From assembly GCF_023015865.1 (NCBI RefSeq), contig NZ_JALKBC010000005.1:124001-188000 (forward strand): DNA of 64,000 nt. Direction: 5' to 3'. The notes beneath the pieces were generated by a model. The model was not told the DNA's origin, searched no databases, and saw only the letters and a program-made list of their open reading frames with translations. A program made the position numbers and the translations under genes. Source of the stretch: Arenibacter sp. F26102 (GTDB lineage: Bacteria > Bacteroidota > Bacteroidia > Flavobacteriales > Flavobacteriaceae). How positions within the stretch are numbered: position 1 is the stretch's first letter; every line of letters starts with the position of its first letter. Below are positions 1-64,000 of this stretch, one piece after another.

Positions 1-258
1 AAAAAATAAACGAATAGTTTAAATAATTGATTATCAGTTATTTATAATTTACAAACAGTTTAGAGAGTAGTATTATGACTAGCTCATAAAGAAGTTTGAA
101 GTAATTATTTTTAGAACTTAAGTAGTAATATTCAGTAAAAAGTAAACGGTAAACAGTGGTGGAGCAGAAACCAGTAATCAGTAACAGGTAAAGAGTGCAT
201 GGTGGCCTGAAATAGAAACATAAAATTTTAAACCAGAGTCTATATTCGTCTACTGTAT
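1..258. other. Non-coding left edge with degenerate AGTAA-type repeats
   Basis: I find no gene here. Positions about 132-196 hold a run of loosely repeated short words (CAGTAA, AGTAAAC, GTAAACAGT, CAGTAATCAGTAAC) that looks like decayed tandem repeats, not coding sequence. The stretch lies just downstream of uvrA, and I see no clear hairpin terminator for it. Confidence 0.5.
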
Positions 259-3042
259 CTATTGGAGTAATTTTTCTTTTAAATACTTGGCAGTAAAGGA
301 GGTTTTATCTTTCGCAACGATCTCGGGTGTACCCTGAACCAAAAGTTGGCCTCCTTTATTTCCGCCCTCTAGGCCTAAGTCTATGATGTAATCGGCGCAT
401 TTGATCAAATCTATATTGTGTTCAATTACAATTATGGAATGTCCCTTGGCTATTAAAGCATCAAATGATTTAAGTAATTTCTTTATATCATGGAAATGAA
501 GACCTGTAGTAGGTTCGTCAAAAATAAATAGGGCCTTGTCCTTGGTATTTCCCTTTACTAAGAACGATGCCAATTTTATACGCTGGGCCTCACCTCCGGA
601 AAGGGTAGAGGAGGATTGTCCCAATGTTACATACCCTAAACCAACATCTTGGAGCGGTTTTAGTTTTGTTACTATTTTGTATTGATTGTTTTTTTCAAAA
701 AAGTCCACCGCATCATCAATGGTCATATTGAGGATGTTGTCTATGTTGGCATCTTCAAATTTCACTTCCAATACTTCTTTTTTAAATCTTTTACCTTGGC
801 AGGTTTCACATTCCAAATGTACATCGGCCATAAATTGCATCTCCACCGTAATTTCGCCCTCGCCTTTACATTTTTCACACCTTCCACCATCTACATTAAA
901 AGAAAAGTGTTTGGGCTGATATCCCCTTAATTTGCTCAATTTCTGACTGGCAAAAAGGTTGCGGATATCGTCATAAGCTTTTATATAGGTAACGGGGTTA
1001 GATCTGGAGGATCGTCCTATGGGGTTCTGATCAACGTATTCCACATGCTTTAAAGATCCAAATTTCCCTTCCATAGAGCTAAATTGCCCTGCTTTTTCTC
1101 CGTAACCTCCCAACTCCTTTAAAATTATAGGGTACAATAATTTTTTTACCAACGTACTTTTACCACTTCCCGATACCCCGGTAATAACCGTTAGGATGTT
1201 TAAAGGGAAGATTACATCTATATTTTTAAGGTTGTTTTCCCGTGCTCCCTTAATTTCAATATAATTTTTAATGGGTCTTCTTGTTTTGGGTACGGCAATT
1301 TCCATACGACCATTGAGGTAAGACGCTGTAAGTGAATCGGATTTAAGAATTTCATCCATGGTGCCATGTGCTACTACCTCACCGCCATGTGTGCCTGCTT
1401 TTGGGCCAATATCGATTACCTCGTCTGCAGCTTTCATTATATCCTCATCATGCTCCACAACTATAACGGTATTGCCTAAATCCCGAAGCGATTTCAAAAC
1501 TGTAATTAAGTTTTCGGTATCCTTTGGGTGAAGTCCAATACTGGGTTCGTCCAGAATATACATAGAGCCAACCAAGCTACTTCCCAATGAGGTTGCCAAA
1601 TTTATGCGTTGACTTTCCCCACCGGATAAGGAATTGGATTTTCTATTTAGAGTTAAATAACTTAGTCCTACATTATATAAAAATCCCAATCTACTTTCTA
1701 TTTCCTTAAGTAATCGCTCTACAATTTTTCGATCATTGGAATTAAGCTTAATCTCTTTAAAAAATGTTATAAGGTCTTCTATGGGCAATTCTACAAGGTC
1801 GGAGATTGATTTCCCCGAAACTTTTACATAGTCGGTCTCCTTCCTTAAACGCCTTCCCTTACAGGTGCTGCATTTGGTTTTGCCACGATAACGGGACAAC
1901 ATTACCCTGTTTTGTATTTTATAACTCTTTTCTTCCAAACCCGAAAAGAATTTATGGATGCCGGTAAAATAGCTGTTCCCTTCCCAAACAAGTTGTTTTT
2001 GTTCATCGGATAACTGATACCAAGGTTTGTGGATAGGAAAATCGAATTTGTATGCCACATTCACCAATTCATCCCGGTACCATCCCATACTTTCCCCTCG
2101 CCAAGGAAATATGGCGTTTTCATAAACTGAAAGAGAGGTATTGGGAATAACCAAGTCTTCATCTATGCCTATAACATCCCCATAGCCCTCACATTTGGGA
2201 CAGGCACCATATGGGTTGTTAAAACTGAACAGGTGTACATTGGGTTCCAGGAATTGCATTCCGTCCATTTCGAACTTATTGCTGAAATGGGTGTTTTTAG
2301 CTGTGTCAAGTTCCTGAACGATACACTGACCCTTTCCTTCAAAAAAGGCCGTATCGATGGCATTGCCCAATCTATTAAAAAAATCCTCGTCGTTTTTAAA
2401 AATGATTCGGTCTACCACCAGTTTAAATTCCCGACCTACGTCCTTTAAATCCTCATCTATTCTAATAACCTCTCCATTGTACAGTATTCTGGCAAATCCC
2501 TGCTTGGAGAACAATTGTAGCGATTTATAGGGATCTCTGTCTTCACTGATCTTAATGGGGGCAAGCAAAAGCATTTTGGTGCCCTCTTCAAAGGTCTTTA
2601 TGTGTTCCACAACGTCCGATACCGTATGTTTTTTTACCTCCTTGCCGGATATTGGGGAAAAAGTGTGACCAATACGAGCAAACATTAATTTCAAATAATC
2701 ATATATTTCAGTTGAGGTTCCAACTGTAGATCTGGGATTGGTGGAGTTTACCTTTTGTTCAATCGCAATGGCCGGAGCAATACCTTTAATATAATCTACC
2801 TTCGGTTTGTCCAATTTTCCCAAAAATTGTCTTGCATAAGAGGATAAACTTTCCACATATCTTCTTTGTCCTTCCGCGTAAAGGGTATCGAAAGCCAAAC
2901 TGGATTTTCCGGAACCGGACAAGCCGGTAATGACCACTAGTTTATTCCGTGGTATTACAACATCGATATTCTTTAAATTATGAAGCTTTGCTCCTTTAAT
3001 TATTATATTATGTTTGGGGTCAACGTCTGTTAAAGTGGCCAT
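259..3042 (-). CDS. uvrA: UvrABC excinuclease subunit A
   Basis: DNA-damage recognition ATPase of nucleotide excision repair; cytosolic, works with UvrB and UvrC. Both ABC halves are complete. The first has the P-loop GLSGSGKSS and signature LSGGESQRI, the second has GVSGSGKST and LSGGEAQRI. Each half carries a zinc-binding CxxC pair set (CPKCEGYG with CSTCKGRR, and CEKCKGEG with CETCQGKR). I place the start at 3042 (MATLTDVDP, 927 aa) and not at the longer in-frame ATG at 3084, because a TAnnTTTG promoter box lies at 3060-3067 between the two and the extra 14 residues look non-conserved. The length matches bacterial UvrA (about 940 aa). It diverges from the sigma gene at 3288. Confidence 0.97.
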
Positions 3043-3059
3043 ATGCGTATTTAAGTGTG

Positions 3060-3067
3060 CAAAGATA
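3060..3067 (-). promoter_or_regulatory. Promoter -7 box for uvrA
   Basis: On the minus strand the sequence is TATCTTTG, an exact match to the Bacteroidota -7 element TAnnTTTG. It would start transcription around 3055, giving a leader of roughly 13 nt before the ATG at 3042. I see no good -33 TTTG. Confidence 0.6.
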
Positions 3068-3073
3068 CAATAT

Positions 3074-3088
3074 GTGAATTTCATTCAC
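3074..3088. promoter_or_regulatory. Inverted repeat upstream of the uvrA -7 box (possible operator)
   Basis: GTGAAT-TTC-ATTCAC is a perfect 6-bp inverted repeat with a 3-nt spacer, 7 to 21 bp upstream of the uvrA -7 box. A repressor bound here would block the promoter. It could be a damage-response operator, but that is inference from position only. Confidence 0.35.
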
Positions 3089-3136
3089 TAGTAGCCTTTG
3101 CCTTACAATAAAATATTATTCATTGAAGGAAAGTAC

Positions 3137-3166
3137 TTTGAATCGAAATAATTTTTTCTATATTTG
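3137..3166 (+). promoter_or_regulatory. Promoter for the first sigma factor gene
   Basis: TTTG (3137-3140), an 18-nt spacer, then TATATTTG (3159-3166): a full match to the Bacteroidota housekeeping promoter (TTTG, 17-23 nt, TAnnTTTG). The start site would be near 3172, leaving a long leader of about 115 nt before the ATG at 3288. No equally good match precedes the second copy at 4605. Confidence 0.65.
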
Positions 3167-3287
3167 ATGCGTAATAAACCCTAAATAGCCTATACGTAAC
3201 ACAATTACTTTTTTAAAATCTTATTTGCTCTAATGCACTTGTCAAAGAAAACAGGTCTAGCGTTTTAGCCTAAAAAAAGTAAATTGT

Positions 3288-3869
3288 ATGGAACTATTAA
3301 TTGAGGATTCAGTTTTAGTAAGAGACTACATGAATGGGGACGAAAAAGCCCTAGAGACATTGATCAACCGTCACAATCAACGACTTAGCAGTTTTATTTA
3401 TTCCAAAGTCCAAGATCGGGAAACCACCGAAGATATTTTTCAGGATACCTTTATTAAGGTCATAAAGACCTTAAAAAAGGGCAATTACAATGAAGAAGGA
3501 AAATTTTTACCTTGGGTAATGCGGATTTCACATAACTTAATCATCGACTATTTTAGGAAGAATAAACGAATGCCCAGGTTTGAAGGCAATAGTGATTTTA
3601 ATATCTTCTCCATAATTAGTGATGACAAGTTAAATGCAGAAAGACAAATTATTAAAGATCAAATAGATTTTGACCTGAATATTTTGATCAAAGAATTGCC
3701 GAAGGATCAAATGGATGTTTTGGAAATGCGTTTATATAAGGATATGAGCTTTAAGGAAATATCCGAAAATACGGGGGTAAGTATTAATACTGCTTTGGGC
3801 AGGATGCGTTATGCACTTATTAACCTTCGTAAGATCGTAGAAAAGCACAACATAATTTTAACGAATTAA
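3288..3869 (+). CDS. Sigma-70 family RNA polymerase sigma factor, copy 1
   Basis: Small group-4 (ECF-type) sigma factor of 193 aa, directing RNA polymerase to a promoter subset not identifiable from sequence. Region 2 spans about residues 20-95 (DIFQDTFIKVIKTL, then FLPWVMRISHNLIIDYFRKN). Region 4 with its helix-turn-helix spans about 130-185 (MSFKEISENTGVSINTALG). It is 158/193 identical without gaps to the gene at 4605, so the two are tandem duplicates. Each is followed after about 72 nt by a gene for a 47-aa protein. No conventional anti-sigma gene is adjacent. Confidence 0.93.
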   Translation: MELLIEDSVLVRDYMNGDEKALETLINRHNQRLSSFIYSKVQDRETTEDIFQDTFIKVIKTLKKGNYNEEGKFLPWVMRISHNLIIDYFRKNKRMPRFEGNSDFNIFSIISDDKLNAERQIIKDQIDFDLNILIKELPKDQMDVLEMRLYKDMSFKEISENTGVSINTALGRMRYALINLRKIVEKHNIILTN

Positions 3870-3940
3870 TACGCTTTATAACTGCCTTTGGTTAATTTCT
3901 TCATAACACTTGCGTTATTTGTCCATAGACGTATATTATT

Positions 3941-4084
3941 ATGGAGAAATTTACCGTTACTACTAAGAACAAATGCACACTAATGTCCACACGCAGGTCG
4001 AAAATAGATTTTTTACTTAATTACTCTAAATCGCTGCACATCATTAAATGTAATGATGAACTGCAGGAACATTGTTTAAACTAG
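3941..4084 (+). CDS. 47-aa small protein downstream of sigma factor copy 1
   Basis: The frame from ATG 3941 to TAG 4084 encodes 47 residues beginning MEKFTVTTKNKC and ending in LN. I call it because an equal-length frame lies at the same distance after the second sigma gene, and the two products are 22/47 identical without gaps. Shared are the MEK start, NKC-L, and a core I-FLL-YSKSL-II-N, ending LN. There is no signal peptide or membrane segment. One conserved Cys (position 12) is present. Function is unknown; a partner or regulator of the sigma factor is inferred only from context. Confidence 0.8.
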   Translation: MEKFTVTTKNKCTLMSTRRSKIDFLLNYSKSLHIIKCNDELQEHCLN

Positions 4085-4604
4085 GATTTCCAATTGTTTA
4101 GCCTAGAGTCTTAACTATGTCGTTAACGTATGGTTGCTTCTTGGCTATATGTAGTATGGGGAATGGTTATGTAATGGCTTTAAACATTACTACAAACACT
4201 CCATTCTAGATTATCTTATACTTTTCCAATTACTTTTTGCGCATAAACTCTGTAGACAAGGAATTTACTTGTTCGTAAAGGATGGCGTATCTCTACTCCT
4301 TAATATATAGGTCTGTTTATCATTAATAGTACCTATAATAATAAACACTCTTCCTGCTGGTCCCATTAAGCTCATCTAACTTCAATTTTGGCCAATTATT
4401 ATGTGTAAAATAAGAAAATCGGCATTTGACATCAATTAATGGGGGTTTTACAACATAGTTTTTTTCACACATGGGCATTTATATACTTTTATCCTGTTAC
4501 TAATCAACAAAGAAGATTTTTAGTCTTCATTTAAAGAAGAAGTAACAAAAAAAGTCCAAACCGAAAGGGGAGGCCCCTAGTTTAACCAAAAAACAATAAT
4601 TTGT
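4085..4604. other. 520-bp non-coding gap between the two sigma modules
   Basis: No convincing gene in either direction. Small stem-loops are visible: GAAGA-TTTTTAG-TCTTC near 4512-4528 and AGGGG-AGG-CCCCT at 4566-4578. The latter ends 26 nt before the second sigma ATG and could affect its translation. No exact TAnnTTTG box was found, so the second sigma gene may use another promoter type. Confidence 0.45.
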
Positions 4605-5186
4605 ATGGAACTGCAAATAGATGACTCAGTATTAGTAAAGGATTACATTAATGGTAATGAAAAAGCTTTAGAGGTTTTGATCAACAGGCACAACCAACGT
4701 ATTAGTAGCTTTATTTATTCTAAGGTTTTGGACCGTGATGTTTCAGAAGATATTTTTCAGGATACCTTTATTAAGGTAATTAAAACCTTGAAAAAGGGAA
4801 ATTATAGCGAAGAAGGTAAGTTTTTGCCTTGGGTTATGAGAATTGCCCATAACCTGGTAATCGATCACTTTAGAAGGAATAAAAGAATGCCAATGTTTGA
4901 AGGGAATGATGATTTCAATATCTTTTCTGTAATTGGTGATGATAAACTAAATGTTGAAAAGCAGCTTATCAAAGATCAGATTGATTCAGATTTAAATTTA
5001 TTGATCGAGGAATTACCGGATGATCAAAAAGAAGTTCTTTTAATGCGTATCTACAGGGATATGAGCTTCAAGGAAATTTCAGAAAATACCGGTGTTAGTA
5101 TTAATACTGCCTTGGGGAGAATGAGATATGCGCTTATTAACCTAAGAAAAATCATAGAAAAGAATAATATCGTTTTAACGAATTAA
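4605..5186 (+). CDS. Sigma-70 family RNA polymerase sigma factor, copy 2
   Basis: 193 aa, same layout as the copy at 3288: region 2 around residues 20-95 and the region 4 helix-turn-helix (MSFKEISENTGVSINTALG) around 150-175, where the two proteins are nearly identical. Of the 35 differences many are conservative and they lie mainly in the N-terminus and the region 2-4 linker. Promoter recognition may therefore overlap while control differs. Both genes share TTGTATGGAACT around the start codon. A gene for a 47-aa protein follows at 5259. Confidence 0.93.
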   Translation: MELQIDDSVLVKDYINGNEKALEVLINRHNQRISSFIYSKVLDRDVSEDIFQDTFIKVIKTLKKGNYSEEGKFLPWVMRIAHNLVIDHFRRNKRMPMFEGNDDFNIFSVIGDDKLNVEKQLIKDQIDSDLNLLIEELPDDQKEVLLMRIYRDMSFKEISENTGVSINTALGRMRYALINLRKIIEKNNIVLTN

Positions 5187-5258
5187 TAGGTCATAGGCCG
5201 AAGAGTACAATATTTCCAATTTAGTGGCGTTATCTTAACATAACAATACTATAATCCT

Positions 5259-5402
5259 ATGGAAAAAATTTACTCTGAGCATCAAAACAAGTGTAAACTT
5301 GCGAAAGCAAGTCCTGAAACTATCAAGTTCCTATTGGGCTATTCCAAATCATTGCAAATAATTGAATATAATAATGTTCAGTTTGAAAATAATTTAAACT
5401 AG
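5259..5402 (+). CDS. 47-aa small protein downstream of sigma factor copy 2
   Basis: ATG 5259 to TAG 5402, 47 residues beginning MEKIYSEHQNKC. It aligns without gaps to the product of 3941-4084 (22/47 identical), with the conserved core FLL-YSKSL-II and the terminal LN. Identical length, spacing (72 nt after the sigma stop) and retained core argue for a real gene. It is followed at once by a bidirectional terminator, so sigma and small protein are probably one transcript. Function unknown. Confidence 0.82.
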   Translation: MEKIYSEHQNKCKLAKASPETIKFLLGYSKSLQIIEYNNVQFENNLN

Positions 5403-5403
5403 C

Positions 5404-5439
5404 ACAAAAAATCCCACCTTACGAGTTGGGATTTTTTGT
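5404..5439. terminator. Bidirectional terminator between the small gene and nth
   Basis: ACAAAAAATCCCA (5404-5416) pairs perfectly with TGGGATTTTTTGT (5427-5439) around a 10-nt loop, giving a T tract on both strands. The nth stop codon (5419-5421) lies in the loop, so the hairpin serves both convergent transcripts. Confidence 0.85.
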
Positions 5440-6084
5440 TTTATAATAGGCTTGTAACACTGGTTTTCTGCCAATAGTTTTGGTTATAATGTCTTTTTCC
5501 AAATTCCATCCCCTTGCCGGTGAGTATTCCCGTCCGTACCATATGATCTGTAAATGAAGATCGTTCCATATTTCTTTTGGAAATAATCTTTTGGCATCCC
5601 TTTCTGTTTGAACCACATTTTTTCCGTTGGAAAATCCCCATCGGTACATGAGTCTATGTATATGGGTGTCTACAGGAAACGCAGGAATGCCAAATGCTTG
5701 TGAAACCACAACGCTGGCAGTTTTGTGTCCAACTGCCGGCAATTGTTCCAATAATTCAATTTCTTTAGGAACTTGTCCGTCATATTTTTCAATTAAGATT
5801 TTAGAAAGTCCATAAATACCTTTCGATTTCATAGGGGATAGACCAACAGGTTTAATTATTTCCCTAATCTCATCAGCTGTCATTTTTACCATATCATAGG
5901 GATTGTCCGCTTTGGCAAATAATAATGGTGTAATCTTATTGACACGCACATCCGTACTTTGTGCAGATAATAATACAGCAATTAAAAGGGTATAGGGGTC
6001 TTTGTGGTCCAGGGGAACGGGAATGGTCGGGTAAAGTGCTTGTAAAGTTTCAATGGTAAAGTTTACTTTTTCCGCTTTCGTCAT
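5419..6084 (-). CDS. nth: Endonuclease III-like DNA glycosylase/AP lyase lacking the Fe-S cluster
   Basis: Base-excision repair enzyme for oxidised pyrimidines. 221 aa with the helix-hairpin-helix LPAVGHKTASVVV, catalytic Lys121 and catalytic Asp139 in FPVDTHIHRL. Classical Nth ends with a CX6CX2CX5C [4Fe-4S] loop. Here that region reads WYGREYSPARGWNLEKDI and the whole protein has no cysteine, so the cluster cannot form. Both catalytic residues are kept, so activity is likely. It is convergent with the sigma module and diverges from bcp. Confidence 0.92.
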   Translation of the reverse strand: MTKAEKVNFTIETLQALYPTIPVPLDHKDPYTLLIAVLLSAQSTDVRVNKITPLLFAKADNPYDMVKMTADEIREIIKPVGLSPMKSKGIYGLSKILIEKYDGQVPKEIELLEQLPAVGHKTASVVVSQAFGIPAFPVDTHIHRLMYRWGFSNGKNVVQTERDAKRLFPKEIWNDLHLQIIWYGREYSPARGWNLEKDIITKTIGRKPVLQAYYKTKNPNS

Positions 6085-6171
6085 TTATTACGTAATTTTA
6101 GAACTCTAAAAATAAGGAACACCCATCATAATGGGTTTCTTTTTCGATATAAATTTAAATAAATTTTAACT

Positions 6172-6621
6172 ATGAACACTTTAAAAGTAGGGGATAGGGT
6201 GCCCTCGTTTTCAGCTAAGGACGAAAATGGCAATGATATTAAATTGTCCGATTACCAAGGGAAAAAATTAATAGTCTTTTTCTATCCTAAAGCAAATACT
6301 CCAGGATGTACAGCGGAAGCTTGCAATTTAAGGGATAATTATTCCGATTTAAAAGCCCAGGGTTATGAGCTGCTTGGAGTAAGTGCCGATTCACAAAAAA
6401 GGCAGCTTAGTTTTAAGAATAAGTATCAATTTCCATTTCCCTTGTTGGCAGATGAGGACCATACATTACTTAATATATTTGGTGTTTGGGGACCAAAACA
6501 GTTCATGGGAAAAAAATATGATGGTATTCATAGAATGACTTTTGTGATTGATGGGGACGGGGTAGTTGAAAAGGTGATTGAAAAGGTTAAAACCAAAGAT
6601 CATGCTGCTCAATTGCTGTAA
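6172..6621 (+). CDS. bcp: Thioredoxin-dependent peroxiredoxin (BCP/PrxQ type)
   Basis: 149 aa, reduces hydrogen and organic peroxides in the cytosol using thioredoxin. The AhpC/TSA-type thioredoxin fold is complete. The peroxidatic Cys46 is in PKANTPGCTAEAC, and the resolving Cys51 five residues later is the PrxQ hallmark. It diverges from nth across 87 bp and ends in a strong terminator. Confidence 0.95.
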   Translation: MNTLKVGDRVPSFSAKDENGNDIKLSDYQGKKLIVFFYPKANTPGCTAEACNLRDNYSDLKAQGYELLGVSADSQKRQLSFKNKYQFPFPLLADEDHTLLNIFGVWGPKQFMGKKYDGIHRMTFVIDGDGVVEKVIEKVKTKDHAAQLL

Positions 6622-6633
6622 AGAGTTGTAAAT

Positions 6634-6678
6634 AAAAAGAGGCTGCCTTAACTTTTATGTTTAGGACAGCCTCTTTTT
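6634..6678. terminator. Bidirectional terminator (AAAAAGAGGCTG stem)
   Basis: AAAAAGAGGCTG with following CCT pairs with AGG-A-CAGCCTCTTTTT around a short loop, with one bulged base. T tracts occur on both strands, between convergent bcp and the 486-aa gene. The stem core is the same as in the terminator at 48476-48517. Confidence 0.85.
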
Positions 6679-6693
6679 GTACTTACTAATAAC

Positions 6694-8154
6694 TTATACT
6701 TTAGCCTGTTCTTCCTCAATGGGTTTACGCATAAAAAGCTTCTTCTTTTTTATTATTTCCGCAATACCCTCTGGAAGTACAGATTCCCATCCTTCTTCGC
6801 CATTAATTATTTTTTTGAGAACATCCCTTGAGAAAACATGTAAAATTTCAGGATCGTAATCAATAATATCCATCACCTTTCCATTGTATTTAAAGAATTT
6901 GTACAATTCTTTCATTCTCGGATGTACTTTTATAGTATTACTGGTCATGATTTGACCGGTTTCCTCATTGCGCATGGGATACAGGTAGACCTTAAGGTCC
7001 TTAAAGAATAACTTACCAAAAGCTTCTAGGATACCTCCGCTCAAATGACGGTAATATTTCTCATCAAAAATATCCACCAAATTGTTTACCCCCATGGTAA
7101 GACCAATTTTGGACTTGGTATAATTGCTAAAATATTCCACAAGCTTAAAGTACTCCTGGAACTTGGAAATCATTACAGTATGGCCCAAGGAACATAACAG
7201 TTCTGCTCGGTCCATAAAATCCTGTTCATCTATTTCACCGGAAGCACGGAGGTTGGAGAGTGTAATTTCAAAAATAACAATGGTATTTTCTTCCTCGACA
7301 CTAGGTTCCCGAATGAATATTTCATAGGATTTTTTAAACATATCCATATTCACATTGGTCACAGGTCTAAAGCTTCCGCGTAGGGCCAAAATATTCTTTT
7401 TGTAAAGAAGGGTCGCTGGCAAAAGATTATTGCCATCGGGCCCAAACATTACGGCGTCCGTCATATCATTTTTAACAAGTTGCAAACTCATTAATCTATT
7501 ATCGACATCGGCAAAATTGGGTCCGGAAAAATTAACCATGTCTATTTCAACCGTATCCTTGTCGATATGGTCGTAAAGATATTTCAGTAACTTTCTAGGT
7601 TTGTCGTACTTATAAAATGCACCATAAATAAGATTTACCCCTACAATTCCCAAGGTTTCCTGTTGCAATCTCGCCTCATTCTGTTTAAATCGGATATGTA
7701 GGATGATTTCATTTAATTCCTTTTGCTTGGGATCCAGTTGATAACGGATACCGATCCATCCATGACCTTTATATCTTTTGGAAAAATCAATGGTAGCCAC
7801 TGTATTGGCGTAGGAAAAAAATAATCTGTCAGGGTGTTGTTCGCGACTGATCCTGTTGTCCATGTTTTCCATTTCATGGGCCAACATTTTTTTTAACCTG
7901 GACTGGGTTACATATCTTCCGTCTTCCTCTATTCCATATATGGCGTCGCTAAAATCTTTGTCATAAGCACTCATTGCTTTGGCAATGGTTCCCGAAGCAC
8001 CTCCCGACTTAAAAAAATGTCCTGATGTCTCCTGCCCTGCACCAATTTCAGAAAAGGTGCCATAGATATCAGGATTTAGGTTTATCCTTAAGGTTTTCGC
8101 TTTTATTGAGGGAACATTGGTAAAAGCGATTTCTTTCTTGAAAATAGTGGACAT
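6694..8154 (-). CDS. Conserved cytosolic protein of unknown function (486 aa)
   Basis: I do not recognise a characterised family. There is no signal peptide or membrane segment. The chain begins MSTIFKKEIAF, has glycine-rich stretches (SEIGAGQETSGHFFKSGGASG at about residues 35-55) and several long motif-like blocks (YANTVATIDF, RYKGHGWIGIRYQ, QQETLGIVGVNLIYGA, MGVNNLVDIFDEKYYRHLSGG) that look constrained across the whole length. The SGGASGT loop could bind phosphate, but no known nucleotide-binding motif is complete. A TAnnTTTG box lies about 20 bp upstream. It is monocistronic and convergent with bcp. Confidence 0.85.
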   Translation of the reverse strand: MSTIFKKEIAFTNVPSIKAKTLRINLNPDIYGTFSEIGAGQETSGHFFKSGGASGTIAKAMSAYDKDFSDAIYGIEEDGRYVTQSRLKKMLAHEMENMDNRISREQHPDRLFFSYANTVATIDFSKRYKGHGWIGIRYQLDPKQKELNEIILHIRFKQNEARLQQETLGIVGVNLIYGAFYKYDKPRKLLKYLYDHIDKDTVEIDMVNFSGPNFADVDNRLMSLQLVKNDMTDAVMFGPDGNNLLPATLLYKKNILALRGSFRPVTNVNMDMFKKSYEIFIREPSVEEENTIVIFEITLSNLRASGEIDEQDFMDRAELLCSLGHTVMISKFQEYFKLVEYFSNYTKSKIGLTMGVNNLVDIFDEKYYRHLSGGILEAFGKLFFKDLKVYLYPMRNEETGQIMTSNTIKVHPRMKELYKFFKYNGKVMDIIDYDPEILHVFSRDVLKKIINGEEGWESVLPEGIAEIIKKKKLFMRKPIEEEQAKV

Positions 8155-8174
8155 AGGGTCTTTTTTGCTTGTAG

Positions 8175-8182
8175 CAAAGTTA
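8175..8182 (-). promoter_or_regulatory. Promoter -7 box for the 486-aa protein gene
   Basis: TAACTTTG on the minus strand (TAnnTTTG), 21 bp upstream of the ATG at 8154; expected leader about 16 nt. Confidence 0.55.
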
Positions 8183-8216
8183 AAAAGTTTGGGCTATCTA
8201 TTAAATAAAATAGTTA

Positions 8217-8224
8217 TAAATTTG
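8217..8224 (+). promoter_or_regulatory. Promoter -7 box for the MBL-fold hydrolase gene
   Basis: TAAATTTG (TAnnTTTG) with a TTTG 25 nt upstream (8188-8191), slightly beyond the usual spacing. The start site would be near 8229, leaving a leader of about 14 nt before the TTG start at 8243. Confidence 0.5.
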
Positions 8225-8242
8225 GATTAAATAGATATAAGA

Positions 8243-9007
8243 TTGAAAATAACTTTTCTAGGGACTGGAACTTCACAGGGAATCCCGGTAATTGGGAGCA
8301 AACATCCGGTATGTTTAAGCGATAACCAAAAGGATAAAAGGCTTCGGGTATCGGTGATGATTTCTTGGGATTCCTACAATTATGTAATAGATTGTGGCCC
8401 CGATTTTAGGCAGCAAATGCTTACCAACAATGTGGTAAAGATCGATGGAATTTTATTTACTCACGAACATTCGGACCATACTGCTGGGATAGATGATATT
8501 AGACCCTTTTTTTTCAGGCAAGGAGATATCCCCATCTATGCCCATGAACGAGTTGTTGATTCCATTAAAGAGCGATTTAATTATATATTTGCCGATGAAA
8601 ATCGATACCCTGGTGCCCCTGCAGTAGAGATCAATACCATTAAAAATAATAGGCCATTTAAGATCGGTAACCTAATGGCAATACCTGTAGAGGCACAACA
8701 CAATAGATTGCAGGTTTTTGGGTTTAGAATACAGGACTTCGTTTATTTAACCGATGTGAAAAGTATGGAAAAAGAAGAAATCGAAAAAATTAAGGGCGTA
8801 AAGACGTTGGTGGTCAACGCCTTGAGGATAGAGCCCCATCATTCCCATTTTAACTTGGAGGAAGCTTTGGAGTTTATTGATATCATAAAACCTGGCAAGG
8901 CCTACTTAACGCATATAAGCCACTTATTGGGGTTTCATGATGAAGTGGAAAAACAGTTGCCACCAAATGTGCATTTGGCCTATGACAATCTAGTTTTGGA
9001 GGTCTAA
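8243..9007 (+). CDS. MBL-fold metallo-hydrolase, PhnP-like
   Basis: 254-aa metallo-beta-lactamase-fold phosphodiesterase-type enzyme. It has the metal motif THEHSDH (His74, His76, Asp78, His79), an upstream DCGPDFR loop, and later His residues in HHSHFN and THISH. The N-terminus MKITFLGTGTSQGIPVIG is the strand-loop seen in PhnP/RNase Z-like members, but no phn genes are nearby, so the substrate is open. The start codon is TTG at 8243; no ATG is available before the conserved first strand. It diverges from the 486-aa gene. Confidence 0.9.
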   Translation: MKITFLGTGTSQGIPVIGSKHPVCLSDNQKDKRLRVSVMISWDSYNYVIDCGPDFRQQMLTNNVVKIDGILFTHEHSDHTAGIDDIRPFFFRQGDIPIYAHERVVDSIKERFNYIFADENRYPGAPAVEINTIKNNRPFKIGNLMAIPVEAQHNRLQVFGFRIQDFVYLTDVKSMEKEEIEKIKGVKTLVVNALRIEPHHSHFNLEEALEFIDIIKPGKAYLTHISHLLGFHDEVEKQLPPNVHLAYDNLVLEV

Positions 9008-9073
9008 GGAACTTCTATGTTCCTGAAGTAATTTGAACAAAAACAATAATTAATAAACCGATAAAACCGAGGA

Positions 9074-9568
9074 ATGAAACTTAAAATTTACCTGTATTTA
9101 TTCATTTTTGTTTCCCTAATAGCACTTTACCAATTTGTTAGTACCAACAATATGGTAAAGGCAAAAAATACTAAAATAGAATCGCAGTCGGACGTGCTCT
9201 TACAATTGGAGGATTCTATTCAGAAATTACATTTAAAAGTCTTGGACAACCAATATTTTTCCTTGGAAAACAATGATGATGCCTTGGCGTATTACGATCA
9301 TCTAAAGTTGAAGGATCCAAGCCTTTATATATCGGATAAGTTATTGGAAACCAATGAGAGCAAAGGCGATAACCCCCTTATTCCTTATGAGGGTATGGAA
9401 AATGATTTTAAAATCAATAAAATTAAGATTTTAAACCATAAATGGATTTTGGCCGATTTCTCGGATGGGAAATATTGGGGCGAGGTGCTGATCAAATACG
9501 AACTGAAAGATGATCTTGGAGTCGATTTTTCACTAATAGATCATCTTTTGTATACCCGTAGCAATTAA
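9074..9568 (+). CDS. Membrane-anchored protein of unknown function (164 aa)
   Basis: One N-terminal hydrophobic segment (about residues 4-22, IYLYLFIFVSLIALYQFVS) followed by a polar, probably extracytoplasmic domain; no lipobox cysteine. Residues 35-55 may form a short coiled coil. The C-terminal part (KILNHKWILADFSDGKYWGEVLIKY) looks like a compact beta domain. It lies 66 bp after the MBL hydrolase, probably co-transcribed, and its stop overlaps that of the convergent esterase gene by 4 bp. Function unknown. Confidence 0.8.
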   Translation: MKLKIYLYLFIFVSLIALYQFVSTNNMVKAKNTKIESQSDVLLQLEDSIQKLHLKVLDNQYFSLENNDDALAYYDHLKLKDPSLYISDKLLETNESKGDNPLIPYEGMENDFKINKIKILNHKWILADFSDGKYWGEVLIKYELKDDLGVDFSLIDHLLYTRSN

Positions 9569-10224
9569 ATCTTATCCTGAAGCCACGTTTTGAAAGAGTA
9601 AAAATTTTGGGGAGCCACACCGTGGCCTACCGGAAATTCCTCATATACATGGTCGACTTTTAAATCTTTTAAAATACTTGGTATCTTCTGTGCCCAAGAA
9701 ACGGGAATTACCTGATCTACGCTACCATGTGACGCATAAATTTTTAAATCTTTAAAGTCGTTTTCCTTATAACTTTCCACTAACAGGTTTTCATTGATAT
9801 AACCACTTAAGGCAATTACATTCTTAACCATATGGGGGTAGGAGAGGGCCAAGGCGTAACTTAGTATTGTACCTTGACTAAATCCTAAAATGGTAACATT
9901 TTTTTCATCCAACCCATAGGTTTTGCAAGCCTCTTCTATAAAGACCTTAATTTTATCCCTGGACAAAACCGCTTGTTCCTCATCGTTCCATTTGCCTTTG
10001 TCAGCTTCAAAATTAATGGCGTACCAAGCATTGCCATACGGCTGCATAGGATATGGTGCCCGTGCCGATATTATACATAGTTCTTTTGGAAGTTCGGGGG
10101 CAAAGGAAAATAGATCATCCTCGTTGCTGCCATAGCCGTGAAACATAAATAGCACTGGAGGTTTGCCGGAGCTAATGTTCGATGGTCTAATAAGGTGTTC
10201 CAGTGATAAGGGAGCTGTAGTCAT
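9565..10224 (-). CDS. Alpha/beta hydrolase, phospholipase/carboxylesterase family
   Basis: 219-aa serine esterase of the YpfH/EstB type. The nucleophile Ser116 is in GFSQG, with oxyanion region FHGYGSNEDD, a catalytic Asp in HGSVDQVIPVS, and a His in PVGHGV near the C-terminus. There is no signal peptide, so it is cytosolic. The downstream end overlaps the previous convergent gene by 4 bp, and the upstream small membrane-protein gene is 1 bp away, which suggests co-transcription with it. Confidence 0.92.
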   Translation of the reverse strand: MTTAPLSLEHLIRPSNISSGKPPVLFMFHGYGSNEDDLFSFAPELPKELCIISARAPYPMQPYGNAWYAINFEADKGKWNDEEQAVLSRDKIKVFIEEACKTYGLDEKNVTILGFSQGTILSYALALSYPHMVKNVIALSGYINENLLVESYKENDFKDLKIYASHGSVDQVIPVSWAQKIPSILKDLKVDHVYEEFPVGHGVAPQNFYSFKTWLQDKI

Positions 10225-10225
10225 T

Positions 10226-10552
10226 TTAAGATATAAAAGTGAACCATTTTTGAAAATAGGAGCCTAGTATAGGCACCTCCTGTTTCTTGTTGTTTAAGGC
10301 GCCAAGAAAGCCATAAAACCATAATACAATATAAAAAACATAAAGGCCATACCAAGCGTACTCATTATACCAATTGCTTAAAAAAATGGCAAAGCCAAGA
10401 AAAACAAGATGTAACCCAAATGCCTGTCTTGTATGGAAGCGGGCAAATTCGTTCTTGGCATCCGAATTCATTGAAATGGCAATCAAAGCCCCAACCATGG
10501 TTAAATAAGCCACAATTGCCGTGGTTTTTCCTTCCTTAATAACATTTTCCAT
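10226..10552 (-). CDS. Small integral membrane protein, DUF4870/Tic20-like, copy B
   Basis: 108 aa with three to four hydrophobic segments. The layout EGKTTAIVAYLTMVGALIA, then NEFARFHTRQA and a C-terminal VPILGSYF, is shared with the gene at 10635, so the two are tandem paralogues. It probably sits in the inner membrane; role unknown. A TAACTTTG box at 10558-10565 (minus) would put the start site essentially at the start codon, implying a leaderless or very short-leader mRNA. It is followed after 1 bp by the esterase. Confidence 0.85.
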   Translation of the reverse strand: MENVIKEGKTTAIVAYLTMVGALIAISMNSDAKNEFARFHTRQAFGLHLVFLGFAIFLSNWYNEYAWYGLYVFYIVLWFYGFLGALNNKKQEVPILGSYFQKWFTFIS

Positions 10553-10584
10553 AACGGCAAAGTTAGATCAAGTTTAATATGTGT

Positions 10585-10614
10585 ACAAAAAAAGAGGCCT
10601 ATTTAGACCTCTTT
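10585..10614 (-). terminator. Terminator between the two membrane-protein paralogues
   Basis: AAAGAGG (10591-10597) pairs with CCTCTTT (10608-10614), with a further short inner pairing. On the minus strand the stem is followed by a run of seven T, so it ends the transcript of the gene at 10635. Confidence 0.7.
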
Positions 10615-10634
10615 AAATATGTTTATTATAATTT

Positions 10635-10952
10635 TTATTCTCCAATAGATCCAATAATAGGTAATTTTTCTGCTTTACCGTTATTGGCATTTATAGCACC
10701 CATTATGGCTAAAATCCAAGGTGCCCATTGCAAAATTCTTAGGAATCCAATTCCCATTAAAGCAGCCATAATTCCAAGGACAATAGATAGGGCAATGGCC
10801 AATATCCAAACCCTTAATGATTGGCCAATATGGAATTTTACAAATTCATTTTTTTTATCACTGTTAACGATAAAGGCAATGAGTAGGCCTATTACCGTGA
10901 TATAACTGATTATTGCCATCGTTTTTCCCTCACTTATAGTATTCTGGTCCAT
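10635..10952 (-). CDS. Small integral membrane protein, DUF4870/Tic20-like, copy A
   Basis: 105 aa with three hydrophobic segments. The blocks EGKTMAIISYITVIGLLIAFIV, KKNEFVKFHIGQS and KLPIIGSIGE match the paralogue at 10226. Charged NSDKKNEF loops sit between the first two membrane segments in both. Inner membrane; no enzyme motif. It follows the dihydroorotase-like gene by 26 bp on the same strand, so it is probably the last gene of that transcript, ended by the terminator at 10585-10614. Confidence 0.85.
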   Translation of the reverse strand: MDQNTISEGKTMAIISYITVIGLLIAFIVNSDKKNEFVKFHIGQSLRVWILAIALSIVLGIMAALMGIGFLRILQWAPWILAIMGAINANNGKAEKLPIIGSIGE

Positions 10953-10978
10953 CTTAATAGATTTTAGTTCCTTTAAAT

Positions 10979-12232
10979 TTAGTTAATTATTTGGTTGTTG
11001 GATACAATACCATACACCTTTCCTTTAAGTTTACTGCCTAGAAAACAGCTATTTTTGGAACTGGATAGAATGTCTTTCTCTTCAAAGGTATATTCTGGAT
11101 TGGGATCAAATAGGGTAAGATTGGCATTTTCACCAACTTCTAAGGTTGGTGTTTTAATTTTATACCTTTCCCTACCCTTGGTCAATAGGGTTATGGTGGT
11201 TTCAAGATCAAAAGTTTGATTCAACATTCCAAAGGCGCTTTCCAAGCCAATGGTACCATCGGAGGCATTATCAAATTCCACTCTTTTATTCTCAATATCC
11301 ATGGGTCTGTGGTCCGTGGTAACAAAATCTATGGTTCCATCCTTTAAACCTTTTATCAAAGCTTTGGCATCCAATTTAGTCCTAAGTGGGGGCATCAATT
11401 TAAAATGTGAATCGAACTCGACCAAAGTCTCGTCGGTAAAACATAAATTATGCACTGCCACACTGCAGGTAACGTCCAATCCCTTTTTCTTGGCTTCCGC
11501 AATTAGCTTCACGGAATTGGCCGTTGAAATAGTGGGGATGTGCATTTTTCCTCCAGTATATTCAAGTATAAAAAGATCTCTGACAATACTGAGTTCTTCA
11601 GCTAAATTGGGAATTCCCTTTAGACCTAGCCTGGTAGACACTTCACCCTCATTTACAATTCCTTTTCCGGCAATTTGCATATCCATAGGGAAAGAATGTA
11701 CAAGTCCATCAAAATTATGGGCATATTGAAGTGCAACCTTTAAAAGGTTTGAATTTTTTAAGGGTAATTTGTAGTCGTAATAACCAACGGCACCAGCTCT
11801 CTTCATATCATAAAGTTCCGCCAAACTTTCACCTTCGGACTTTATGGTCAAGGTTCCCAAGGCATGGAGTGTTGTGGCACTTTGTTTTGAAGCATTCTTT
11901 AAAAAAACAATATCGGAACTGCTATCGGGGAGTGGATTGGTATTGGGATTTAAAACAATATCTGTAAAACCACTCTTTGCCGCAGTGTAAAGTCCATTTT
12001 CAATGGTTTCCCTTTCCTCATATCCTGGTTCCCCAAAACTAACACTGGAATCAAACCATCCAAGGGAGACGTGCAAATTCTTAAAACTGATGACTTTTGT
12101 TTTTCCTTGAACATCCAAATTGGCGGCAATATTTTCTATCACCCCATTCTTTATAAAGATATCCCGCTTTTTTAAATGAAGATCCTTGTTGGTAGGGTCT
12201 ATTATCTTGGCGGATTTTAAGAGTATGTTCAT
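10979..12232 (-). CDS. Dihydroorotase-like amidohydrolase lacking most metal ligands
   Basis: 417 aa, clearly of the type I dihydroorotase (PyrC) fold: NPNTNP block, EGEVSTRLGLKGIP, TISTANSVKLI and TTDHRP are recognisable. In active enzymes the first metal motif is DxHxHxREPG. Here residues 61-70 are DSSVSFGEPG, so both His and the Arg are lost (Ser63, Ser65, Gly67). The His of HIST is Thr234. Asp307 and His179 remain. It is therefore probably not a zinc hydrolase and may be a structural pseudoenzyme like the inactive PyrC' partners of aspartate transcarbamoylase. Its start overlaps the stop of the upstream gene (ATGA), indicating translational coupling. Confidence 0.88.
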   Translation of the reverse strand: MNILLKSAKIIDPTNKDLHLKKRDIFIKNGVIENIAANLDVQGKTKVISFKNLHVSLGWFDSSVSFGEPGYEERETIENGLYTAAKSGFTDIVLNPNTNPLPDSSSDIVFLKNASKQSATTLHALGTLTIKSEGESLAELYDMKRAGAVGYYDYKLPLKNSNLLKVALQYAHNFDGLVHSFPMDMQIAGKGIVNEGEVSTRLGLKGIPNLAEELSIVRDLFILEYTGGKMHIPTISTANSVKLIAEAKKKGLDVTCSVAVHNLCFTDETLVEFDSHFKLMPPLRTKLDAKALIKGLKDGTIDFVTTDHRPMDIENKRVEFDNASDGTIGLESAFGMLNQTFDLETTITLLTKGRERYKIKTPTLEVGENANLTLFDPNPEYTFEEKDILSSSKNSCFLGSKLKGKVYGIVSNNQIIN

Positions 12233-14151
12233 TTTAAAAATTTTTGGATAAGAACTTCAGCAAAGATAAATGCCAATGCTAAAATAACAAACCATTTCCA
12301 AAGCTCGTTTATGCTGTTGTCTTTTTCTATACTTTGGAATAAAGTTGCCGCATTGTCATTAGAACTATAGCCTTTTAGTTCATTTAAATCCATATAATAC
12401 AGTTGGCTTTCAGCTCTTGGAAAATTAAAACTAATGTTTTTAACGGTCCTTCCTTGGTCCGTGATGTGAAATATCCCTGCTGTTACAGGATAATCGTCAA
12501 AAGTTAGGGCTGTTTTATTGGTAAAGGATTGTTGAAAGGGAATAAATTCATCATTTTCATTGGACACTTTTAAAATCCGATCCTTGGTAAGATTAACAGG
12601 TATATCCACTGTAGTTTTACTGCCTATCATTTCATAAATTCTTGGAATCCTCAGGCTGCCCATTCCCATATTGTAGAACGTTGGGACTATTAATGGGGAA
12701 TTAATAATGTTGGAATTGTCTTTGGAAATGGATGCTGTAAACAAATAGGTGCCGTCCTCTCCTATTAAAAATGGGTCACCACTTTGGTATGATAGGATTT
12801 TGGGCATGTTGGATTTAATTTTATAAAAAGCCTTAATGGAGGGGTACTGGAAATTTGTGACCTCCTTTTCAAAAACATTCTTGAACAAGGGATGGGAAAA
12901 GGCTATCTCACTTATTTTTCGTTCCTCTATAACGGAAGAAAGCAGTGAGGAGTTGGAAAAACTACTTAGAAACGCATTGTAATTATCCATATTCACCTGG
13001 ATACCCGGAATAACAACCAAATTTCCGCCAGCATTTTTAAAAGCTTTCAATGCATTTTGCAAAGCTGTTGGAATAGAATTAAGTTCATTGAGGATAATCA
13101 AGTTTTGTGATTCCAATAGGCTATAGTTCAAAGAATTTACATTGAAATTGGAATACAGGAATACGTCTTCAGTAAAAATACGCATTAAGTAATTAGCATT
13201 TATATCACCAATGGATAGTACTTTAATTTTCTCTTGTTTGTTTATGTTGAAGTAAAGTTCATTGTCATAATTGAGTCCGGAATCGGAAATTAGAATTTTC
13301 CCATCTATAACCTCGCTTGCGGGGATGGTAAAAATGGCTTCGCCTTTTTTATTTTCATCGAATTTAGCGGATGTTTTTGCAATCAATTTTTCTCCGTTAT
13401 ATAGAGAAACGGGGGTGTTTTCTATTTCGTTATTAGTGGATAATATAGTTTTTAGATTTACATTTTCCGAAGAGACAGTGCTTATAAATACGGTGTCAAT
13501 TGAAACGTTTACAAGCTTATCCGGTATAGATTGTACCAAATGTCTATTTATATTTGGCAATGAGTCATTAGTTGGGGAATAGATGCCTTTTTGAAAATCG
13601 GAAATCAAGACCAGGTCGTTTCCAGTGGCTTCACTGTTCGTGAACAAAGTCTTGGCCTTTAAATAGATTTCTTCCAACTGTAATTGGTTTTTGGAATAGG
13701 TTAGGGCAAGCAAATCGTTCTTAATATCGGCAATACGAACTTTCCGATATATATTATCATTGGTAAAAAGACTAAAAGTATTTTCTTCTGGCACTGATCT
13801 TAAAATCTCCTGAACCATATTTTCCAACAAAGTACCACTTCCCGTATTGGCTTGCATGCTCAGTGAATTATCCAGATAAATTACTGTTTCGTTACTTTTT
13901 AGTGCTGATTTTCCCGGAATAAAGGGTTGGGCAAAGGCTAATATCAGGGCACATAGAATCAAAAGGCGGGTACATAATAGGAGCCATTTTTTAAGGGTAT
14001 TGCTTTTCCTGGATTCCGCAACAACTTTTTTTAAGATTTTTACATTCGTAAACGGGGTCTTCTTAAATCTGCGAAGTTGAAAAAGATGGATTAAAATAGG
14101 AATAAGTAGAAGAAAAAGGGCCCAAAGGAGTTCCGGATGTTTAAAAAGCAT
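12229..14151 (-). CDS. BatA-type membrane protein with VWA-like domain
   Basis: 640 aa. It has the N-terminal double membrane region typical of the Bacteroidota BatA family (residues about 5-25 and 57-80, including the PILIHLFQLRRFKKTPFTNV block). A VWA-like domain follows, with the metal-site motif YLDNSLSM and LVLISDFQKG. Then come beta-rich periplasmic segments and a glutamine amidotransferase-like stretch, and a C-terminal membrane helix (WKWFVILALAFIFAEVLI). Probably an inner-membrane scaffold; the true role is unknown. It is first in a transcript with the dihydroorotase-like gene. Confidence 0.9.
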   Translation of the reverse strand: MLFKHPELLWALFLLLIPILIHLFQLRRFKKTPFTNVKILKKVVAESRKSNTLKKWLLLCTRLLILCALILAFAQPFIPGKSALKSNETVIYLDNSLSMQANTGSGTLLENMVQEILRSVPEENTFSLFTNDNIYRKVRIADIKNDLLALTYSKNQLQLEEIYLKAKTLFTNSEATGNDLVLISDFQKGIYSPTNDSLPNINRHLVQSIPDKLVNVSIDTVFISTVSSENVNLKTILSTNNEIENTPVSLYNGEKLIAKTSAKFDENKKGEAIFTIPASEVIDGKILISDSGLNYDNELYFNINKQEKIKVLSIGDINANYLMRIFTEDVFLYSNFNVNSLNYSLLESQNLIILNELNSIPTALQNALKAFKNAGGNLVVIPGIQVNMDNYNAFLSSFSNSSLLSSVIEERKISEIAFSHPLFKNVFEKEVTNFQYPSIKAFYKIKSNMPKILSYQSGDPFLIGEDGTYLFTASISKDNSNIINSPLIVPTFYNMGMGSLRIPRIYEMIGSKTTVDIPVNLTKDRILKVSNENDEFIPFQQSFTNKTALTFDDYPVTAGIFHITDQGRTVKNISFNFPRAESQLYYMDLNELKGYSSNDNAATLFQSIEKDNSINELWKWFVILALAFIFAEVLIQKFLK

Positions 14152-14168
14152 TCCTAAATTTAATTTTT

Positions 14169-14176
14169 CAAATATA
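14169..14176 (-). promoter_or_regulatory. Promoter -7 box for the BatA-like operon
   Basis: TATATTTG on the minus strand (TAnnTTTG), 18 bp upstream of the ATG at 14151; expected leader about 13 nt. Confidence 0.55.
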
Positions 14177-14280
14177 GAAAAGAATTGTGAGGCCGTCTTA
14201 ATTTTATTGTGGATATATGGACTAATTCTACAACCATTTAAAACAACCTTATGTTTTTACCATGTACCCAAATACAGGGG

Positions 14281-15288
14281 TCAACAAAAAAATATATAAT
14301 CCTGAACCGGATTTTTTCCTTTTCCCGATAAATACTCCCTTATAAACTCTTGGGCTTCCCTATTGGCGACAGTAATTATTATTTGAGGTTGTTGAAGCTT
14401 GTTTATTTCCAGATAGTGGTGCATTTTTTTATCGTAAATATCCAAACCAATTTTATTGGTATTGTTACATACCCATATAAAATCCAATTCCTGCTCAATT
14501 AGATTTTTTGCCAATTTTTTTCCCTTGTTTCCAGCACCCCAAAGTACAAGAGGTCTTTGATTATTATGGTCAAGTTTTAGAAAATAAAATAGTTTAATAT
14601 CCAAGAAATAATTTTGGGCATAGTGTTCACTGGTTCTGGAAGTTCTATAGCTATAATCGCGCCAGTGGTGCAGTATTTCATTACAGGGAATACATTTTAG
14701 CCCCTGTTCGTAAAAGCGAAAAGCAAGATCGTAATCTTCGGGATAACGATCGGCCAAAAAGGATCCCACCTTGTCCAAGTCATTTTTATATACCATCCAA
14801 CATGGAGAAGGTATCACGCATTCCTTATATATTTCTGAATAATTTGTTCCTTGTTCCGTTAAGCGGTTTAACCACTTTTCATAACCTTTGTATCCACCGC
14901 CAACTCCTTCTTTGGAAAAGTATTTCACCTTGCCAATGGCTACATATCCTTTTCCATGTCGTTCCAAGGCCTTTACCATGGTTTCCAGTTTATTTTTGGA
15001 CATTAAGTCATCGGAATCCATTCTAGTGATAAAAGTCCCCTTGGATTGGGAATAGGCCGTTCTTAAAGCTTCTATAATTCCCTTACCCTCATTTTCCAGA
15101 ACTTTAATTCTGGGATCTCTCTTGGCATAGGAATGCATAATCTTAAGGCTTCTGTCTGTAGAACCATCATTTACGGCTACAATTTCCCAGTCGTCATAAG
15201 TTTGGTCTATGATAGACTGTATACAATCCGGTAAAAATTCCTCGGTGTCCTTAAAAGGAATAAGGATACTAATAGTTCTATTGTTCAT
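14281..15288 (-). CDS. Family 2 glycosyltransferase with C-terminal Rossmann-like domain
   Basis: 335 aa. Residues 1-225 are a GT-A fold glycosyltransferase: ISILIPFKDTEEFLPDCI, VNDGSTDRS, and the metal-binding MDSDD. Residues about 248-330 form a second domain opening with VLWGAGNKGKKLAKNL, a glycine-rich nucleotide- or CoA-binding-like loop, followed by an alternating alpha/beta pattern. There is no membrane segment. The sugar donor and acceptor cannot be told from sequence. It lies 106 bp downstream of the GH20-like gene on the same strand. Confidence 0.9.
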   Translation of the reverse strand: MNNRTISILIPFKDTEEFLPDCIQSIIDQTYDDWEIVAVNDGSTDRSLKIMHSYAKRDPRIKVLENEGKGIIEALRTAYSQSKGTFITRMDSDDLMSKNKLETMVKALERHGKGYVAIGKVKYFSKEGVGGGYKGYEKWLNRLTEQGTNYSEIYKECVIPSPCWMVYKNDLDKVGSFLADRYPEDYDLAFRFYEQGLKCIPCNEILHHWRDYSYRTSRTSEHYAQNYFLDIKLFYFLKLDHNNQRPLVLWGAGNKGKKLAKNLIEQELDFIWVCNNTNKIGLDIYDKKMHHYLEINKLQQPQIIITVANREAQEFIREYLSGKGKNPVQDYIFFC

Positions 15289-15394
15289 TCGCCTAAAATA
15301 GAAATTTATCTCCCAAAATTGCTTTTAGGTAGATGGCATTGGTAGTAGACTTGATGTTGTTGCCCTCATAGGTAATGATGGTTATCTTTATAAT

Positions 15395-16495
15395 CTAATT
15401 AGTATTTTGACTCTTGGCCTCCAAATCATTAATGGCAGCCAACATTGCCCTAAAGCAAGCTTCTTGGGTAGTTGGATTGATTTCCTTTGCTTTTTGGAAG
15501 CGGTAATTTGCTATAAATTCACTGGCAGAAGACCAAACCGTATGCATAATGCCCAAAAAGTGCTCTTTCATTTCCGGGGTGGAATTTTTCTTAAAATTAT
15601 ACATCATTTTAACCTGTTCCTTGGCAACTTCAGGTTTCCTCCAAGGGCAGGCAATAACATCAAATCCTTTCAGAGCAAACATGGCAGGTGTTGGTATGGC
15701 CTTCTCGTAATGCCAATCGCATATTACCACAGATTTATCGATGAAATCTACTGCTCTGGCGGTATTGTTCATGCTGGCTTCCCACATCCCGATTCCAGAG
15801 GTAGAGCCATCTATTAATCGATCGCCCCAAATCCAAAGGCGTTTGTTGTTGTTCGCTAAATGTCGGCTTATTTTATTAACCTCATTGGCGAATATTGTTG
15901 CAGGATCCTTTCCTTGGCAGCGAGGGCATTTTTCATCGGCTATGTAAAATACTTCATCCATTCCTGCGTGAAAACCGGTGGCCTCAAAAACGTCAACAAT
16001 TTCATCTACTAAATCGAATACCACATCATGTACCTCAGGATTTAAGGGACAGTAGCTCTTGCAATAAAGGCCGTCAGAATTCGGCCATTCGTATTTTTCA
16101 GGAATAATAACCTGTGGCGTTTCATCAAATTGGGGATATACCTCCAGAAGTTTATTGGTTTTTTCTGCCCAGCTTTGGTGTCCCAACAAATTAACTTGGG
16201 GTATTAGATTTATTTGGTGTTTTTTGGCTACCGCTACCAATTGCTTTATTTGAGATTTTGATAAGGGATTATTGCCTCTTAATTCCGGTCTTGATTCATA
16301 GGTATAATTAAAATCTACCCGAAGTACCAGAGTGTTTATGCCATTAGGTCCTAATTCCTCATCTATAAATTTTACAAACTCCGTTACACCATCGGAATTG
16401 GGGGCTGCAATACAGAGTCCCTTTACCTCAAAAATGGCCTGTGCATTACCGAGTAAAGTGACTAGGGTCAGTAGCAAGAGAAATAACTTGCGCAT
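15395..16495 (-). CDS. Secreted GH20-like glycoside hydrolase
   Basis: 366 aa with a Sec signal peptide (residues 1-20, cleavage after GNAQA). A TIM-barrel of glycoside hydrolase family 20 type follows, with the catalytic pair Asp180-Glu181 in FHAGMDEVF, preceded by INLIPQVNLLGHQSW, and WGDRL and VICDWHYEK further on. A beta-N-acetylhexosaminidase-type activity is plausible but the substrate is not shown. It is shorter than classical hexosaminidases and lacks their N-terminal domain. It is probably co-transcribed with the SGNH hydrolase 23 bp upstream. Confidence 0.85.
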   Translation of the reverse strand: MRKLFLLLLTLVTLLGNAQAIFEVKGLCIAAPNSDGVTEFVKFIDEELGPNGINTLVLRVDFNYTYESRPELRGNNPLSKSQIKQLVAVAKKHQINLIPQVNLLGHQSWAEKTNKLLEVYPQFDETPQVIIPEKYEWPNSDGLYCKSYCPLNPEVHDVVFDLVDEIVDVFEATGFHAGMDEVFYIADEKCPRCQGKDPATIFANEVNKISRHLANNNKRLWIWGDRLIDGSTSGIGMWEASMNNTARAVDFIDKSVVICDWHYEKAIPTPAMFALKGFDVIACPWRKPEVAKEQVKMMYNFKKNSTPEMKEHFLGIMHTVWSSASEFIANYRFQKAKEINPTTQEACFRAMLAAINDLEAKSQNTN

Positions 16496-16518
16496 AGTAT
16501 TAAGGATTAAGGTTTAAT

Positions 16519-17211
16519 TTAATTTTGTAGTAGGGCTTTTTGTATTGCTGCCTCCACCAATGGTTCCATTACGGCGTAACCCTCAGGGGTAGGATGAACC
16601 TCATCATGAGCATATTTTTTGGGAAGTCCGTTTCTGTCATCTACCATAGTCGTAAAATAATCCAGATAAATATGGTCATTGGTTTCTGAATATTCCTTTA
16701 ATAGGGAGTTTAATGCAGGAATTTTTTCATTGGGATTTAATCCAGGCTTCCAAGGGTAATCGAAGGCAGGAAGTATGGAGGAAATAATAACTCTAATTCC
16801 GTTGGCCCTGGCCAGTTCTGCCATGGATTTTATATTGTCCAATATCATTTTTGGAGTGGAAGGTCCTGTATTTCCGGCAATATCATTGGTACCTGCCAAA
16901 ATAACCACAACTTTAGGCTTTAGGTCTATTACATCCTGTCTAAAACGCAAGAGCATTTGAGGTGTGGTCTGTCCGCCAATCCCCCTGTTAATATAAGGTT
17001 TCCCTTCAAAGAATTCGGGCCTTTTGTTCAGCCAACCAATGGTAATCGAATTGCCCATAAATACCACGCGGTTTTCACCAGCAAGAGGTGGGCCTATTTT
17101 TTTATTGTCTTCGGAAAAGCGTTCTAGATTTGGCCAATCCTGTGAATAACTATTATTCATGGCAAAGATGGTCAGCACAAATAGGGCTATGGATAATTTC
17201 ATGGTTTTCAT
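16519..17211 (-). CDS. Secreted SGNH/GDSL-family hydrolase
   Basis: 230 aa with a signal peptide (residues 1-23, NNSYSQ). It carries the SGNH blocks: Ser55 in FMGNSITIGW (GNS replaces GDS), a Gly in GIGGQTT, Asn in AGTNDI, and Asp/His in HDEVHPTPEGY near the C-terminus. It resembles the platelet-activating-factor acetylhydrolase subgroup, often a carbohydrate or lipid ester deacetylase in Bacteroidota. Its place between the GH20-like and RetSat-like genes suggests one operon. Confidence 0.92.
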   Translation of the reverse strand: MKTMKLSIALFVLTIFAMNNSYSQDWPNLERFSEDNKKIGPPLAGENRVVFMGNSITIGWLNKRPEFFEGKPYINRGIGGQTTPQMLLRFRQDVIDLKPKVVVILAGTNDIAGNTGPSTPKMILDNIKSMAELARANGIRVIISSILPAFDYPWKPGLNPNEKIPALNSLLKEYSETNDHIYLDYFTTMVDDRNGLPKKYAHDEVHPTPEGYAVMEPLVEAAIQKALLQN

Positions 17212-17249
17212 TTTGGTAAAAGTGGTTAAAAAAGATATTAATACTTGGA

Positions 17250-18953
17250 CTAGCCTTGAATTTTCATTGATTTTTTTTCATTTGTAATCAATCGCGCTTT
17301 TCTCAGCTTTATTTTTTGTTGAATATCTGTAGGATAAGCGGAATCGTCCTCAGCCTCAAAGATTCTTATATTCTGTAATTCATCTGGTTTTATTAAGTCC
17401 TGTTGCTTGCAACTTAAAATGGTAGCCGCTGTCTGAACCCCGGAATAACTAGCACCTGCCACTCCATGGGATTGTATGCTGGCCCCGCACATGTATAAAT
17501 TTTCTATTTCGCTCTTTGCCCTAAATGCAAAGGGCCCTATCTGCCTAAAAGTCTTTTCTGTCCCATATACGCTACCGTTGGTAGCATTTAAGTAATGCTT
17601 GTTTGTTATTGGTGTCCCCAATTCTTTATAAAGAATATTATCCCTTATGCCGGGTACGGCCAGTTCTAAGGTGTTGATCATTTTATTGGTCAATATTTCT
17701 TTGAATTTCATGTATTCCTTGGAACGCTTTTCATTTTCCTGGTTAAATTGGGCGAAAGAATCAGGATTAATGTAAGTTATAACCTCTAGGGAGTGGTGCT
17801 TGCCGTCATAGCTGGTGGGATCTTTGAGCGTGGTACAGCTTATAAATATACCAGGAAACACTTCGCCGCTGGTAATATCCACATCTGTCATCTCCTCATA
17901 TATCTTATCCATGTCCTTGTTATCCATCATCCATATATTCCCTGAGTCCATTCCTAATTTTCGAACATCTATATCAACCGTTAGGAAAAGCATTAGTGAA
18001 CTGCAGGAGTACTTTGTTCTATTCAGTTTTTTAAGAAGTTTGGCACTTAGATTTTGTTCTTTCACTAAGTTTAAATAGGTTACCCCTGGGTCGGCATTGG
18101 AAATGATTCTGGAAGCGTAGATTTTCTCACCATTTTCCAATTCTACTCCAATGGCTTTCTTTCTCTTGTCCCCTTCCAAAAGAATGCTCTTTACTGCTGT
18201 TCCAGTGAGAATGGTTCCACCATTTCTCTGTACGGCCTTTGTCATCGACTTAACAATGGCGGCTCCACCGCCCATGGGGTAGTACCCTCCACTAAAATAA
18301 TGATCCATGACCGCACAGTGCAAGGGGAAGCTGGCCCTTGCAGGGGCTAAACCGTGGTCGCCCCATTGAATATTTAACACTTTCTGCAGAAGGGGATCTT
18401 TTATATGCCAGTTGATGACTCGCTTTAAGCTGAACAAAGCAAATTTCCCCATATGCTTTGTTCTAAATGGGATGGTAATATTGTCCCAGAAACCGCTCAT
18501 CTTCGGAATCAGCTGAATTTGACGAGAAACATTTCTGACCAACTTTAAATAGTGATTTAAACGTTTTTTTTCCTTGGGAAACCTTTGTCCAAGAGAAGCG
18601 TTTAAATCATCGAAATTTCCTGGCAGATCAATTTTTTCCTCTCCAATAAAGCAATGTTCATATCCCTCTGGATTCATTCTAAAAAAAACCAAATCGTTAG
18701 CTATACCCAAACCTTCATATAAGGTCCTGGTTGATTCGCCTTCCCCTAGTAAACCAATATAATGTACTCCAGGAGAAAAACGGTGACCGTTTAGGTAAAA
18801 GCTATGGCACCAGCCACCAGGAACATCATGTTGCTCCAATACCAAAACTCGCTGTCCCGCTTTGGATAGGCAAATAGCAGCCGACAATCCGCCTGCACCC
18901 GAACCGATTATGATAGTATCTATATTTTGAAGCGTTTTTTTTTTGAGGTCCAT
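17250..18953 (-). CDS. FAD-dependent oxidoreductase of the RetSat/CrtISO/phytoene desaturase superfamily
   Basis: 567 aa. The N-terminal dinucleotide-binding fold has TIIGSGAGGLSAAICLSKAG and VLEQHDVPGGWCHSF. A C-terminal FAD motif follows (ENLYMCGASIQSHGVAGASYSGVQTA). The length and the GGAAIVKSM block fit the all-trans-retinol saturase/carotenoid isomerase branch, not the CrtI desaturases. The substrate is probably a polyene or other isoprenoid. A TAATTTTG box at 18992-18999 (minus) may be its promoter. The SGNH and GH20-like genes follow closely downstream. Confidence 0.88.
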   Translation of the reverse strand: MDLKKKTLQNIDTIIIGSGAGGLSAAICLSKAGQRVLVLEQHDVPGGWCHSFYLNGHRFSPGVHYIGLLGEGESTRTLYEGLGIANDLVFFRMNPEGYEHCFIGEEKIDLPGNFDDLNASLGQRFPKEKKRLNHYLKLVRNVSRQIQLIPKMSGFWDNITIPFRTKHMGKFALFSLKRVINWHIKDPLLQKVLNIQWGDHGLAPARASFPLHCAVMDHYFSGGYYPMGGGAAIVKSMTKAVQRNGGTILTGTAVKSILLEGDKRKKAIGVELENGEKIYASRIISNADPGVTYLNLVKEQNLSAKLLKKLNRTKYSCSSLMLFLTVDIDVRKLGMDSGNIWMMDNKDMDKIYEEMTDVDITSGEVFPGIFISCTTLKDPTSYDGKHHSLEVITYINPDSFAQFNQENEKRSKEYMKFKEILTNKMINTLELAVPGIRDNILYKELGTPITNKHYLNATNGSVYGTEKTFRQIGPFAFRAKSEIENLYMCGASIQSHGVAGASYSGVQTAATILSCKQQDLIKPDELQNIRIFEAEDDSAYPTDIQQKIKLRKARLITNEKKSMKIQG

Positions 18954-19001
18954 TGAATAGGGATTAAGTACGTTTGATTGTATTTTATGGGCAAAATTAT
19001 T

Positions 19002-19502
19002 CTATTCAGATTCCTCGTTCTCTATATGGAAAAACTGTTCCTCCTCCAGACTGAGACTTAAATGGCCAATTAGCTTTTTCTTTGTAGGCCTAAGCTTAAA
19101 AAGATAAAGAATTAAAAGTAATGAAATTACCAGGTAAAATACATTGTAGTTTATCATAAAGCTCACCGAACTAAAAAATGCCGCCCCTTCCAAAAATGCA
19201 AAACGTACAATGGAGGCCTGTAGGTACAGCATCAATTTTTCTTTTAAAGATTTGCTTTTGACCATACCGGTCAATTGTTTATTGAAGAAGTAATTGCTTC
19301 CAAAATAGCCGATCATGGCAACTATGGGTACTATGTAAATAAATACACTTTCACTATCTGTATATCCTAGGACAACTTTATCGGCCATCATAAAAACAAT
19401 AATGGTAAATAAGAATACTCCAAAAGTCAACACAGCGTGGATAATGGAAAGCGTCAAAAGATAGCTTTTTGGAGTTAAGGTTTTGGCTTTGGAATGGATC
19501 AT
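19002..19502 (-). CDS. Four-helix integral membrane protein of unknown function
   Basis: I take ATG 19502 (MIHSKAKTLTPKSYLL, 166 aa). An in-frame ATG at 19607 would add 35 polar residues that look non-coding. Four hydrophobic segments lie at about residues 14-35, 47-66, 88-107 and 110-130, and the tail is acidic (LEEEQFFHIENEESE). The LTPKSYLLTLSIIHAVLTFGVFLF opening is seen in a family of small flavobacterial membrane proteins without assigned function. It lies 48 bp upstream of the RetSat-like gene, same strand. Confidence 0.8.
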   Translation of the reverse strand: MIHSKAKTLTPKSYLLTLSIIHAVLTFGVFLFTIIVFMMADKVVLGYTDSESVFIYIVPIVAMIGYFGSNYFFNKQLTGMVKSKSLKEKLMLYLQASIVRFAFLEGAAFFSSVSFMINYNVFYLVISLLLILYLFKLRPTKKKLIGHLSLSLEEEQFFHIENEESE

Positions 19503-19794
19503 ATGGCATTGTACAATACAGTGGTGCTTGGCAATGCCATAACTAGTGAATTTTATGTTAACCACACATTTGCTCCTAAAGGTATAAGCCTTTCTGTTTT
19601 CATGCAAGGAAGTTATGCCAAAAATTATAGCCAGCCTAGTAAAAGACCCTTATTCGTTGCCAAAATGAAGCCAATGAATATAGGCATTTTAAACAATCTC
19701 ATTGGAAATTAAATTAGCGAGTCTTTTTGTTTATTTTTATATAAATGGAATTAAAGGGGATAAATGTTAATTTTAGTATCTTAATAAATAAAAA

Positions 19795-20241
19795 ATGTCA
19801 AATAGCGATTTTCGAATACTTCTTGCAGACGATGATGAAGACGATTGCATGTTTTTTAAGGATGCCTTGGACGAGCTTTCCTTATCCGCAACTTTGAAAA
19901 CAGTTAGAAATGGGGTAGAACTTATGGATTTTCTTGAAAATAATTTGCCCAACTTACCGCAAGTTCTCTTTCTGGATTTGAATATGCCCCGCAAATCAGG
20001 AACAGAGTGTTTATTGGAGATAAAGGAAAGTGAAAAATTGAAGCAATTGCCGGTAATAATTTATTCCACTTCTTCCAACCTTGAGGTAATGGATCTCCTA
20101 TATTGTAAAGGTGCGCAATACTATATTCGGAAACCAGCAGATTTTACTGATTTAAAATTGGTTATAAATAGGACCATTTCATTGTTAAAAGAAAAGACAG
20201 TACACCATCCCACTAGGGAAGAATTTGTAATACAACCTTGA
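19795..20241 (+). CDS. Stand-alone receiver (Rcp1-like response regulator)
   Basis: 148-aa CheY-like receiver with no output domain: acidic triad ADDDEDD (residues 11-17), phospho-acceptor Asp61 in FLDLNMP, the Thr/Ser position in IIYSTSS, and Lys in IRKPAD. It belongs to the Rcp1-type receivers that pair with PAS or phytochrome kinases. It lies 5 bp upstream of the PAS kinase gene and is certainly co-transcribed, so it is the likely phosphoryl target or shuttle. Confidence 0.93.
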   Translation: MSNSDFRILLADDDEDDCMFFKDALDELSLSATLKTVRNGVELMDFLENNLPNLPQVLFLDLNMPRKSGTECLLEIKESEKLKQLPVIIYSTSSNLEVMDLLYCKGAQYYIRKPADFTDLKLVINRTISLLKEKTVHHPTREEFVIQP

Positions 20242-20246
20242 TATAA

Positions 20247-23200
20247 ATGAAATTGAATACTACCCATAAAAATAAGGACCTATTGTTTCTTGAGGGCGGA
20301 GGCCATATGGGCGAGCTTATTGGGACAATGGACTGGGATAACACAACCCTGGGATGTATTAGCAGTTGGCCAGTAAGTTTACGCACTACCCTTGCCATAA
20401 TTTTGCACTCCTCTTATCCCATGTTTTTCTTTTGGGGAGATGAACTTATCTGCTTTTATAACGATGCCTTCCGACCAAGCTTGGGGATAGATGGAAAACA
20501 TCCTGCTATTGGTAAAAAGGGTAAAGAGGTTTGGTCAGAGATATGGGATTTTATCGGACCATTGATCGATCAAGTAATCACTACTGCCCAACCTGTTTCA
20601 TTTAGTGACCAATTGGTGCCATTTTACCGCAACGGGAGAATGGAGGACATATATTGGACATTCTGCTACAGTGCCGCTTTTGATGATTATGGCAATGTGA
20701 ATGGTGTAGTAGTTACCTGTACGGAAACTACTGAAACCGTATTGACAAAAAAAGAACTACAAGAAAGTGAACGAAGGCTTCGCACAATGATTACCCAAGC
20801 CCCAGTTTCTATAGCTATTTTTCGGGGTATGGACCATATAACTGAAATGGCCAATTCTCTCGCATTGGAAATGTGGGGGAGAAGGGAGGAAGAAGTTTTG
20901 GATCAACCAATTTTGGAAGCAATGCCAGAACTAAAATCGCAGGGCATTAAAGAGTTGTTGGACGAGGTTTATTGTACTGGTAATACTTTTTCCACTTCAG
21001 AATTTTCCGTGCAGATCATGAGGAAGGAAAAATTGGAAACGGCTTATTTAAATTTTAGCTTCGAACCACTACTAGATACTACTGGGGAAATTGAAGGAAT
21101 AATGGCTTTGGGCATCGAAGTTACGGATCAGGTTAATGCCCGCAAGAAAATAGAGGAAAGCGAGAAAAAATATAAAGAGTTAATTTTTGGTTTACCAGTA
21201 GCGGTATATACTTGTGATGCCGATGGATATGTACAACTCTATAATGAATCTGCCGTTAGACTTTGGGGGCGAACCCCAAAGGTAGGAAAGGATTTATGGT
21301 GTGGATCGTGGAAAATTTTCACGAACCATGGCACCCCTTTGCCACTTGAGGACTGTCCTATGGCAATAGCATTGAAGGGAGGTGAGATAATTAACCCGGA
21401 ACTGGAAGTTGAACGTCCTGATGGAACCAGGGTCAATTTTGTTCCATATCCCCAGCCAATTTATAATAGCGAAGGAGAAATTACCGGTGCCATAAACACA
21501 CTAATTGAAATTACCGATCAAGTGGTTGCAAGGTTGAAAATTAAAGAAAGCGAAATCCGTTTCAAGGCAATTGCAGACAATATTCCCAATCTTGCCTGGA
21601 TGGCGCATGATGATGGGTCTATATACTGGTACAATAAAAAATGGTATGATTTTACGGGAACTTCTCCAGATGAAATGCAGGAATTGGGTTGGGAGTTTTT
21701 TCATGACCCTGAAATTCTACCCGATGTATTGGCTAATTGGCAGTATTCCGTAGAGTACGGAAAGAAATTTGAAATGATTTTTCCGATGAGGGATGCCAAC
21801 AACACCTATAGACAATTTCTAACCCGTGTATTACCTGTATATGATGACAAGGGAAAAATTTCCAAATGGTTTGGGAGCAATACCGATATAACAGAACATG
21901 TACGTGCCCAAAGGAAACTTGAGGAAAGCGAAAAAAAATTCCGACTTCTGGCCGATTCACTTCCGCAGTTTGTTTGGACCTCGGACCCAAAGGGTAATTT
22001 AAATTATTTTAACCAATCGGTTTTTGAGTATTCGGGATTGTCGCTGGATCATTTAATAAATCAAGGATGGTTAAATATGGTACATCCAGACGATAGGGAA
22101 GAAAATATTAGAACATGGGAAGATTCCATTGCAACAGGAAAGGATTTTTTATTGGAGCATCGCTTTCGTAGACATGATGGCGAATACAGATGGCAGTTGA
22201 GCCTAGCAAAACCACAGCGTAATGGAGGCGGAAATATACAAATGTGGGTAGGAAGTAGTACCGATATACAGGAACAAAAAATTTTCCGCGACGAATTGGA
22301 AAAACAGGTTAAGGAACGAACTGCCGAGCTTTTGGAATTGAACGAGTCGCTCAAAAAAAGTGAACAACGTTACCATTTAATGGTAGAAGAAGTGCAGGAC
22401 TACGCCATAATTTACTTAAATCCGGAAGGTATTGTGGAGAACTGGAATACGGGAGCAGAAAAAATTAAGGGATATAAAGCCGAAGAAATAATAGGCAGAA
22501 ATTTTTCCAACTTTTATACCGAAGAGGACAGAAAAACCGGACTCCCCAAAAGGTTATTGGGCCTGGCTACCAAAAACAACAAAGCAGTACAGGAAGGATG
22601 GCGAGTAAGGAAGGATAAGACCCTATTTTGGGCAAGTGTAGTAATTACGGCAATACATAATGAGGAAAACGAGGTAATAGGATATTCTAAAGTAACACAT
22701 GATTTAACAACCAAAAAAGCATCGGATGATGCACTTAAGGAAAAAAAGGTTGAACTTGAACAAAAAAACACTGAGCTTCAAAAAATGAATAAGGAGCTCC
22801 AGTCCTTTGCTTATATATCAAGTCATGATTTACAAGAACCTCTAAGGAAAATTCAAACCTTTGCCTCAAGAATAATCGAAAAAGATAAAGACACCCTTTC
22901 CGAAAATGGAAAGTATTTATTTAAAAGGATGCAACTGTCTGCAGAACGGATGCAGTCTCTGATAGATGATTTGTTGGCCTATTCCCGAACACACAATTTG
23001 GAAGGTGATTTTGAGAAAATCAATCTTAATGACATAATTGAGCAAGTGAAACAAGACCTTAGTGAAGAACTGCTGCAAAAAAATGCCATAATTGATTCAG
23101 ATAAGACTTGCGAGGTCAATATTATTCCATTTCAATTTAAACAACTATTTTACAATCTTATTAGTAATTCTTTAAAGTTTTCAAATCCAGAAAGACCTGT

Positions 23201-23501
23201 GCACATAACAATAAGAAATGAGTATGTTGATGGTAATATATTGGACGGTGAGGGTTTTAACGATTCCAAAAACTACTGTCACATTACTTTTTCCGATAAT
23301 GGGATAGGTTTTGATCAGGAATACAGCGAAAAGATATTCGAACTATTCCAACGTCTTCATGGAAAGACAGAGTATCCTGGAACCGGAATAGGACTTGCCA
23401 TAATAAAGCGAATTGTAGAAAATCACCATGGTATTATTACGGCCAAGGGTGAATTGGGCAAGGGTGCAACTTTTAACATATACCTTCCTGTAGGGGAATA
23501 G
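20247..23501 (+). CDS. Multi-PAS sensor histidine kinase (1084 aa)
   Basis: No membrane segments, so a cytosolic sensor. Six PAS units can be counted from repeats ending in a xTDITE-type motif and linked by ESEKKF-type helices: about residues 30-165, 180-300, 308-420, 425-555, 560-690 and 710-835. A coiled coil (EKKVELEQKNTELQKMNKEL) leads to a HisKA with phospho-acceptor His860 in SSHDLQEPLRK. The ATPase has an N box (NLISNSLKF), DNGIGF near 1017 and GTGIGLAI near 1045. No receiver is attached; separate receivers flank it at 19795 and 23550. Confidence 0.95.
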   Translation: MKLNTTHKNKDLLFLEGGGHMGELIGTMDWDNTTLGCISSWPVSLRTTLAIILHSSYPMFFFWGDELICFYNDAFRPSLGIDGKHPAIGKKGKEVWSEIWDFIGPLIDQVITTAQPVSFSDQLVPFYRNGRMEDIYWTFCYSAAFDDYGNVNGVVVTCTETTETVLTKKELQESERRLRTMITQAPVSIAIFRGMDHITEMANSLALEMWGRREEEVLDQPILEAMPELKSQGIKELLDEVYCTGNTFSTSEFSVQIMRKEKLETAYLNFSFEPLLDTTGEIEGIMALGIEVTDQVNARKKIEESEKKYKELIFGLPVAVYTCDADGYVQLYNESAVRLWGRTPKVGKDLWCGSWKIFTNHGTPLPLEDCPMAIALKGGEIINPELEVERPDGTRVNFVPYPQPIYNSEGEITGAINTLIEITDQVVARLKIKESEIRFKAIADNIPNLAWMAHDDGSIYWYNKKWYDFTGTSPDEMQELGWEFFHDPEILPDVLANWQYSVEYGKKFEMIFPMRDANNTYRQFLTRVLPVYDDKGKISKWFGSNTDITEHVRAQRKLEESEKKFRLLADSLPQFVWTSDPKGNLNYFNQSVFEYSGLSLDHLINQGWLNMVHPDDREENIRTWEDSIATGKDFLLEHRFRRHDGEYRWQLSLAKPQRNGGGNIQMWVGSSTDIQEQKIFRDELEKQVKERTAELLELNESLKKSEQRYHLMVEEVQDYAIIYLNPEGIVENWNTGAEKIKGYKAEEIIGRNFSNFYTEEDRKTGLPKRLLGLATKNNKAVQEGWRVRKDKTLFWASVVITAIHNEENEVIGYSKVTHDLTTKKASDDALKEKKVELEQKNTELQKMNKELQSFAYISSHDLQEPLRKIQTFASRIIEKDKDTLSENGKYLFKRMQLSAERMQSLIDDLLAYSRTHNLEGDFEKINLNDIIEQVKQDLSEELLQKNAIIDSDKTCEVNIIPFQFKQLFYNLISNSLKFSNPERPVHITIRNEYVDGNILDGEGFNDSKNYCHITFSDNGIGFDQEYSEKIFELFQRLHGKTEYPGTGIGLAIIKRIVENHHGIITAKGELGKGATFNIYLPVGE

Positions 23502-23549
23502 TGTAATCAGGTAGAAGAAACCATGTAAAAAGTTGAGTTATTATTTATA

Positions 23550-23999
23550 CTAGATAATAACCGAAAAATTTAAAGTATCATTCATTTTTGAGGATGTACT
23601 TTGAAAAGGTCTTAAAGATTTATATAATATGGTTTTCAACTGATTATATGAGTTGGGTTTCTTAATATATTGATTAGCCCCACCTGCTTTCAATTGATCT
23701 ACTTCATTTTGATTATAAGATGTGGAATAAATGATTATTTGGATTTGCGATAGTTCGGGGATGTTGCGGATATCCGATAGGCATTCAAATCCGTCCATAA
23801 GTGGCATTCGAAGGTCTAAAAAAATGGTATCGGGCAAAGGGTCGCCAGAATATAATTCCGCCATTAAATCAACACCGTTTTCAAATTGCTTTACCGAAGT
23901 TTCAATGGGTAATTCGGACAAAGCGTCCATAAAAATTTCGCGATCATCATGATCATCGTCTGCTAGAAAAATGCTAATAGGATTCATAACTGTATACAT
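23550..23999 (-). CDS. Second stand-alone receiver, convergent to the PAS kinase
   Basis: 149-aa CheY-like receiver: LADDDHDD triad, phospho-acceptor Asp62 in FLDLRMPLMDG, IIYSTSY and YIKKPNSY. It is the same subtype as the receiver at 19795 and probably serves the same kinase, but is encoded on the other strand 48 bp from its end, so it is expressed separately. ATG 23987 (MNPISIFLADDD) is an alternative start four codons in, and would resemble the family N-terminus better. Confidence 0.92.
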   Translation of the reverse strand: MYTVMNPISIFLADDDHDDREIFMDALSELPIETSVKQFENGVDLMAELYSGDPLPDTIFLDLRMPLMDGFECLSDIRNIPELSQIQIIIYSTSYNQNEVDQLKAGGANQYIKKPNSYNQLKTILYKSLRPFQSTSSKMNDTLNFSVII

Positions 24000-24623
24000 T
24001 AAATAATTATCTACCGGCTAAAGAATATTATGTTTTAGTTGTTTTAAGCATTCAAATTCTGATTTTTACAATTAAATATATATCCAATTTAATTAAGCAC
24101 ATTCATTTTGGCATTAACTTTAATTGGAGCATTGCAAAAGGCCTTGTTAGCTAGTTGCTTTGTACATATTCCTAAATTTAGGGGAAGTATTGCTTACAGA
24201 ATGAATCTATTGAATAGAAAATTAACTCTAAAAATCTTCGAGTCAATCTGTATACGGGAAACTGTCCTAAAAATGGCCAGATTATAGCCCTTACTTTTCA
24301 AACTGCTATTCTGAGTATTCCAACTGTACATTTCCAAATGGATTAGGCTGCTTGCCCCTTAGGTTTTGCCATTTTTTATATCTCCGGATGTAAACGACCA
24401 TTGTTAAGTCTTTTATTGCAATAATGCTTATGGGTCTTTGCAGTTCAATCAAACTTATTTTCCAGCTATAGTGTTTATAGGAAACAATTTGCCAGTGGTC
24501 CTAGCGGATAGGAATTTGGAAGTAGAATTAATAGCATTAAAAATAAATTTGAATAGATACACTTCAGTTACTGGATTCCCTTAGATTTATTAGGGAAACA
24601 AGAACCATTAAGAATCGGGACCT
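24000..24623. other. 624-bp gap without a recognisable gene
   Basis: I see no supported coding frame, RNA or strong hairpin. The longest tidy frame is a 28-codon one at 24201-24287 with no supporting signal. The sequence is AT-rich and may hold promoters for the genes at 23999 (minus) and 24624 (plus), but no exact TAnnTTTG box was found. Confidence 0.4.
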
Positions 24624-25913
24624 ATGAAAAAAATAATTCTTGGCATTGGTATTATTCTCTCAATTATTTTGGGGCTAACCTATTGGTCGGTTGCAACTAC
24701 GCCTAAAAATCTTGGTACTCGTCAAATTTCAGGTATGGGAGATATTGAAAGAATAAATTTTAGGCAACATGATTCCATTGTTATGGCCGCGAATACTTTG
24801 TATGAAGGCACCGATTTAAAAGAGCTTATGCAAGGGGAGCAATATAGGGACGCTTGGGCAATGCCTATAAAGGTCCCAATAGTTTTTTTGGATACCTTAT
24901 TTGGTGGAATGAAGGTAATTGAGGAAGGTGGTGGCAAACAGACCCATTCCTTAAAGCTTATGTCGGCCAATGGAATTATCCATACATTAAGAAGCATTGT
25001 TAAAGACCCTGAACCGTTAATTCCCGAAGTAGCGAAAACCCTAGGTCTTGAAAATATTATTATCGATGGAATTTCGGCACAGCATCCTTACGCAGCCATC
25101 GTCGTGGCAGCCCTCGCAGAGCAGGCGGATATTTTGAGCACCCATCCGAAAATTGTCTTTGTTCCTAAACAACCTCTACTAGATAAATTTAATGACAAAT
25201 ACGGGAATCGCATGTTTTTGTTGGAATATGAAACGGAAGGGAAGTCGACTTGGATAGGTTTTGATGACTTAACAGAAATTATGGATACCGAGGATCTTCA
25301 GGAATTTAAAAGGGATAACCCAGACAAAATATCCATAGATCAAGGGGCTTTGGTGAAGGCGCGATTATTTGATTTATTGATAGGGGATTGGGATAGGCAT
25401 GCTAAACAGTGGGGCTGGGCCATTCAAAAAAATGGGAACTCATATAATGCAATTCCACTTCCATGTGATAGGGACAATGCTTTTTTCAATCTTGAAGGGG
25501 TAATACCAACCATAATAGCCAATAAAAAATTTCACCCCAAGGTACAATCCTTTAGAAGCGAAGTTGAATTTCTTAGCGGTCTTGTGGGCCCTTTTGATGT
25601 TTATTTCTTAAAAAATGTACCCGAATCGGTTTTTATCGGTCAAGCCGAAAACCTGCAAAAGCTCATGACCAACGAAGTTATTACCAGGGCTTTTCAAGTA
25701 TGGCCAAGACAGATTTATGATTTGGATGGAGACGAAATAATATCCAAGATCATAAGTAGAAGGGAAAATTTGATAGAATACGCAAAGCAATTTAAGAAAA
25801 TATTGGATGAAAGGGAGTTGCTTGCGGAACCGCTTGTAGGTTCGGAGGATTTAAAGTTAAACGAAGAACTTATAAAATGTTTTGATTGTTTGACCTTCGA
25901 TTCGAGACCTTAA
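24624..25913 (+). CDS. Membrane-anchored protein with kinase-like DWDRH/DRD motifs
   Basis: 429 aa. One N-terminal membrane segment (residues 4-23), then a soluble domain that should face the periplasm. Residues 254-259 read GDWDRH, followed by QWGWA, and residues 282-287 read DRDNAF. This pair resembles the catalytic DRHxxN/Q and metal-binding D of the HipA/Fam20C/PI3K-like kinase fold. A Gly-rich phosphate loop is not obvious, though the GGMKVIEEGGGKQTHSLKL stretch around residues 92-110 could be the ATP-binding sheet. The substrate is unknown. It is followed 87 bp later by the HD/Pycsar-like gene on the same strand. Confidence 0.7.
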   Translation: MKKIILGIGIILSIILGLTYWSVATTPKNLGTRQISGMGDIERINFRQHDSIVMAANTLYEGTDLKELMQGEQYRDAWAMPIKVPIVFLDTLFGGMKVIEEGGGKQTHSLKLMSANGIIHTLRSIVKDPEPLIPEVAKTLGLENIIIDGISAQHPYAAIVVAALAEQADILSTHPKIVFVPKQPLLDKFNDKYGNRMFLLEYETEGKSTWIGFDDLTEIMDTEDLQEFKRDNPDKISIDQGALVKARLFDLLIGDWDRHAKQWGWAIQKNGNSYNAIPLPCDRDNAFFNLEGVIPTIIANKKFHPKVQSFRSEVEFLSGLVGPFDVYFLKNVPESVFIGQAENLQKLMTNEVITRAFQVWPRQIYDLDGDEIISKIISRRENLIEYAKQFKKILDERELLAEPLVGSEDLKLNEELIKCFDCLTFDSRP

Positions 25914-26000
25914 GTAATTTAATAGCTTAATTAGACCGAAGGACATTAAGTCTAGAAAAAATGGAACATTTCAATACTAATTGAAAAAAAGACAGGAATC

Positions 26001-27218
26001 ATGAGTGATATAGTGAATAAAGCAGAGAAATACATAAGTACTCTCTTATCAGAAAACTTGGATGAAAAATATCTCTTCCACAATTTTGGTCATACCAAAA
26101 GTGTCGTAGGTAAGAGCATTGAATTATTGGAGGCAAATAAAAATAAGGAGGTAAACGATCAACAAGTACTTTTGGCGGCCTGGTTTCTCAATTCAGGTTT
26201 TTCAATGGATTACAAAGAACCAATGGAGAATAGCTGTAAACTTGCCCGAAAATTTCTAACCGAAAATGAATATGATAAGGAGGTTATTGATAAAGTTTGT
26301 CTACTAATCCGTTCGGCCTGGACCAAGGATGAACCCGTGAATGAGGAAGAAAAAATAATTAAGGATGCCCGATTGTCCTTCTATGCTTCCAAGGACTTTG
26401 AAGAATTGTTGGTACTACTGCATATGGAGCTTCAGAATTTTGAGAAAAGTATCCCAACGATTGAGGAATGGCGAAAAAGATATATCGAAATTCTCCGTAC
26501 CGAGCATCATTTTTATACCGATCGCGCAAAAGAAAAATGGCATAAGAAAAAAGTATCCAACGAACTTGATCTGATCGGATCGGCTGCTAAGGCTGTAAAA
26601 ACTAAAAAGAAGGAAAAATTAAAAGCCAAGCTCAAGGATAAAAGTCCGGGCCGTGCCATTCAGTCCCTTTATAGAATTCAACTCAGAAATCATCTTAAAT
26701 TGAGTGATATAGCAGATACTAAGGCCAATATATTGCTCTCGGTAAATGCCATTATCATTTCTTTGCTTATAGCAAACCTGATTCCCAAATTAGGCGTTCC
26801 TAACAACTCATACCTTATTTATCCTACTGTTATTTTTGTTATGTTCAGTATTGCCTCAATGATTATGTCGGTCTTGGCAACCCGCCCTAAAATTGAAAAT
26901 AAGGATGTTGTGGAGGGGGAAATAAAAAAGAAAAACACAAACTTTTTATTCTTTGGCAATTTCCATACCATGGAGCCACAGGATTTCAAGAATAAAATTC
27001 GGGACATTATAAAAGAAACAGATACCATCTATGATTCACTTACAATGGATCTCTATTACCTGGGTAAAGTACTACAAAAAAAATATAGACTGCTTAGTTG
27101 GACCTACACCGTTTTTATAGTGGGTGTTGTTTTATCGGTTTTGGCCTTTGCCATAGCCTTAAAATATTACGGCATGGATGATGAGATCTTGGATGCCGTA
27201 ACCCCGGAACCCAAATAG
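26001..27218 (+). CDS. HD-like domain fused to a Pycsar-effector-type (PycTM/DUF5706-like) membrane domain
   Basis: 405 aa. Residues 1-180 have the helical layout of an HD phosphohydrolase (HNFGHT at 27-32, KDARL at 121-125), but the HD doublet position reads WFLNSGF (Leu63-Asn64), so the metal centre is broken. A basic helix (195-215) leads to residues 217-390, which match the Pycsar transmembrane effector region: RNHLKLSDIADTKANILLSV, then membrane helices at about 244-262, 272-292 and 367-388. In Pycsar defence such domains respond to cCMP or cUMP and damage the membrane. No nucleotide cyclase is encoded nearby, so a housekeeping stress role is as likely as immunity. Confidence 0.8.
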   Translation: MSDIVNKAEKYISTLLSENLDEKYLFHNFGHTKSVVGKSIELLEANKNKEVNDQQVLLAAWFLNSGFSMDYKEPMENSCKLARKFLTENEYDKEVIDKVCLLIRSAWTKDEPVNEEEKIIKDARLSFYASKDFEELLVLLHMELQNFEKSIPTIEEWRKRYIEILRTEHHFYTDRAKEKWHKKKVSNELDLIGSAAKAVKTKKKEKLKAKLKDKSPGRAIQSLYRIQLRNHLKLSDIADTKANILLSVNAIIISLLIANLIPKLGVPNNSYLIYPTVIFVMFSIASMIMSVLATRPKIENKDVVEGEIKKKNTNFLFFGNFHTMEPQDFKNKIRDIIKETDTIYDSLTMDLYYLGKVLQKKYRLLSWTYTVFIVGVVLSVLAFAIALKYYGMDDEILDAVTPEPK

Positions 27219-27226
27219 TATTCTTA

Positions 27227-27248
27227 ACTTGGACGGGAAGCTCCAAGT
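27227..27248. other. Stem-loop after the HD/Pycsar-like gene
   Basis: ACTTGGA and TCCAAGT form a perfect 7-bp stem with an 8-nt loop, 9 nt after the stop codon. There is no T tract, so it may stabilise the mRNA end or act as a weak terminator. Confidence 0.4.
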
Positions 27249-27339
27249 AGCCATATATCCCTTAATCTTAATTAAGTGCAGAGTAGTATTGGACCATGTA
27301 TATGTGCAATAGATTCCTATGGGTTGCCACAAAATTGAA

Positions 27340-28068
27340 TTAGGTTTTGGGATCTCTTCTAAAGACTTCGATCAAATCGAACACAAGAACGCAAAAGATT
27401 ACCCATATCAATCCAGCGATATAGCCCCCGACGATATCTGAAGGAAAGTGAACACCTAAGTAGATCCTGCTAATTCCTATGCTCAAAATAATCAACACCA
27501 AAAGTCCGATTAGACCAGATTTAAGATATTTGTTCCAGCTAAATTTATAGACTATAAAAATTAGAAACCCGTAAAAAGCCATAGCACTCATGGCATGACC
27601 ACTTGGATAGCTCAAGGTCTCCACCGAAACCATATGTTCTATACCTGGCCTTGCCCTATCTACAAACCTTTTGAGCATCATGTTGGAGACTGTTGCCAAC
27701 AACAGAACAAGTGAGGTTTGGGCCACATATTTCCATTTCTTAAATACAAAAAAAGAAATCAAAAGATAGATGGCCAGAACAATAAGATAGCCATATACAT
27801 CCCCTAAATAAGTCATGAACAGAAAATAATTGGTGAGAGCTGGATTCCGAAGGGACAATACATATTGGGTAACTTCATGATCAAAGTTGATCAGCATATC
27901 CGTAGCTAAGGTATCTGTAAGTTCAATGAACAGATTTATACCGCCAACAACAAGGATCAATGCCGTTATAAGCGTAATAATATAAGGTAGTTTCTGATCA
28001 TATTTAAGAAACAATGGTCTTAAATATTCTCTTATTTTGTTAATAAAAGTGAAAATGGCCTGCCTCAT
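27340..28068 (-). CDS. PAP2-family membrane phosphatase
   Basis: 242 aa with about six membrane helices. The three acid-phosphatase signatures are all intact: KRFVDRARP, PSGHAMSA and SRIYLGVHFPSD, with the catalytic His in the last. It likely dephosphorylates a lipid such as phosphatidylglycerol phosphate or undecaprenyl pyrophosphate; the specificity is not visible. It is convergent with the HD/Pycsar-like gene and 154 bp downstream of the YihY gene. Confidence 0.92.
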   Translation of the reverse strand: MRQAIFTFINKIREYLRPLFLKYDQKLPYIITLITALILVVGGINLFIELTDTLATDMLINFDHEVTQYVLSLRNPALTNYFLFMTYLGDVYGYLIVLAIYLLISFFVFKKWKYVAQTSLVLLLATVSNMMLKRFVDRARPGIEHMVSVETLSYPSGHAMSAMAFYGFLIFIVYKFSWNKYLKSGLIGLLVLIILSIGISRIYLGVHFPSDIVGGYIAGLIWVIFCVLVFDLIEVFRRDPKT

Positions 28069-28222
28069 AATGGTAATATTTTAAATAGTAGATATCATGT
28101 TCATGTATAATCTAGCCTTAAATTAAGCACTTTGAATTGCCTCCCAAAAATTTTCAAAAAATCTACATTCGTATGTAGAATATGGATACTTGGTGACTAT
28201 AATTGTTAGGCACTGGAATGTT

Positions 28223-29158
28223 TTAGGACTCCTTTGTTGGTGCTTTTTTAGTTATTTTTTTATAAATGTTAGATGGGTTGGCCTTAATTCCTAATCCATA
28301 CCGATTGGCATATACCCAGGTAAACTCGGCCCCAAAAAATAATATCAGACAAGAATAAGAAACCCATAGTAGAATTAAGACTACGGTGCCTGCCGCACCA
28401 TACGTGGAACCGGGATCTGCCTCGCCAAAATATAGTCCCAATAGAAATTTACCGAAAACAAAAAGTACAGCGGTAATCAGAGCCCCGATCCAAACAGTCT
28501 TCCATCGAATTTTAGTATCGGGCAAAAATCTAAAAATTAGGGCAAAAAGCACGGTAACGATCCCTACGGAAATCAAAAAATCGAGAATAAAGGCAAGGTA
28601 AAGGATAACATCGGGTAATACGCTACGGATGTAATCGTTCAGTGCCGAAATGGCAGCAGTTACCAGGAAACTGACCAGTAACAGAAAGCCGATTGCCAGT
28701 ATGAAGGCAAAGCTCCTGGCCCTATCAATGAGCATCTTCACTATGCTGGAATCAGGGTCCGGTTTAATTTGCCAAATCTGATTTAAGGAAAGCTGTAGGT
28801 GGTAAAAGACACCCGTAGCTCCGAATATCAACGTGCCAAAGCCCAAAATACTGGCCATTGTGCTTCTGTTTCCATTCTGTGTCTCTATCATCATAGTTTG
28901 AATGGATTCTACCGCATCACGACCCAAAGCTCTAGAAATCTCATTTGTGAGTTCACCTTGAACAATCTCAACGCCCCAAATGGAGCCAACCAGATTGATG
29001 ATAATGACCAAAAGTCCCGGTAAAGAAAGGATAGCATAATAAGCAACAACCGCGCTCAGCCGAAACGGGTCATCTGCATTCCAGGCCTTAAAGGTATCAA
29101 CTACCAATGAGGGCAGATGTTGTAATTTGAATTTATCGCTATTTCTCTCCAAAGTCAT
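28223..29158 (-). CDS. YihY/BrkB-family inner-membrane protein
   Basis: 311 aa with about six membrane helices and the family pattern: FRLSAVVAYYAILSLPGLLVI, GFGTLIFGATGVFYHLQLSLNQIW, and the C-terminal GAAGTVVLILLWVSYSCLILFFGAEFTWVYA. It was once called ribonuclease BN in E. coli, wrongly; the true function is unknown. Its start lies 3 bp from the stop of the flavin disulfide reductase gene, so the two form one transcript. Confidence 0.92.
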   Translation of the reverse strand: MTLERNSDKFKLQHLPSLVVDTFKAWNADDPFRLSAVVAYYAILSLPGLLVIIINLVGSIWGVEIVQGELTNEISRALGRDAVESIQTMMIETQNGNRSTMASILGFGTLIFGATGVFYHLQLSLNQIWQIKPDPDSSIVKMLIDRARSFAFILAIGFLLLVSFLVTAAISALNDYIRSVLPDVILYLAFILDFLISVGIVTVLFALIFRFLPDTKIRWKTVWIGALITAVLFVFGKFLLGLYFGEADPGSTYGAAGTVVLILLWVSYSCLILFFGAEFTWVYANRYGLGIKANPSNIYKKITKKAPTKES

Positions 29159-29161
29159 AAT

Positions 29162-30505
29162 CTATAACATGCTTTTTATGTCGTTCGCCCAGGATGGAAA
29201 GGTGAAAATCATACCTTTCAAGGCCTCGGTTGTCATTCTTAGGTTTATCGCCATAGCGAACATGTTGATCGTTTCCGCTGCATGGGGTGACAAGAGGTGT
29301 GCCCCAACAATTTGTTTTGTCCGCTCGTTGCTTATTATTTTAAATGCATAAGCAGATGCATTTATTCTTTTGGCGTTATACCAGTCCGGAACAGATTTAT
29401 AATTGACCGTTACCTTCTTATATCTACTTTTAGCCTCCTCTTCCGACAAACCCACGGAAGCCAAATTGGGCAAGGTGAAAACCGCCGAAGGAATCACTGG
29501 GGTCACAATTTTTCTTTTGTTGCCCTGAAGTATATTTTCCGCTACAACAGCACCTTCCAATCCCGACAAGGGAGTCAGGGGCAGGCCATGTGCCGATACG
29601 TCACCACAGGCATAAACATTTGGATTACCCGTATTTTGTAGGTATTCGTTTACTTGTATACCTTTATGGGAATAGGATACATTGCCTTTCTCCAAGTCCA
29701 AGGTGTTGATAGCGGGAACCCTTCCTGCGGTATTGAAGATTGATCGTGTTTTTAGTGTTTTTTCCTTACCACCCTGTTTATAATGAATACGCAGATTTTT
29801 TTTCAGCTTCTCTATTTTGGTAACCTCGGAATTCAGTATAAAGTCTATTCCCAGATCAACGGAAACCTTCCTTAAGTGGGATACCAAGTCGCTGTCAAAA
29901 GCTTTAAGTATGCTTTCTCCATGTTCAATAATGGTTATTTTACTTCCTGCCCTAGCTGCCATATGGGCAAATTCCATCGCAATATAACCACCGCCGATAA
30001 AGACCATATTTTTGGGCAGTTTTCCCAATTGTAGAAAGTCGTCACTATTTTTAAGGAACGTGGCACCTTCGAATTCAAGTTTCCTTGGTATCTGTCCCGT
30101 AGCAACAACTATTTTTGTGGCTTTAATGGATTTCCCCTCGACGGATAAAGTCTGCTGGTCCAAAAACTTTGGTGATTGGTGGTAAAGTTGAATTCCCAAT
30201 TCCTTAAGTTCCTCTTCAGTGGCCTTAGGAATCGGTTTGGTAAATTGACCTTTAAACCTTTGCAGTGCTTTCCAGTCCATGGTTGGTTTGGAGGAAATAC
30301 CTTTGTCCGTTAAATTAGTGGCCACTTCATAAATCTCCACGGGTGCCAAAAGAATCTTTTTGGGAATACAGCCCCTGTTGCCACAAGTGCCACCATATTC
30401 GCGGTTGTCGGCCATAGCCACTATTAAACCGCTCTTGGTACATGTCTCGGCAACCTTTCTACCCGCACTGCCACTTCCTATTACAAAAACATCTACTTTC
30501 TTCAT
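29162..30505 (-). CDS. FAD-dependent pyridine nucleotide-disulfide oxidoreductase
   Basis: 447 aa, glutathione-reductase/mercuric-reductase-like: FAD motif VIGSGSAGRKVAE, redox pair Cys41/Cys46 in GGTCGNRGCIPKK, NAD(P)-binding VFIGGGYIAMEFAHMA, second FAD motif NVYACGDV. The C-terminal dimer domain ends with MIFTFPSWANDI. The His-x4-Glu dyad that protonates the disulfide in glutathione reductase and dihydrolipoamide dehydrogenase is absent there. So the substrate may not be a classical disulfide. It is co-transcribed with the YihY-family gene. Confidence 0.88.
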   Translation of the reverse strand: MKKVDVFVIGSGSAGRKVAETCTKSGLIVAMADNREYGGTCGNRGCIPKKILLAPVEIYEVATNLTDKGISSKPTMDWKALQRFKGQFTKPIPKATEEELKELGIQLYHQSPKFLDQQTLSVEGKSIKATKIVVATGQIPRKLEFEGATFLKNSDDFLQLGKLPKNMVFIGGGYIAMEFAHMAARAGSKITIIEHGESILKAFDSDLVSHLRKVSVDLGIDFILNSEVTKIEKLKKNLRIHYKQGGKEKTLKTRSIFNTAGRVPAINTLDLEKGNVSYSHKGIQVNEYLQNTGNPNVYACGDVSAHGLPLTPLSGLEGAVVAENILQGNKRKIVTPVIPSAVFTLPNLASVGLSEEEAKSRYKKVTVNYKSVPDWYNAKRINASAYAFKIISNERTKQIVGAHLLSPHAAETINMFAMAINLRMTTEALKGMIFTFPSWANDIKSML

Positions 30506-30701
30506 AGGCCTTAAGGTATTCTGTTTTGAATTTATGGGTTGATTTATTTGCGTAATATTTTAATCCGATAGACACGGCAATTATAATCTGTGAAACTTGG
30601 AAAAGACGCTGGGGAATAGATCGCCAATTCCATTTCGACTATCGGTTATTGCCGGAAATAGGGGGGAGTCTTAAAAAAGGGAAGTAGTAGGCATAAAATA
30701 A

Positions 30702-30728
30702 AAGAACCGCTCTTTTGGAGCGGTTCTT
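30702..30728 (-). terminator. Terminator of the beta-oxidation operon
   Basis: AAGAACCGCTC (30702-30712) pairs perfectly with GAGCGGTTCTT (30718-30728) around a 5-nt loop. Reading on the minus strand it is followed by a T-rich run. A second short hairpin (TGCTTC/GAAGCA, 30734-30750) lies just upstream of it on that strand. Confidence 0.85.
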
Positions 30729-30774
30729 CCTTTTGCTTCTTTAAGAAGCACGAGCTTGAGTTAGCTACTCTTTA

Positions 30775-32583
30775 CTAAAAACAATACTTGTTTTCAGCCT
30801 TAAGTTTTTCTGCAATGGTGTTACGAAGTTCAACAACATTGGGCTGATTTGCATATTTTGTAAATCTTTTTAGTCCCATAAGCATCATACGTTGCTCATC
30901 ACCTTCAGCCATTGAAACTATTGCTTCCTTGCCATTTTTTATAATAATGTCCACAGCATTATACAAATATAGTTTGGACATGGATATTTGTTCTTTTTGA
31001 GCAGCTTCCCCAAAGCGCTTTACATTTTTCTCGGTTCTGAGGATTGCAGATTCTGCCATATAAATTTCAATTAAAATGTTAGAAGCAGCCAAGAGCAACA
31101 TTTGGTGTTCATCCAAAGCTGGTCCATATTTTTGTACTGCTGATCCGGCAACCATTAAGAATACTTTCTTAAGTTTTGCTATCATTTCCTTTTCTTCAGC
31201 AAACAATTCGGAATAATCAGGGGTATCAAAGGAGGGGATATCCATTAGTTCATTTCCTACTGCCGTAGCAGGCCCCAAAAGATCTACATGCCCTTTCATG
31301 GCTTTCTTTATCAATAGACCCACGGATAACATTCGGTTTATTTCATTGGTACCTTCGTAAATACGGGCTATACGGGCATCTCTCCAAGCAGCTTCCATGG
31401 GAGTTTCTTCAGAAAAGCCCATGCCGCCAAAAATTTGGATACCCTCGTCAGAGCAGTTTTGCACATCTTCGGAAACCGCAACTTTTAAAATAGAACATTC
31501 AATTGCATATTCCTCAACCCCTTTAAGCTCAGCTTCTTGATGGCTATTACCCGCTGCCATACGCATGGCTATACGATCCTCTATATTTTTGGCCGCTCTA
31601 TACGAGGCAGATTCCCCTGCATATAAGCTAGTGGCCATTTCTGCCAATTTCGATTTTATCGCACCAAAATCGACAATGGCAGTTTTAAATTGCTTGCGTT
31701 CTGTAGCGTATCTTAATGAGTTGGTAGTAATTCGCCTTTGGGAATCCAAACAGGCGGCAGCTAATTTTATCCTTCCAATATTTAAAGCGTTCATGGCAAT
31801 TTTAAATCCATTTCCTCTTTCGGAAAGCATATTTTCCACAGGAACTACAGTGTCATTAAAGAAAACCTGCCTGGTAGAAGAGGCACGAATTCCCAATTTA
31901 TGTTCTTCTTCTCCTAAAGTAATACCATTACTTGGGTCGTTTTCAACAATAAATCCAGTGATATTCTTGTCCTTTTCTATACGGGCAAACACTATGAATA
32001 CCTTGCAGAACCCAGCATTGGAAATCCACATTTTTTGGCCATTGATTTTGTAGCTCTTGCCGTCTTCGGATAAAGTTGCTGTTGTTTTACCGGAATTGGC
32101 ATCGCTACCTGCACCGGGCTCTGTTAAACAATAGGCGCCGAACCACTCACCGGTGGCCAATTTTGGTACGTATTTTTGTTTTTGGGCTTCGGTGCCATAC
32201 AGGGTAATCGGCATAGTTCCAATTCCAGTATGCGCTCCAAAGGCAGTACTGAACGAACCACTCCCACTAGAAATATATTCACATACGATCATAGTAGAAA
32301 TGAATCCCATTCCCAGTCCTCCATAGGCTTCAGGAACAGCAACTCCCAAAAAGCCCATTTCTCCTGCCTTGGTCATTACTTCTTCCGTTAGGGCGTAGTC
32401 CTTTGCCTCGAACCGATCTCTATTGGCCACTATTTCGCGGTCATTAAACTCGATAACGGAATCGCGCATCATTTTCTGCTCTTCTGAAAAATCCTCAGGT
32501 GTAAAAACGTCTTCGCAATTGGTTTCCTTGACAAGGAATTGCCCTCCTCTTAATATTTCTTTAGTTGTTGTTTCTGTGCTCAT
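30775..32583 (-). CDS. Acyl-CoA dehydrogenase (long-chain type, 602 aa)
   Basis: First oxidation step of fatty-acid beta-oxidation, passing electrons to ETF. The family layout is intact: the FAD-loop block CLTEPGAGSDANSGKTTA, KMWISNAGF, SERGNGFKIAMNALNIGR, and the catalytic-Glu motif ARIYEGTNEINRM around residues 415-430. About 150 extra C-terminal residues, mostly helical, are typical of the VLCAD/ACAD9-like branch. It is the last gene of the marR-fadB-fadA operon (86 bp after fadA) before a strong terminator. Confidence 0.95.
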   Translation of the reverse strand: MSTETTTKEILRGGQFLVKETNCEDVFTPEDFSEEQKMMRDSVIEFNDREIVANRDRFEAKDYALTEEVMTKAGEMGFLGVAVPEAYGGLGMGFISTMIVCEYISSGSGSFSTAFGAHTGIGTMPITLYGTEAQKQKYVPKLATGEWFGAYCLTEPGAGSDANSGKTTATLSEDGKSYKINGQKMWISNAGFCKVFIVFARIEKDKNITGFIVENDPSNGITLGEEEHKLGIRASSTRQVFFNDTVVPVENMLSERGNGFKIAMNALNIGRIKLAAACLDSQRRITTNSLRYATERKQFKTAIVDFGAIKSKLAEMATSLYAGESASYRAAKNIEDRIAMRMAAGNSHQEAELKGVEEYAIECSILKVAVSEDVQNCSDEGIQIFGGMGFSEETPMEAAWRDARIARIYEGTNEINRMLSVGLLIKKAMKGHVDLLGPATAVGNELMDIPSFDTPDYSELFAEEKEMIAKLKKVFLMVAGSAVQKYGPALDEHQMLLLAASNILIEIYMAESAILRTEKNVKRFGEAAQKEQISMSKLYLYNAVDIIIKNGKEAIVSMAEGDEQRMMLMGLKRFTKYANQPNVVELRNTIAEKLKAENKYCF

Positions 32584-32668
32584 TGTTCGTCTTGTTAAGT
32601 TTTTTACAGTAGGGATTGTAGTGATATTTAAGAAAAATTATCTCTACAATCAGTAGACCGTATGTTGT

Positions 32669-33862
32669 TTAATTTAAAAATTCAAATATCCCGGCAGCAC
32701 CTTGACCTGTACCTACACACATGGTTACCATGCCATATTTGCCTTGCATTTTTCTCTTTCTCATTTCATCAAAAAGTTGAACGGATAATTTAGCTCCCGT
32801 ACAGCCCAAGGGATGGCCCAGGGCGATTGCTCCTCCGTTCACATTGACAATATCATTATTTAAATTAAGTTCACGAATTACTGCCAAGGACTGTGATGCG
32901 AAAGCTTCATTTAATTCTATCAGTTCAATGTCATCTTGTTTAAGTCCGGCTTGTTTTAACGCTTTTGGGATTGCTTTTACGGGGCCAATACCCATAATTC
33001 TGGGTTCCACACCGGCCACGGCATAGTTCACCAATCTGGCAATAGGCTCCAGTTTTAATTCTTTTACCATATCCTCACTCATAACCAAAACAAATGCCGC
33101 CCCATCGCTCATTTGTGAGGAATTACCTGCCGTTACGCTCCCACCTGCTGCGAAAACGGGTCTCAACCCGGCCAAAGCTTCCTTACTGGTTCCTTTTCTA
33201 GGTCCCTCATCTTTGGTTACGGTATATTTTTTACTGGCTTTCTTACCATTGTCATCAACATAGATTTGTGCCACTTCAATAGGCACGATCTGACTTTGAA
33301 AACGGTCTTCAGCTTGTGCCTTGAGTGCTTTCATGTGCGAATTATAGGCAAATTCGTCTTGGTCTTCACGTGAGACATTGAATTGTTTTGCTACTGCTTC
33401 TGCGGTATTCCCCATGCCCCAGTAATAATCCTCATGTCCGGATTTTGCAAGATCATAGTTGAGTTCTGTTTTGTATCCGGTCATGGGAACGGCACTCATG
33501 CTTTCTGCTCCACCGGCAATGATACAATCTGCCATTCCAGCCTGGATTTTTGCTGTGGCAATACCTATAGTTTCAATACCTGATGAACAAAATCTGTTGA
33601 CTGTAACTCCTGGGACATCAACTATATTAAGTCCCATTAACGAAATTAAACGGGCCATGTTAAGTCCCTGTGATCCTTCGGGCATAGCATTTCCGACGAT
33701 TACATCATCAATTCGCTTTTTGTCCAATTGTGGCAGCTCATTCATCATATAGGCTATGGTTTCAGCAGCCAATTCATCTGTTCTTTTAAAACGGAATACA
33801 CCTTTTGGAGCTTTTCCTACTGCTGTTCTATATGCTTTTACTATAAAGGCTTGTTTGTTCAT
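32669..33862 (-). CDS. fadA: Acetyl-CoA C-acyltransferase (3-ketoacyl-CoA thiolase)
   Basis: 397-aa thiolase, thiolytic step of beta-oxidation. The nucleophilic Cys is in [12 protein letters not shown], the His in [16 protein letters not shown], and the second Cys in [17 protein letters not shown]. It is the degradative rather than biosynthetic type, judged by the context with FadB and acyl-CoA dehydrogenase. It is separated from fadB by an inserted four-helix-bundle gene. Confidence 0.95.
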
Positions 33863-33910
33863 AGTTCTATTTTTGTTTTGATAATGAGAGTTTAGACAGC
33901 TAGAGACTAG

Positions 33911-33954
33911 AGTCTAGACTTTGATTGCCTAGATTATCGATAAAGGAGGCAATC
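33911..33954. repeat. Inverted repeats downstream of the S23 gene
   Basis: AGTCTAGACT (33911-33920) is a perfect 10-bp palindrome inside a CTAGA-rich stretch. Next to it GATTGCCT (33923-33930) and AGGCAATC (33947-33954) form an 8-bp inverted repeat centred exactly on the palindrome TTATCGATAA (33934-33943). On the other side of the gene lies CCCTAGGG (34291-34298) in similar CTAG-rich sequence. Confidence 0.6.
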
Positions 33955-33956
33955 AT

Positions 33957-34280
33957 TTATTGAATTTGTAAAATTTTATTTTCAAGTTCTTCGAACTTTT
34001 CTTTGTCTAAATAATTTTCATTATGAGAAACAATTAATTGAGTTTCCCATTCAAAAGCTGACCCCAGACTATTTTCTAAAGATTTTATAAAATGCCTATT
34101 TGTACTTTTACTTGAACCTTCAGAAATATTTGATGGAATGGAGACAGCGCTTCTGTTCATTTGAATGATTAAATTAAACCTTTCAAAATCTGGATATGTT
34201 TTTGTCAGCTTATAGTTTTCTCTTACAAGTTTCATTCCCTCTTGCCATATTTTCAATTTCTTAAGATTATGTAGTCCCAT
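33957..34280 (-). CDS. Four-helix-bundle protein (23S rRNA intervening-sequence/S23 family)
   Basis: 107 aa of the S23/IVP family: LKIWQEGMKLVRENYKLTKTYP, then FNLIIQMNRSAVSIPSNISEGSSK, RHFIKSLENSLGSAFEWETQL. The usual length is about 115-125, so the last helix may be shortened (ends ENKILQIQ). The family was first seen in insertions within 23S rRNA genes and has no known enzymatic role. Here it sits inside the fad operon between fadB and fadA, with CTAG-rich inverted repeats on both sides, suggesting a small mobile cassette. Confidence 0.9.
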   Translation of the reverse strand: MGLHNLKKLKIWQEGMKLVRENYKLTKTYPDFERFNLIIQMNRSAVSIPSNISEGSSKSTNRHFIKSLENSLGSAFEWETQLIVSHNENYLDKEKFEELENKILQIQ

Positions 34281-34315
34281 TTGGTTTAGTCCCTAGGGTC
34301 TAATCGTCTATCATT

Positions 34316-36706
34316 TTAATTCCGCAACGGCTTTCCTGTCTTCAGCATGTGTTGTATCCTCTCCAACGTTTTCCTTTCTGTACATAGGGACAGGAATGCT
34401 TCCCTTTCTAGATCCAATAGATATTGTTCCGTAACTAGCGTTGGCTCCGACAAGTCGCCCCCAGCCATTACATAGGCCAATTTGTTGGCAATCTTGTGGT
34501 CATGTTCGCTTATATAATTACTGTCTTCCATGGCATCCGTGCCTACCAAAAACATTCCTAGAGCTTGTTTTCCCAAAACCTTAACGTCCTTACGTTTTGG
34601 GGGTTGGGTATAGCCTTGTTCTGCCATTAGTTTGGCGTAACCTTTAGCGGTTGCAATTTGTCTATCCTTGTTTACGACTACTATATCCTTTCCCTTTTCA
34701 AGTACTCCCATATCAAAGGCCTCGTAAGCGGAGGTTGATACTTTCGCCATTCCAATGGTCAAGAAATATTCTTGAAGGACATTAAGCTCCACATCATTTT
34801 TTCTAAAGGTATCCGAAGCTCTTAAGGTCATTTCTTTGGAACCACCACCACCTGGTATTACCCCAACACCAAATTCTACCAGTCCCATATAGGTTTCTGC
34901 CGCTGCAACCACCATATCAGCGTGCAAGGACAATTCGCAACCCCCGCCCAAAGCCATTCCGTGTGGGGCAGAAATTGTAGGTATTGCTGAATACCGCATA
35001 CGCATCATGGTATCTTGGAACATCTTAATGGCCATGTTAAGCTCATCGTATTCCTGTTCCACGGCCATCATAAAAATCATTCCAATATTGGCTCCAACAG
35101 AGAAGTTAGGGGCTTGGTTGCCTACTACAAGACCTTGAAAATCCTTTTCTGCCAAATCAATGGCCTTGTTTAAGCCGGCCAAAACATCTCCTCCGATGGT
35201 GTTCATTTTGGATTGAAATTCCACATTCAATATACCGTCACCTAAATCTTCTACTACAACACCTGAGTTTTTCCATACCTCATTGGATTTTCTAATATTA
35301 TCCAATATGATAAAGGAATCTTGACCTGGTATTTTTTTCATGGCCTTTTTGGGGATATCATAGTAGTATGATGCGCCGTCTTTAATAGTATAGAAGGTTT
35401 TATTGCCAGTGGCAAGCATCTCGGTGACCCATGGGGAAGGCGTAAAGCCTTCAGCATTCATCATTTCAATTCCCTTTTCAACGCCTATTGCATCCCAAAT
35501 TTGAAACGGACCATGCCCCCAGGCAAAACCAGCTTTCATGGCGTCATCTATCTTATATAACTCTCCGGTTATTTCTGGAATCCTATTGGAGGCATATTCA
35601 AATAATGAAGAAAAACTCTTTCTGTAGAAAGCACCGGCCTTATCCTTACCAGTTACCAATACCTTAAAGCGATCAATTACATTTTCTATGGATTTGGTAA
35701 GTTCAAGGGTGGCAAAACTAGCCTTTTTACTAGGTCGGTATTCCATTGTATTTAAGTCCAACGCCAATATTTCCCTACCTTCTTTTTTATAAAATCCTTG
35801 GCCGGTCTTACTTCCGAACCATTTGTTTTCCATCATTTTTCCGATAAAATCGGGAAGTATAAATTGCTCCCTTCTTTCATCGTCCTTACAGTTTTCGGCA
35901 ATACCATTGGCTACATGAACCAGAGTGTCCAAACCTACGACATCAACTGTTCGGAAGGTGGCCGATTTTGGTCTGCCTATTACCGGTCCGGAAAGTTTGT
36001 CTATTTCTTCTACGGTTAGGTCCAATTCCTTTACGGCATGGAACAAACTCATAATACTGAAAGTACCTATTCTATTGCCAATAAATGCTGGAGTATCTTT
36101 GGCAATCACCGAGGTCTTGCCCAGAAATTGTTCTCCATAACTATTTAAAAAGTCCAACACTTCTGGAGAAGTTTTTGGTCCAGGGATTATTTCGAATAGT
36201 TTTAAATATCTAGCAGGGTTAAAAAAGTGGGTTCCACAGAAATGTTTTTGGAAATCCTCGCTTCTTCCCTCACTCATAAAATTTATGGGAATACCCGATG
36301 TGTTGGAAGTAATTAAAGTACCTGGTTTTCTGTGCTTATCCAGATTTTCGAAAACTATTTTCTTTATATCCAAACGCTCTACGACCACCTCAATGATCCA
36401 ATCTACCTGTCCTACTTTGGCAATATCGTCCTCAAGATTCCCTGTTAATATTCTTTGGGCAAATTTTTGATGGTAAATAGGGGAGGGCTTGGATTTTAGG
36501 GCAGTGGCCAATGATTCGTTCACCAACCTATTTCTGACCACTTTATCCTTTAGTGTAAGTCCTTTTGCCTTTTCCTTGTCGTTAAGTTCCTTAGGGACAA
36601 TGTCCAAAAGCAATACTTCCACCCCAATATTGGCAAAATGACAGGCAATACCACTTCCCATTATACCTGAACCAATAACTGCTACTTTTTTAATGTGTTT
36701 GTTCAT
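34316..36706 (-). CDS. fadB: 3-hydroxyacyl-CoA dehydrogenase/enoyl-CoA hydratase fusion
   Basis: 796 aa from ATG 36706 (a TTG one codon upstream is possible but less likely). The N-terminal NAD-binding dehydrogenase has VAVIGSGIMGSGIACHFA, HFFNPARYLKLFEIIPG and a helical C-domain (RIGTFSIM, KTGQGFY). The C-terminal crotonase domain, from about residue 490, has VGANIGMIF and GMALGGGCELSLHADMVVA plus GVGVIPGGGG. The order HADH-then-hydratase is reversed relative to E. coli FadB. It catalyses hydration and the second oxidation of beta-oxidation. It starts 30 bp after marR. Confidence 0.95.
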   Translation of the reverse strand: MNKHIKKVAVIGSGIMGSGIACHFANIGVEVLLLDIVPKELNDKEKAKGLTLKDKVVRNRLVNESLATALKSKPSPIYHQKFAQRILTGNLEDDIAKVGQVDWIIEVVVERLDIKKIVFENLDKHRKPGTLITSNTSGIPINFMSEGRSEDFQKHFCGTHFFNPARYLKLFEIIPGPKTSPEVLDFLNSYGEQFLGKTSVIAKDTPAFIGNRIGTFSIMSLFHAVKELDLTVEEIDKLSGPVIGRPKSATFRTVDVVGLDTLVHVANGIAENCKDDERREQFILPDFIGKMMENKWFGSKTGQGFYKKEGREILALDLNTMEYRPSKKASFATLELTKSIENVIDRFKVLVTGKDKAGAFYRKSFSSLFEYASNRIPEITGELYKIDDAMKAGFAWGHGPFQIWDAIGVEKGIEMMNAEGFTPSPWVTEMLATGNKTFYTIKDGASYYYDIPKKAMKKIPGQDSFIILDNIRKSNEVWKNSGVVVEDLGDGILNVEFQSKMNTIGGDVLAGLNKAIDLAEKDFQGLVVGNQAPNFSVGANIGMIFMMAVEQEYDELNMAIKMFQDTMMRMRYSAIPTISAPHGMALGGGCELSLHADMVVAAAETYMGLVEFGVGVIPGGGGSKEMTLRASDTFRKNDVELNVLQEYFLTIGMAKVSTSAYEAFDMGVLEKGKDIVVVNKDRQIATAKGYAKLMAEQGYTQPPKRKDVKVLGKQALGMFLVGTDAMEDSNYISEHDHKIANKLAYVMAGGDLSEPTLVTEQYLLDLEREAFLSLCTERKTLERIQHMLKTGKPLRN

Positions 36707-36736
36707 CAATAAAAACGTGTTAATTAGGTTTTAATA

Positions 36737-37171
36737 TTATGTGTAAATTTTCTTTTCAGCTATTAATTTGTTGATGACCTCAGCTACCTCAAAAAAGGTG
36801 TTCAATTTTTCCATGGGTACATGATTTCTCACCACTTCATTAAAACGAAGTACAACCTCCTTTGAGTCCTTTCTCTTTTCCAAACCAAAAGCTGTGAGAT
36901 GGATTAATACACCCCTGCCATCATTTGGGTTGGGTCTACGTTCTATTAGGCCCTTTTCCTCCATACTTTTTAATATACGGGAAAGACTTGTTGCTTCCAT
37001 ACCCATTTTTGGGCCTAGGGCCGTTGATGGTGTACCGGTTTTGGGGTCTATGCTCAATAAGGTAAACCCTACGGCCATGGTGCTTTCAAATTTTTTAGCT
37101 TCTTCATTATACATCTTTGTCACCGCCTGCCATGTAGCCCGGAGCGTATAATCTATCGTTAAGTCTTTCAT
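36737..37171 (-). CDS. MarR-family transcriptional regulator of the fad operon
   Basis: 144 aa from ATG 37171 (MKDLTIDYTLRATWQ); an in-frame ATG at 37216 would place the promoter box inside the gene. The winged helix-turn-helix has the block KMGMEATSLSRILKSMEEKGLIERRPNPNDGRG, with the wing DGRG. It is the first gene of the operon with fadB, the S23 gene, fadA and acyl-CoA dehydrogenase. A 38-bp palindrome overlaps its promoter, so autorepression relieved by an acyl-CoA-type ligand is a reasonable inference. Confidence 0.93.
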   Translation of the reverse strand: MKDLTIDYTLRATWQAVTKMYNEEAKKFESTMAVGFTLLSIDPKTGTPSTALGPKMGMEATSLSRILKSMEEKGLIERRPNPNDGRGVLIHLTAFGLEKRKDSKEVVLRFNEVVRNHVPMEKLNTFFEVAEVINKLIAEKKIYT

Positions 37172-37190
37172 GTTGAGTTGTTGGTTCTTC

Positions 37191-37198
37191 CAAAGATA
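37191..37198 (-). promoter_or_regulatory. Promoter -7 box of the marR-fad operon
   Basis: TATCTTTG on the minus strand (TAnnTTTG), 20 bp upstream of the marR ATG at 37171. Its upstream two bases are inside the 38-bp palindrome, so a bound regulator would cover the promoter. Confidence 0.65.
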
Positions 37199-37234
37199 TG
37201 AAAATATATTATGCATGCATAATATGTTTTCATA
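37197..37234. promoter_or_regulatory. 38-bp palindromic operator upstream of marR
   Basis: The centre ATATTATGCATGCATAATAT (37206-37225) is a perfect 20-bp palindrome. After one mismatched pair it continues with TATGAAAA on the left and TTTTCATA on the right, so 18 of 19 pairs match over 38 bp. It lies between fadD and marR and overlaps the marR -7 box. MarR dimers commonly bind such palindromes in their own promoters. Confidence 0.75.
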
Positions 37235-37308
37235 AAAATATGTGGTTTGGAAATAAAAACAGACCCAAATTAAAGAAGCTGTTGATAAATCAGAATATAG
37301 AAATCCTA

Positions 37309-39081
37309 TTAATGTTCGTAGATGTCATTATATAGGTCGATATATTTTTCCTTGACAATTTTACGTTTTAATTTCATAGTAGGGGTAAGGTGGCCTTCTT
37401 CTATACTCCAGATATCCGGTGTAAGTCTAAATTGTTTTACCTTTTCCCATTTGGCAAAACTTTCATTGGCAGATTCCACTTCTTCCTGGAATCTGGCAAT
37501 TACTTTTTCGTTTTTAACCATTTTTTGGTTATCACCTAATTCCACATTATGAATTTTCGCCCAGTTGCGCACAAATTCGAAATCGGGCTGAATAAGGGCT
37601 GCGGGCATTTTTTCCCCTTCACCAACGACCATTATTTGTTCTATAAATCTCGATTGCTTAAATCTGTTCTCCAATAACTGTGGGGCAACGTATTTACCTC
37701 CCGAAGTTTTAAACATTTCTTTCTTCCTGTCCGTAATCTTGAGAAATCCATCCGCATCAATCTCGCCTATATCTCCGGTATGAAAGTATCCATCCTTAAT
37801 GACCTCGGCTGTTTTTTCGGCATCCTTGTAATAACCTAACATTACTTGTGGACCTTTAACACATATCTCGCCATCTTCTGCGATTTTCACTTCGGTATGT
37901 TCCAAAAGTTTTCCAACGGTGCCAATTCTAAATCCACCATTCCTCATATCGTTAACCGAAACTACGGGAGAGGTTTCCGTAAGGCCATAGCCCTCCATAA
38001 CCCCAAATTCAGCAGCATTGAAAATTCGTGCCAAGCGAGGCTGCAACGCAGCACTACCCGAAGCTATTAATGAAAGATTTCCTCCCAGACCTGCCTTCCA
38101 CTTACTGAAAATTAATTTTCTGGCAAGGGTTAATTTCTTTTCGTACCACCAACCATTTTGTCCATAAGGTTCGTATTGTAGACCCACTTCAACGGCCCAG
38201 AAAAATAATTTCTTTTTTATACCGGTAAGTTCTGTACCCTTCGCGATGATTTTGTCGTAAACTTTTTCCAATAATCTAGGTACCGCAGTCATAACATGGG
38301 GTGAACACTCTTTTAGATTATCACTTATTTTATCCATGGACTCGGCAAAATAGATCGTGACGCCGGCGTATTGATACAAATACATCATCATCCTTTCGTA
38401 AATATGACATACAGGTAAAAAGCTTAAGCAGGTAGTATTCCCATAATCTATTGGTAGACGTTTGGAACTAGCAATGGAATTACTCACCACGTTGTTATGG
38501 GTTAGCATAACACCTTTTGGTCTGCCAGTAGTTCCTGAAGTATATATCAAAGTAGCCAAGTCATGCGGTTTTACCATGTCCTTTAGCTTTTCAACCTCCT
38601 TTTGATTGGAGGTATCGGCGCCCAACTCCAGCATTTCACTCCAATTTTTACAATTTCCGAGAACATCAAAAGAGTATACATCTTTTAAATGCGGTGTATT
38701 TGCCTTTACCGCATTAACCTTGTTAAAAACTTCCTCACAGGAAACAAAGACATATTTGGCTTCTGAATGGTTTAGGACATATTCATAATCTTCTTCCGAT
38801 ATGGTAGGGTAAATAGGAACGTTTTGTGCTCCTAATTGCAGAATTCCTATGTCCATAATATTCCATTCCGTTCTGTTGGCCATAGAAATTAGGGCAATTT
38901 TATCGTTGGGTTTTACACCAAGTCGCAACAAAGCCCTACTTATGGCATTTGCCTTGTCTATATATTCTTGGGTGGATGTTGCTATCCATTCTCCATTATA
39001 CTTAGTGACCAGTGATATTTTTAAATTGAATTTCTTTAATTGGTAATAAGGAAAATCAAAAAGGCGGGTGATTTCTTGCAT
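37309..39081 (-). CDS. fadD: Long-chain fatty-acid--CoA ligase (AMP-forming)
   Basis: 590-aa acyl-CoA synthetase. P-loop TLIYTSGTTGRPKGVMLTHNN, A5-type motif GYGLTETSP, GYFHTGDIGEID and KITDRKKEMFKTSGGKYVAP. It activates fatty acids for the beta-oxidation enzymes encoded just downstream. Its closest relatives by layout are the long-chain FAA1/FadD15-like ligases. No membrane segment. It is on the same strand as marR but separated by the operator region, so it has its own promoter in the 447-bp gap upstream. Confidence 0.95.
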   Translation of the reverse strand: MQEITRLFDFPYYQLKKFNLKISLVTKYNGEWIATSTQEYIDKANAISRALLRLGVKPNDKIALISMANRTEWNIMDIGILQLGAQNVPIYPTISEEDYEYVLNHSEAKYVFVSCEEVFNKVNAVKANTPHLKDVYSFDVLGNCKNWSEMLELGADTSNQKEVEKLKDMVKPHDLATLIYTSGTTGRPKGVMLTHNNVVSNSIASSKRLPIDYGNTTCLSFLPVCHIYERMMMYLYQYAGVTIYFAESMDKISDNLKECSPHVMTAVPRLLEKVYDKIIAKGTELTGIKKKLFFWAVEVGLQYEPYGQNGWWYEKKLTLARKLIFSKWKAGLGGNLSLIASGSAALQPRLARIFNAAEFGVMEGYGLTETSPVVSVNDMRNGGFRIGTVGKLLEHTEVKIAEDGEICVKGPQVMLGYYKDAEKTAEVIKDGYFHTGDIGEIDADGFLKITDRKKEMFKTSGGKYVAPQLLENRFKQSRFIEQIMVVGEGEKMPAALIQPDFEFVRNWAKIHNVELGDNQKMVKNEKVIARFQEEVESANESFAKWEKVKQFRLTPDIWSIEEGHLTPTMKLKRKIVKEKYIDLYNDIYEH

Positions 39082-39528
39082 ATTTATTTGCTGTTCGTAA
39101 TCGCAAATTAAGAAAAGGGAACGGTATTATAAAATGACATTCGTATAAAAAATGTAAAATAATTATTGAGTCCGCATTTTATGTGCTAATATAGGTAGGG
39201 GTGTGGCAATGTTTGCATGCTTATAATCCAAATGTTTTAAGATAGAATTATTTATAATTTTCAATCAATTTTACACCAATCGGTAATTTTTGATAATAAT
39301 GGAGACTTATTCAAGTATACGTGGGTTGAAATATTTCTGAGGTAAAATAATGTTGTTTATATTATTTCCGAGGTTACTTAGCTAAGATTTATAGGACGGA
39401 AATTACAAAATGATTAAGTTCAGTCCTTGATACAATATTGGAAGCCCTGCGTTTCGGCTTTTTTGAAGGTAGGCAGAATGCTTAAATGTGTATTACATTA
39501 AATTTTTAATAACAAATAAACTAATTCA
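39082..39528. other. 447-bp gap between divergent fadD and the GHL10-like gene
   Basis: No gene is visible. It should hold promoters for both neighbours, but no exact TAnnTTTG box is well placed. CTTAGCTAAG around 39380 is a 10-bp palindrome. AAGCC/GGCTT (39442-39460) followed by six T looks like a weak plus-strand hairpin. Confidence 0.4.
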
Positions 39529-40638
39529 ATGAAAAAGCTTTTTGTAACGGCGGTAGTTATTTTTACTATGATTTCCTGTGCCGAAAAAACTAAAATTCCT
39601 GTATATGCATGGACGGGTGGACCTGGCGAGGCCACTGATCAGGAACTTATGGCAACCTTTAAGAACTATAAAGAGAAAGGGATTGATGGACTTATGTACA
39701 ACGGCGGACATAATCCGGAAACTTATAAACGGGTAGGTAAATTGGTAAAAGATGCTGGAATGGAATTCCACACTTGGGTACCGACCATGGTGCAAGGGGA
39801 AAATCCAAAATTACCCAAGGATCTTTATGCCATAAATAGGAATGGAGATTCAGCTTTTGATAAACCAGCCTATGTATCCTATTATAATTTTCTGTGCCCC
39901 AATAAGGAGGGTTCTTTTAACTTTTTGTCCGAATTATATGGAAACATTGCCACCGTGGAAGAAGTTGATGGAATACATTTGGATTATATCCGTTTTCCGG
40001 ATGTTATTTTGGCAGAAGGACTTTGGGATAAATATGGACTGGTAATGAACGAGGAATATCCCATAGCCGATTACTGCTACTGTGATAAATGTGTAGGGGA
40101 TTTTAAGGAAAAATCCGGAATAGATATAAAGGAGGTTGAAGACCCTTCCCAGGTTCAGGAATGGAAGCAATTTAGATATGATTTAATAACTAATATCGTA
40201 AATCGTTTGGCCAAGGTTGTCCATGAAAAAGGTAAAAAGATAAATGCTGCGGTTTTTCCAGGTCCTAGCAATGCTATGAAAATGGTGAGACAGGAATGGA
40301 ACAAATGGAATTTGGACGCTTTCTATCCCATGAATTATAACGATTTCTATTTAGAGAGTCCTGAATGGGTGGGGGAAATAACCAAGGAAGAGGTAGCATC
40401 CGTTAAGGGAGAAAAGCCTATTTACAGTGGACTTTTTATATGTCCGAACCCTGAGAATAAAACAAAGGAAAATGACCCTGAAAATCACGGGTTGTTACCG
40501 TCCGAAATTGAGACCGCAATTAGAACATCAATGGAGAACGGTGCCGCAGGGATTTGTCTTTTTACACCAGAAAGAATGAAGCCCGAACATTGGGAAGCTT
40601 TTGATAAGGCTATTCATGCGGATTATTCCAAAAAATAA
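39529..40638 (+). CDS. Lipoprotein glycoside-hydrolase-like protein (GHL10-type TIM barrel)
   Basis: 369 aa. The signal peptide with lipobox VIFTMISC (Cys17) predicts an outer-membrane or surface lipoprotein. The TIM-barrel-like domain has GIDGLMYNGG, EFHTWVPTM, the family block VDGIHLDYIRFPD, YCDKCVGDF, and DAFYPMNYNDF. This matches the GHL10 group of glycosyl-hydrolase-like proteins, whose substrates are mostly unknown. It stands alone with a long hairpin after it; no SusC/SusD pair is near, so it is not part of an evident polysaccharide locus. Confidence 0.85.
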   Translation: MKKLFVTAVVIFTMISCAEKTKIPVYAWTGGPGEATDQELMATFKNYKEKGIDGLMYNGGHNPETYKRVGKLVKDAGMEFHTWVPTMVQGENPKLPKDLYAINRNGDSAFDKPAYVSYYNFLCPNKEGSFNFLSELYGNIATVEEVDGIHLDYIRFPDVILAEGLWDKYGLVMNEEYPIADYCYCDKCVGDFKEKSGIDIKEVEDPSQVQEWKQFRYDLITNIVNRLAKVVHEKGKKINAAVFPGPSNAMKMVRQEWNKWNLDAFYPMNYNDFYLESPEWVGEITKEEVASVKGEKPIYSGLFICPNPENKTKENDPENHGLLPSEIETAIRTSMENGAAGICLFTPERMKPEHWEAFDKAIHADYSKK

Positions 40639-40687
40639 AGAGAAGTAAGAACATCCCTTGGCGGTGTCACAAATATCTTTTAACAGT

Positions 40688-40760
40688 AAATCCCTTGGAA
40701 GGGAGTTGAGGTTAAAATTGCTCAAAAAGCAACTTTATCCAACTTCTTTCCAAGGGATTT
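40688..40760. terminator. Long hairpin terminator between convergent genes
   Basis: AAATCCCTTGGAA (40688-40700) pairs with TTCCAAGGGATTT (40748-40760), a perfect 13-bp stem. The pairing continues inward imperfectly (GGGAGTTG with CAACTTC), giving a stem of about 20 bp with a loop near 30 nt. T-rich sequence follows on the plus strand. Confidence 0.75.
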
Positions 40761-40772
40761 TTATTTGTTGAA

Positions 40773-41225
40773 TTACAGATGTAGTTTAAATCCTTCGTGG
40801 GTAGCTTTGAATCCTAATTTCTCATAGAATCTGATGGCGTCCGGACGTTGCTTGTTAGAGGTTAATTGCACCATGTGAACTCCTTTTTCCTTGGCTCTTT
40901 GAATAATCCATTGGAACATTAGAGTGCCAATTCCCTTGCCAGTTCGATCTTCCCGAACATGAACATTTTCTACAAGGCAACGAATACCTCCTACATAGGT
41001 AAGGTACTGGAGGAAACTCAATTGAAAGGAAGCTATAACTTCGCCTTGGAAATTAAGGATTACCATAAGCTCCTGATTTGTATCCCGATCAATTCGATCA
41101 AACGCGCTATAATATTCCTTTGGGAGCGGGTCCTGATACTTCTCACGGAGACTACCCAAGGCATCATTGGCAATCATTGCTATTATTGCCGGCAGGTCTT
41201 CCTTGGTTGCTCTCCTAAAGTTCAT
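40773..41225 (-). CDS. GNAT-family N-acetyltransferase
   Basis: 150 aa. The acetyl-CoA-binding motif A is VHVREDRTGKGIGTLMFQWI (Q/RxxGxG/A), followed by QLTSNKQRPDAIRFYEKLGF. The acceptor is unknown. The start is 2 bp from the purL stop, so it is transcribed behind purL. Confidence 0.92.
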   Translation of the reverse strand: MNFRRATKEDLPAIIAMIANDALGSLREKYQDPLPKEYYSAFDRIDRDTNQELMVILNFQGEVIASFQLSFLQYLTYVGGIRCLVENVHVREDRTGKGIGTLMFQWIIQRAKEKGVHMVQLTSNKQRPDAIRFYEKLGFKATHEGFKLHL

Positions 41226-41227
41226 GA

Positions 41228-44200
41228 TTATCCGTTATTCACTTCCAGCCATTTCCTGGCATTTACAAATGCCTCCAGCCAAGGTGAAACCTCATCTTTT
41301 CTTCCTGCCGGATAATGAGCCCAATTCCATTGGAAAATAGAGCGTTCTATATGCGGCATTGTTACCAAATGGCGGCCGGTGGTATCACATAACATTGCGG
41401 TATTGAAATCGCTGCCATTAGGATTGGCTGGATAGCCTTCATAGCCATAACTTGCCACAATATTGTAATTACCCTTGGAAAGGGGTAATTTAAACTTCCC
41501 TTCACCATGGGATATCCACACCCCTAAATTAGCTCCTTCCAAACTTGAAAGCATTATGGAATTGTTCTTTTGAATAGCCACTGAGGTAAATCCACTTTCG
41601 TGTTTATGGGAATCATTATAGGTCATTTTTCCATGTTCCTGATGCTCAGGATTGATCAATTCCAGTTCCATGAACAACTGGCAACCGTTACAAATACCAA
41701 TGGAAAGGGTATCAGGTCTAGCAAAGAAATTCTTTAGGGCGGTATTCGCTTTTTCGTTGTATTTAAAGGCACCTGCCCAACCTTTGGCACTGCCCAGAAC
41801 GTCCGAGTTGGAGAAACCACCAACAGCTCCTATAAATTGTATATCCTCCAAGGTCTCCCTTCCGGAAATCAAGTCGGTCATATGTACATCCTTAACATCA
41901 AAACCTGCAAGGAACATGGCATTGGCCATTTCGCGCTCCGAATTGCTGCCTTTTTCACGTAGAATTGCCGCTTTTGGACGTGACGTTGCCTTAGTTGGCA
42001 TCTTGCCATCAAAGTGTGCAGGGAATGTGTAAGTTAAGGGTTGGTTTTTATAATTACTGTATCTTTCTTGGGCCAAGTTGTTGGCAGTTTGTCTGTTATC
42101 AAGAAGGTAGGAGGTTTTAAACCAGGTATCTCTTAGGGAATTAACGTTCAATCCCATTTCCATTCCTTGATTTTTAATGTTCAAGGTAGCTGCTGGGCTT
42201 ACCGATCCAATTTTGTAAAAATCAATTCCGGCATCTTCCAAATCCTTTTCAACTGAACTGTCCTTGGTCTGAAAAACAATTCCAGCGTTTTCTGAAAACA
42301 ACAATTTTATGGTATCTGCTTCGCCTATCGAGGTCAGGTTCAAATTGGCACCTAAATCGAGGTCGGCAAAACAAAGTTCCAGAAGGGTTGTAATCAATCC
42401 GCCCGAGGCAACATCATGCCCGGCAAGAATCTTTCCGTTAAGGATCAAACCTTGTAGCGTATTGAAAACGGTCTTAAAATTATCCGCATCTTTAATTGTT
42501 GGAGCCTCATCACCTATAGTATTCAAAATTTGGGCAAATGAAGAGCCTCCCAGTTTATACGAATCTTTGGAAAGATTAATGTAATAGATATCCCCTCCAT
42601 TTTTTTGTAAAACTGGTTCCACTACCTTGCCGATGTCGGTACAGTTTCCTGCGGCCGAAATGATAACGGTACCCGGAGATATAACCTCTGCATCTTTATA
42701 GCGTTGTTTCATGGACAGGGAATCTTTTCCAGTTGGAACATTGATTCCCAGCGCTACCGCAAATTCAGAAATAGCCTCTACTGCATCATAAAGTCTGGCG
42801 TCTTCCCCGGGATTTTTACAGGGCCACATCCAGTTGGCGGAAAGGGAAACCGAGTCCAAACCATCTTTTAGTGGTGCCCACACAATATTGGTCAAGGCTT
42901 CGGCAATACTATTTTTGCTTCCGGCTGAAGGGTCTATTAAACCAGAAATAGGGGAGTGGCCTATAGAAGTGGCAATTCCTTCTTTTCCTTTGTAATCCAA
43001 TGCCATAACACCACAATTGTTCAAGGGCAACTGTAAAGAACCAGCGCATTGCTGTTTGGCTACCTTACCACCTACACAACGGTCCACCTTATTGGTAAGC
43101 CAGTCTTTGGAGGCTACAGCTTCCAATTGCAGGACTTGGTCCAAATAATCGTGGAAGTGTTCCAAGGAATAGGATGGAGCTGTATATTTTCTAGTTATTG
43201 TGGAATCGTTCATTACAGTTTTTGGGGAACTCCCAAACATATCGGATAGCTCCAAGTCCATTGGACTTTCTCCTGTAGTGGCGGATTTGAAGGTAAACCG
43301 TTTATCACCTGTAACATCACCTACCTCATACATCGGTGAACGTTCACGATCCGCAATTCGGTGCAGCATATCCACATCCTTTTTCCCGATTACAAGTCCC
43401 ATACGTTCTTGGGATTCGTTCCCAATCGTTTCTTTGGCCGATAGCGTAGGGTCTCCTATTGGCAGTTTATCCAAATCTATTTTTCCTCCTGTTTCTTCGA
43501 CTAGTTCTGACAGACAATTTAAATGTCCTCCCGCACCATGATCGTGTATTGATACAATAGGGTTATGATCACTTTCTACCATACCTCTAATGGCATTGGC
43601 AGCCCTCTTTTGCATCTCGGGGTTAGATCGTTGAATGGCATTGAGCTCTATTGTGGCCCCAAATTCACCAGTGTCGGCACTTGATACTGCGGCACCGCCC
43701 ATCCCAATACGATAGTTGTCACCTCCAAGGATCACAATTTTATCACCGGTTTTTGGTATGTCTTTTAACGCCTGTTCGGCTTTGCCATAACCAATACCTC
43801 CGGCCTGCATAATCACTTTATCGTAACCTAACTTTCTGCCTTGTCCATTTGCTGAAGATTCAGCTCCCTCATCATGTTCAAAAGTAAGTACTGAACCGGC
43901 AATTAAAGGTTGTCCAAATTTGTTTCCAAAATCAGAAGCTCCGTTGGATGCTTTTATTAATATATCCATAGGGGTCTGGTACAACCAGTTCCTTTCCTTC
44001 ATGCCCTTTTCCCAAGGTCTGTTTTCTTCCAATCGGGAATAGGCGGTCATATAAACTGCAGTTCCCGCCAAGGGCAAGGAACCCTTACCACCTGCCAATC
44101 GGTCCCTAATTTCACCACCAGCACCTGTTGCAGCTCCATTAAAAGGTTCTACAGTGGTTGGGAAATTATGGGTTTCCGCTTTTAAGGATATTACAGATTC

Positions 44201-44914
44201 AAAGGGTTTTTCTTCGTAATAATCTGGCTTGTCTGCACTTTTGGGGGCAAACTGAACCACTTTTGGTCCTTTAATAAAGGCTACATTATCCTTATAGGCA
44301 GAGACGATACCCCCTGGGTGTTCTTGGGACGTTTTTTTAATGAGTTTAAACAGCGATGATGGTTTTTCCAATCCATCTATTACAAAGGTGCCGTTGAAAA
44401 TTTTATGCCTACAGTGCTCAGAATTTACCTGGCTAAATCCGAATACTTCCGAATCTGTAAGTTTGCGGCCAATTTTTTGGGAGACTTCCTGAAGGTAGGT
44501 TACTTCTTCTTCACTTAAGGCCAAGCCTTCCTGCTCATTATATTTGGCAATATCCTCTATTCCCAAAATAGGGGCGGGCATTACATCAATCTTAAAAATT
44601 TCCTGTGATAGACCATTGTATTTTTGTGAAAGCATGGGGTCAAAGCTTTTATCATCTTTGCCCACAGCCAAAAATTCCTCAATTCTTATAATTCCAGAAA
44701 CACCCATATTTTGGGTTATTTCTGTTGCATTTGTGCTCCATGGAGTAATCATGGCCGCCCTGGGACCAACAAAAAAGGCGTCGATTGACGCCACGTTTAA
44801 CCTCGGTTGGTTGCCAAACAACCACGTAAGTTTTGCACTATCTTCTTGGGATAGGTCGCTTTTGGTCTGTACCGCAAATATCTTAGTGCTAAGGTCTCCA
44901 AAGAAATGAATCAT
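41228..44914 (-). CDS. purL: Phosphoribosylformylglycinamidine synthase
   Basis: 1228-aa large single-chain PurL, fourth step of purine synthesis (FGAR to FGAM, using ATP and glutamine). The N-terminal domain and two AIRS-like halves are present (AETHNFPTTVEPFNGAATGAGG, then IHDHGAGGHLNCLSELVEETG, and VPTGKDSLSM). A C-terminal class I glutamine amidotransferase has its Cys in GICNGCQLFMELELI and a His in SNAHYP-like NWAHYP. A little shorter than the E. coli enzyme (1295 aa), as usual for the phylum. No upstream riboswitch is evident. Confidence 0.97.
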   Translation of the reverse strand: MIHFFGDLSTKIFAVQTKSDLSQEDSAKLTWLFGNQPRLNVASIDAFFVGPRAAMITPWSTNATEITQNMGVSGIIRIEEFLAVGKDDKSFDPMLSQKYNGLSQEIFKIDVMPAPILGIEDIAKYNEQEGLALSEEEVTYLQEVSQKIGRKLTDSEVFGFSQVNSEHCRHKIFNGTFVIDGLEKPSSLFKLIKKTSQEHPGGIVSAYKDNVAFIKGPKVVQFAPKSADKPDYYEEKPFESVISLKAETHNFPTTVEPFNGAATGAGGEIRDRLAGGKGSLPLAGTAVYMTAYSRLEENRPWEKGMKERNWLYQTPMDILIKASNGASDFGNKFGQPLIAGSVLTFEHDEGAESSANGQGRKLGYDKVIMQAGGIGYGKAEQALKDIPKTGDKIVILGGDNYRIGMGGAAVSSADTGEFGATIELNAIQRSNPEMQKRAANAIRGMVESDHNPIVSIHDHGAGGHLNCLSELVEETGGKIDLDKLPIGDPTLSAKETIGNESQERMGLVIGKKDVDMLHRIADRERSPMYEVGDVTGDKRFTFKSATTGESPMDLELSDMFGSSPKTVMNDSTITRKYTAPSYSLEHFHDYLDQVLQLEAVASKDWLTNKVDRCVGGKVAKQQCAGSLQLPLNNCGVMALDYKGKEGIATSIGHSPISGLIDPSAGSKNSIAEALTNIVWAPLKDGLDSVSLSANWMWPCKNPGEDARLYDAVEAISEFAVALGINVPTGKDSLSMKQRYKDAEVISPGTVIISAAGNCTDIGKVVEPVLQKNGGDIYYINLSKDSYKLGGSSFAQILNTIGDEAPTIKDADNFKTVFNTLQGLILNGKILAGHDVASGGLITTLLELCFADLDLGANLNLTSIGEADTIKLLFSENAGIVFQTKDSSVEKDLEDAGIDFYKIGSVSPAATLNIKNQGMEMGLNVNSLRDTWFKTSYLLDNRQTANNLAQERYSNYKNQPLTYTFPAHFDGKMPTKATSRPKAAILREKGSNSEREMANAMFLAGFDVKDVHMTDLISGRETLEDIQFIGAVGGFSNSDVLGSAKGWAGAFKYNEKANTALKNFFARPDTLSIGICNGCQLFMELELINPEHQEHGKMTYNDSHKHESGFTSVAIQKNNSIMLSSLEGANLGVWISHGEGKFKLPLSKGNYNIVASYGYEGYPANPNGSDFNTAMLCDTTGRHLVTMPHIERSIFQWNWAHYPAGRKDEVSPWLEAFVNARKWLEVNNG

Positions 44915-44946
44915 CTAATATGTAAATTGTATGGATTATAAAGCTG

Positions 44947-44954
44947 CAAATTTA
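44947..44954 (-). promoter_or_regulatory. Promoter -7 box for purL
   Basis: TAAATTTG on the minus strand (TAnnTTTG), 33 bp upstream of the purL ATG; expected leader about 28 nt. I see no -33 TTTG. Confidence 0.5.
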
Positions 44955-45056
44955 AGGTTTTAATGTGTAATTTTTAAGTAGAATAGTTAACAGTTTTAGA
45001 GGGCAATTGTTAATTTCTAAGCGAGGACTATTCTGAAGTGCAGAACGGCTCAAATT

Positions 45057-45923
45057 TTATTTGGGCTCTATGTGGATCAAAACGTGTCCAATATTGGGGA
45101 TTTCCGTTCTAAGCTTATCTTTGAGTTTATGGGACAGGTCATGACCTTCCTTTACTGTAATACTTCCGTTTACCATAGCATGTAAGTCAACGTGATATTT
45201 GGTCCCCGCCTTTCTTATAAAACATTTTTCAGTTCCTAAAATGCCGTCAACTTTCAAGGAAACTTGCCGAATTTCATCAATGAGGTCGTCATACAAATGT
45301 TCGTCCATTATTTCGCCAAGGGCAGGTCTAAAAATAAGATAGCCATTGTAGAAAATAAAAAAGGAGGCGGCCAATGCAGCCCAATCATCGGCAGTTTCAT
45401 AACCTTTGCCAAAAATCAATGCTATGGAAATTCCAATAAACGCCATTACCGAAGTAATGGCATCACTTCTATGATGCCAAGCATCTGCCTTTAGGGAGGA
45501 GCTATTGGTCTGGATACTTTTTTTCAATACAACCCTATATGAAATCTCCTTCCAAAGAATAATAACTCCCAAGACCAATAAGGTCCAGGATTTTGGTGTT
45601 TTGTGAGGTGTTAATATGTTCGTAATGCTTTCATAGGCTATTATGGTAGCCGAGGTAATTAAAAAACCTACCACCAAAAAAGTAATCAAGGGTTCAATTT
45701 TACCATGACCGTACGGATGGTTTTCATCTGCGGGTCTTTTTGCATATTTAAGTCCAAACAAGACCAGTAGGGAGGAAAAAATATCGGTAGTGGATTCAAT
45801 GGCATCTGCGATCAAAGCATAGGAATTGCCAAAAAATCCTGCCAGACCTTTTACTATTGCCAAAACAATATTTCCAGCTATGCTGAAGTATGTGGTTCTT
45901 ATGGCCGACTCCTCGTTGTTCAT
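45057..45923 (-). CDS. Cation diffusion facilitator family metal exporter
   Basis: 288 aa with six membrane helices and a cytosolic C-terminal domain. The metal site in helix 2 is ADAIESTTDIFSS (Asp40, Asp47), and in helix 5 DAWHHRSDAITS (His and Asp). HPYGHGKIEPL is the family loop after helix 2. The C-terminal domain (VDGILGTEKCFIRKAGTKYHVDLHAMV) is the ferredoxin-like regulatory dimer part. It probably exports zinc, iron or manganese; the Asp-rich site is FieF/MamM-like. Confidence 0.93.
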   Translation of the reverse strand: MNNEESAIRTTYFSIAGNIVLAIVKGLAGFFGNSYALIADAIESTTDIFSSLLVLFGLKYAKRPADENHPYGHGKIEPLITFLVVGFLITSATIIAYESITNILTPHKTPKSWTLLVLGVIILWKEISYRVVLKKSIQTNSSSLKADAWHHRSDAITSVMAFIGISIALIFGKGYETADDWAALAASFFIFYNGYLIFRPALGEIMDEHLYDDLIDEIRQVSLKVDGILGTEKCFIRKAGTKYHVDLHAMVNGSITVKEGHDLSHKLKDKLRTEIPNIGHVLIHIEPK

Positions 45924-46111
45924 GCTATTCGTAAACTGGATAAAAATTTAAAGGTAATAAACTTATATAGCTTTTTTGGGAGGTGAATCTATAATTGTAT
46001 TCTACAGTTTTTTGTTTTATTCCGTAGAGATTCCAAGACTTTCATTTTTCATTAGAGGAGTAAATTGTATCTTACGTATTGGAATCTTAACTAACCCATT
46101 ATTTTTTTACC

Positions 46112-47923
46112 ATGGCAAAGGAATATGTAGATATCGCAACTTTAAAATATTTGTTATACCAAGTTCATGAAGTGGAGGAACTACTTTCATCAGAACGATA
46201 CCAAGATTATGACAAAGATTCCTTGGATCTATTTATAAATTCTATCAAGGAGTTTTCCGATCGCGAATTGTTTCCCTATTTCAAAGAGATGGATGAAACT
46301 CCGGCGGTATATAAGGATGGTACCATTATGGTGCATAAGCAGGTAAATGTTATGATGAAAAAAGGTGGGGAAATGGGAATTATTGCGGGTCCCTTTGATT
46401 ATGGAGAAGGGGGGCTGCAGTTGCCTTTCGTCATCCATACGGCCTCAGCGTATATTCAGGAGGCAGCTAACAATCACCTACCAGGATATGCTGGTTTAAC
46501 CCAAGGGGCAGCAGAACTAATAGTACATTTTGCCAATGATGCCCTAAAAGAAACCTTTGTGCCTAAAATGCTATCCGGTGACTGGGGCGGGACCATGTGC
46601 CTTACCGAACCTCAAGCAGGAAGTTCCTTGTCGGATATTACTTCCAAAGCAACACCAACAGATGAAGGATATTATAAGATATCCGGACAAAAAATATTTA
46701 TTTCAGGGGGTGACCATCAATATGCAGAAAACATAGTACATCTGTTGCTGGCAAGAATTGAGGGAGCGCCTTCGGGAACCAAGGGTATATCCTTATTTGT
46801 TGTGCCTAAGCTTAGGGTTGAGGTTGATGGTAGTTTAAAGCAGAACGATGTGGTGACAGTGGCAGATTTTCAAAAAATGGGACAAAAGGGATATTCTACC
46901 ACGCATTTGGGATTCGGTGATAACGGAGATTGCCATGGTTGGTTGGTAGGAGAAGCTAATAAGGGTTTAAAATATATGTTCTTAATGATGAACAGCGCCA
47001 GGATCAGTGTGGGGCGTGGCGGTGCTGCAATTAGTATGGCAGCCTATCAAGCCTCATTGGAGTATGCCAATGAAAGGCCCCAAGGGCGAAAACTCTCCAG
47101 TGATGGAAAAAAAGATCCCAATGAAAAACCTTGCTTAATAATTGAACATCCAGATGTAAGGCGCATGCTTTTATTACAAAAATCGATTGCCGAAGGCTCT
47201 CTGAGTTTGGTTTTGTTGGCCGCCAAATATTATGATATCATACAATCAACCAAAGACCCTGAAGCTAAGGAAAAGTACGGTCTATTATTGGAAATGATAA
47301 TTCCTATTGTAAAAACCTATCCTACCGAGGCTGGTTCTGTAGCTGTAAGCAATGGGTTACAGGTATTGGGAGGATATGGTTTTTGTTCCGATTTTATTCT
47401 TCAGCAATACTATAGGGATATCCGGATATTTAGTATTTACGAAGGCACCACTGGAATTCAATCCCAGGATTTATTGGGAAGAAAAGTTCCCATGGCGAAT
47501 GGAAAGGCTTTGGAATTATTATTATCGGAAGTATTGAATACCATAACAGAGGCATTGGAGTTTGATGAATTGCGTTCCTCGGCAAAAATATTGGGGGGCA
47601 AGATCAAATTAACAAAAGAGGTTTTGGAATTTTTAACCCCTTTTGCCAAAAAAGGAAACTACGAGCGTTATTTATCCGATGCGAATTTGTTTATGGAATA
47701 TTTAAGTCACGTCGTTTTAGGATGGTTATGGCTTGATATTGCAGTACATGCGCAACGAAATCTACAGGAAGGCGGGCAAACCCATTCCAAAGCCTTCTAT
47801 GAGAGCAAGATCCATACTATGAAATTCTATTTTAAATACGAGTTGCCAAAAACGAGCAGTTTGGCGGAATCTTTGATGCATCCTGATGTGCTGACCATAA
47901 AATCCAAGAAAGAGGTCTTTTAA
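46112..47923 (+). CDS. Acyl-CoA dehydrogenase (603 aa, FadE5-like)
   Basis: Second acyl-CoA dehydrogenase of the window, not in the fad operon. Blocks: GTMCLTEPQAGSSLSDITSKA, KIFISGGDH, GWLVGEANKGLKYMFLMMNSARISVG, and the catalytic-Glu motif IFSIYEGTTGIQSQDLLGRK. The long C-terminal extension and 600-aa length place it with the large DUF1974/FadE5-like branch that acts on long or branched acyl-CoAs. Its start is ATG 46112. It is divergent from the CDF exporter and followed 99 bp later by a His-rich secreted protein. Confidence 0.93.
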   Translation: MAKEYVDIATLKYLLYQVHEVEELLSSERYQDYDKDSLDLFINSIKEFSDRELFPYFKEMDETPAVYKDGTIMVHKQVNVMMKKGGEMGIIAGPFDYGEGGLQLPFVIHTASAYIQEAANNHLPGYAGLTQGAAELIVHFANDALKETFVPKMLSGDWGGTMCLTEPQAGSSLSDITSKATPTDEGYYKISGQKIFISGGDHQYAENIVHLLLARIEGAPSGTKGISLFVVPKLRVEVDGSLKQNDVVTVADFQKMGQKGYSTTHLGFGDNGDCHGWLVGEANKGLKYMFLMMNSARISVGRGGAAISMAAYQASLEYANERPQGRKLSSDGKKDPNEKPCLIIEHPDVRRMLLLQKSIAEGSLSLVLLAAKYYDIIQSTKDPEAKEKYGLLLEMIIPIVKTYPTEAGSVAVSNGLQVLGGYGFCSDFILQQYYRDIRIFSIYEGTTGIQSQDLLGRKVPMANGKALELLLSEVLNTITEALEFDELRSSAKILGGKIKLTKEVLEFLTPFAKKGNYERYLSDANLFMEYLSHVVLGWLWLDIAVHAQRNLQEGGQTHSKAFYESKIHTMKFYFKYELPKTSSLAESLMHPDVLTIKSKKEVF

Positions 47924-48022
47924 AAACTAATTTATTGCAAATTGAAGTAGGGTAAATTAGAGGTTGATTGTTTTATATACAAACAGTGTTAAAAATCACG
48001 GTTTAAATAAAACGATCAAATT

Positions 48023-48463
48023 ATGAAAAGATTACAATTTTTAAGTTTGGCAGTCATGCTTTTCACCACTGCCGGAACTATGGCACAAGAAGTAGAATCT
48101 ACAGAACAGGAAAAGCTTTCCTATTACGAACAAAGGGCCAAGGAAGATGCCAAATTTGAGCAATCACAGGAATTGGCAGAACAAGAGGAGGAGGAATTCT
48201 GGGAATCACAAAAGGAATATGAGGGCCGATTGAAAAAAAGGGACAAAAAGGCATATAGGGCTTATATGAAAGGAAAAAGGGATGCATATGCCGAACATAG
48301 AGATCATTGCGATGCCCATTGTCATCACAGTCAGCATTATCATAGCCATGCCAGCTTCTACTATTATCATAACGATTCTTATCGCTATAATAGGTATCCT
48401 AGGAGAACTACAATTAGAACTGGTATTGGGGTCAGTGCGCCTAGTGTGAGAATAGGATTATAA
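48023..48463 (+). CDS. Secreted charged protein with His-rich cluster
   Basis: 146 aa. A Sec signal peptide (residues 1-21, cleavage after TMAQ), a strongly charged Glu/Lys/Gln helical region (25-90) that could form a coiled coil, then a cluster at about 91-117 with ten His, two Cys and several Tyr (HRDHCDAHCHHSQHYHSH), and a basic tail. The cluster suggests metal binding in the periplasm. I recognise no family. Confidence 0.8.
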   Translation: MKRLQFLSLAVMLFTTAGTMAQEVESTEQEKLSYYEQRAKEDAKFEQSQELAEQEEEEFWESQKEYEGRLKKRDKKAYRAYMKGKRDAYAEHRDHCDAHCHHSQHYHSHASFYYYHNDSYRYNRYPRRTTIRTGIGVSAPSVRIGL

Positions 48464-48475
48464 GTATTAAAATAC

Positions 48476-48517
48476 AAAAAGAGGCTGCCAATTAAAATTG
48501 ACAGCCTCTTTTTTTTG
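48476..48517. terminator. Bidirectional terminator (AAAAAGAGGCTG stem)
   Basis: AAAAAGAGGCTG-CCAATT pairs with AATTG-ACAGCCTCTTTTT; T tracts on both strands separate two convergent genes. The stem core is the same as in 6634-6678. Confidence 0.85.
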
Positions 48518-48533
48518 CGTATAGATTTAACTA

Positions 48534-49751
48534 CTAAGCTGGGTTTTTCTCCAGCAACGCCATGTAAAAACCGTCAAAACCTGTTTTACATGCATAAATA
48601 TTGTCATCCTTGATTAAATTGAAATCTTTACCAGCTTCAGAACCTAGGAATTTTTTTACTTGCTGTATATTTTCCTGTGGCAATATGGAACAGGTAGCAT
48701 ATACCAACTTACCGCCAGGTTTTACAATGCGACTATAGTCCTGAAGGATTTGTTGTTGGGTTACCATGATCTTATCTAAAAAATCTGGTTGAAGTTTCCA
48801 TTTGGCATCCGGGTTTCTTTTTAGGACCCCTAATCCGGTACATGGGGCATCTATTAGTACTCTATCTGCAGAGTCGTATAACTTTTTAATGACTTTGGTA
48901 GATTCTATTGTTCTTGTTTCCACGTTATGGGCACCATCTCGTTTGGCTCTTCGCTTTAGTTCTTTCAGTTTGTTCCCATAGATGTCCAAGGCGATCAGCT
49001 GGCCTTTATTTTCCATTAGTGCTGCTAAATGCAAGGTTTTTCCTCCAGCTCCGGCACAGGTGTCTACCACACGCTGACCAGGTTTAACGTCTAAATATGG
49101 CGCTACCAATTGGGAAGAGGCATCCTGTACCTCGAACCAGCCATTTTTAAAGGCCTCGGTTATAAATACATTTGAGCGCTCCTTTAAACGTAAGGCGTCC
49201 GGATACCCTTTTATGGACTCTGTTTCCACTCCCGCTTCGTGGAGTGCACTACTTAAATTATCCTTGGTTGTTTTTAAGGTATTTGTCCTAAGAATAACTT
49301 CTGCCTGTTCATTTAGGGCGTGTATTTCTTTGGTCCATAATGCTTCGCCCAATGATTTGGCACAAAGTTCGTCCATCCAATCCGGAACAGATTCCTTGTA
49401 TTTTCGTATTTTGGATAGTTCATCAAACTTTCCTTTGATTCTTCTTTCCGGTGTAGGTTCCAACTGTTTCCAATCAGGTAGTTTAATTCCCTTAAGAACG
49501 GCCCAAACGGCAAACATTCTAAATAGGTTTGGCCTGCTATACGGTGCTTTTACTTCAGCTATCTCGGCATATAATCGTCTCCAGCGTACCATTTCGTAAG
49601 TGGTTTCTGCTATAAATCCTCTATCCCGGGCACCCCATCGCTTGTCGTATTTTAATACTTTTTCTACTACTTTATCTGCATATTCCCCTTCGTTAAATAT
49701 ATAATTCAACGCATCAACAACCGCAAACACTAGATTTCTATGTAATCGCAT
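48534..49751 (-). CDS. RsmB/NOP-family RNA (cytosine-5) methyltransferase
   Basis: 405 aa. An N-terminal NusB-like helical region, then a SAM-dependent methyltransferase: motif I VDTCAGAGGKTLHLA, motif IV VLIDAPCTGLGVLKRNPDAKW, motif VI with the catalytic Cys in VYATCSILPQEN. It probably methylates a cytosine in 16S rRNA, but RsmB and RsmF-type members cannot be split safely by eye. A TAnnTTTG box lies 19 bp upstream. Confidence 0.92.
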   Translation of the reverse strand: MRLHRNLVFAVVDALNYIFNEGEYADKVVEKVLKYDKRWGARDRGFIAETTYEMVRWRRLYAEIAEVKAPYSRPNLFRMFAVWAVLKGIKLPDWKQLEPTPERRIKGKFDELSKIRKYKESVPDWMDELCAKSLGEALWTKEIHALNEQAEVILRTNTLKTTKDNLSSALHEAGVETESIKGYPDALRLKERSNVFITEAFKNGWFEVQDASSQLVAPYLDVKPGQRVVDTCAGAGGKTLHLAALMENKGQLIALDIYGNKLKELKRRAKRDGAHNVETRTIESTKVIKKLYDSADRVLIDAPCTGLGVLKRNPDAKWKLQPDFLDKIMVTQQQILQDYSRIVKPGGKLVYATCSILPQENIQQVKKFLGSEAGKDFNLIKDDNIYACKTGFDGFYMALLEKNPA

Positions 49752-49769
49752 TTTAAAAAATTAAGATTG

Positions 49770-49777
49770 CAAAGGTA
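49770..49777 (-). promoter_or_regulatory. Promoter -7 box for the RsmB-like gene
   Basis: TACCTTTG on the minus strand (TAnnTTTG), 19 bp upstream of the ATG at 49751; expected leader about 14 nt. Confidence 0.55.
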
Positions 49778-49807
49778 TTGTATTAGAACCTATTCCTATT
49801 ATTTTTG

Positions 49808-50854
49808 ATGAAAATTATAACCATGCGAAACTATTTGGCAATCCTTATACTCTTTATTTTATGCTCATGTTCCGAAAAGGAAGAAACGAGCAGGTTTAAC
49901 ACCGTGGAAGTGGAGACCATTTATACGGATTCATTGAGTTTTAGAGCTATACAAATTATGGACGGGGGCAATATGGCATTCGCTGCCGATAAGGGTGCTT
50001 TTGGATTGGTTGACCTTAAGACCAATAAGGTGCGGGTAAATACCCAAAAATATGATAGCATTCTACCTGAATTCCGGGCTGTAGCACAAAATGCAGCAGA
50101 TTTTTTCATGCTTTCGGTGGGTAATCCGGCCTTGTTGTACAAGACAGGGGATAGCGGAGATATGGAATTGGTTTACAAAGAAGAGGACGATAAGGTATTC
50201 TATGATGCAATGGCCTTTTGGAACAATCAGGAGGGCATTGCCATTGGGGATAGTATGAATGGGTGTCTTTCAATAATTATTAGCAGGGATGGTGGTAATA
50301 CGTGGAATAAGCTAGCTTGTTCTTCCTTGCCCAAATCGGAACCCGGAGAAGGGGCTTTTGCGGCAAGTAATACCAATATTAAATTGTTGGGCAACAAGGC
50401 ATGGATAGTTACCACAAGCGGAAATGTGTATTACTCTGAGGACAAAGGTTTTAATTGGACGGTGATAAAAACCCCAATAGAAAGTTCAGAACCAACACAA
50501 GGTATTTACTCCATTGATTTTTATGACGAAAATTTAGGGGTTGTATTTGGCGGGGACTATACCAAGCCAGAAATAGATAATGCCAATAAGGCAATTACCA
50601 GGGATGGCGGTAAAACATGGAAACTGATTGCCAATGGAAAACTACCAGACTTTAGGAGCTGTGTCCAATTTGTACCAAATTCAGAAGGTAAATCCCTCAT
50701 AGCCGTAGGATTTAATGGTGTGGCTTATTCCCCTGATGCAGGAGAGACTTGGAAACAACTTTCAGATGAGTCTTTTTACACCTTGAGATTCCTTAACGAC
50801 ACTACTGCATATGCGGCAGGGAAAAATAGAATTGCAAAACTAATATTTCATTAG
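49808..50854 (+). CDS. Lipoprotein with BNR/Asp-box beta-propeller (Ycf48-like)
   Basis: 348 aa from ATG 49808. Lipobox in FILCSCS predicts a lipoprotein. Four Asp-box repeats are visible: SRDGGNTW, SEDKGFNW, TRDGGKTW and SPDAGETW, as in sialidase/Ycf48-type propellers. There is no catalytic sialidase arginine triad that I can recognise, so it is probably a binding or assembly factor. TATTTTTG directly abuts ATG 49808 (49800-49807). If that is the promoter, translation may begin at ATG 49823 (MRNYLAILIL), which also gives a better signal peptide. Confidence 0.85.
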   Translation: MKIITMRNYLAILILFILCSCSEKEETSRFNTVEVETIYTDSLSFRAIQIMDGGNMAFAADKGAFGLVDLKTNKVRVNTQKYDSILPEFRAVAQNAADFFMLSVGNPALLYKTGDSGDMELVYKEEDDKVFYDAMAFWNNQEGIAIGDSMNGCLSIIISRDGGNTWNKLACSSLPKSEPGEGAFAASNTNIKLLGNKAWIVTTSGNVYYSEDKGFNWTVIKTPIESSEPTQGIYSIDFYDENLGVVFGGDYTKPEIDNANKAITRDGGKTWKLIANGKLPDFRSCVQFVPNSEGKSLIAVGFNGVAYSPDAGETWKQLSDESFYTLRFLNDTTAYAAGKNRIAKLIFH

Positions 50855-50913
50855 ACAACCATTGGGATGTTGTTTAGGTATTGTATTCTATAACCTTTGA
50901 AATAAGTTAGCTT

Positions 50914-51366
50914 CTACTTACTACCTCTTCTCTGTCTATATTGTTTTATTAATTGACGTTTGAAATCCTCTTCGGAACGCATCAATAGAATGGTCTTTTT
51001 TGCCGAAATGGTCTTGGATATTTTTTCGATATAAGTTTTTTCTGCCTTGTGTTTTTCTTCCTCCAACTTTTGCATACGGCTAAGAAGCTCACTGGCCTTA
51101 GCATCCGAAAGGGCATCCAATTTTTTTATTTCGTTACCTATTTCAAAGCGCTCTACTCTGAAGAACCCCTCTTTTTTGGATTGATGCTCATTATATATGG
51201 GCCAAAAACTTTGGGCTTCCTTAGGAGTAAGTTCCAGTCTTTCTGAAATGAAAGCTACTTTTAGGGATTTTATTTTTTCCCAATCCTGTTTTTCTTGGGA
51301 GCTTAGAGATAAGGTAGCCACAAGGAATAGGAGAGGGGCAAGTATTTTTATTTTTTTAATCATCAT
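50914..51366 (-). CDS. Periplasmic helical protein of an ECF sigma operon (Spy/CpxP-like)
   Basis: 150 aa (ATG 51366 or 51363). Signal peptide of about 22 residues (LLFLVATLSLSSQ), then an all-helical basic/acidic domain. It includes LKVAFISERLELTPKEAQSFWPIYNEH, which has the LTxxEA pattern of Spy/CpxP-type envelope sensors. Its start overlaps the stop of the anti-sigma gene by up to 11 bp, so translation is coupled. It likely senses or buffers envelope stress for the sigma/anti-sigma pair. Confidence 0.85.
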   Translation of the reverse strand: MMIKKIKILAPLLFLVATLSLSSQEKQDWEKIKSLKVAFISERLELTPKEAQSFWPIYNEHQSKKEGFFRVERFEIGNEIKKLDALSDAKASELLSRMQKLEEEKHKAEKTYIEKISKTISAKKTILLMRSEEDFKRQLIKQYRQRRGSK

Positions 51367-51874
51367 TGTGCAAATTTAATTCTTCAAAATCTTCAATATG
51401 GGTGTCCAGGTAATCTATAATATTATCATTATCCAGCCTATTTTCCAGGATATCGTTGAGGTCCATGTCATTTATGGGAAGTATTTCCGCCAAATCATAG
51501 GAGGAAAGTTCCAGGTCATTAAATTCAAAATATTGCTCAATCTCGGAATTGGCCAAATCCGAATATGACAGTGTTTTGTCGCTGTTGAATTGAATTACAA
51601 TGAAAAGCAGTAATACAGCTGCAACGGAGGCAACTGCATAAAAGTGTTTTTTATAGGACTTGAGGGGGATTACTTTTGTCTCCACCGATGAATTTTCCAG
51701 TTTTTGTAAAATTTTGGTGTTTAGATCATCAAAATAACCTTCAGGAACTTTAAACCCTTCATTTGGAGACATTGAGGCTTCCTCCTTGGAAATCTTGTCC
51801 ATAATATTGGCAGACAGGCTATCGAAATAGCCTTCCGGTACTTTAAAGCTGTTATTTTTATTTATTCTATTCAT
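51356..51874 (-). CDS. Single-pass membrane protein, probable anti-sigma factor
   Basis: 172 aa. The cytosolic N-terminus carries a duplicated motif, FKVPEGYFDSLSANIM (10-25) and FKVPEGYFDDLNTKIL (41-56), 31 residues apart. One membrane helix (about 77-96) follows, and then a strongly acidic periplasmic tail rich in Asp, Glu and Asn. No ZAS zinc motif or FecR domain is present. It is called an anti-sigma factor from position right after the sigma gene (33 bp) and the topology; the sequence alone does not prove it. Confidence 0.8.
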   Translation of the reverse strand: MNRINKNNSFKVPEGYFDSLSANIMDKISKEEASMSPNEGFKVPEGYFDDLNTKILQKLENSSVETKVIPLKSYKKHFYAVASVAAVLLLFIVIQFNSDKTLSYSDLANSEIEQYFEFNDLELSSYDLAEILPINDMDLNDILENRLDNDNIIDYLDTHIEDFEELNLHNDD

Positions 51875-51907
51875 TTCAATAGTTTGACCTTGAACAATAT
51901 AAAAGGT

Positions 51908-52471
51908 TTAGTTTTCTTTTAAAAAAGCTTCAATCTTTTTTGAAGCCAGATGATAGGAGGCTTTTAACCCACCTACACTGGTCTCCAATATCTCCGAAAT
52001 CTCCTCATACTTCAATTCCTGAAAATACTTCATATTAAAGACTAATTTTTGTTTTTCAGGAAGAGTTGCAATTGCCAATTGTAATTTAAGTTGAAACTCA
52101 TCACCTTCAAAATAGACATCAGCCCTTAAGTCTTCAACTGCCTTATTTACCAACTTCTCATTACTCACCTTAAGTTTTTGCGATTTGGATTTTAAAAATG
52201 TCAGAGCTTCATTAGTCGCTATCCTATACATCCAAGAATATAATTTGCTGTCCCCTTTAAAGCCATCTATATTGCGGAACACCTTTATAAAAGTATTTTG
52301 AAGCACATCATCCGTATCCTCATGGTTTAAAACAATTCTTCTGATATGCCAATACAAACTTTCCTTGTAGGTGTTCACCAGCACCTCAAAAGCCTTCGCC
52401 TGATGGTCTTTATGCTTTAATTGTATTACAAGAGTTTCTTCTGCAATCAACATTTTGGACTTAAGTTCCAT
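51908..52471 (-). CDS. ECF RNA polymerase sigma factor
   Basis: 187 aa. Region 2 (EDTDDVLQNTFIKVFRNIDGFKGDSKLYSWMYRIATNEALTFL, given in part) at about residues 50-95, and region 4 (LPEKQKLVFNMKYFQELKYEEISEIL then SVGGLKASYHLASKKI) at about 135-185. It heads an operon with a membrane anti-sigma and a periplasmic protein, an envelope-stress arrangement. It is not closely related to the sigma pair at 3288/4605. No TAnnTTTG box lies upstream, in keeping with possible autoregulation from its own promoter. Confidence 0.93.
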   Translation of the reverse strand: MELKSKMLIAEETLVIQLKHKDHQAKAFEVLVNTYKESLYWHIRRIVLNHEDTDDVLQNTFIKVFRNIDGFKGDSKLYSWMYRIATNEALTFLKSKSQKLKVSNEKLVNKAVEDLRADVYFEGDEFQLKLQLAIATLPEKQKLVFNMKYFQELKYEEISEILETSVGGLKASYHLASKKIEAFLKEN

Positions 52472-52692
52472 TGTTGGACTATAAAAATTGTAAAAGGTTT
52501 ATTTCGAGTTTTATTTTAATACCTAAGGTAAACAAGATCTCCGACTATCATAATTCTCTAATTTAATGCTATTTATAAATAAATGTCTTCATTTTTACTT
52601 ATTTTTGATGTTATTCCTTGTGAAAAGGGACTAATTAGGTACTAATTAATTCGAGTATGTAATAAGTGTTAATCCTCAAAATAATTTATTAA

Positions 52693-53358
52693 GTGACATT
52701 TAAATTACATGATAGTTGGTACCGTCTTATGTCCAAGGACTTTAATACGCCTAATTTTAAATCCCTGACCGATTTTATTGAACAAGAGTATATTGAACGG
52801 ACCTGTTACCCCAAGGAGAGTGATATTTTTGCGGCATTTGACCATTGTCATTTAATGGATACCAAAGTGGTTATAATTGGACAGGATCCATATCACGGCC
52901 CTGGACAGGCCAATGGACTCTGTTTTTCCGTAAATGAGGGTGTAAAACATCCGCCTTCCCTGATTAATATTTTTAAGGAAATAGAAAGTGATGTGGGAAC
53001 CCCATATCCTAAGAGTGGAAATTTGGAGCGTTGGGCAGACCAAGGGGTTTTATTGCTTAATGCTACTTTAACGGTGAGGGCGCATGAAGCTGGAAGTCAT
53101 CAGAATAAAGGATGGGAGACTTTTACGGATACCGGTATTCACAAACTATCGGAAGAAAAAGAGGGCCTGATATTTTTATTATGGGGCGGCTTTGCAAAGA
53201 AGAAGGCAAAGTTGATCAATGCAAAAAAGCATTATATTTTGACTTCCGGACATCCGTCTCCTTTGAGTGCCAATAGGGGATATTGGTTTGGTAACAAGCA
53301 TTTTAGTAAAACGAATGGAATTTTAATGGAAAATGAAAAACAACCTATTAACTGGTAA
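52693..53358 (+). CDS. ung: Uracil-DNA glycosylase
   Basis: 221-aa family 1 UDG. The water-activating motif is IIGQDPYHGPGQANGLCFSV (Asp65), and the DNA-intercalation loop is SGHPSPLSANRGYWFG with the catalytic His. It removes uracil from DNA, the first step of base excision repair. The start is GTG at 52693, two codons before the first conserved residues; ATG appears only at residue 13, inside the conserved domain. Confidence 0.96.
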   Translation: MTFKLHDSWYRLMSKDFNTPNFKSLTDFIEQEYIERTCYPKESDIFAAFDHCHLMDTKVVIIGQDPYHGPGQANGLCFSVNEGVKHPPSLINIFKEIESDVGTPYPKSGNLERWADQGVLLLNATLTVRAHEAGSHQNKGWETFTDTGIHKLSEEKEGLIFLLWGGFAKKKAKLINAKKHYILTSGHPSPLSANRGYWFGNKHFSKTNGILMENEKQPINW

Positions 53359-53510
53359 TTCGGGATTTGTAAAATTGATTTTTAAATAAAACCGTTCGGT
53401 ATTCAGGGAGCCAACGTGTCTCAAAACATCTGTTTTACCATTACGATATAACAAAAGAATATTTATATGATTTTTTTATCCAAAAGTGTTAATGTACTAT
53501 TAACTAAATC

Positions 53511-53518
53511 TATATTTG
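53511..53518 (+). promoter_or_regulatory. Promoter -7 box for the receiver gene at 53586
   Basis: TATATTTG (TAnnTTTG), with expected start near 53524 and a leader of about 60 nt. I see no TTTG at the -33 spacing. Confidence 0.45.
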
Positions 53519-53585
53519 TATTTTTTGTTTGATCTATTTAACATAATTTAATAAAGCACATTTGATTTTAAAGATTAATAAGTTA

Positions 53586-54002
53586 ATGAATTCCACTAGA
53601 TTAAAATGGGTGTTATTGGTTGATGACGACGGAACTACCAATATGCTAAATAAACTTTTTTTAAAAAAACTAATTCCAGATCTAGAAATAGATACCGTTA
53701 CGGACGGACATAGAGCCTTAGATTTCATAGAGAAAAATATTAATGATATAGATCAGGGAAGTTTCTTGTTGATACTGGACATTGAAATGCCAATAATGGA
53801 TGGATGGCAATTTCTGGAGGCTTTTAATATCCTTTTTAGACAAGAAGAAAAAGAAAAGGTAGTTATAGCCGTATTAACTGCAAATGGATGTGAAGAAGTT
53901 ACTTATAAGGCCCTATCCAATCCCCAAGTCAAAGAGTGCCTACACAAACCGCTGTCCGATATAAACTTTAGAAGTATAATTCAGTCCTATTTTTACGACT
54001 AG
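53586..54002 (+). CDS. Stand-alone receiver domain protein
   Basis: 138 aa from ATG 53586 (a TTG at 53562 is in frame upstream). CheY-like fold: LLVDDDGTT, phospho-acceptor Asp65 in LILDIEMPIMDGW, Thr in AVLTANG, and Lys in CLHKPLSD. No output domain. No kinase gene is adjacent, so it is an orphan receiver. It differs from the Rcp1-like pair at 20-24 kb in having the common MPIMDGW loop. Confidence 0.9.
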   Translation: MNSTRLKWVLLVDDDGTTNMLNKLFLKKLIPDLEIDTVTDGHRALDFIEKNINDIDQGSFLLILDIEMPIMDGWQFLEAFNILFRQEEKEKVVIAVLTANGCEEVTYKALSNPQVKECLHKPLSDINFRSIIQSYFYD

Positions 54003-54051
54003 AAGTCAGCTAAGACTTAAAGCGACAAATACTGGGTTCACTTGAACCTTT

Positions 54052-54897
54052 CTAGTAAATTATCTCTGTACTGGGAACTATCCTTTCAATGAGGTTTAAT
54101 TCCTTTAAGGTATTTTGTGCCAATTCCAAATTGTGCTTGCCAATATTCTTTTGTCCCCATTCCGTTAGGGATAGCCAATGTTGAATATCCTCAAGCTTCT
54201 GCTTATAGGTATTGGCCAGTGTACGATCTATGCTGGGTATCCGTTTAAAATCCGAAGTGTATACATTAATTATCTCAAGAATATGAGTCAAGATGCCAGA
54301 ATTTTCAGCTAAAAACTTGTCGGTGGCGGCAATTACAAAGCAAGGCCATGGAGTAGGACAATCTGTAATTCTTCTAAATATACCTTGGTCCACCAACGGT
54401 TTTGTGGTAAATCTTTCCCACATAAAATAATCTGACTTACCTTCGGTTAAAGAGGCCACCGCAGCATCTAGATTATTGATTACCTCAAATTTCAGATCTT
54501 TAGTATCCCAACCCTGTTTTTGGGCGTTTACGTAAGCCATTAAATGACTACCACTCCCAAATCTACTTATGGCTGCGGTTTTATTTTTTAAATCTTTTAG
54601 TGTATTGTAGCCGCTTTTTTCCGCCACGTGGATTCCCCATAAGAGGGGAGTAGCTATGTATTCCTGTACTATTTTCGAAGGATTGCCCTCGGTGATACTT
54701 TTTACAATTCCTTCGGTCAGGATAATGGCCAGATCGGTTTCATTGTCCTTTAATAATTGTGCCATTTTACCGGTTCCTTCGGGAATATCTTTCCATTGCA
54801 AGTTAATGCCCCTAGCTTCGAAAGCTCCTTCTTCGATTGCTAGCTGCCAAGGAAAATTAAAGTGTTCGGGAACACCAACAATATTTACATTTTTCAA
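54052..54897 (-). CDS. Periplasmic-binding-protein-like protein without signal peptide
   Basis: 281 aa with the type 2 solute-binding fold seen in NMT1/THI5/SsuA-like proteins. It starts directly at the first strand (NVNIVGVPEHFNFPWQLAIEEGAFEARGI), has a middle SRFGSGSHLMAYV and a DYFMWERFTTKP loop. There is no signal peptide and no ABC permease or ATPase nearby, so it is probably cytosolic, like the Ca3427-type group. The start codon is TTG at 54897; no ATG lies upstream in frame. A TAAGTTTG box (54900-54907, minus) is only 2 bp away. Ligand unknown. Confidence 0.82.
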   Translation of the reverse strand: MKNVNIVGVPEHFNFPWQLAIEEGAFEARGINLQWKDIPEGTGKMAQLLKDNETDLAIILTEGIVKSITEGNPSKIVQEYIATPLLWGIHVAEKSGYNTLKDLKNKTAAISRFGSGSHLMAYVNAQKQGWDTKDLKFEVINNLDAAVASLTEGKSDYFMWERFTTKPLVDQGIFRRITDCPTPWPCFVIAATDKFLAENSGILTHILEIINVYTSDFKRIPSIDRTLANTYKQKLEDIQHWLSLTEWGQKNIGKHNLELAQNTLKELNLIERIVPSTEIIY

Positions 54898-55016
54898 ATC
54901 AAACTTATTTATATGGTTTGTTAACCAATCTCTAGGTGTAATTCACCATTTAGAAATTAAACTTTTAGTGTAGATTATATACAGTAAAACTCTTATAATC
55001 AATAATTTAACTAATG

Positions 55017-55898
55017 TCAGACATCAAATCCTTCGGCTATTTTGTTTATGGTAAACTTAATTAATTCGTCCATTGCCAAATCCGGTCTTAAGGAAAACTT
55101 TTTGTTGGGCCTATTTGCAACAATACAGTTCAGGGATACAGCCCGATGACCCAGTAGTTTTGCCAAGCCATAAATTCCTGAGGTTTCCATTTCCAAATTG
55201 GTGATACGCTTATCATCATAATTAAAACTGGCCAATTTGGAGTTCATATTTTTATCTTCCAATTTTAGCCGTAAAATACGTCCTTGGGGGCCATAGAAGC
55301 CAACATTTGTAGCGGTAAATCCGAGTTGAATTTTGTCCGACACAAATCTTTCTGCCAGTAATTTGTTATAGGTAACCACATAAGGCGTGGATTTGTCCTT
55401 ATGCCAATTGGTGTGTTTTAAAAATGCTTGTTGTATCTGTGGATGTTTAATATGTGAGCTGTCGTAAAAATGCAATAGGCTGTCCAGTCCAATGGCGAAT
55501 TCGCTCATTAGAAAAGAATCTATGGGAATATCCGCTTGTATGGCACCGGAAGTTCCAATTCGGATAATATCCAATTGCCTCTTGACCTTTTTTATAGTCC
55601 TTGTTTCAAAATCTATATTCGCCAAGGCATCCAACTCGTTTAGAACAATATCAATATTGTCAGTGCCAATTCCAGTAGAAATTACGGTAATGCGCTTCTT
55701 GTTTAACCATCCAGTATGGGTAAGGAATTCGCGCTTTCCTTTTTTTAGATCGATCTTATCAAAATATTGGGAAACCTGCTTTACCCTATCGGGGTCGCCA
55801 ACAGTGATTACGGTATCTGCTAGGTCCTGGGGTAATATATTAAGGTGGTATACGCTTTTGTCTGCGTTAAGGATTAGCTCTGAAGAACCAAATTTCAT
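55017..55898 (-). CDS. Nucleoside phosphorylase (uridine phosphorylase-like)
   Basis: 293 aa of the NP-I family: phosphate-loop VITVGDPDRV, STGIGTDNIDIVLNEL, GTSGAIQADIPID, and the ribose-binding block NLEMETSGIYGLAKLLGH. It cleaves a nucleoside with phosphate in salvage; Udp-like by overall layout, but purine substrates cannot be excluded. It lies 1 bp after the DUF1835 gene on the same strand, so the two are translationally linked. Confidence 0.92.
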   Translation of the reverse strand: MKFGSSELILNADKSVYHLNILPQDLADTVITVGDPDRVKQVSQYFDKIDLKKGKREFLTHTGWLNKKRITVISTGIGTDNIDIVLNELDALANIDFETRTIKKVKRQLDIIRIGTSGAIQADIPIDSFLMSEFAIGLDSLLHFYDSSHIKHPQIQQAFLKHTNWHKDKSTPYVVTYNKLLAERFVSDKIQLGFTATNVGFYGPQGRILRLKLEDKNMNSKLASFNYDDKRITNLEMETSGIYGLAKLLGHRAVSLNCIVANRPNKKFSLRPDLAMDELIKFTINKIAEGFDV

Positions 55899-55899
55899 T

Positions 55900-56832
55900 T
55901 TATAATTTTAAAATACGGTCCGTTTCTGAGTTGTATAGGAAGTTATATTTTAATGCACCGCCCAAATAGGCATCGTTTTCTTGGATACAGGAATAATAGC
56001 TGGTCTTTCCTTCCAAAATTTCCATACCTTTTTTAGAAAGTTTTACGGGGCTGAAATTAGTGAAAAGAGGTTTTAATTTAGTTATAACACGCTCGTATTG
56101 GGTATCGCCAAAACCGTAACGACCTTGATTTTTTAAGACTGTATTCAGTAATTCCAGTTTGGTTTTGGGCTTGGCGCTTCGGGCCAATCGCAAAATATTA
56201 TTTTCTACTTCATTGAGGCCATTTCTTATGGTAGGAAATCTCAATAAATGGGCCTCGATAGCCCCGGAAAGGTGGGAAAATTGAAAACTGTCAAAGTCTT
56301 TTAGATTTTCCAATCTAATCGGGTTGTCACTACAATACAATTGCCAAACATAATCGGCATATTCAATATCGTCTTGAGTTAAAAGGGTACGATTGGTATA
56401 AAATTTGTAAAGCTGTTCATCCGCCAATTCCCCAAGTCCGAACAAATTATCCAAATTTTCATTCTCGTCACCGGATACCAAGGAAATTTCGGCATAAGGT
56501 CTGTGTGTCTTTAGCCAACTTATTACGGCCAACATATTTATTTGATCAAATAGATCGTAATCAAACCAAAGAACTATATTATCTTCCTTTTTGTGACTAC
56601 ATAGGGTACGGTATTCCTTTAAAGTCTTATCTATGAACCAAGACTTGGATACTTTATAGTTTTTATTTAAAAATTCGAACCTCGTTTTCCAAAATGATTC
56701 GCTCCCAACATTAGTTTCCGTCTTACCTTCGCACAGCATTTCGCGCCAAGTAATAATTTCCCCTTCCAATTTCAGGGTTCTTAATTTTTCGGTGAACATG
56801 TCGCCGTTCGTTATGTGTAATTGGGAACTCAT
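55900..56832 (-). CDS. DUF1835 domain protein
   Basis: 310 aa. N-terminal DUF1835: LHITNGDMFTEKL, then ITWREMLCEG and the central IVLWFDYDLFDQINMLAVISWL. The C-terminal part (from about residue 170) is helical. The function of the family is unknown. No signal peptide or membrane helix. It is paired with a nucleoside phosphorylase, which hints at a nucleotide-related role but no more. Confidence 0.88.
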   Translation of the reverse strand: MSSQLHITNGDMFTEKLRTLKLEGEIITWREMLCEGKTETNVGSESFWKTRFEFLNKNYKVSKSWFIDKTLKEYRTLCSHKKEDNIVLWFDYDLFDQINMLAVISWLKTHRPYAEISLVSGDENENLDNLFGLGELADEQLYKFYTNRTLLTQDDIEYADYVWQLYCSDNPIRLENLKDFDSFQFSHLSGAIEAHLLRFPTIRNGLNEVENNILRLARSAKPKTKLELLNTVLKNQGRYGFGDTQYERVITKLKPLFTNFSPVKLSKKGMEILEGKTSYYSCIQENDAYLGGALKYNFLYNSETDRILKL

Positions 56833-56905
56833 TGTAATGGTGGTTTAGGTTGTGGCTAATAAATGTAGTGTTTTATCTTAAGATCAAAAAATAATTAACA
56901 AAAAT

Positions 56906-57235
56906 CTAACCACCTACGCGTTTTACTTTAAATCCTTTTTCCTGTAGTATTTTCATTATTTTATCCCTGTAATCCCCTTGTATTATTATAGAATCATCTT
57001 TAAAAGTTCCGCCCACACTAAGCTTGGTTTTCAGTTCTTTGGCTAATTTTTTAAAATCCTCATCCGCCCCTGTGTACCCCTCTAAAATGGTTATGGGTTT
57101 TCCCTTCCTTTTTTCATACTTGCAAATGATCGGGGCCTCCTGTAGCCAAATATCGTTTTTTATACTCTTCTTTTTGTCATCTTCCGATGGTGTATGATCC
57201 GGAAATAGATTCTTTAATTGATCTTTTAAGTCCAT
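56906..57235 (-). CDS. SUI1/eIF1-like translation factor (YciH family)
   Basis: 109 aa. The SUI1 domain occupies the C-terminal two thirds: KRKGKPITILEGYTG, KKLAKELKTKLSVGGTFKDD, IIIQGDYRDKIMKILQEKGF. This is the usual bacterial YciH pattern, with the basic loop and SVGG(T)xKD signature. It probably influences start-site selection on the ribosome. It lies 73 bp after the DUF1835 start region, same strand. Confidence 0.93.
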   Translation of the reverse strand: MDLKDQLKNLFPDHTPSEDDKKKSIKNDIWLQEAPIICKYEKRKGKPITILEGYTGADEDFKKLAKELKTKLSVGGTFKDDSIIIQGDYRDKIMKILQEKGFKVKRVGG

Positions 57236-57284
57236 TGTTAGTTCTAAAAATTATGCTAAAATACTATTTCAGGACAAAAATAAA

Positions 57285-57324
57285 AACCCATTCTTAACAA
57301 AAGGTCAATTTGTAGGAATGGGTT
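57285..57324 (-). terminator. Terminator after the DinB-like gene
   Basis: AACCCATTC (57285-57293) pairs with GAATGGGTT (57316-57324). On the minus strand the stem is followed by a TTTTTATTTTT-type run. Confidence 0.7.
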
Positions 57325-57345
57325 GTAATCCTGTAATTACCCAAT

Positions 57346-57960
57346 TTATTCCATTGGAAAATCTTCGTCATCCATTACTTCTTCCATTTGTTTTATATGT
57401 CTTTCCGTGTGGCCGGACATAAAAAGAAGAATTTGATAGGCATCAACGGTTCCAAATGGAAGCTGTTGATAGCGATTTCGCAGATCATCCAGGGTGCTTT
57501 TTACATAATCTATATGTTCTTTTCTTTTGTTTTTGAATTCTGCGACTGTTTCTTCAAAACTACCGTATTTCCCTGATGGTTCAAAATCCTCTCCCGTTTT
57601 TACTTTATTACTACGATCTTTTATCATGGCAATTAATTGTTCATCGGAGACTTTTACTTCAGAGCGTCTGGATGGATCTGCTTCAGTGGCCAAAGTGGCT
57701 TGAAGCATACCAAAGATCATATTTTCGGAGATTGCGATATGTTCTGCACATTCCGCAATGGACCAAGAGTCATCTGTTATTTTGTAGTTGAGCTGTTCCT
57801 CACTCAACCCATCCAAGGTATTTAAAAAATGATCATGGGACTTTGTCATTTCTTTAACGGCAAATTCCCTCTCCGCATCTGTAAGGGTAGATTTAACTAC
57901 ACCAAATGCTAAAATTGTCAATACTACAATTGATAAAATTAAATTTTTCATAGTGTCCAT
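57346..57960 (-). CDS. Exported DinB-superfamily protein
   Basis: 204 aa with a hydrophobic N-terminus (residues 4-22, MKNLILSIVVLTILAFGVV) that looks like a signal peptide or anchor. This is unusual for DinB proteins, which are mostly cytosolic. The four-helix DinB_2 pattern and likely metal His are present: DDSWSIAECAEHIAISE and FMSGHTERHIKQMEEV. Possibly a thiol-dependent metal enzyme; substrate unknown. ATG 57951 is an alternative start. Confidence 0.85.
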   Translation of the reverse strand: MDTMKNLILSIVVLTILAFGVVKSTLTDAEREFAVKEMTKSHDHFLNTLDGLSEEQLNYKITDDSWSIAECAEHIAISENMIFGMLQATLATEADPSRRSEVKVSDEQLIAMIKDRSNKVKTGEDFEPSGKYGSFEETVAEFKNKRKEHIDYVKSTLDDLRNRYQQLPFGTVDAYQILLFMSGHTERHIKQMEEVMDDEDFPME

Positions 57961-58027
57961 GTTTAAATGTTAATACTCAAGGTTCTTTACTTCCTTAGAC
58001 AATAATAAAGCATGGATCAACCTTAAT

Positions 58028-58978
58028 CTACTTCTTTATTAAGCCTAGGTCTATCAGTCTTTCATGCAAAAAGTCCCCAGCAGTAATATCCTCAAATTGT
58101 TTAGGATGTTCGTCATCCACACAATTCTCCAAACAATTTAATGGCATTTCGCTAATGGGGTGCATAAAAAAGGGCACGGAATATCTGGAGGTGCCCCATA
58201 ACTCCTTGGGAGGATTAACCACCTGGTGTATGGTGGATTTTAATTTATTATTGGTTAAACGGGATAGCATATCTCCTACATTGATCATCAGTTGATCGGG
58301 TTTGGCAATGGCATCTACCCATTCTCCCTCATGATTTTTTACCTGAAGGCCCTTTCCGTGGGCTCCCATTAATAGGGTAATTAAGTTAATATCCCCATGG
58401 GCCGCAGCTCTTACCGCATTTTTTGGTTCTTCCTTAATAGGGGGGTAGTGTATAGGCCTTAAAATAGAGTTACCATTTTTAATGTACTCATCAAAATAAG
58501 TTTCATCGAGGTCCAAATGCAAGGCAAGCGCACGCAAAACATATTTTGCCGTTTTTTCCAACATTTTATAGGTTTTCTTGCCCGTCTCATCAAAATGATC
58601 CAACTCCTCGACCATTACATTCGGGGGATATGCCTTTTCCAGTTTTGGATTATTTTCCACATATTGTCCAAAATGCCAAAACTCCTTTAAATCGCCTTCC
58701 TTTCTTCCCTTAGCGTGTTCTTTTCCAAAGGAGGTGTACCCCCTTTGCCCTCCAATGTCAGGAATTTCATACTTGTCTTTGACTTCCTGGGGAAGGTTGA
58801 AAAAATTCTTTATTTCTGTATATAGATCCTCGACCAATTTTTCGGACAAAAAATGACCACTCAAGGCCACGAAGCCAATGTCCTCAAAGGCACTGCCTAT
58901 TTCCTTTATAAATTTTTCTTTTCTTTTTTTATCGCCGGATATGAAATCTTCAAGATTTACACTGGGTATTGCGCTCAT
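58028..58978 (-). CDS. Isopenicillin N synthase-like 2OG-Fe(II) dioxygenase
   Basis: 316 aa from ATG 58978. N-terminal DIOX_N domain (IPSVNLEDF, AFEDIGFVALSGH), then the 2OG-Fe(II) core. Iron ligands are in AAHGDINLITLL (HxD) and LKSTIHQVVNPP (distal His), and the 2-oxoglutarate-binding RxS is in TSRYSVPFF. The substrate is unknown; the family is widespread in flavobacteria. It diverges from the E1 dehydrogenase gene. Confidence 0.92.
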   Translation of the reverse strand: MSAIPSVNLEDFISGDKKRKEKFIKEIGSAFEDIGFVALSGHFLSEKLVEDLYTEIKNFFNLPQEVKDKYEIPDIGGQRGYTSFGKEHAKGRKEGDLKEFWHFGQYVENNPKLEKAYPPNVMVEELDHFDETGKKTYKMLEKTAKYVLRALALHLDLDETYFDEYIKNGNSILRPIHYPPIKEEPKNAVRAAAHGDINLITLLMGAHGKGLQVKNHEGEWVDAIAKPDQLMINVGDMLSRLTNNKLKSTIHQVVNPPKELWGTSRYSVPFFMHPISEMPLNCLENCVDDEHPKQFEDITAGDFLHERLIDLGLIKK

Positions 58979-58999
58979 CAACCTTATTTTTTATTACAT

Positions 59000-59007
59000 C
59001 AAAGTTA
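59000..59007 (-). promoter_or_regulatory. Promoter -7 box for the 2OG oxygenase gene
   Basis: TAACTTTG on the minus strand (TAnnTTTG), 22 bp upstream of the ATG at 58978; expected leader about 17 nt. Confidence 0.5.
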
Positions 59008-59106
59008 ATAAATATATAGGCAATCTTATTGAAAAAATATTCAACTTTGTTTTTCCGATTTGTTACATTTATAAATTAATATCGATAAAAAGTATAAAAA
59101 CATAAC

Positions 59107-61083
59107 ATGCAATATAAAGGCGATAGTGTTGATAAAGCCATGCAATTAAAACTTTATCAACGAATGTTAAAACCTCGTTTGATAGAGGAAAAAATGCTGA
59201 TTCTCCTTCGCCAAGGAAAAATTTCAAAATGGTTCAGTGGTATTGGACAAGAGGCGATTTCGGTGGGAGTGGCAAGCGCTTTGACTCCAGACGAGTATAT
59301 ATTGCCCATGCACCGTAACCTAGGGGTTTTTACCACGAGGAACATACCCTTGCACAGACTTTTTTCCCAATGGCAGGGAAAAGCCAATGGCTTTACCAAT
59401 GGTAGGGACAGAAGTTTTCACTTTGGCACCCAAGAATATAAAATTGTTGGAATGATATCCCATTTAGGTCCCCAGTTGGGTGTGGCGGACGGGATTGCGC
59501 TAGCAGACCTTCTTAAAAACAATAAAAGGGTGACGGCAGTTTTTACAGGAGAAGGAGGCACCAGTGAGGGCGATTTTCATGAGTCTTTAAACCTTGCAGC
59601 TGTCTGGAATTTGCCTGTATTGTTTTGTATAGAAAATAATGGGTATGGTCTGTCCACACCAACAAATGAACAGTATAAATGTGAAAATTTAGCGGATAAG
59701 GGCCCAGGCTACGGAATGGAATCGCAGATTGTGGACGGTAACAATATATTGGAAGTGTTTTCTACGGTTGATGGGATTTGCAAAAGTATGCGCAAAAATC
59801 CAAGACCGGTTTTGTTGGAATTTAAAACTTTCAGGATGCGAGGCCATGAAGAGGCGAGCGGAACCAAGTACGTGCCCCAGGATCTATTGGACGCTTGGGA
59901 GGAAAAAGATCCGATCGTAAATTTTGAAAAATTTCTGTTGGATGAAAAGATTCTTTCCGCACATTTGATAGAAACCCTTAAAAATGAAATTTACGCGGAA
60001 ATTGACTATGATCTAAAGAAGGCTTTTTCGGAGCAAGAAATTGAAGTAGATCAAACCAAGGAGTTAAGGGATGTTTATAAGGTCTTTGATTATCAGCAAT
60101 ATAACCACGGTTCCACCACAAATAATATTAGATTGATAGATGCCGTGTCCCAAGGGCTGAAGCAATCCATGGACAGGCATGACAACCTTGTTGTTATGGG
60201 TCAGGATATTGCGGATTATGGAGGCGTATTTAAAATTACGGAGGGTTTTGTGCAAACCTTCGGGAAGGAGCGTATTAGAAACACCCCTATATGTGAATCA
60301 GCTGTGGTTTCCGCGGCCATGGGGCTCTCAATAAACGGAGTGAAATCGGTAATGGAAATGCAATTTGCAGATTTTGTAAGTACGGGGTTTAATCCTATCG
60401 TAAACTATTTGGCAAAGGTGCATTACCGCTGGGGAGAAAATGCCGATGTAGTCATAAGGATGCCCTGCGGTGCCGGTGTAGGTGCTGGTCCATTTCACTC
60501 CCAGACCAACGAGGCATGGTTTACCAAAACCCCGGGATTAAAAGTGGTATATCCTGCGTTTCCCTATGATGCCAAAGGTCTTTTGGCCACTTCCATAAAC
60601 GACCCCAATCCAATATTATTTTTTGAGCATAAAGGACTTTACAGGAGTATTTATCAAGAAGTGCCAGAGGATTATTACACCTTGCCTTTTGGCAAAGCAG
60701 CTCTCTTAAAAGAAGGCTCGGATATTACCGTTGTTAGTTATGGACTAGGAGTACATTGGGCCCTGGATATTTTAAAGGATAATCCAGATATAAAGGCCGA
60801 TCTGTTGGACCTAAGAACCCTACAGCCCATGGATATGGATGCTATTTACACCTCCGTACAAAAAACGGGTAAACTCATTATCTTGCAGGAAGACAGTCTG
60901 TTTGGGGGAGTAGCAAGTGATATTTCGGCCTTGGTAATGGAAAACTGTTTTAAATTCTTGGATGCCCCAGTTATGCGGGTAGCCAGTTTGGAGACTCCAA
61001 TTCCCTTTGCTAAAAATTTGGAAAATAATTATTTGCCCAAAGAGCGATTTGCAAATGAGTTATTTAGGTTGTTAGCCTATTAA
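59107..61083 (+). CDS. 2-oxoacid dehydrogenase E1, alpha and beta fused
   Basis: 658 aa. Residues 1-310 are an E1-alpha: the thiamine-diphosphate motif runs from GEGGTSEGDF (about 148) to ENNGYG. Residues 335-658 are an E1-beta (VMGQDIADYGGVFKITEGF, MPCGAGVGAGPFHSQ). It decarboxylates branched-chain or pyruvate-type 2-oxoacids and hands the acyl group to a lipoyl E2 encoded elsewhere. The branched-chain type is favoured by the alpha-beta fusion and the KWFSGIGQEAI block. A kinase/regulator pair follows after 33 bp. Confidence 0.93.
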   Translation: MQYKGDSVDKAMQLKLYQRMLKPRLIEEKMLILLRQGKISKWFSGIGQEAISVGVASALTPDEYILPMHRNLGVFTTRNIPLHRLFSQWQGKANGFTNGRDRSFHFGTQEYKIVGMISHLGPQLGVADGIALADLLKNNKRVTAVFTGEGGTSEGDFHESLNLAAVWNLPVLFCIENNGYGLSTPTNEQYKCENLADKGPGYGMESQIVDGNNILEVFSTVDGICKSMRKNPRPVLLEFKTFRMRGHEEASGTKYVPQDLLDAWEEKDPIVNFEKFLLDEKILSAHLIETLKNEIYAEIDYDLKKAFSEQEIEVDQTKELRDVYKVFDYQQYNHGSTTNNIRLIDAVSQGLKQSMDRHDNLVVMGQDIADYGGVFKITEGFVQTFGKERIRNTPICESAVVSAAMGLSINGVKSVMEMQFADFVSTGFNPIVNYLAKVHYRWGENADVVIRMPCGAGVGAGPFHSQTNEAWFTKTPGLKVVYPAFPYDAKGLLATSINDPNPILFFEHKGLYRSIYQEVPEDYYTLPFGKAALLKEGSDITVVSYGLGVHWALDILKDNPDIKADLLDLRTLQPMDMDAIYTSVQKTGKLIILQEDSLFGGVASDISALVMENCFKFLDAPVMRVASLETPIPFAKNLENNYLPKERFANELFRLLAY

Positions 61084-61116
61084 AAGGTTTCTGGAATTAA
61101 AATATCTATAATACGG

Positions 61117-62208
61117 ATGATCACAGCGGAAGAAAAGCTAAAGGAACGAATTAAGGAGCTTACTTGTTTATATGAGGTAACTTCCATTATTGTTAATTGT
61201 GACTATGACCAAATTGAAGACGCCCTAAAAGGTATTTTATATTGTTTGCAGAAAGCTTGGCGTTTTAACGATGTAGCGCAAGTAAAACTCTTAACGGACC
61301 AGTATAATATAGCAACGGCAGATTATCCGGTTGATGCCCTTTTCTTGGAAGAAAGTGTGCAAGTATTTAATAAGAAAGTTGGGGAAATACATGTGGCTTA
61401 TCCCAAGCCAAACTATAAACTCACCGATTTTTTGCAGGAAGAAAAAAAATTGCTGAAAAACGTTTGTCTGGAAGTAGGTAATCTTTTGGAGAGAAAGCAG
61501 ATAAAGGACAATGAGATTATAATAAAACGTAAAATGGAAAGAGCGGACCGCCTAGGTATTTTAGGTGAAATTACCGCTGGGATTGCCCATGAGCTAAATA
61601 CCCCTTTGGCGAATATACTGGGTTTTTCAGAATTATTAAAAACGCGGATAGCCGAAGATACCCAAGCTAATAAGGACCTAGATAAAATTATAAATAGTGC
61701 CATATTCTCAAGGGAGGTGGTAAAAAAATTAATGTTCTTTGCCTGTGAGATGCCACAGCAAATGACTTTGGTGAATATAAACCCGATAATTGCCAATGCC
61801 ATTAATTTAATGGAACCAAGTCTTAACAAAAAGAAAATTGATCGTGAACTCAAATTTAATGCACAATCCATTTTGCTAAGGGTAGATACCATTCAATTGA
61901 CCCAGGTTATTTTTAATTTGATTCTAAATGCCATATATTTTTCGCCTGTCAAGGGAAAAATTATAATCGATGTGAAGGAAGCCGATGATAAGGTGGAAAT
62001 AAGAATATCGGATGAAGGGCCAGGCATTGACCCAAAAATCAGTGATAAGATCTTTGAACCCTTTTATAGCACCAAGCCTGTTGGAGAAGGTTCTGGATTG
62101 GGTTTAAGTGTTGTACACGGTATAGTTAAAAGTCATAAAGGCGTTATAAGCTATAGGTCCAACAAACCCAAAGGGACTATATTTACCATTGCTTTTCCAA
62201 AAATTTAA
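61117..62208 (+). CDS. NtrB-like cytosolic sensor histidine kinase
   Basis: 363 aa without membrane helices. Residues 1-135 are a GAF-like sensor flanked by helices (LKERIKELTCLYEVTSIIVN). HisKA has phospho-acceptor His158 in AGIAHELNTPLANILGFSE. The ATPase has NLILNAIYFSP, DEGPGI and GEGSGLGLSVVHGIV. This kinase branch partners sigma-54 activators, and the next gene (5 bp away) is one. The input signal is not visible. Confidence 0.94.
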   Translation: MITAEEKLKERIKELTCLYEVTSIIVNCDYDQIEDALKGILYCLQKAWRFNDVAQVKLLTDQYNIATADYPVDALFLEESVQVFNKKVGEIHVAYPKPNYKLTDFLQEEKKLLKNVCLEVGNLLERKQIKDNEIIIKRKMERADRLGILGEITAGIAHELNTPLANILGFSELLKTRIAEDTQANKDLDKIINSAIFSREVVKKLMFFACEMPQQMTLVNINPIIANAINLMEPSLNKKKIDRELKFNAQSILLRVDTIQLTQVIFNLILNAIYFSPVKGKIIIDVKEADDKVEIRISDEGPGIDPKISDKIFEPFYSTKPVGEGSGLGLSVVHGIVKSHKGVISYRSNKPKGTIFTIAFPKI

Positions 62209-62213
62209 AAATT

Positions 62214-63548
62214 ATGGGTTTTAATAAAGAAAATGTACTGATCGTAGATGATGACGTAAATATACTGGAGCTCATCCATAGACACCTACAATCTTTTAAT
62301 TACCATACTTACAAAGCTGTTTCTGTTAAGGAAGCGCTGATTATCCTAAAAGATTCCAAAATAGACCTTTTGATTACGGATCTTAAGATGCCCGATGTGG
62401 ATGGATTGCAATTGGTAAAATACGTGTCCGAACATTATCCAAAGCTGCCAAAATTGGTCGTTACGGGTTATCCATCTGTTGATGATGCCTTGAGTGTAAT
62501 AAAATCGGGGGCGTTAGATTACTTGGTAAAACCTTTTACTAAGGAAGAATTAAGGCAGGCTGTTTTAAAATCGTTCTCGGACAATTTAGTTAACAAAGAC
62601 GGTTCCAATAATAATATAACCCCTAGAAATAATAATGTAGGTGATTATGGTGAGCTAATAGGGGAGTCCCAGGCCATAAAAAAGGTGACCGACATTATAG
62701 ATAGGGTAAAAGACAACAAGGCAACGGTATTGATTCAAGGGGAAAGTGGTACAGGAAAAGAATTGGTGGCCCGATCTGTACATTATACGGGGAAATTTTC
62801 CAGAGCCCCTTTTATAGCGGTGAATTGTGGTGCCATTCCAGAAAGTTTATTGGAAGCCGAGCTTTTCGGCTACGCCAAAGGAGCGTTTACGGGTGCCAAT
62901 GAAAATCGAAACGGGTTTTTCCAAGCCGCCGACAAGGGCACACTTTTTTTGGATGAAATAGGCAATGCCTCACTTTCGGTTCAATCCAAATTGTTAAGGG
63001 CGCTCCAGGAAAAAGAGGTGGTAAAAGTAGGTTCCCAAAAAATAGAAAAAATAGATATCCGAGTCATTGCAGCTACTAACAGTAATTTGTATTCCCAAGT
63101 ACAGAAGAAATTGTTCAGGGAAGACCTGTATTATAGATTAACCGTTGTGGAAATAAATGTTCCTTCGCTCAGGGAGCGCAAAGAGGACATACCTCTATTG
63201 GTTGAGAAGTTTTTGTTCAAATACGGTGTGGAGTACAAGGATAGGTTGGTTACGATTGCTCCTGAAGCCCTAACGCTCCTGGAACGTTACCCTTGGCCGG
63301 GAAATATTAGGGAGTTGGAAAACGTAATTCAAAGAGCGGTAATTATGTGCGATAAAAGAATTGAAATAGAAAATTTACCGGACAATTTGAAGTATAAAAT
63401 AGATTTTCCCGAAGAGGCTTTGCTGCCGTTAAGGGAAATTGAAAAAAAATACATCCTAAAGGTCTTGGAGGCAACTGGCCATAATAAATCCAAGGCGGCG
63501 GATATTCTACAGATCGATCGCAAAACGCTGCGTCAAAAAATTCAATAA
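62214..63548 (+). CDS. NtrC-family sigma-54-dependent response regulator
   Basis: 444 aa. Receiver (DDD at 12-14, phospho-acceptor Asp56 in LLITDLKMPDVDG), central AAA+ domain with Walker A GESGTGKELVARS (about 176), the sigma-54-contacting GAFTGAN (about 223) and Walker B LFLDEIG, and a C-terminal Fis-type helix-turn-helix (VLEATGHNKSKAADILQIDRKTLRQKI). All motifs needed to remodel sigma-54 RNA polymerase are intact. The stop is at 63548, and a sigma-54 promoter with tandem repeats follows. Confidence 0.96.
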   Translation: MGFNKENVLIVDDDVNILELIHRHLQSFNYHTYKAVSVKEALIILKDSKIDLLITDLKMPDVDGLQLVKYVSEHYPKLPKLVVTGYPSVDDALSVIKSGALDYLVKPFTKEELRQAVLKSFSDNLVNKDGSNNNITPRNNNVGDYGELIGESQAIKKVTDIIDRVKDNKATVLIQGESGTGKELVARSVHYTGKFSRAPFIAVNCGAIPESLLEAELFGYAKGAFTGANENRNGFFQAADKGTLFLDEIGNASLSVQSKLLRALQEKEVVKVGSQKIEKIDIRVIAATNSNLYSQVQKKLFREDLYYRLTVVEINVPSLRERKEDIPLLVEKFLFKYGVEYKDRLVTIAPEALTLLERYPWPGNIRELENVIQRAVIMCDKRIEIENLPDNLKYKIDFPEEALLPLREIEKKYILKVLEATGHNKSKAADILQIDRKTLRQKIQ

Positions 63549-63564
63549 TTCCATTTTTTTATAG

Positions 63565-63601
63565 TGGGTAAATATTACCCATGTGGGGGAAATATACCAC
63601 A
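63565..63601. promoter_or_regulatory. Tandem inverted-repeat sites, candidate NtrC-like binding sites
   Basis: TGGGTAA-ATA-TTACCCA (63565-63581) is a perfect 7-bp inverted repeat. A second copy at 63585-63601 matches it at 12 of 17 positions (GGG, AAATAT and CC conserved). The centres are 20 bp apart, two helical turns. They lie about 120-140 bp upstream of the predicted sigma-54 start site, where enhancer sites normally sit. Confidence 0.6.
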
Positions 63602-63688
63602 CTTATACTCAAGTAATATTTGTTGATTACAGGTCAATGTATTGATTTTTAGTTGATTATATTTTTATTGTGCTCGTTCCATATTTTT

Positions 63689-63704
63689 TGGCATTCTAGT
63701 TGCC
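63689..63704 (+). promoter_or_regulatory. Sigma-54 (RpoN) promoter
   Basis: TGGCATTCTAGTTGCC: the -24 GG (63690-63691) and -12 GC (63702-63703) have the exact sigma-54 spacing, against consensus TGGCAC-N5-TTGCW. The start site should be near 63714, 17 nt before the ATG at 63732. The upstream gene encodes a sigma-54 activator. Confidence 0.75.
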
Positions 63705-63731
63705 TTCAACCTAGTTCTAAATTATACTGCT

Positions 63732-63899
63732 ATGCGAGTTGAAACTAGTTTATGTCCGAGTTGTGAGTATTTTAAAACTTGTGTACTCACTAAAAACAAG
63801 ACCCATATTTGGCAATGCAACGAATATGAATCAGCGGATTCAGGAATGGTACCCAACAGAGATCAATTGGTTTTAAAAAGTCAAGTAAGATTATTCTAA
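63732..63899 (+). CDS. 55-aa Cys-rich small protein before glutamate dehydrogenase
   Basis: ATG 63732 to TAA 63899 encodes 55 residues. The first half has CPSC (8-11), Cys17 and Cys29 (in WQCNEYE), a spacing suited to a four-Cys zinc site; the second half is polar. It lies between a sigma-54 promoter and glutamate dehydrogenase, 10 bp before the latter, so the three elements form one unit. It is too short for most gene finders. Function unknown; a regulator or assembly partner is only a guess. Confidence 0.75.
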   Translation: MRVETSLCPSCEYFKTCVLTKNKTHIWQCNEYESADSGMVPNRDQLVLKSQVRLF

Positions 63900-63909
63900 A
63901 TAGAATTTT

Positions 63910-64000
63910 ATGATTACAAAGTCAAAAACAGAGTCGAAACAGGGCATGTTGGAAAACGTGATGCGTCAATTCAACCATGCTGCCGATATTATTGATTTAA
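63910..64000 (+). CDS. Glutamate dehydrogenase (Glu/Leu/Phe/Val type), 5-prime end only
   Basis: The frame opens at ATG 63910 and runs off the window edge. About 30 residues are visible. After a short variable stretch comes GMLENVMRQFNHAADIIDL, which matches the N-terminal helix of Bacteroidota glutamate dehydrogenases of the Glu/Leu/Phe/Val family. Such enzymes interconvert glutamate with 2-oxoglutarate and ammonium. The identification rests on this short stretch and on its position behind a nitrogen-type regulator. Confidence 0.7.
   Translation, partial: MITKSKTESKQGMLENVMRQFNHAADIIDL

Follow-up and report, generated by a model that had tools for sequence, protein, structure and literature searches.

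A putative miniature anti-sigma factor encoded behind an ECF sigma factor gene of Flavobacteriaceae, present as a tandem pair in Arenibacter sp. F26102

In class I anti-sigma factors (ASDI; RseA, RskA, ChrR, RsiW), helices 1–3 lie on sigma4 of the cognate ECF sigma factor and, after a linker, helix 4 lies on sigma regions 2.1/2.2, covering the core-RNAP-binding face; helix 4 is the variable, specificity-setting part of these proteins (PMC7406223). Only 6% of Bacteroidetes ECF sigma factors have recognised class I anti-sigma neighbours, and the control of the rest was left open (PMC7406223). CnrY, the class II anti-sigma factor of CnrH, has a short sigma-binding part of two helices on sigma2 and sigma4, the last of which sits on sigma2 in the manner of ASDI helix 4 (PMC7406223). 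Within the phylum, the EcfO–Reo pair of Bacteroides/Phocaeicola is linked to oxygen stress, with Reo spanning from the cytoplasm to the cell surface (PMC13114119), and SigP of Porphyromonas gingivalis, a 193-aa ECF sigma factor, has a directly binding partner in PorX, a large response regulator (PMC4800418).

The locus described here lies in a 64,000-nt stretch of the Arenibacter sp. F26102 genome (NZ_JALKBC010000005.1, positions 124,001 to 188,000), referred to below, as a whole, as the window. The first-pass annotation had reported two 193-aa sigma genes, each followed by a 47-codon frame at 71 nt (copy A) or 72 nt (copy B); on recounting these numbers were exact (Table 1), and realignment of the two small proteins returned the same gap-free identity of 22/47 residues. 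The sigma factors are identical at 158/193 residues (82%), and copy B is 99% identical to sigma B of Arenibacter echinorum. Both copies exceeded the curated cut-offs for Sigma70_r2 (PF04542) and Sigma70_r4 (PF08281) and scored 89.2 and 85.5 bits with TIGR02937 (cut-off 42.9); by these profile matches they are ECF sigma factors (sigma70 group 4), with region 2 and region 4 present. The module is flanked on the opposite strand by genes that we take, from recognition of their sequences, to be uvrA-like on one side and endonuclease III-like on the other.

Table 1. Positions of the features of the tandem sigma factor locus, numbered from the first nucleotide of the window
Feature	Positions	Strand	Basis or remark
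TATATTTG, matching the TAnnTTTG -7 box; probable promoter of the sigma A transcript	3159-3166	+	conserved in alignment A8
Sigma A leader stem: 5' arm 3203-3214 (AATTACTTTTTT), 3' arm 3273-3284	3203-3284	+	
Sigma A, ECF sigma factor copy A, 193 aa	3288-3869	+	ORF, profile hits
CGTT box, -10-like, before small A; the -35-like CAATA block is not conserved in copy A	3913-3916	+	
Small A, partner of copy A, 47 codons; apparent anti-sigma relative without the N-terminal bundle	3941-4084	+	
Sigma B, ECF sigma factor copy B, 193 aa, the more conserved copy	4605-5186	+	
CAATA-N15-CGTT, ECF-promoter-like, before small B	5208-5231	+	
Small B, partner of copy B, 47 codons	5259-5402	+	
Stem AAAATCCCA..TGGGATTTT and T run, candidate terminator common to small B and the endonuclease III-like gene	5406-5437		inspection only
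Endonuclease III-like gene, convergent	5419-6084	-	

Like the class I proteins, the small partner is encoded next to an ECF sigma gene, and its longer relatives across the class consist of an N-terminal domain, a linker and a helix-4-like segment; the profile that detects this N-terminal domain also detects RskA-type N-termini. The 47-aa form departs from class I in lacking helices 1–3 and any sensor or membrane-spanning domain, and in its C-terminus, where a hairpin closing with LN is predicted. It shares with CnrY the shortness of the putative sigma-binding part, although its model has one helix and a hairpin in place of two helices; a profile search with the small family did not find CnrY among solved structures, and no sequence relation between the two was found. 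EcfO–Reo is an ECF sigma/anti-sigma pair, but the partner here is 47 aa long without a membrane segment, and identity with that system was ruled out by the published description of Reo as large and envelope-spanning (PMC13114119). The similarity to SigP–PorX is a likeness, not an established orthology of the sigma factors; PorX is a different kind of protein.

The sigma factor was present in 286 of 300 genomes of the family (E ≤ 1e-40). Eighty Flavobacteriaceae loci were picked with the sigma protein alone, independently of the small frame, and 79 of them carried a small homologue closely 3' of the orthologous sigma gene, as a frame of 45–50 codons that ends in N, usually LN. The single exception was Salegentibacter echinorum (L116), in which the sigma gene is kept and the small frame is gone; at positions 4576–4900 of that locus the CAATA/CGTT element considered below has been lost together with the frame. 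All 18 sampled genomes of the genus carried the small gene, 16 of them in at least two copies, and the source genome holds exactly two. The 47-aa profile found members across the order, mostly directly 3' of the same sigma gene. In a few Flavobacteriales lineages (L170, L172, L173, L174, L175) the small gene stands apart from the sigma gene, either elsewhere in the genome or 2–3 kb downstream. For Bacteroidia outside the family, 68 loci (L195–L262) were chosen by the sigma factor alone; by our own count the profile search placed a partner no more than 400 nt away (E < 0.01) in 48 of these and detected none in the other 20.

In an alignment of 129 members of the 47-aa family (A4), M1, S29 and N47 were invariant, and Y5, T21, F24, L25, L26 and E43 nearly so. 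Pooled over 24 close, partly non-independent pairs, the small gene had a dN/dS of 0.255 and the sigma gene one of 0.031. Because of this purifying selection, together with the linkage to an orthologous sigma gene, the small frames are, as judged from comparative data, real genes, and both expectations of the first-pass annotation, homologues behind the same sigma gene in other genomes and unequal synonymous and non-synonymous rates, were borne out. Small A and small B had no match in Pfam or NCBIfam, no model of either library matched more than 2 of the 129 members (best E 0.0066), and sequence and profile searches of the PDB with the small family gave no match. A decaying, functionless remnant of an anti-sigma factor might also be shorter than its relatives outside the family and evolve 3.5–4 times faster than the sigma factor, as this protein does; a dN/dS of about 0.25, the constant residues across A4 and retention in essentially all genomes of the family already contradict such an explanation, which we regard as highly improbable.

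Tandem pairs were found in about 40 of the 300 family genomes, a recurrence far beyond chance, and this, with the linkage of the small frame to the same sigma gene, upholds the earlier description of the locus as a duplicated module of sigma factor and small partner. On the sigma tree the tandem state was confined to one well-supported clade comprising Arenibacter, Maribacter, Muriicola, Eudoraea and relatives, within which some genomes, such as those of Cellulophaga and Flagellimonas, are single-copy. Copy A branches were long and copy B was conserved, with mean distances of 0.286 (AA) and 0.106 (BB). The first-pass annotation had further read the faster divergence of the small partner as a change of specificity after duplication, and this did not survive comparison: the mean ratio of small to sigma distance was 3.66 for paralogues within one genome and 3.53 for single-copy genomes, and the duplication belongs to one subclade, whereas the partner is class-wide. 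As single-copy genomes give the same ratio, the small protein is, on these distances, fast-evolving everywhere, at about 3.5–4 times the rate of the sigma factor, and its divergence is no sign of duplication-driven change. The tandem copies of the Arenibacter/Maribacter clade are a duplicated pair whose members may be insulated from each other. Sigma and small distances were correlated (r 0.67 among single-copy pairs, and about 0.2 when copies A or copies B were taken by themselves), but this was set aside as evidence of binding, being confounded by descent.

Outside the family the partner is longer, reaching 60–70 aa in much of the class and 72–90 aa in several lineages. Most of these proteins start like M.K(T)(F/Y)(T/S) and contain a segment P...(T/S)I..IL.YSKAL, often with a tail ending in LN, and the long forms are extended at the N-terminus by a stretch resembling DDVIRYIYNE...E...A...D.EL...Y..L. 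In L157, L179, L280, L286 and L289 a single protein has this N-terminal domain together with a tail ending in N. By profile–profile comparison, A4 matched an alignment of intermediate forms (A6) with a probability of 97.9 (E 3e-13), and A6 in turn matched an alignment of nine long forms built without annotation (A5) with a probability of 99.2 (E 9e-20); between A4 and A5 the probability was 90.6. The A5 profile found the N-termini of 240–360-aa membrane proteins (E 2e-6 to 4e-5 on re-searching), many of them encoded 1–12 nt 3' of, or overlapping, other ECF sigma genes; those of L294, L296, L298, L299, L300 and L303 lie directly behind such genes. RskA_C (PF10099), the C-terminal domain of anti-sigma-K, was present in 4 of 8 examined (L294, L296, L297, L303). 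The NCBIfam 'anti-sigma factor' model NF052375 matched L245, one of the long forms, in its N-terminal part at 7.5e-6; this value is under the model's cut-off and is taken as corroborative only.

At one further locus (L290, positions 1162–1746), a protein of ~195 aa is encoded 11 nt 3' of the orthologous sigma gene and has an anti-sigma-like N-terminus, an ILEFSKS segment and an apparent transmembrane helix (assigned by eye); a soluble partner and a membrane anti-sigma form here appear within one family.

The claim that no ordinary anti-sigma gene accompanies the pair holds for the window, but needs amending in that the small gene, as judged by the long forms and the profile chain, would itself be a reduced relative of anti-sigma genes. 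The reading that fits best is that the 47-aa protein is a class I anti-sigma factor reduced in size, without the sigma4-binding bundle but with the helix-4-like segment kept. We infer loss of the bundle rather than gain because the long forms are widespread in the class.

Structure prediction was carried out with AlphaFold in two jobs, the first with alignment rows from the genome search and related loci, the second with rows from the window and related loci only. Small B alone was predicted as a helix (residues 19–31) followed by a beta hairpin (32–45), with pLDDT 83.5 and pTM 0.49, and Foldseek found no match to this model below E 2.6 among solved folds. In the profile comparison the predicted helix aligns with the C-terminus of the long forms; the three-helix bundle corresponding to ASDI helices 1–3 is absent from the 47-aa proteins and was found by profile in the long homologues. 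Sigma B, the gap and small B, which share a frame, were also modelled as one read-through chain, with Ser in place of the stop codons and with paired rows taken from other loci where the two genes are in frame. Its parts were confident but small B had no defined placement (pTM 0.48), and the model speaks neither for nor against binding.

Taken together, we put at about two in three the probability that the small protein is a sigma2-directed miniature anti-sigma factor under sigma-driven feedback. Each module would then consist of an ECF sigma factor and a miniature cytoplasmic anti-sigma factor, descended from a soluble, zinc-less class I anti-sigma factor of ~80–90 aa whose gene follows the same sigma gene throughout Bacteroidia. 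The three-helix bundle at the N-terminus, which provides the grip on sigma4 in class I, would have been lost; the parts kept would be the equivalent of helix 4 (P..ETI.FLLNYSKAL) and, at the C-terminus, a pair of strands with LN as the last residues. Because class I helix 4 binds sigma 2.1/2.2 and blocks core RNAP, the mini-protein probably grips sigma2 alone; it would hold the sigma factor in this way under non-inducing conditions, and a signal would free it.

For the inducing signal, an orthologue with a published phenotype was available in Riemerella anatipestifer. The RA0C_1534 oligonucleotides upP2, qP1, qP2, downP1 and CompP2 have exact matches in locus L307 (region 1277–2049) on and about the orthologous sigma gene, a single copy 52% identical in its product, with a 44-aa small homologue behind it; on the strength of this primer identity, the L307 sigma gene appears to be RA0C_1534. 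Expression of RA0C_1534 rises in response to H2O2 and when fur is mutated, and cells that lack the gene are H2O2-sensitive (PMC6557517). The deletion phenotype described there concerns the sigma gene only, and the available portions of that report make no mention of the small gene behind it (PMC6557517). By analogy, the signal for the flavobacterial modules is probably oxidative or iron-related.

The same orthologue bears on the possibility that the 47-aa protein, having lost the bundle, no longer inhibits the sigma factor it binds and serves it instead as a co-activator, chaperone or stabiliser. The part thought to bind sigma4 is gone, PorX provides a precedent in the phylum in that it stabilises SigP (PMC4800418), and FecR-type N-termini are needed for activity (PMC7406223). 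Helix 4 of class I, however, covers the core-RNAP face of sigma2 (PMC7406223), so that the segment kept favours inhibition, and in Riemerella complementation with the sigma gene alone sufficed, the published fragment (primer CompP2) ending just before the small gene. A purely supporting role is on these grounds unlikely.

A promoter-like element precedes the small gene. Of 141 distinct family loci, 140 have CGTT at a distance of 15–46 nt ahead of the start of the small gene. On its 5' side, at a spacing of exactly 15 nt, CAATA accompanies every copy B gene and almost every single-copy gene; copy A lacks it. In 1.35 Mb, CAATA-N15-CGTT occurred 70 times in sigma–small gaps and 4 times elsewhere, one of these 4 also being such a gap; when another 78 loci, mostly from outside the family, were examined, 43 had CAATA and CGTT at a spacing of 14–16 nt. 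The element resembles an ECF promoter, conserved across Bacteroidia, and a putative ECF motif of F. psychrophilum also has a CGT box at -10 (PMC9723704). If the sigma factor reads CAATA-N15-CGTT, the partner closes a negative feedback loop; the sequence suggests that the sigma factor drives its own inhibitor. The duplicated promoters seem to have diverged, copy A keeping CGTT with a changed upstream block. Searching the source genome for CAATA-N15-CGTTA gave 13 matches against 11 in the reversed control; the motif is not enriched genome-wide, and therefore no regulon can be predicted. A SigP-like link to type IX secretion through gldN upstream regions was rejected (1 strict and 2 loose matches among 30; 5 loose in the control stretch).

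Having its own conserved promoter-like element, the small protein might instead be a product of the regulon without sigma contact, the first and most conserved target of an ECF promoter, and the position of the small gene away from the sigma gene in L170, L172 and L173 agrees with this. Against this stand the homology with anti-sigma domains that the long forms reveal, the constancy with which the gene neighbours one sigma family, and its duplication together with the sigma gene; we consider such a product distinctly unlikely. Barely credible is the view that the conserved region acts at the level of RNA or DNA, be it as promoter, leader or small RNA, with the frame incidental: the conserved CAATA-N15-CGTT and the flanking inverted repeat before the frame fit it, but substitutions in the frame fall preferentially on synonymous sites, homologues throughout the class are recovered with a protein profile, and no Rfam family matched the small-gene region at gathering level. 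The inverted repeat, GTTAT-N6-ATAAC at 5229–5244, directly follows the C of CGTT; its arms seem to covary in some loci (GTTC/GAAC, GTTG/CAAC), and it is a candidate operator or RNA stem.

The leader of the first sigma gene of each locus (3159–3287 in the window) was also found to be conserved, with TATATTTG, GCCTATA and then the arms ATTACTTTTT ... AAAAAGTAAT; TAnnTTTG is the -7 box of the primary flavobacterial sigma factor (PMC9723704). The arms form a 13-pair stem that is conserved and covarying in 47 loci and closes 2–5 nt before the start codon, the 3' arm in the sigma A leader ending 3 nt before it. Over the 47 sequences, 84% of cells paired, against 42–62% when the arms were slid, and 39 cells were changed on both sides, against 22 in shuffles; in the outer pairs AU, GC, UA and CG types all occur. 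RNAalifold returned no pairs on the leader alignment, probably because of loop gaps, and the named stem was counted instead. Folding of the window leader was only slightly better than that of shuffles (z -0.94), no Rfam family matched the leader, and no such stem was seen by inspection before copy B. The stem may be a translational control element, which in the mechanism proposed above would add a further layer of control on the sigma mRNA.

The fuller proposition, that these proteins form an undescribed miniature anti-sigma family in essentially all Flavobacteriaceae, derived by deletion of the sigma4 bundle and inhibiting through a sigma2-directed helix and hairpin, is in our judgement evenly poised. 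Were it true, some of the apparent scarcity of anti-sigma partners in the phylum would be explained, and each tandem pair would comprise two copies insulated from one another, with specificity set by the 47 residues of the partner. A class-wide ECF sigma factor, one member of which has an H2O2-resistance phenotype, would have a partner that in flavobacteria has shrunk beyond recognition. If confirmed, the protein would be among the smallest anti-sigma factors and a natural test of whether a grip on sigma2 only is enough to inhibit, and the natural tandem pairs, about 40 in number, would be at hand for studying sigma/anti-sigma insulation. The family profile could serve to annotate many overlooked genes, and annotation is probably passing over a brake on these sigma switches.
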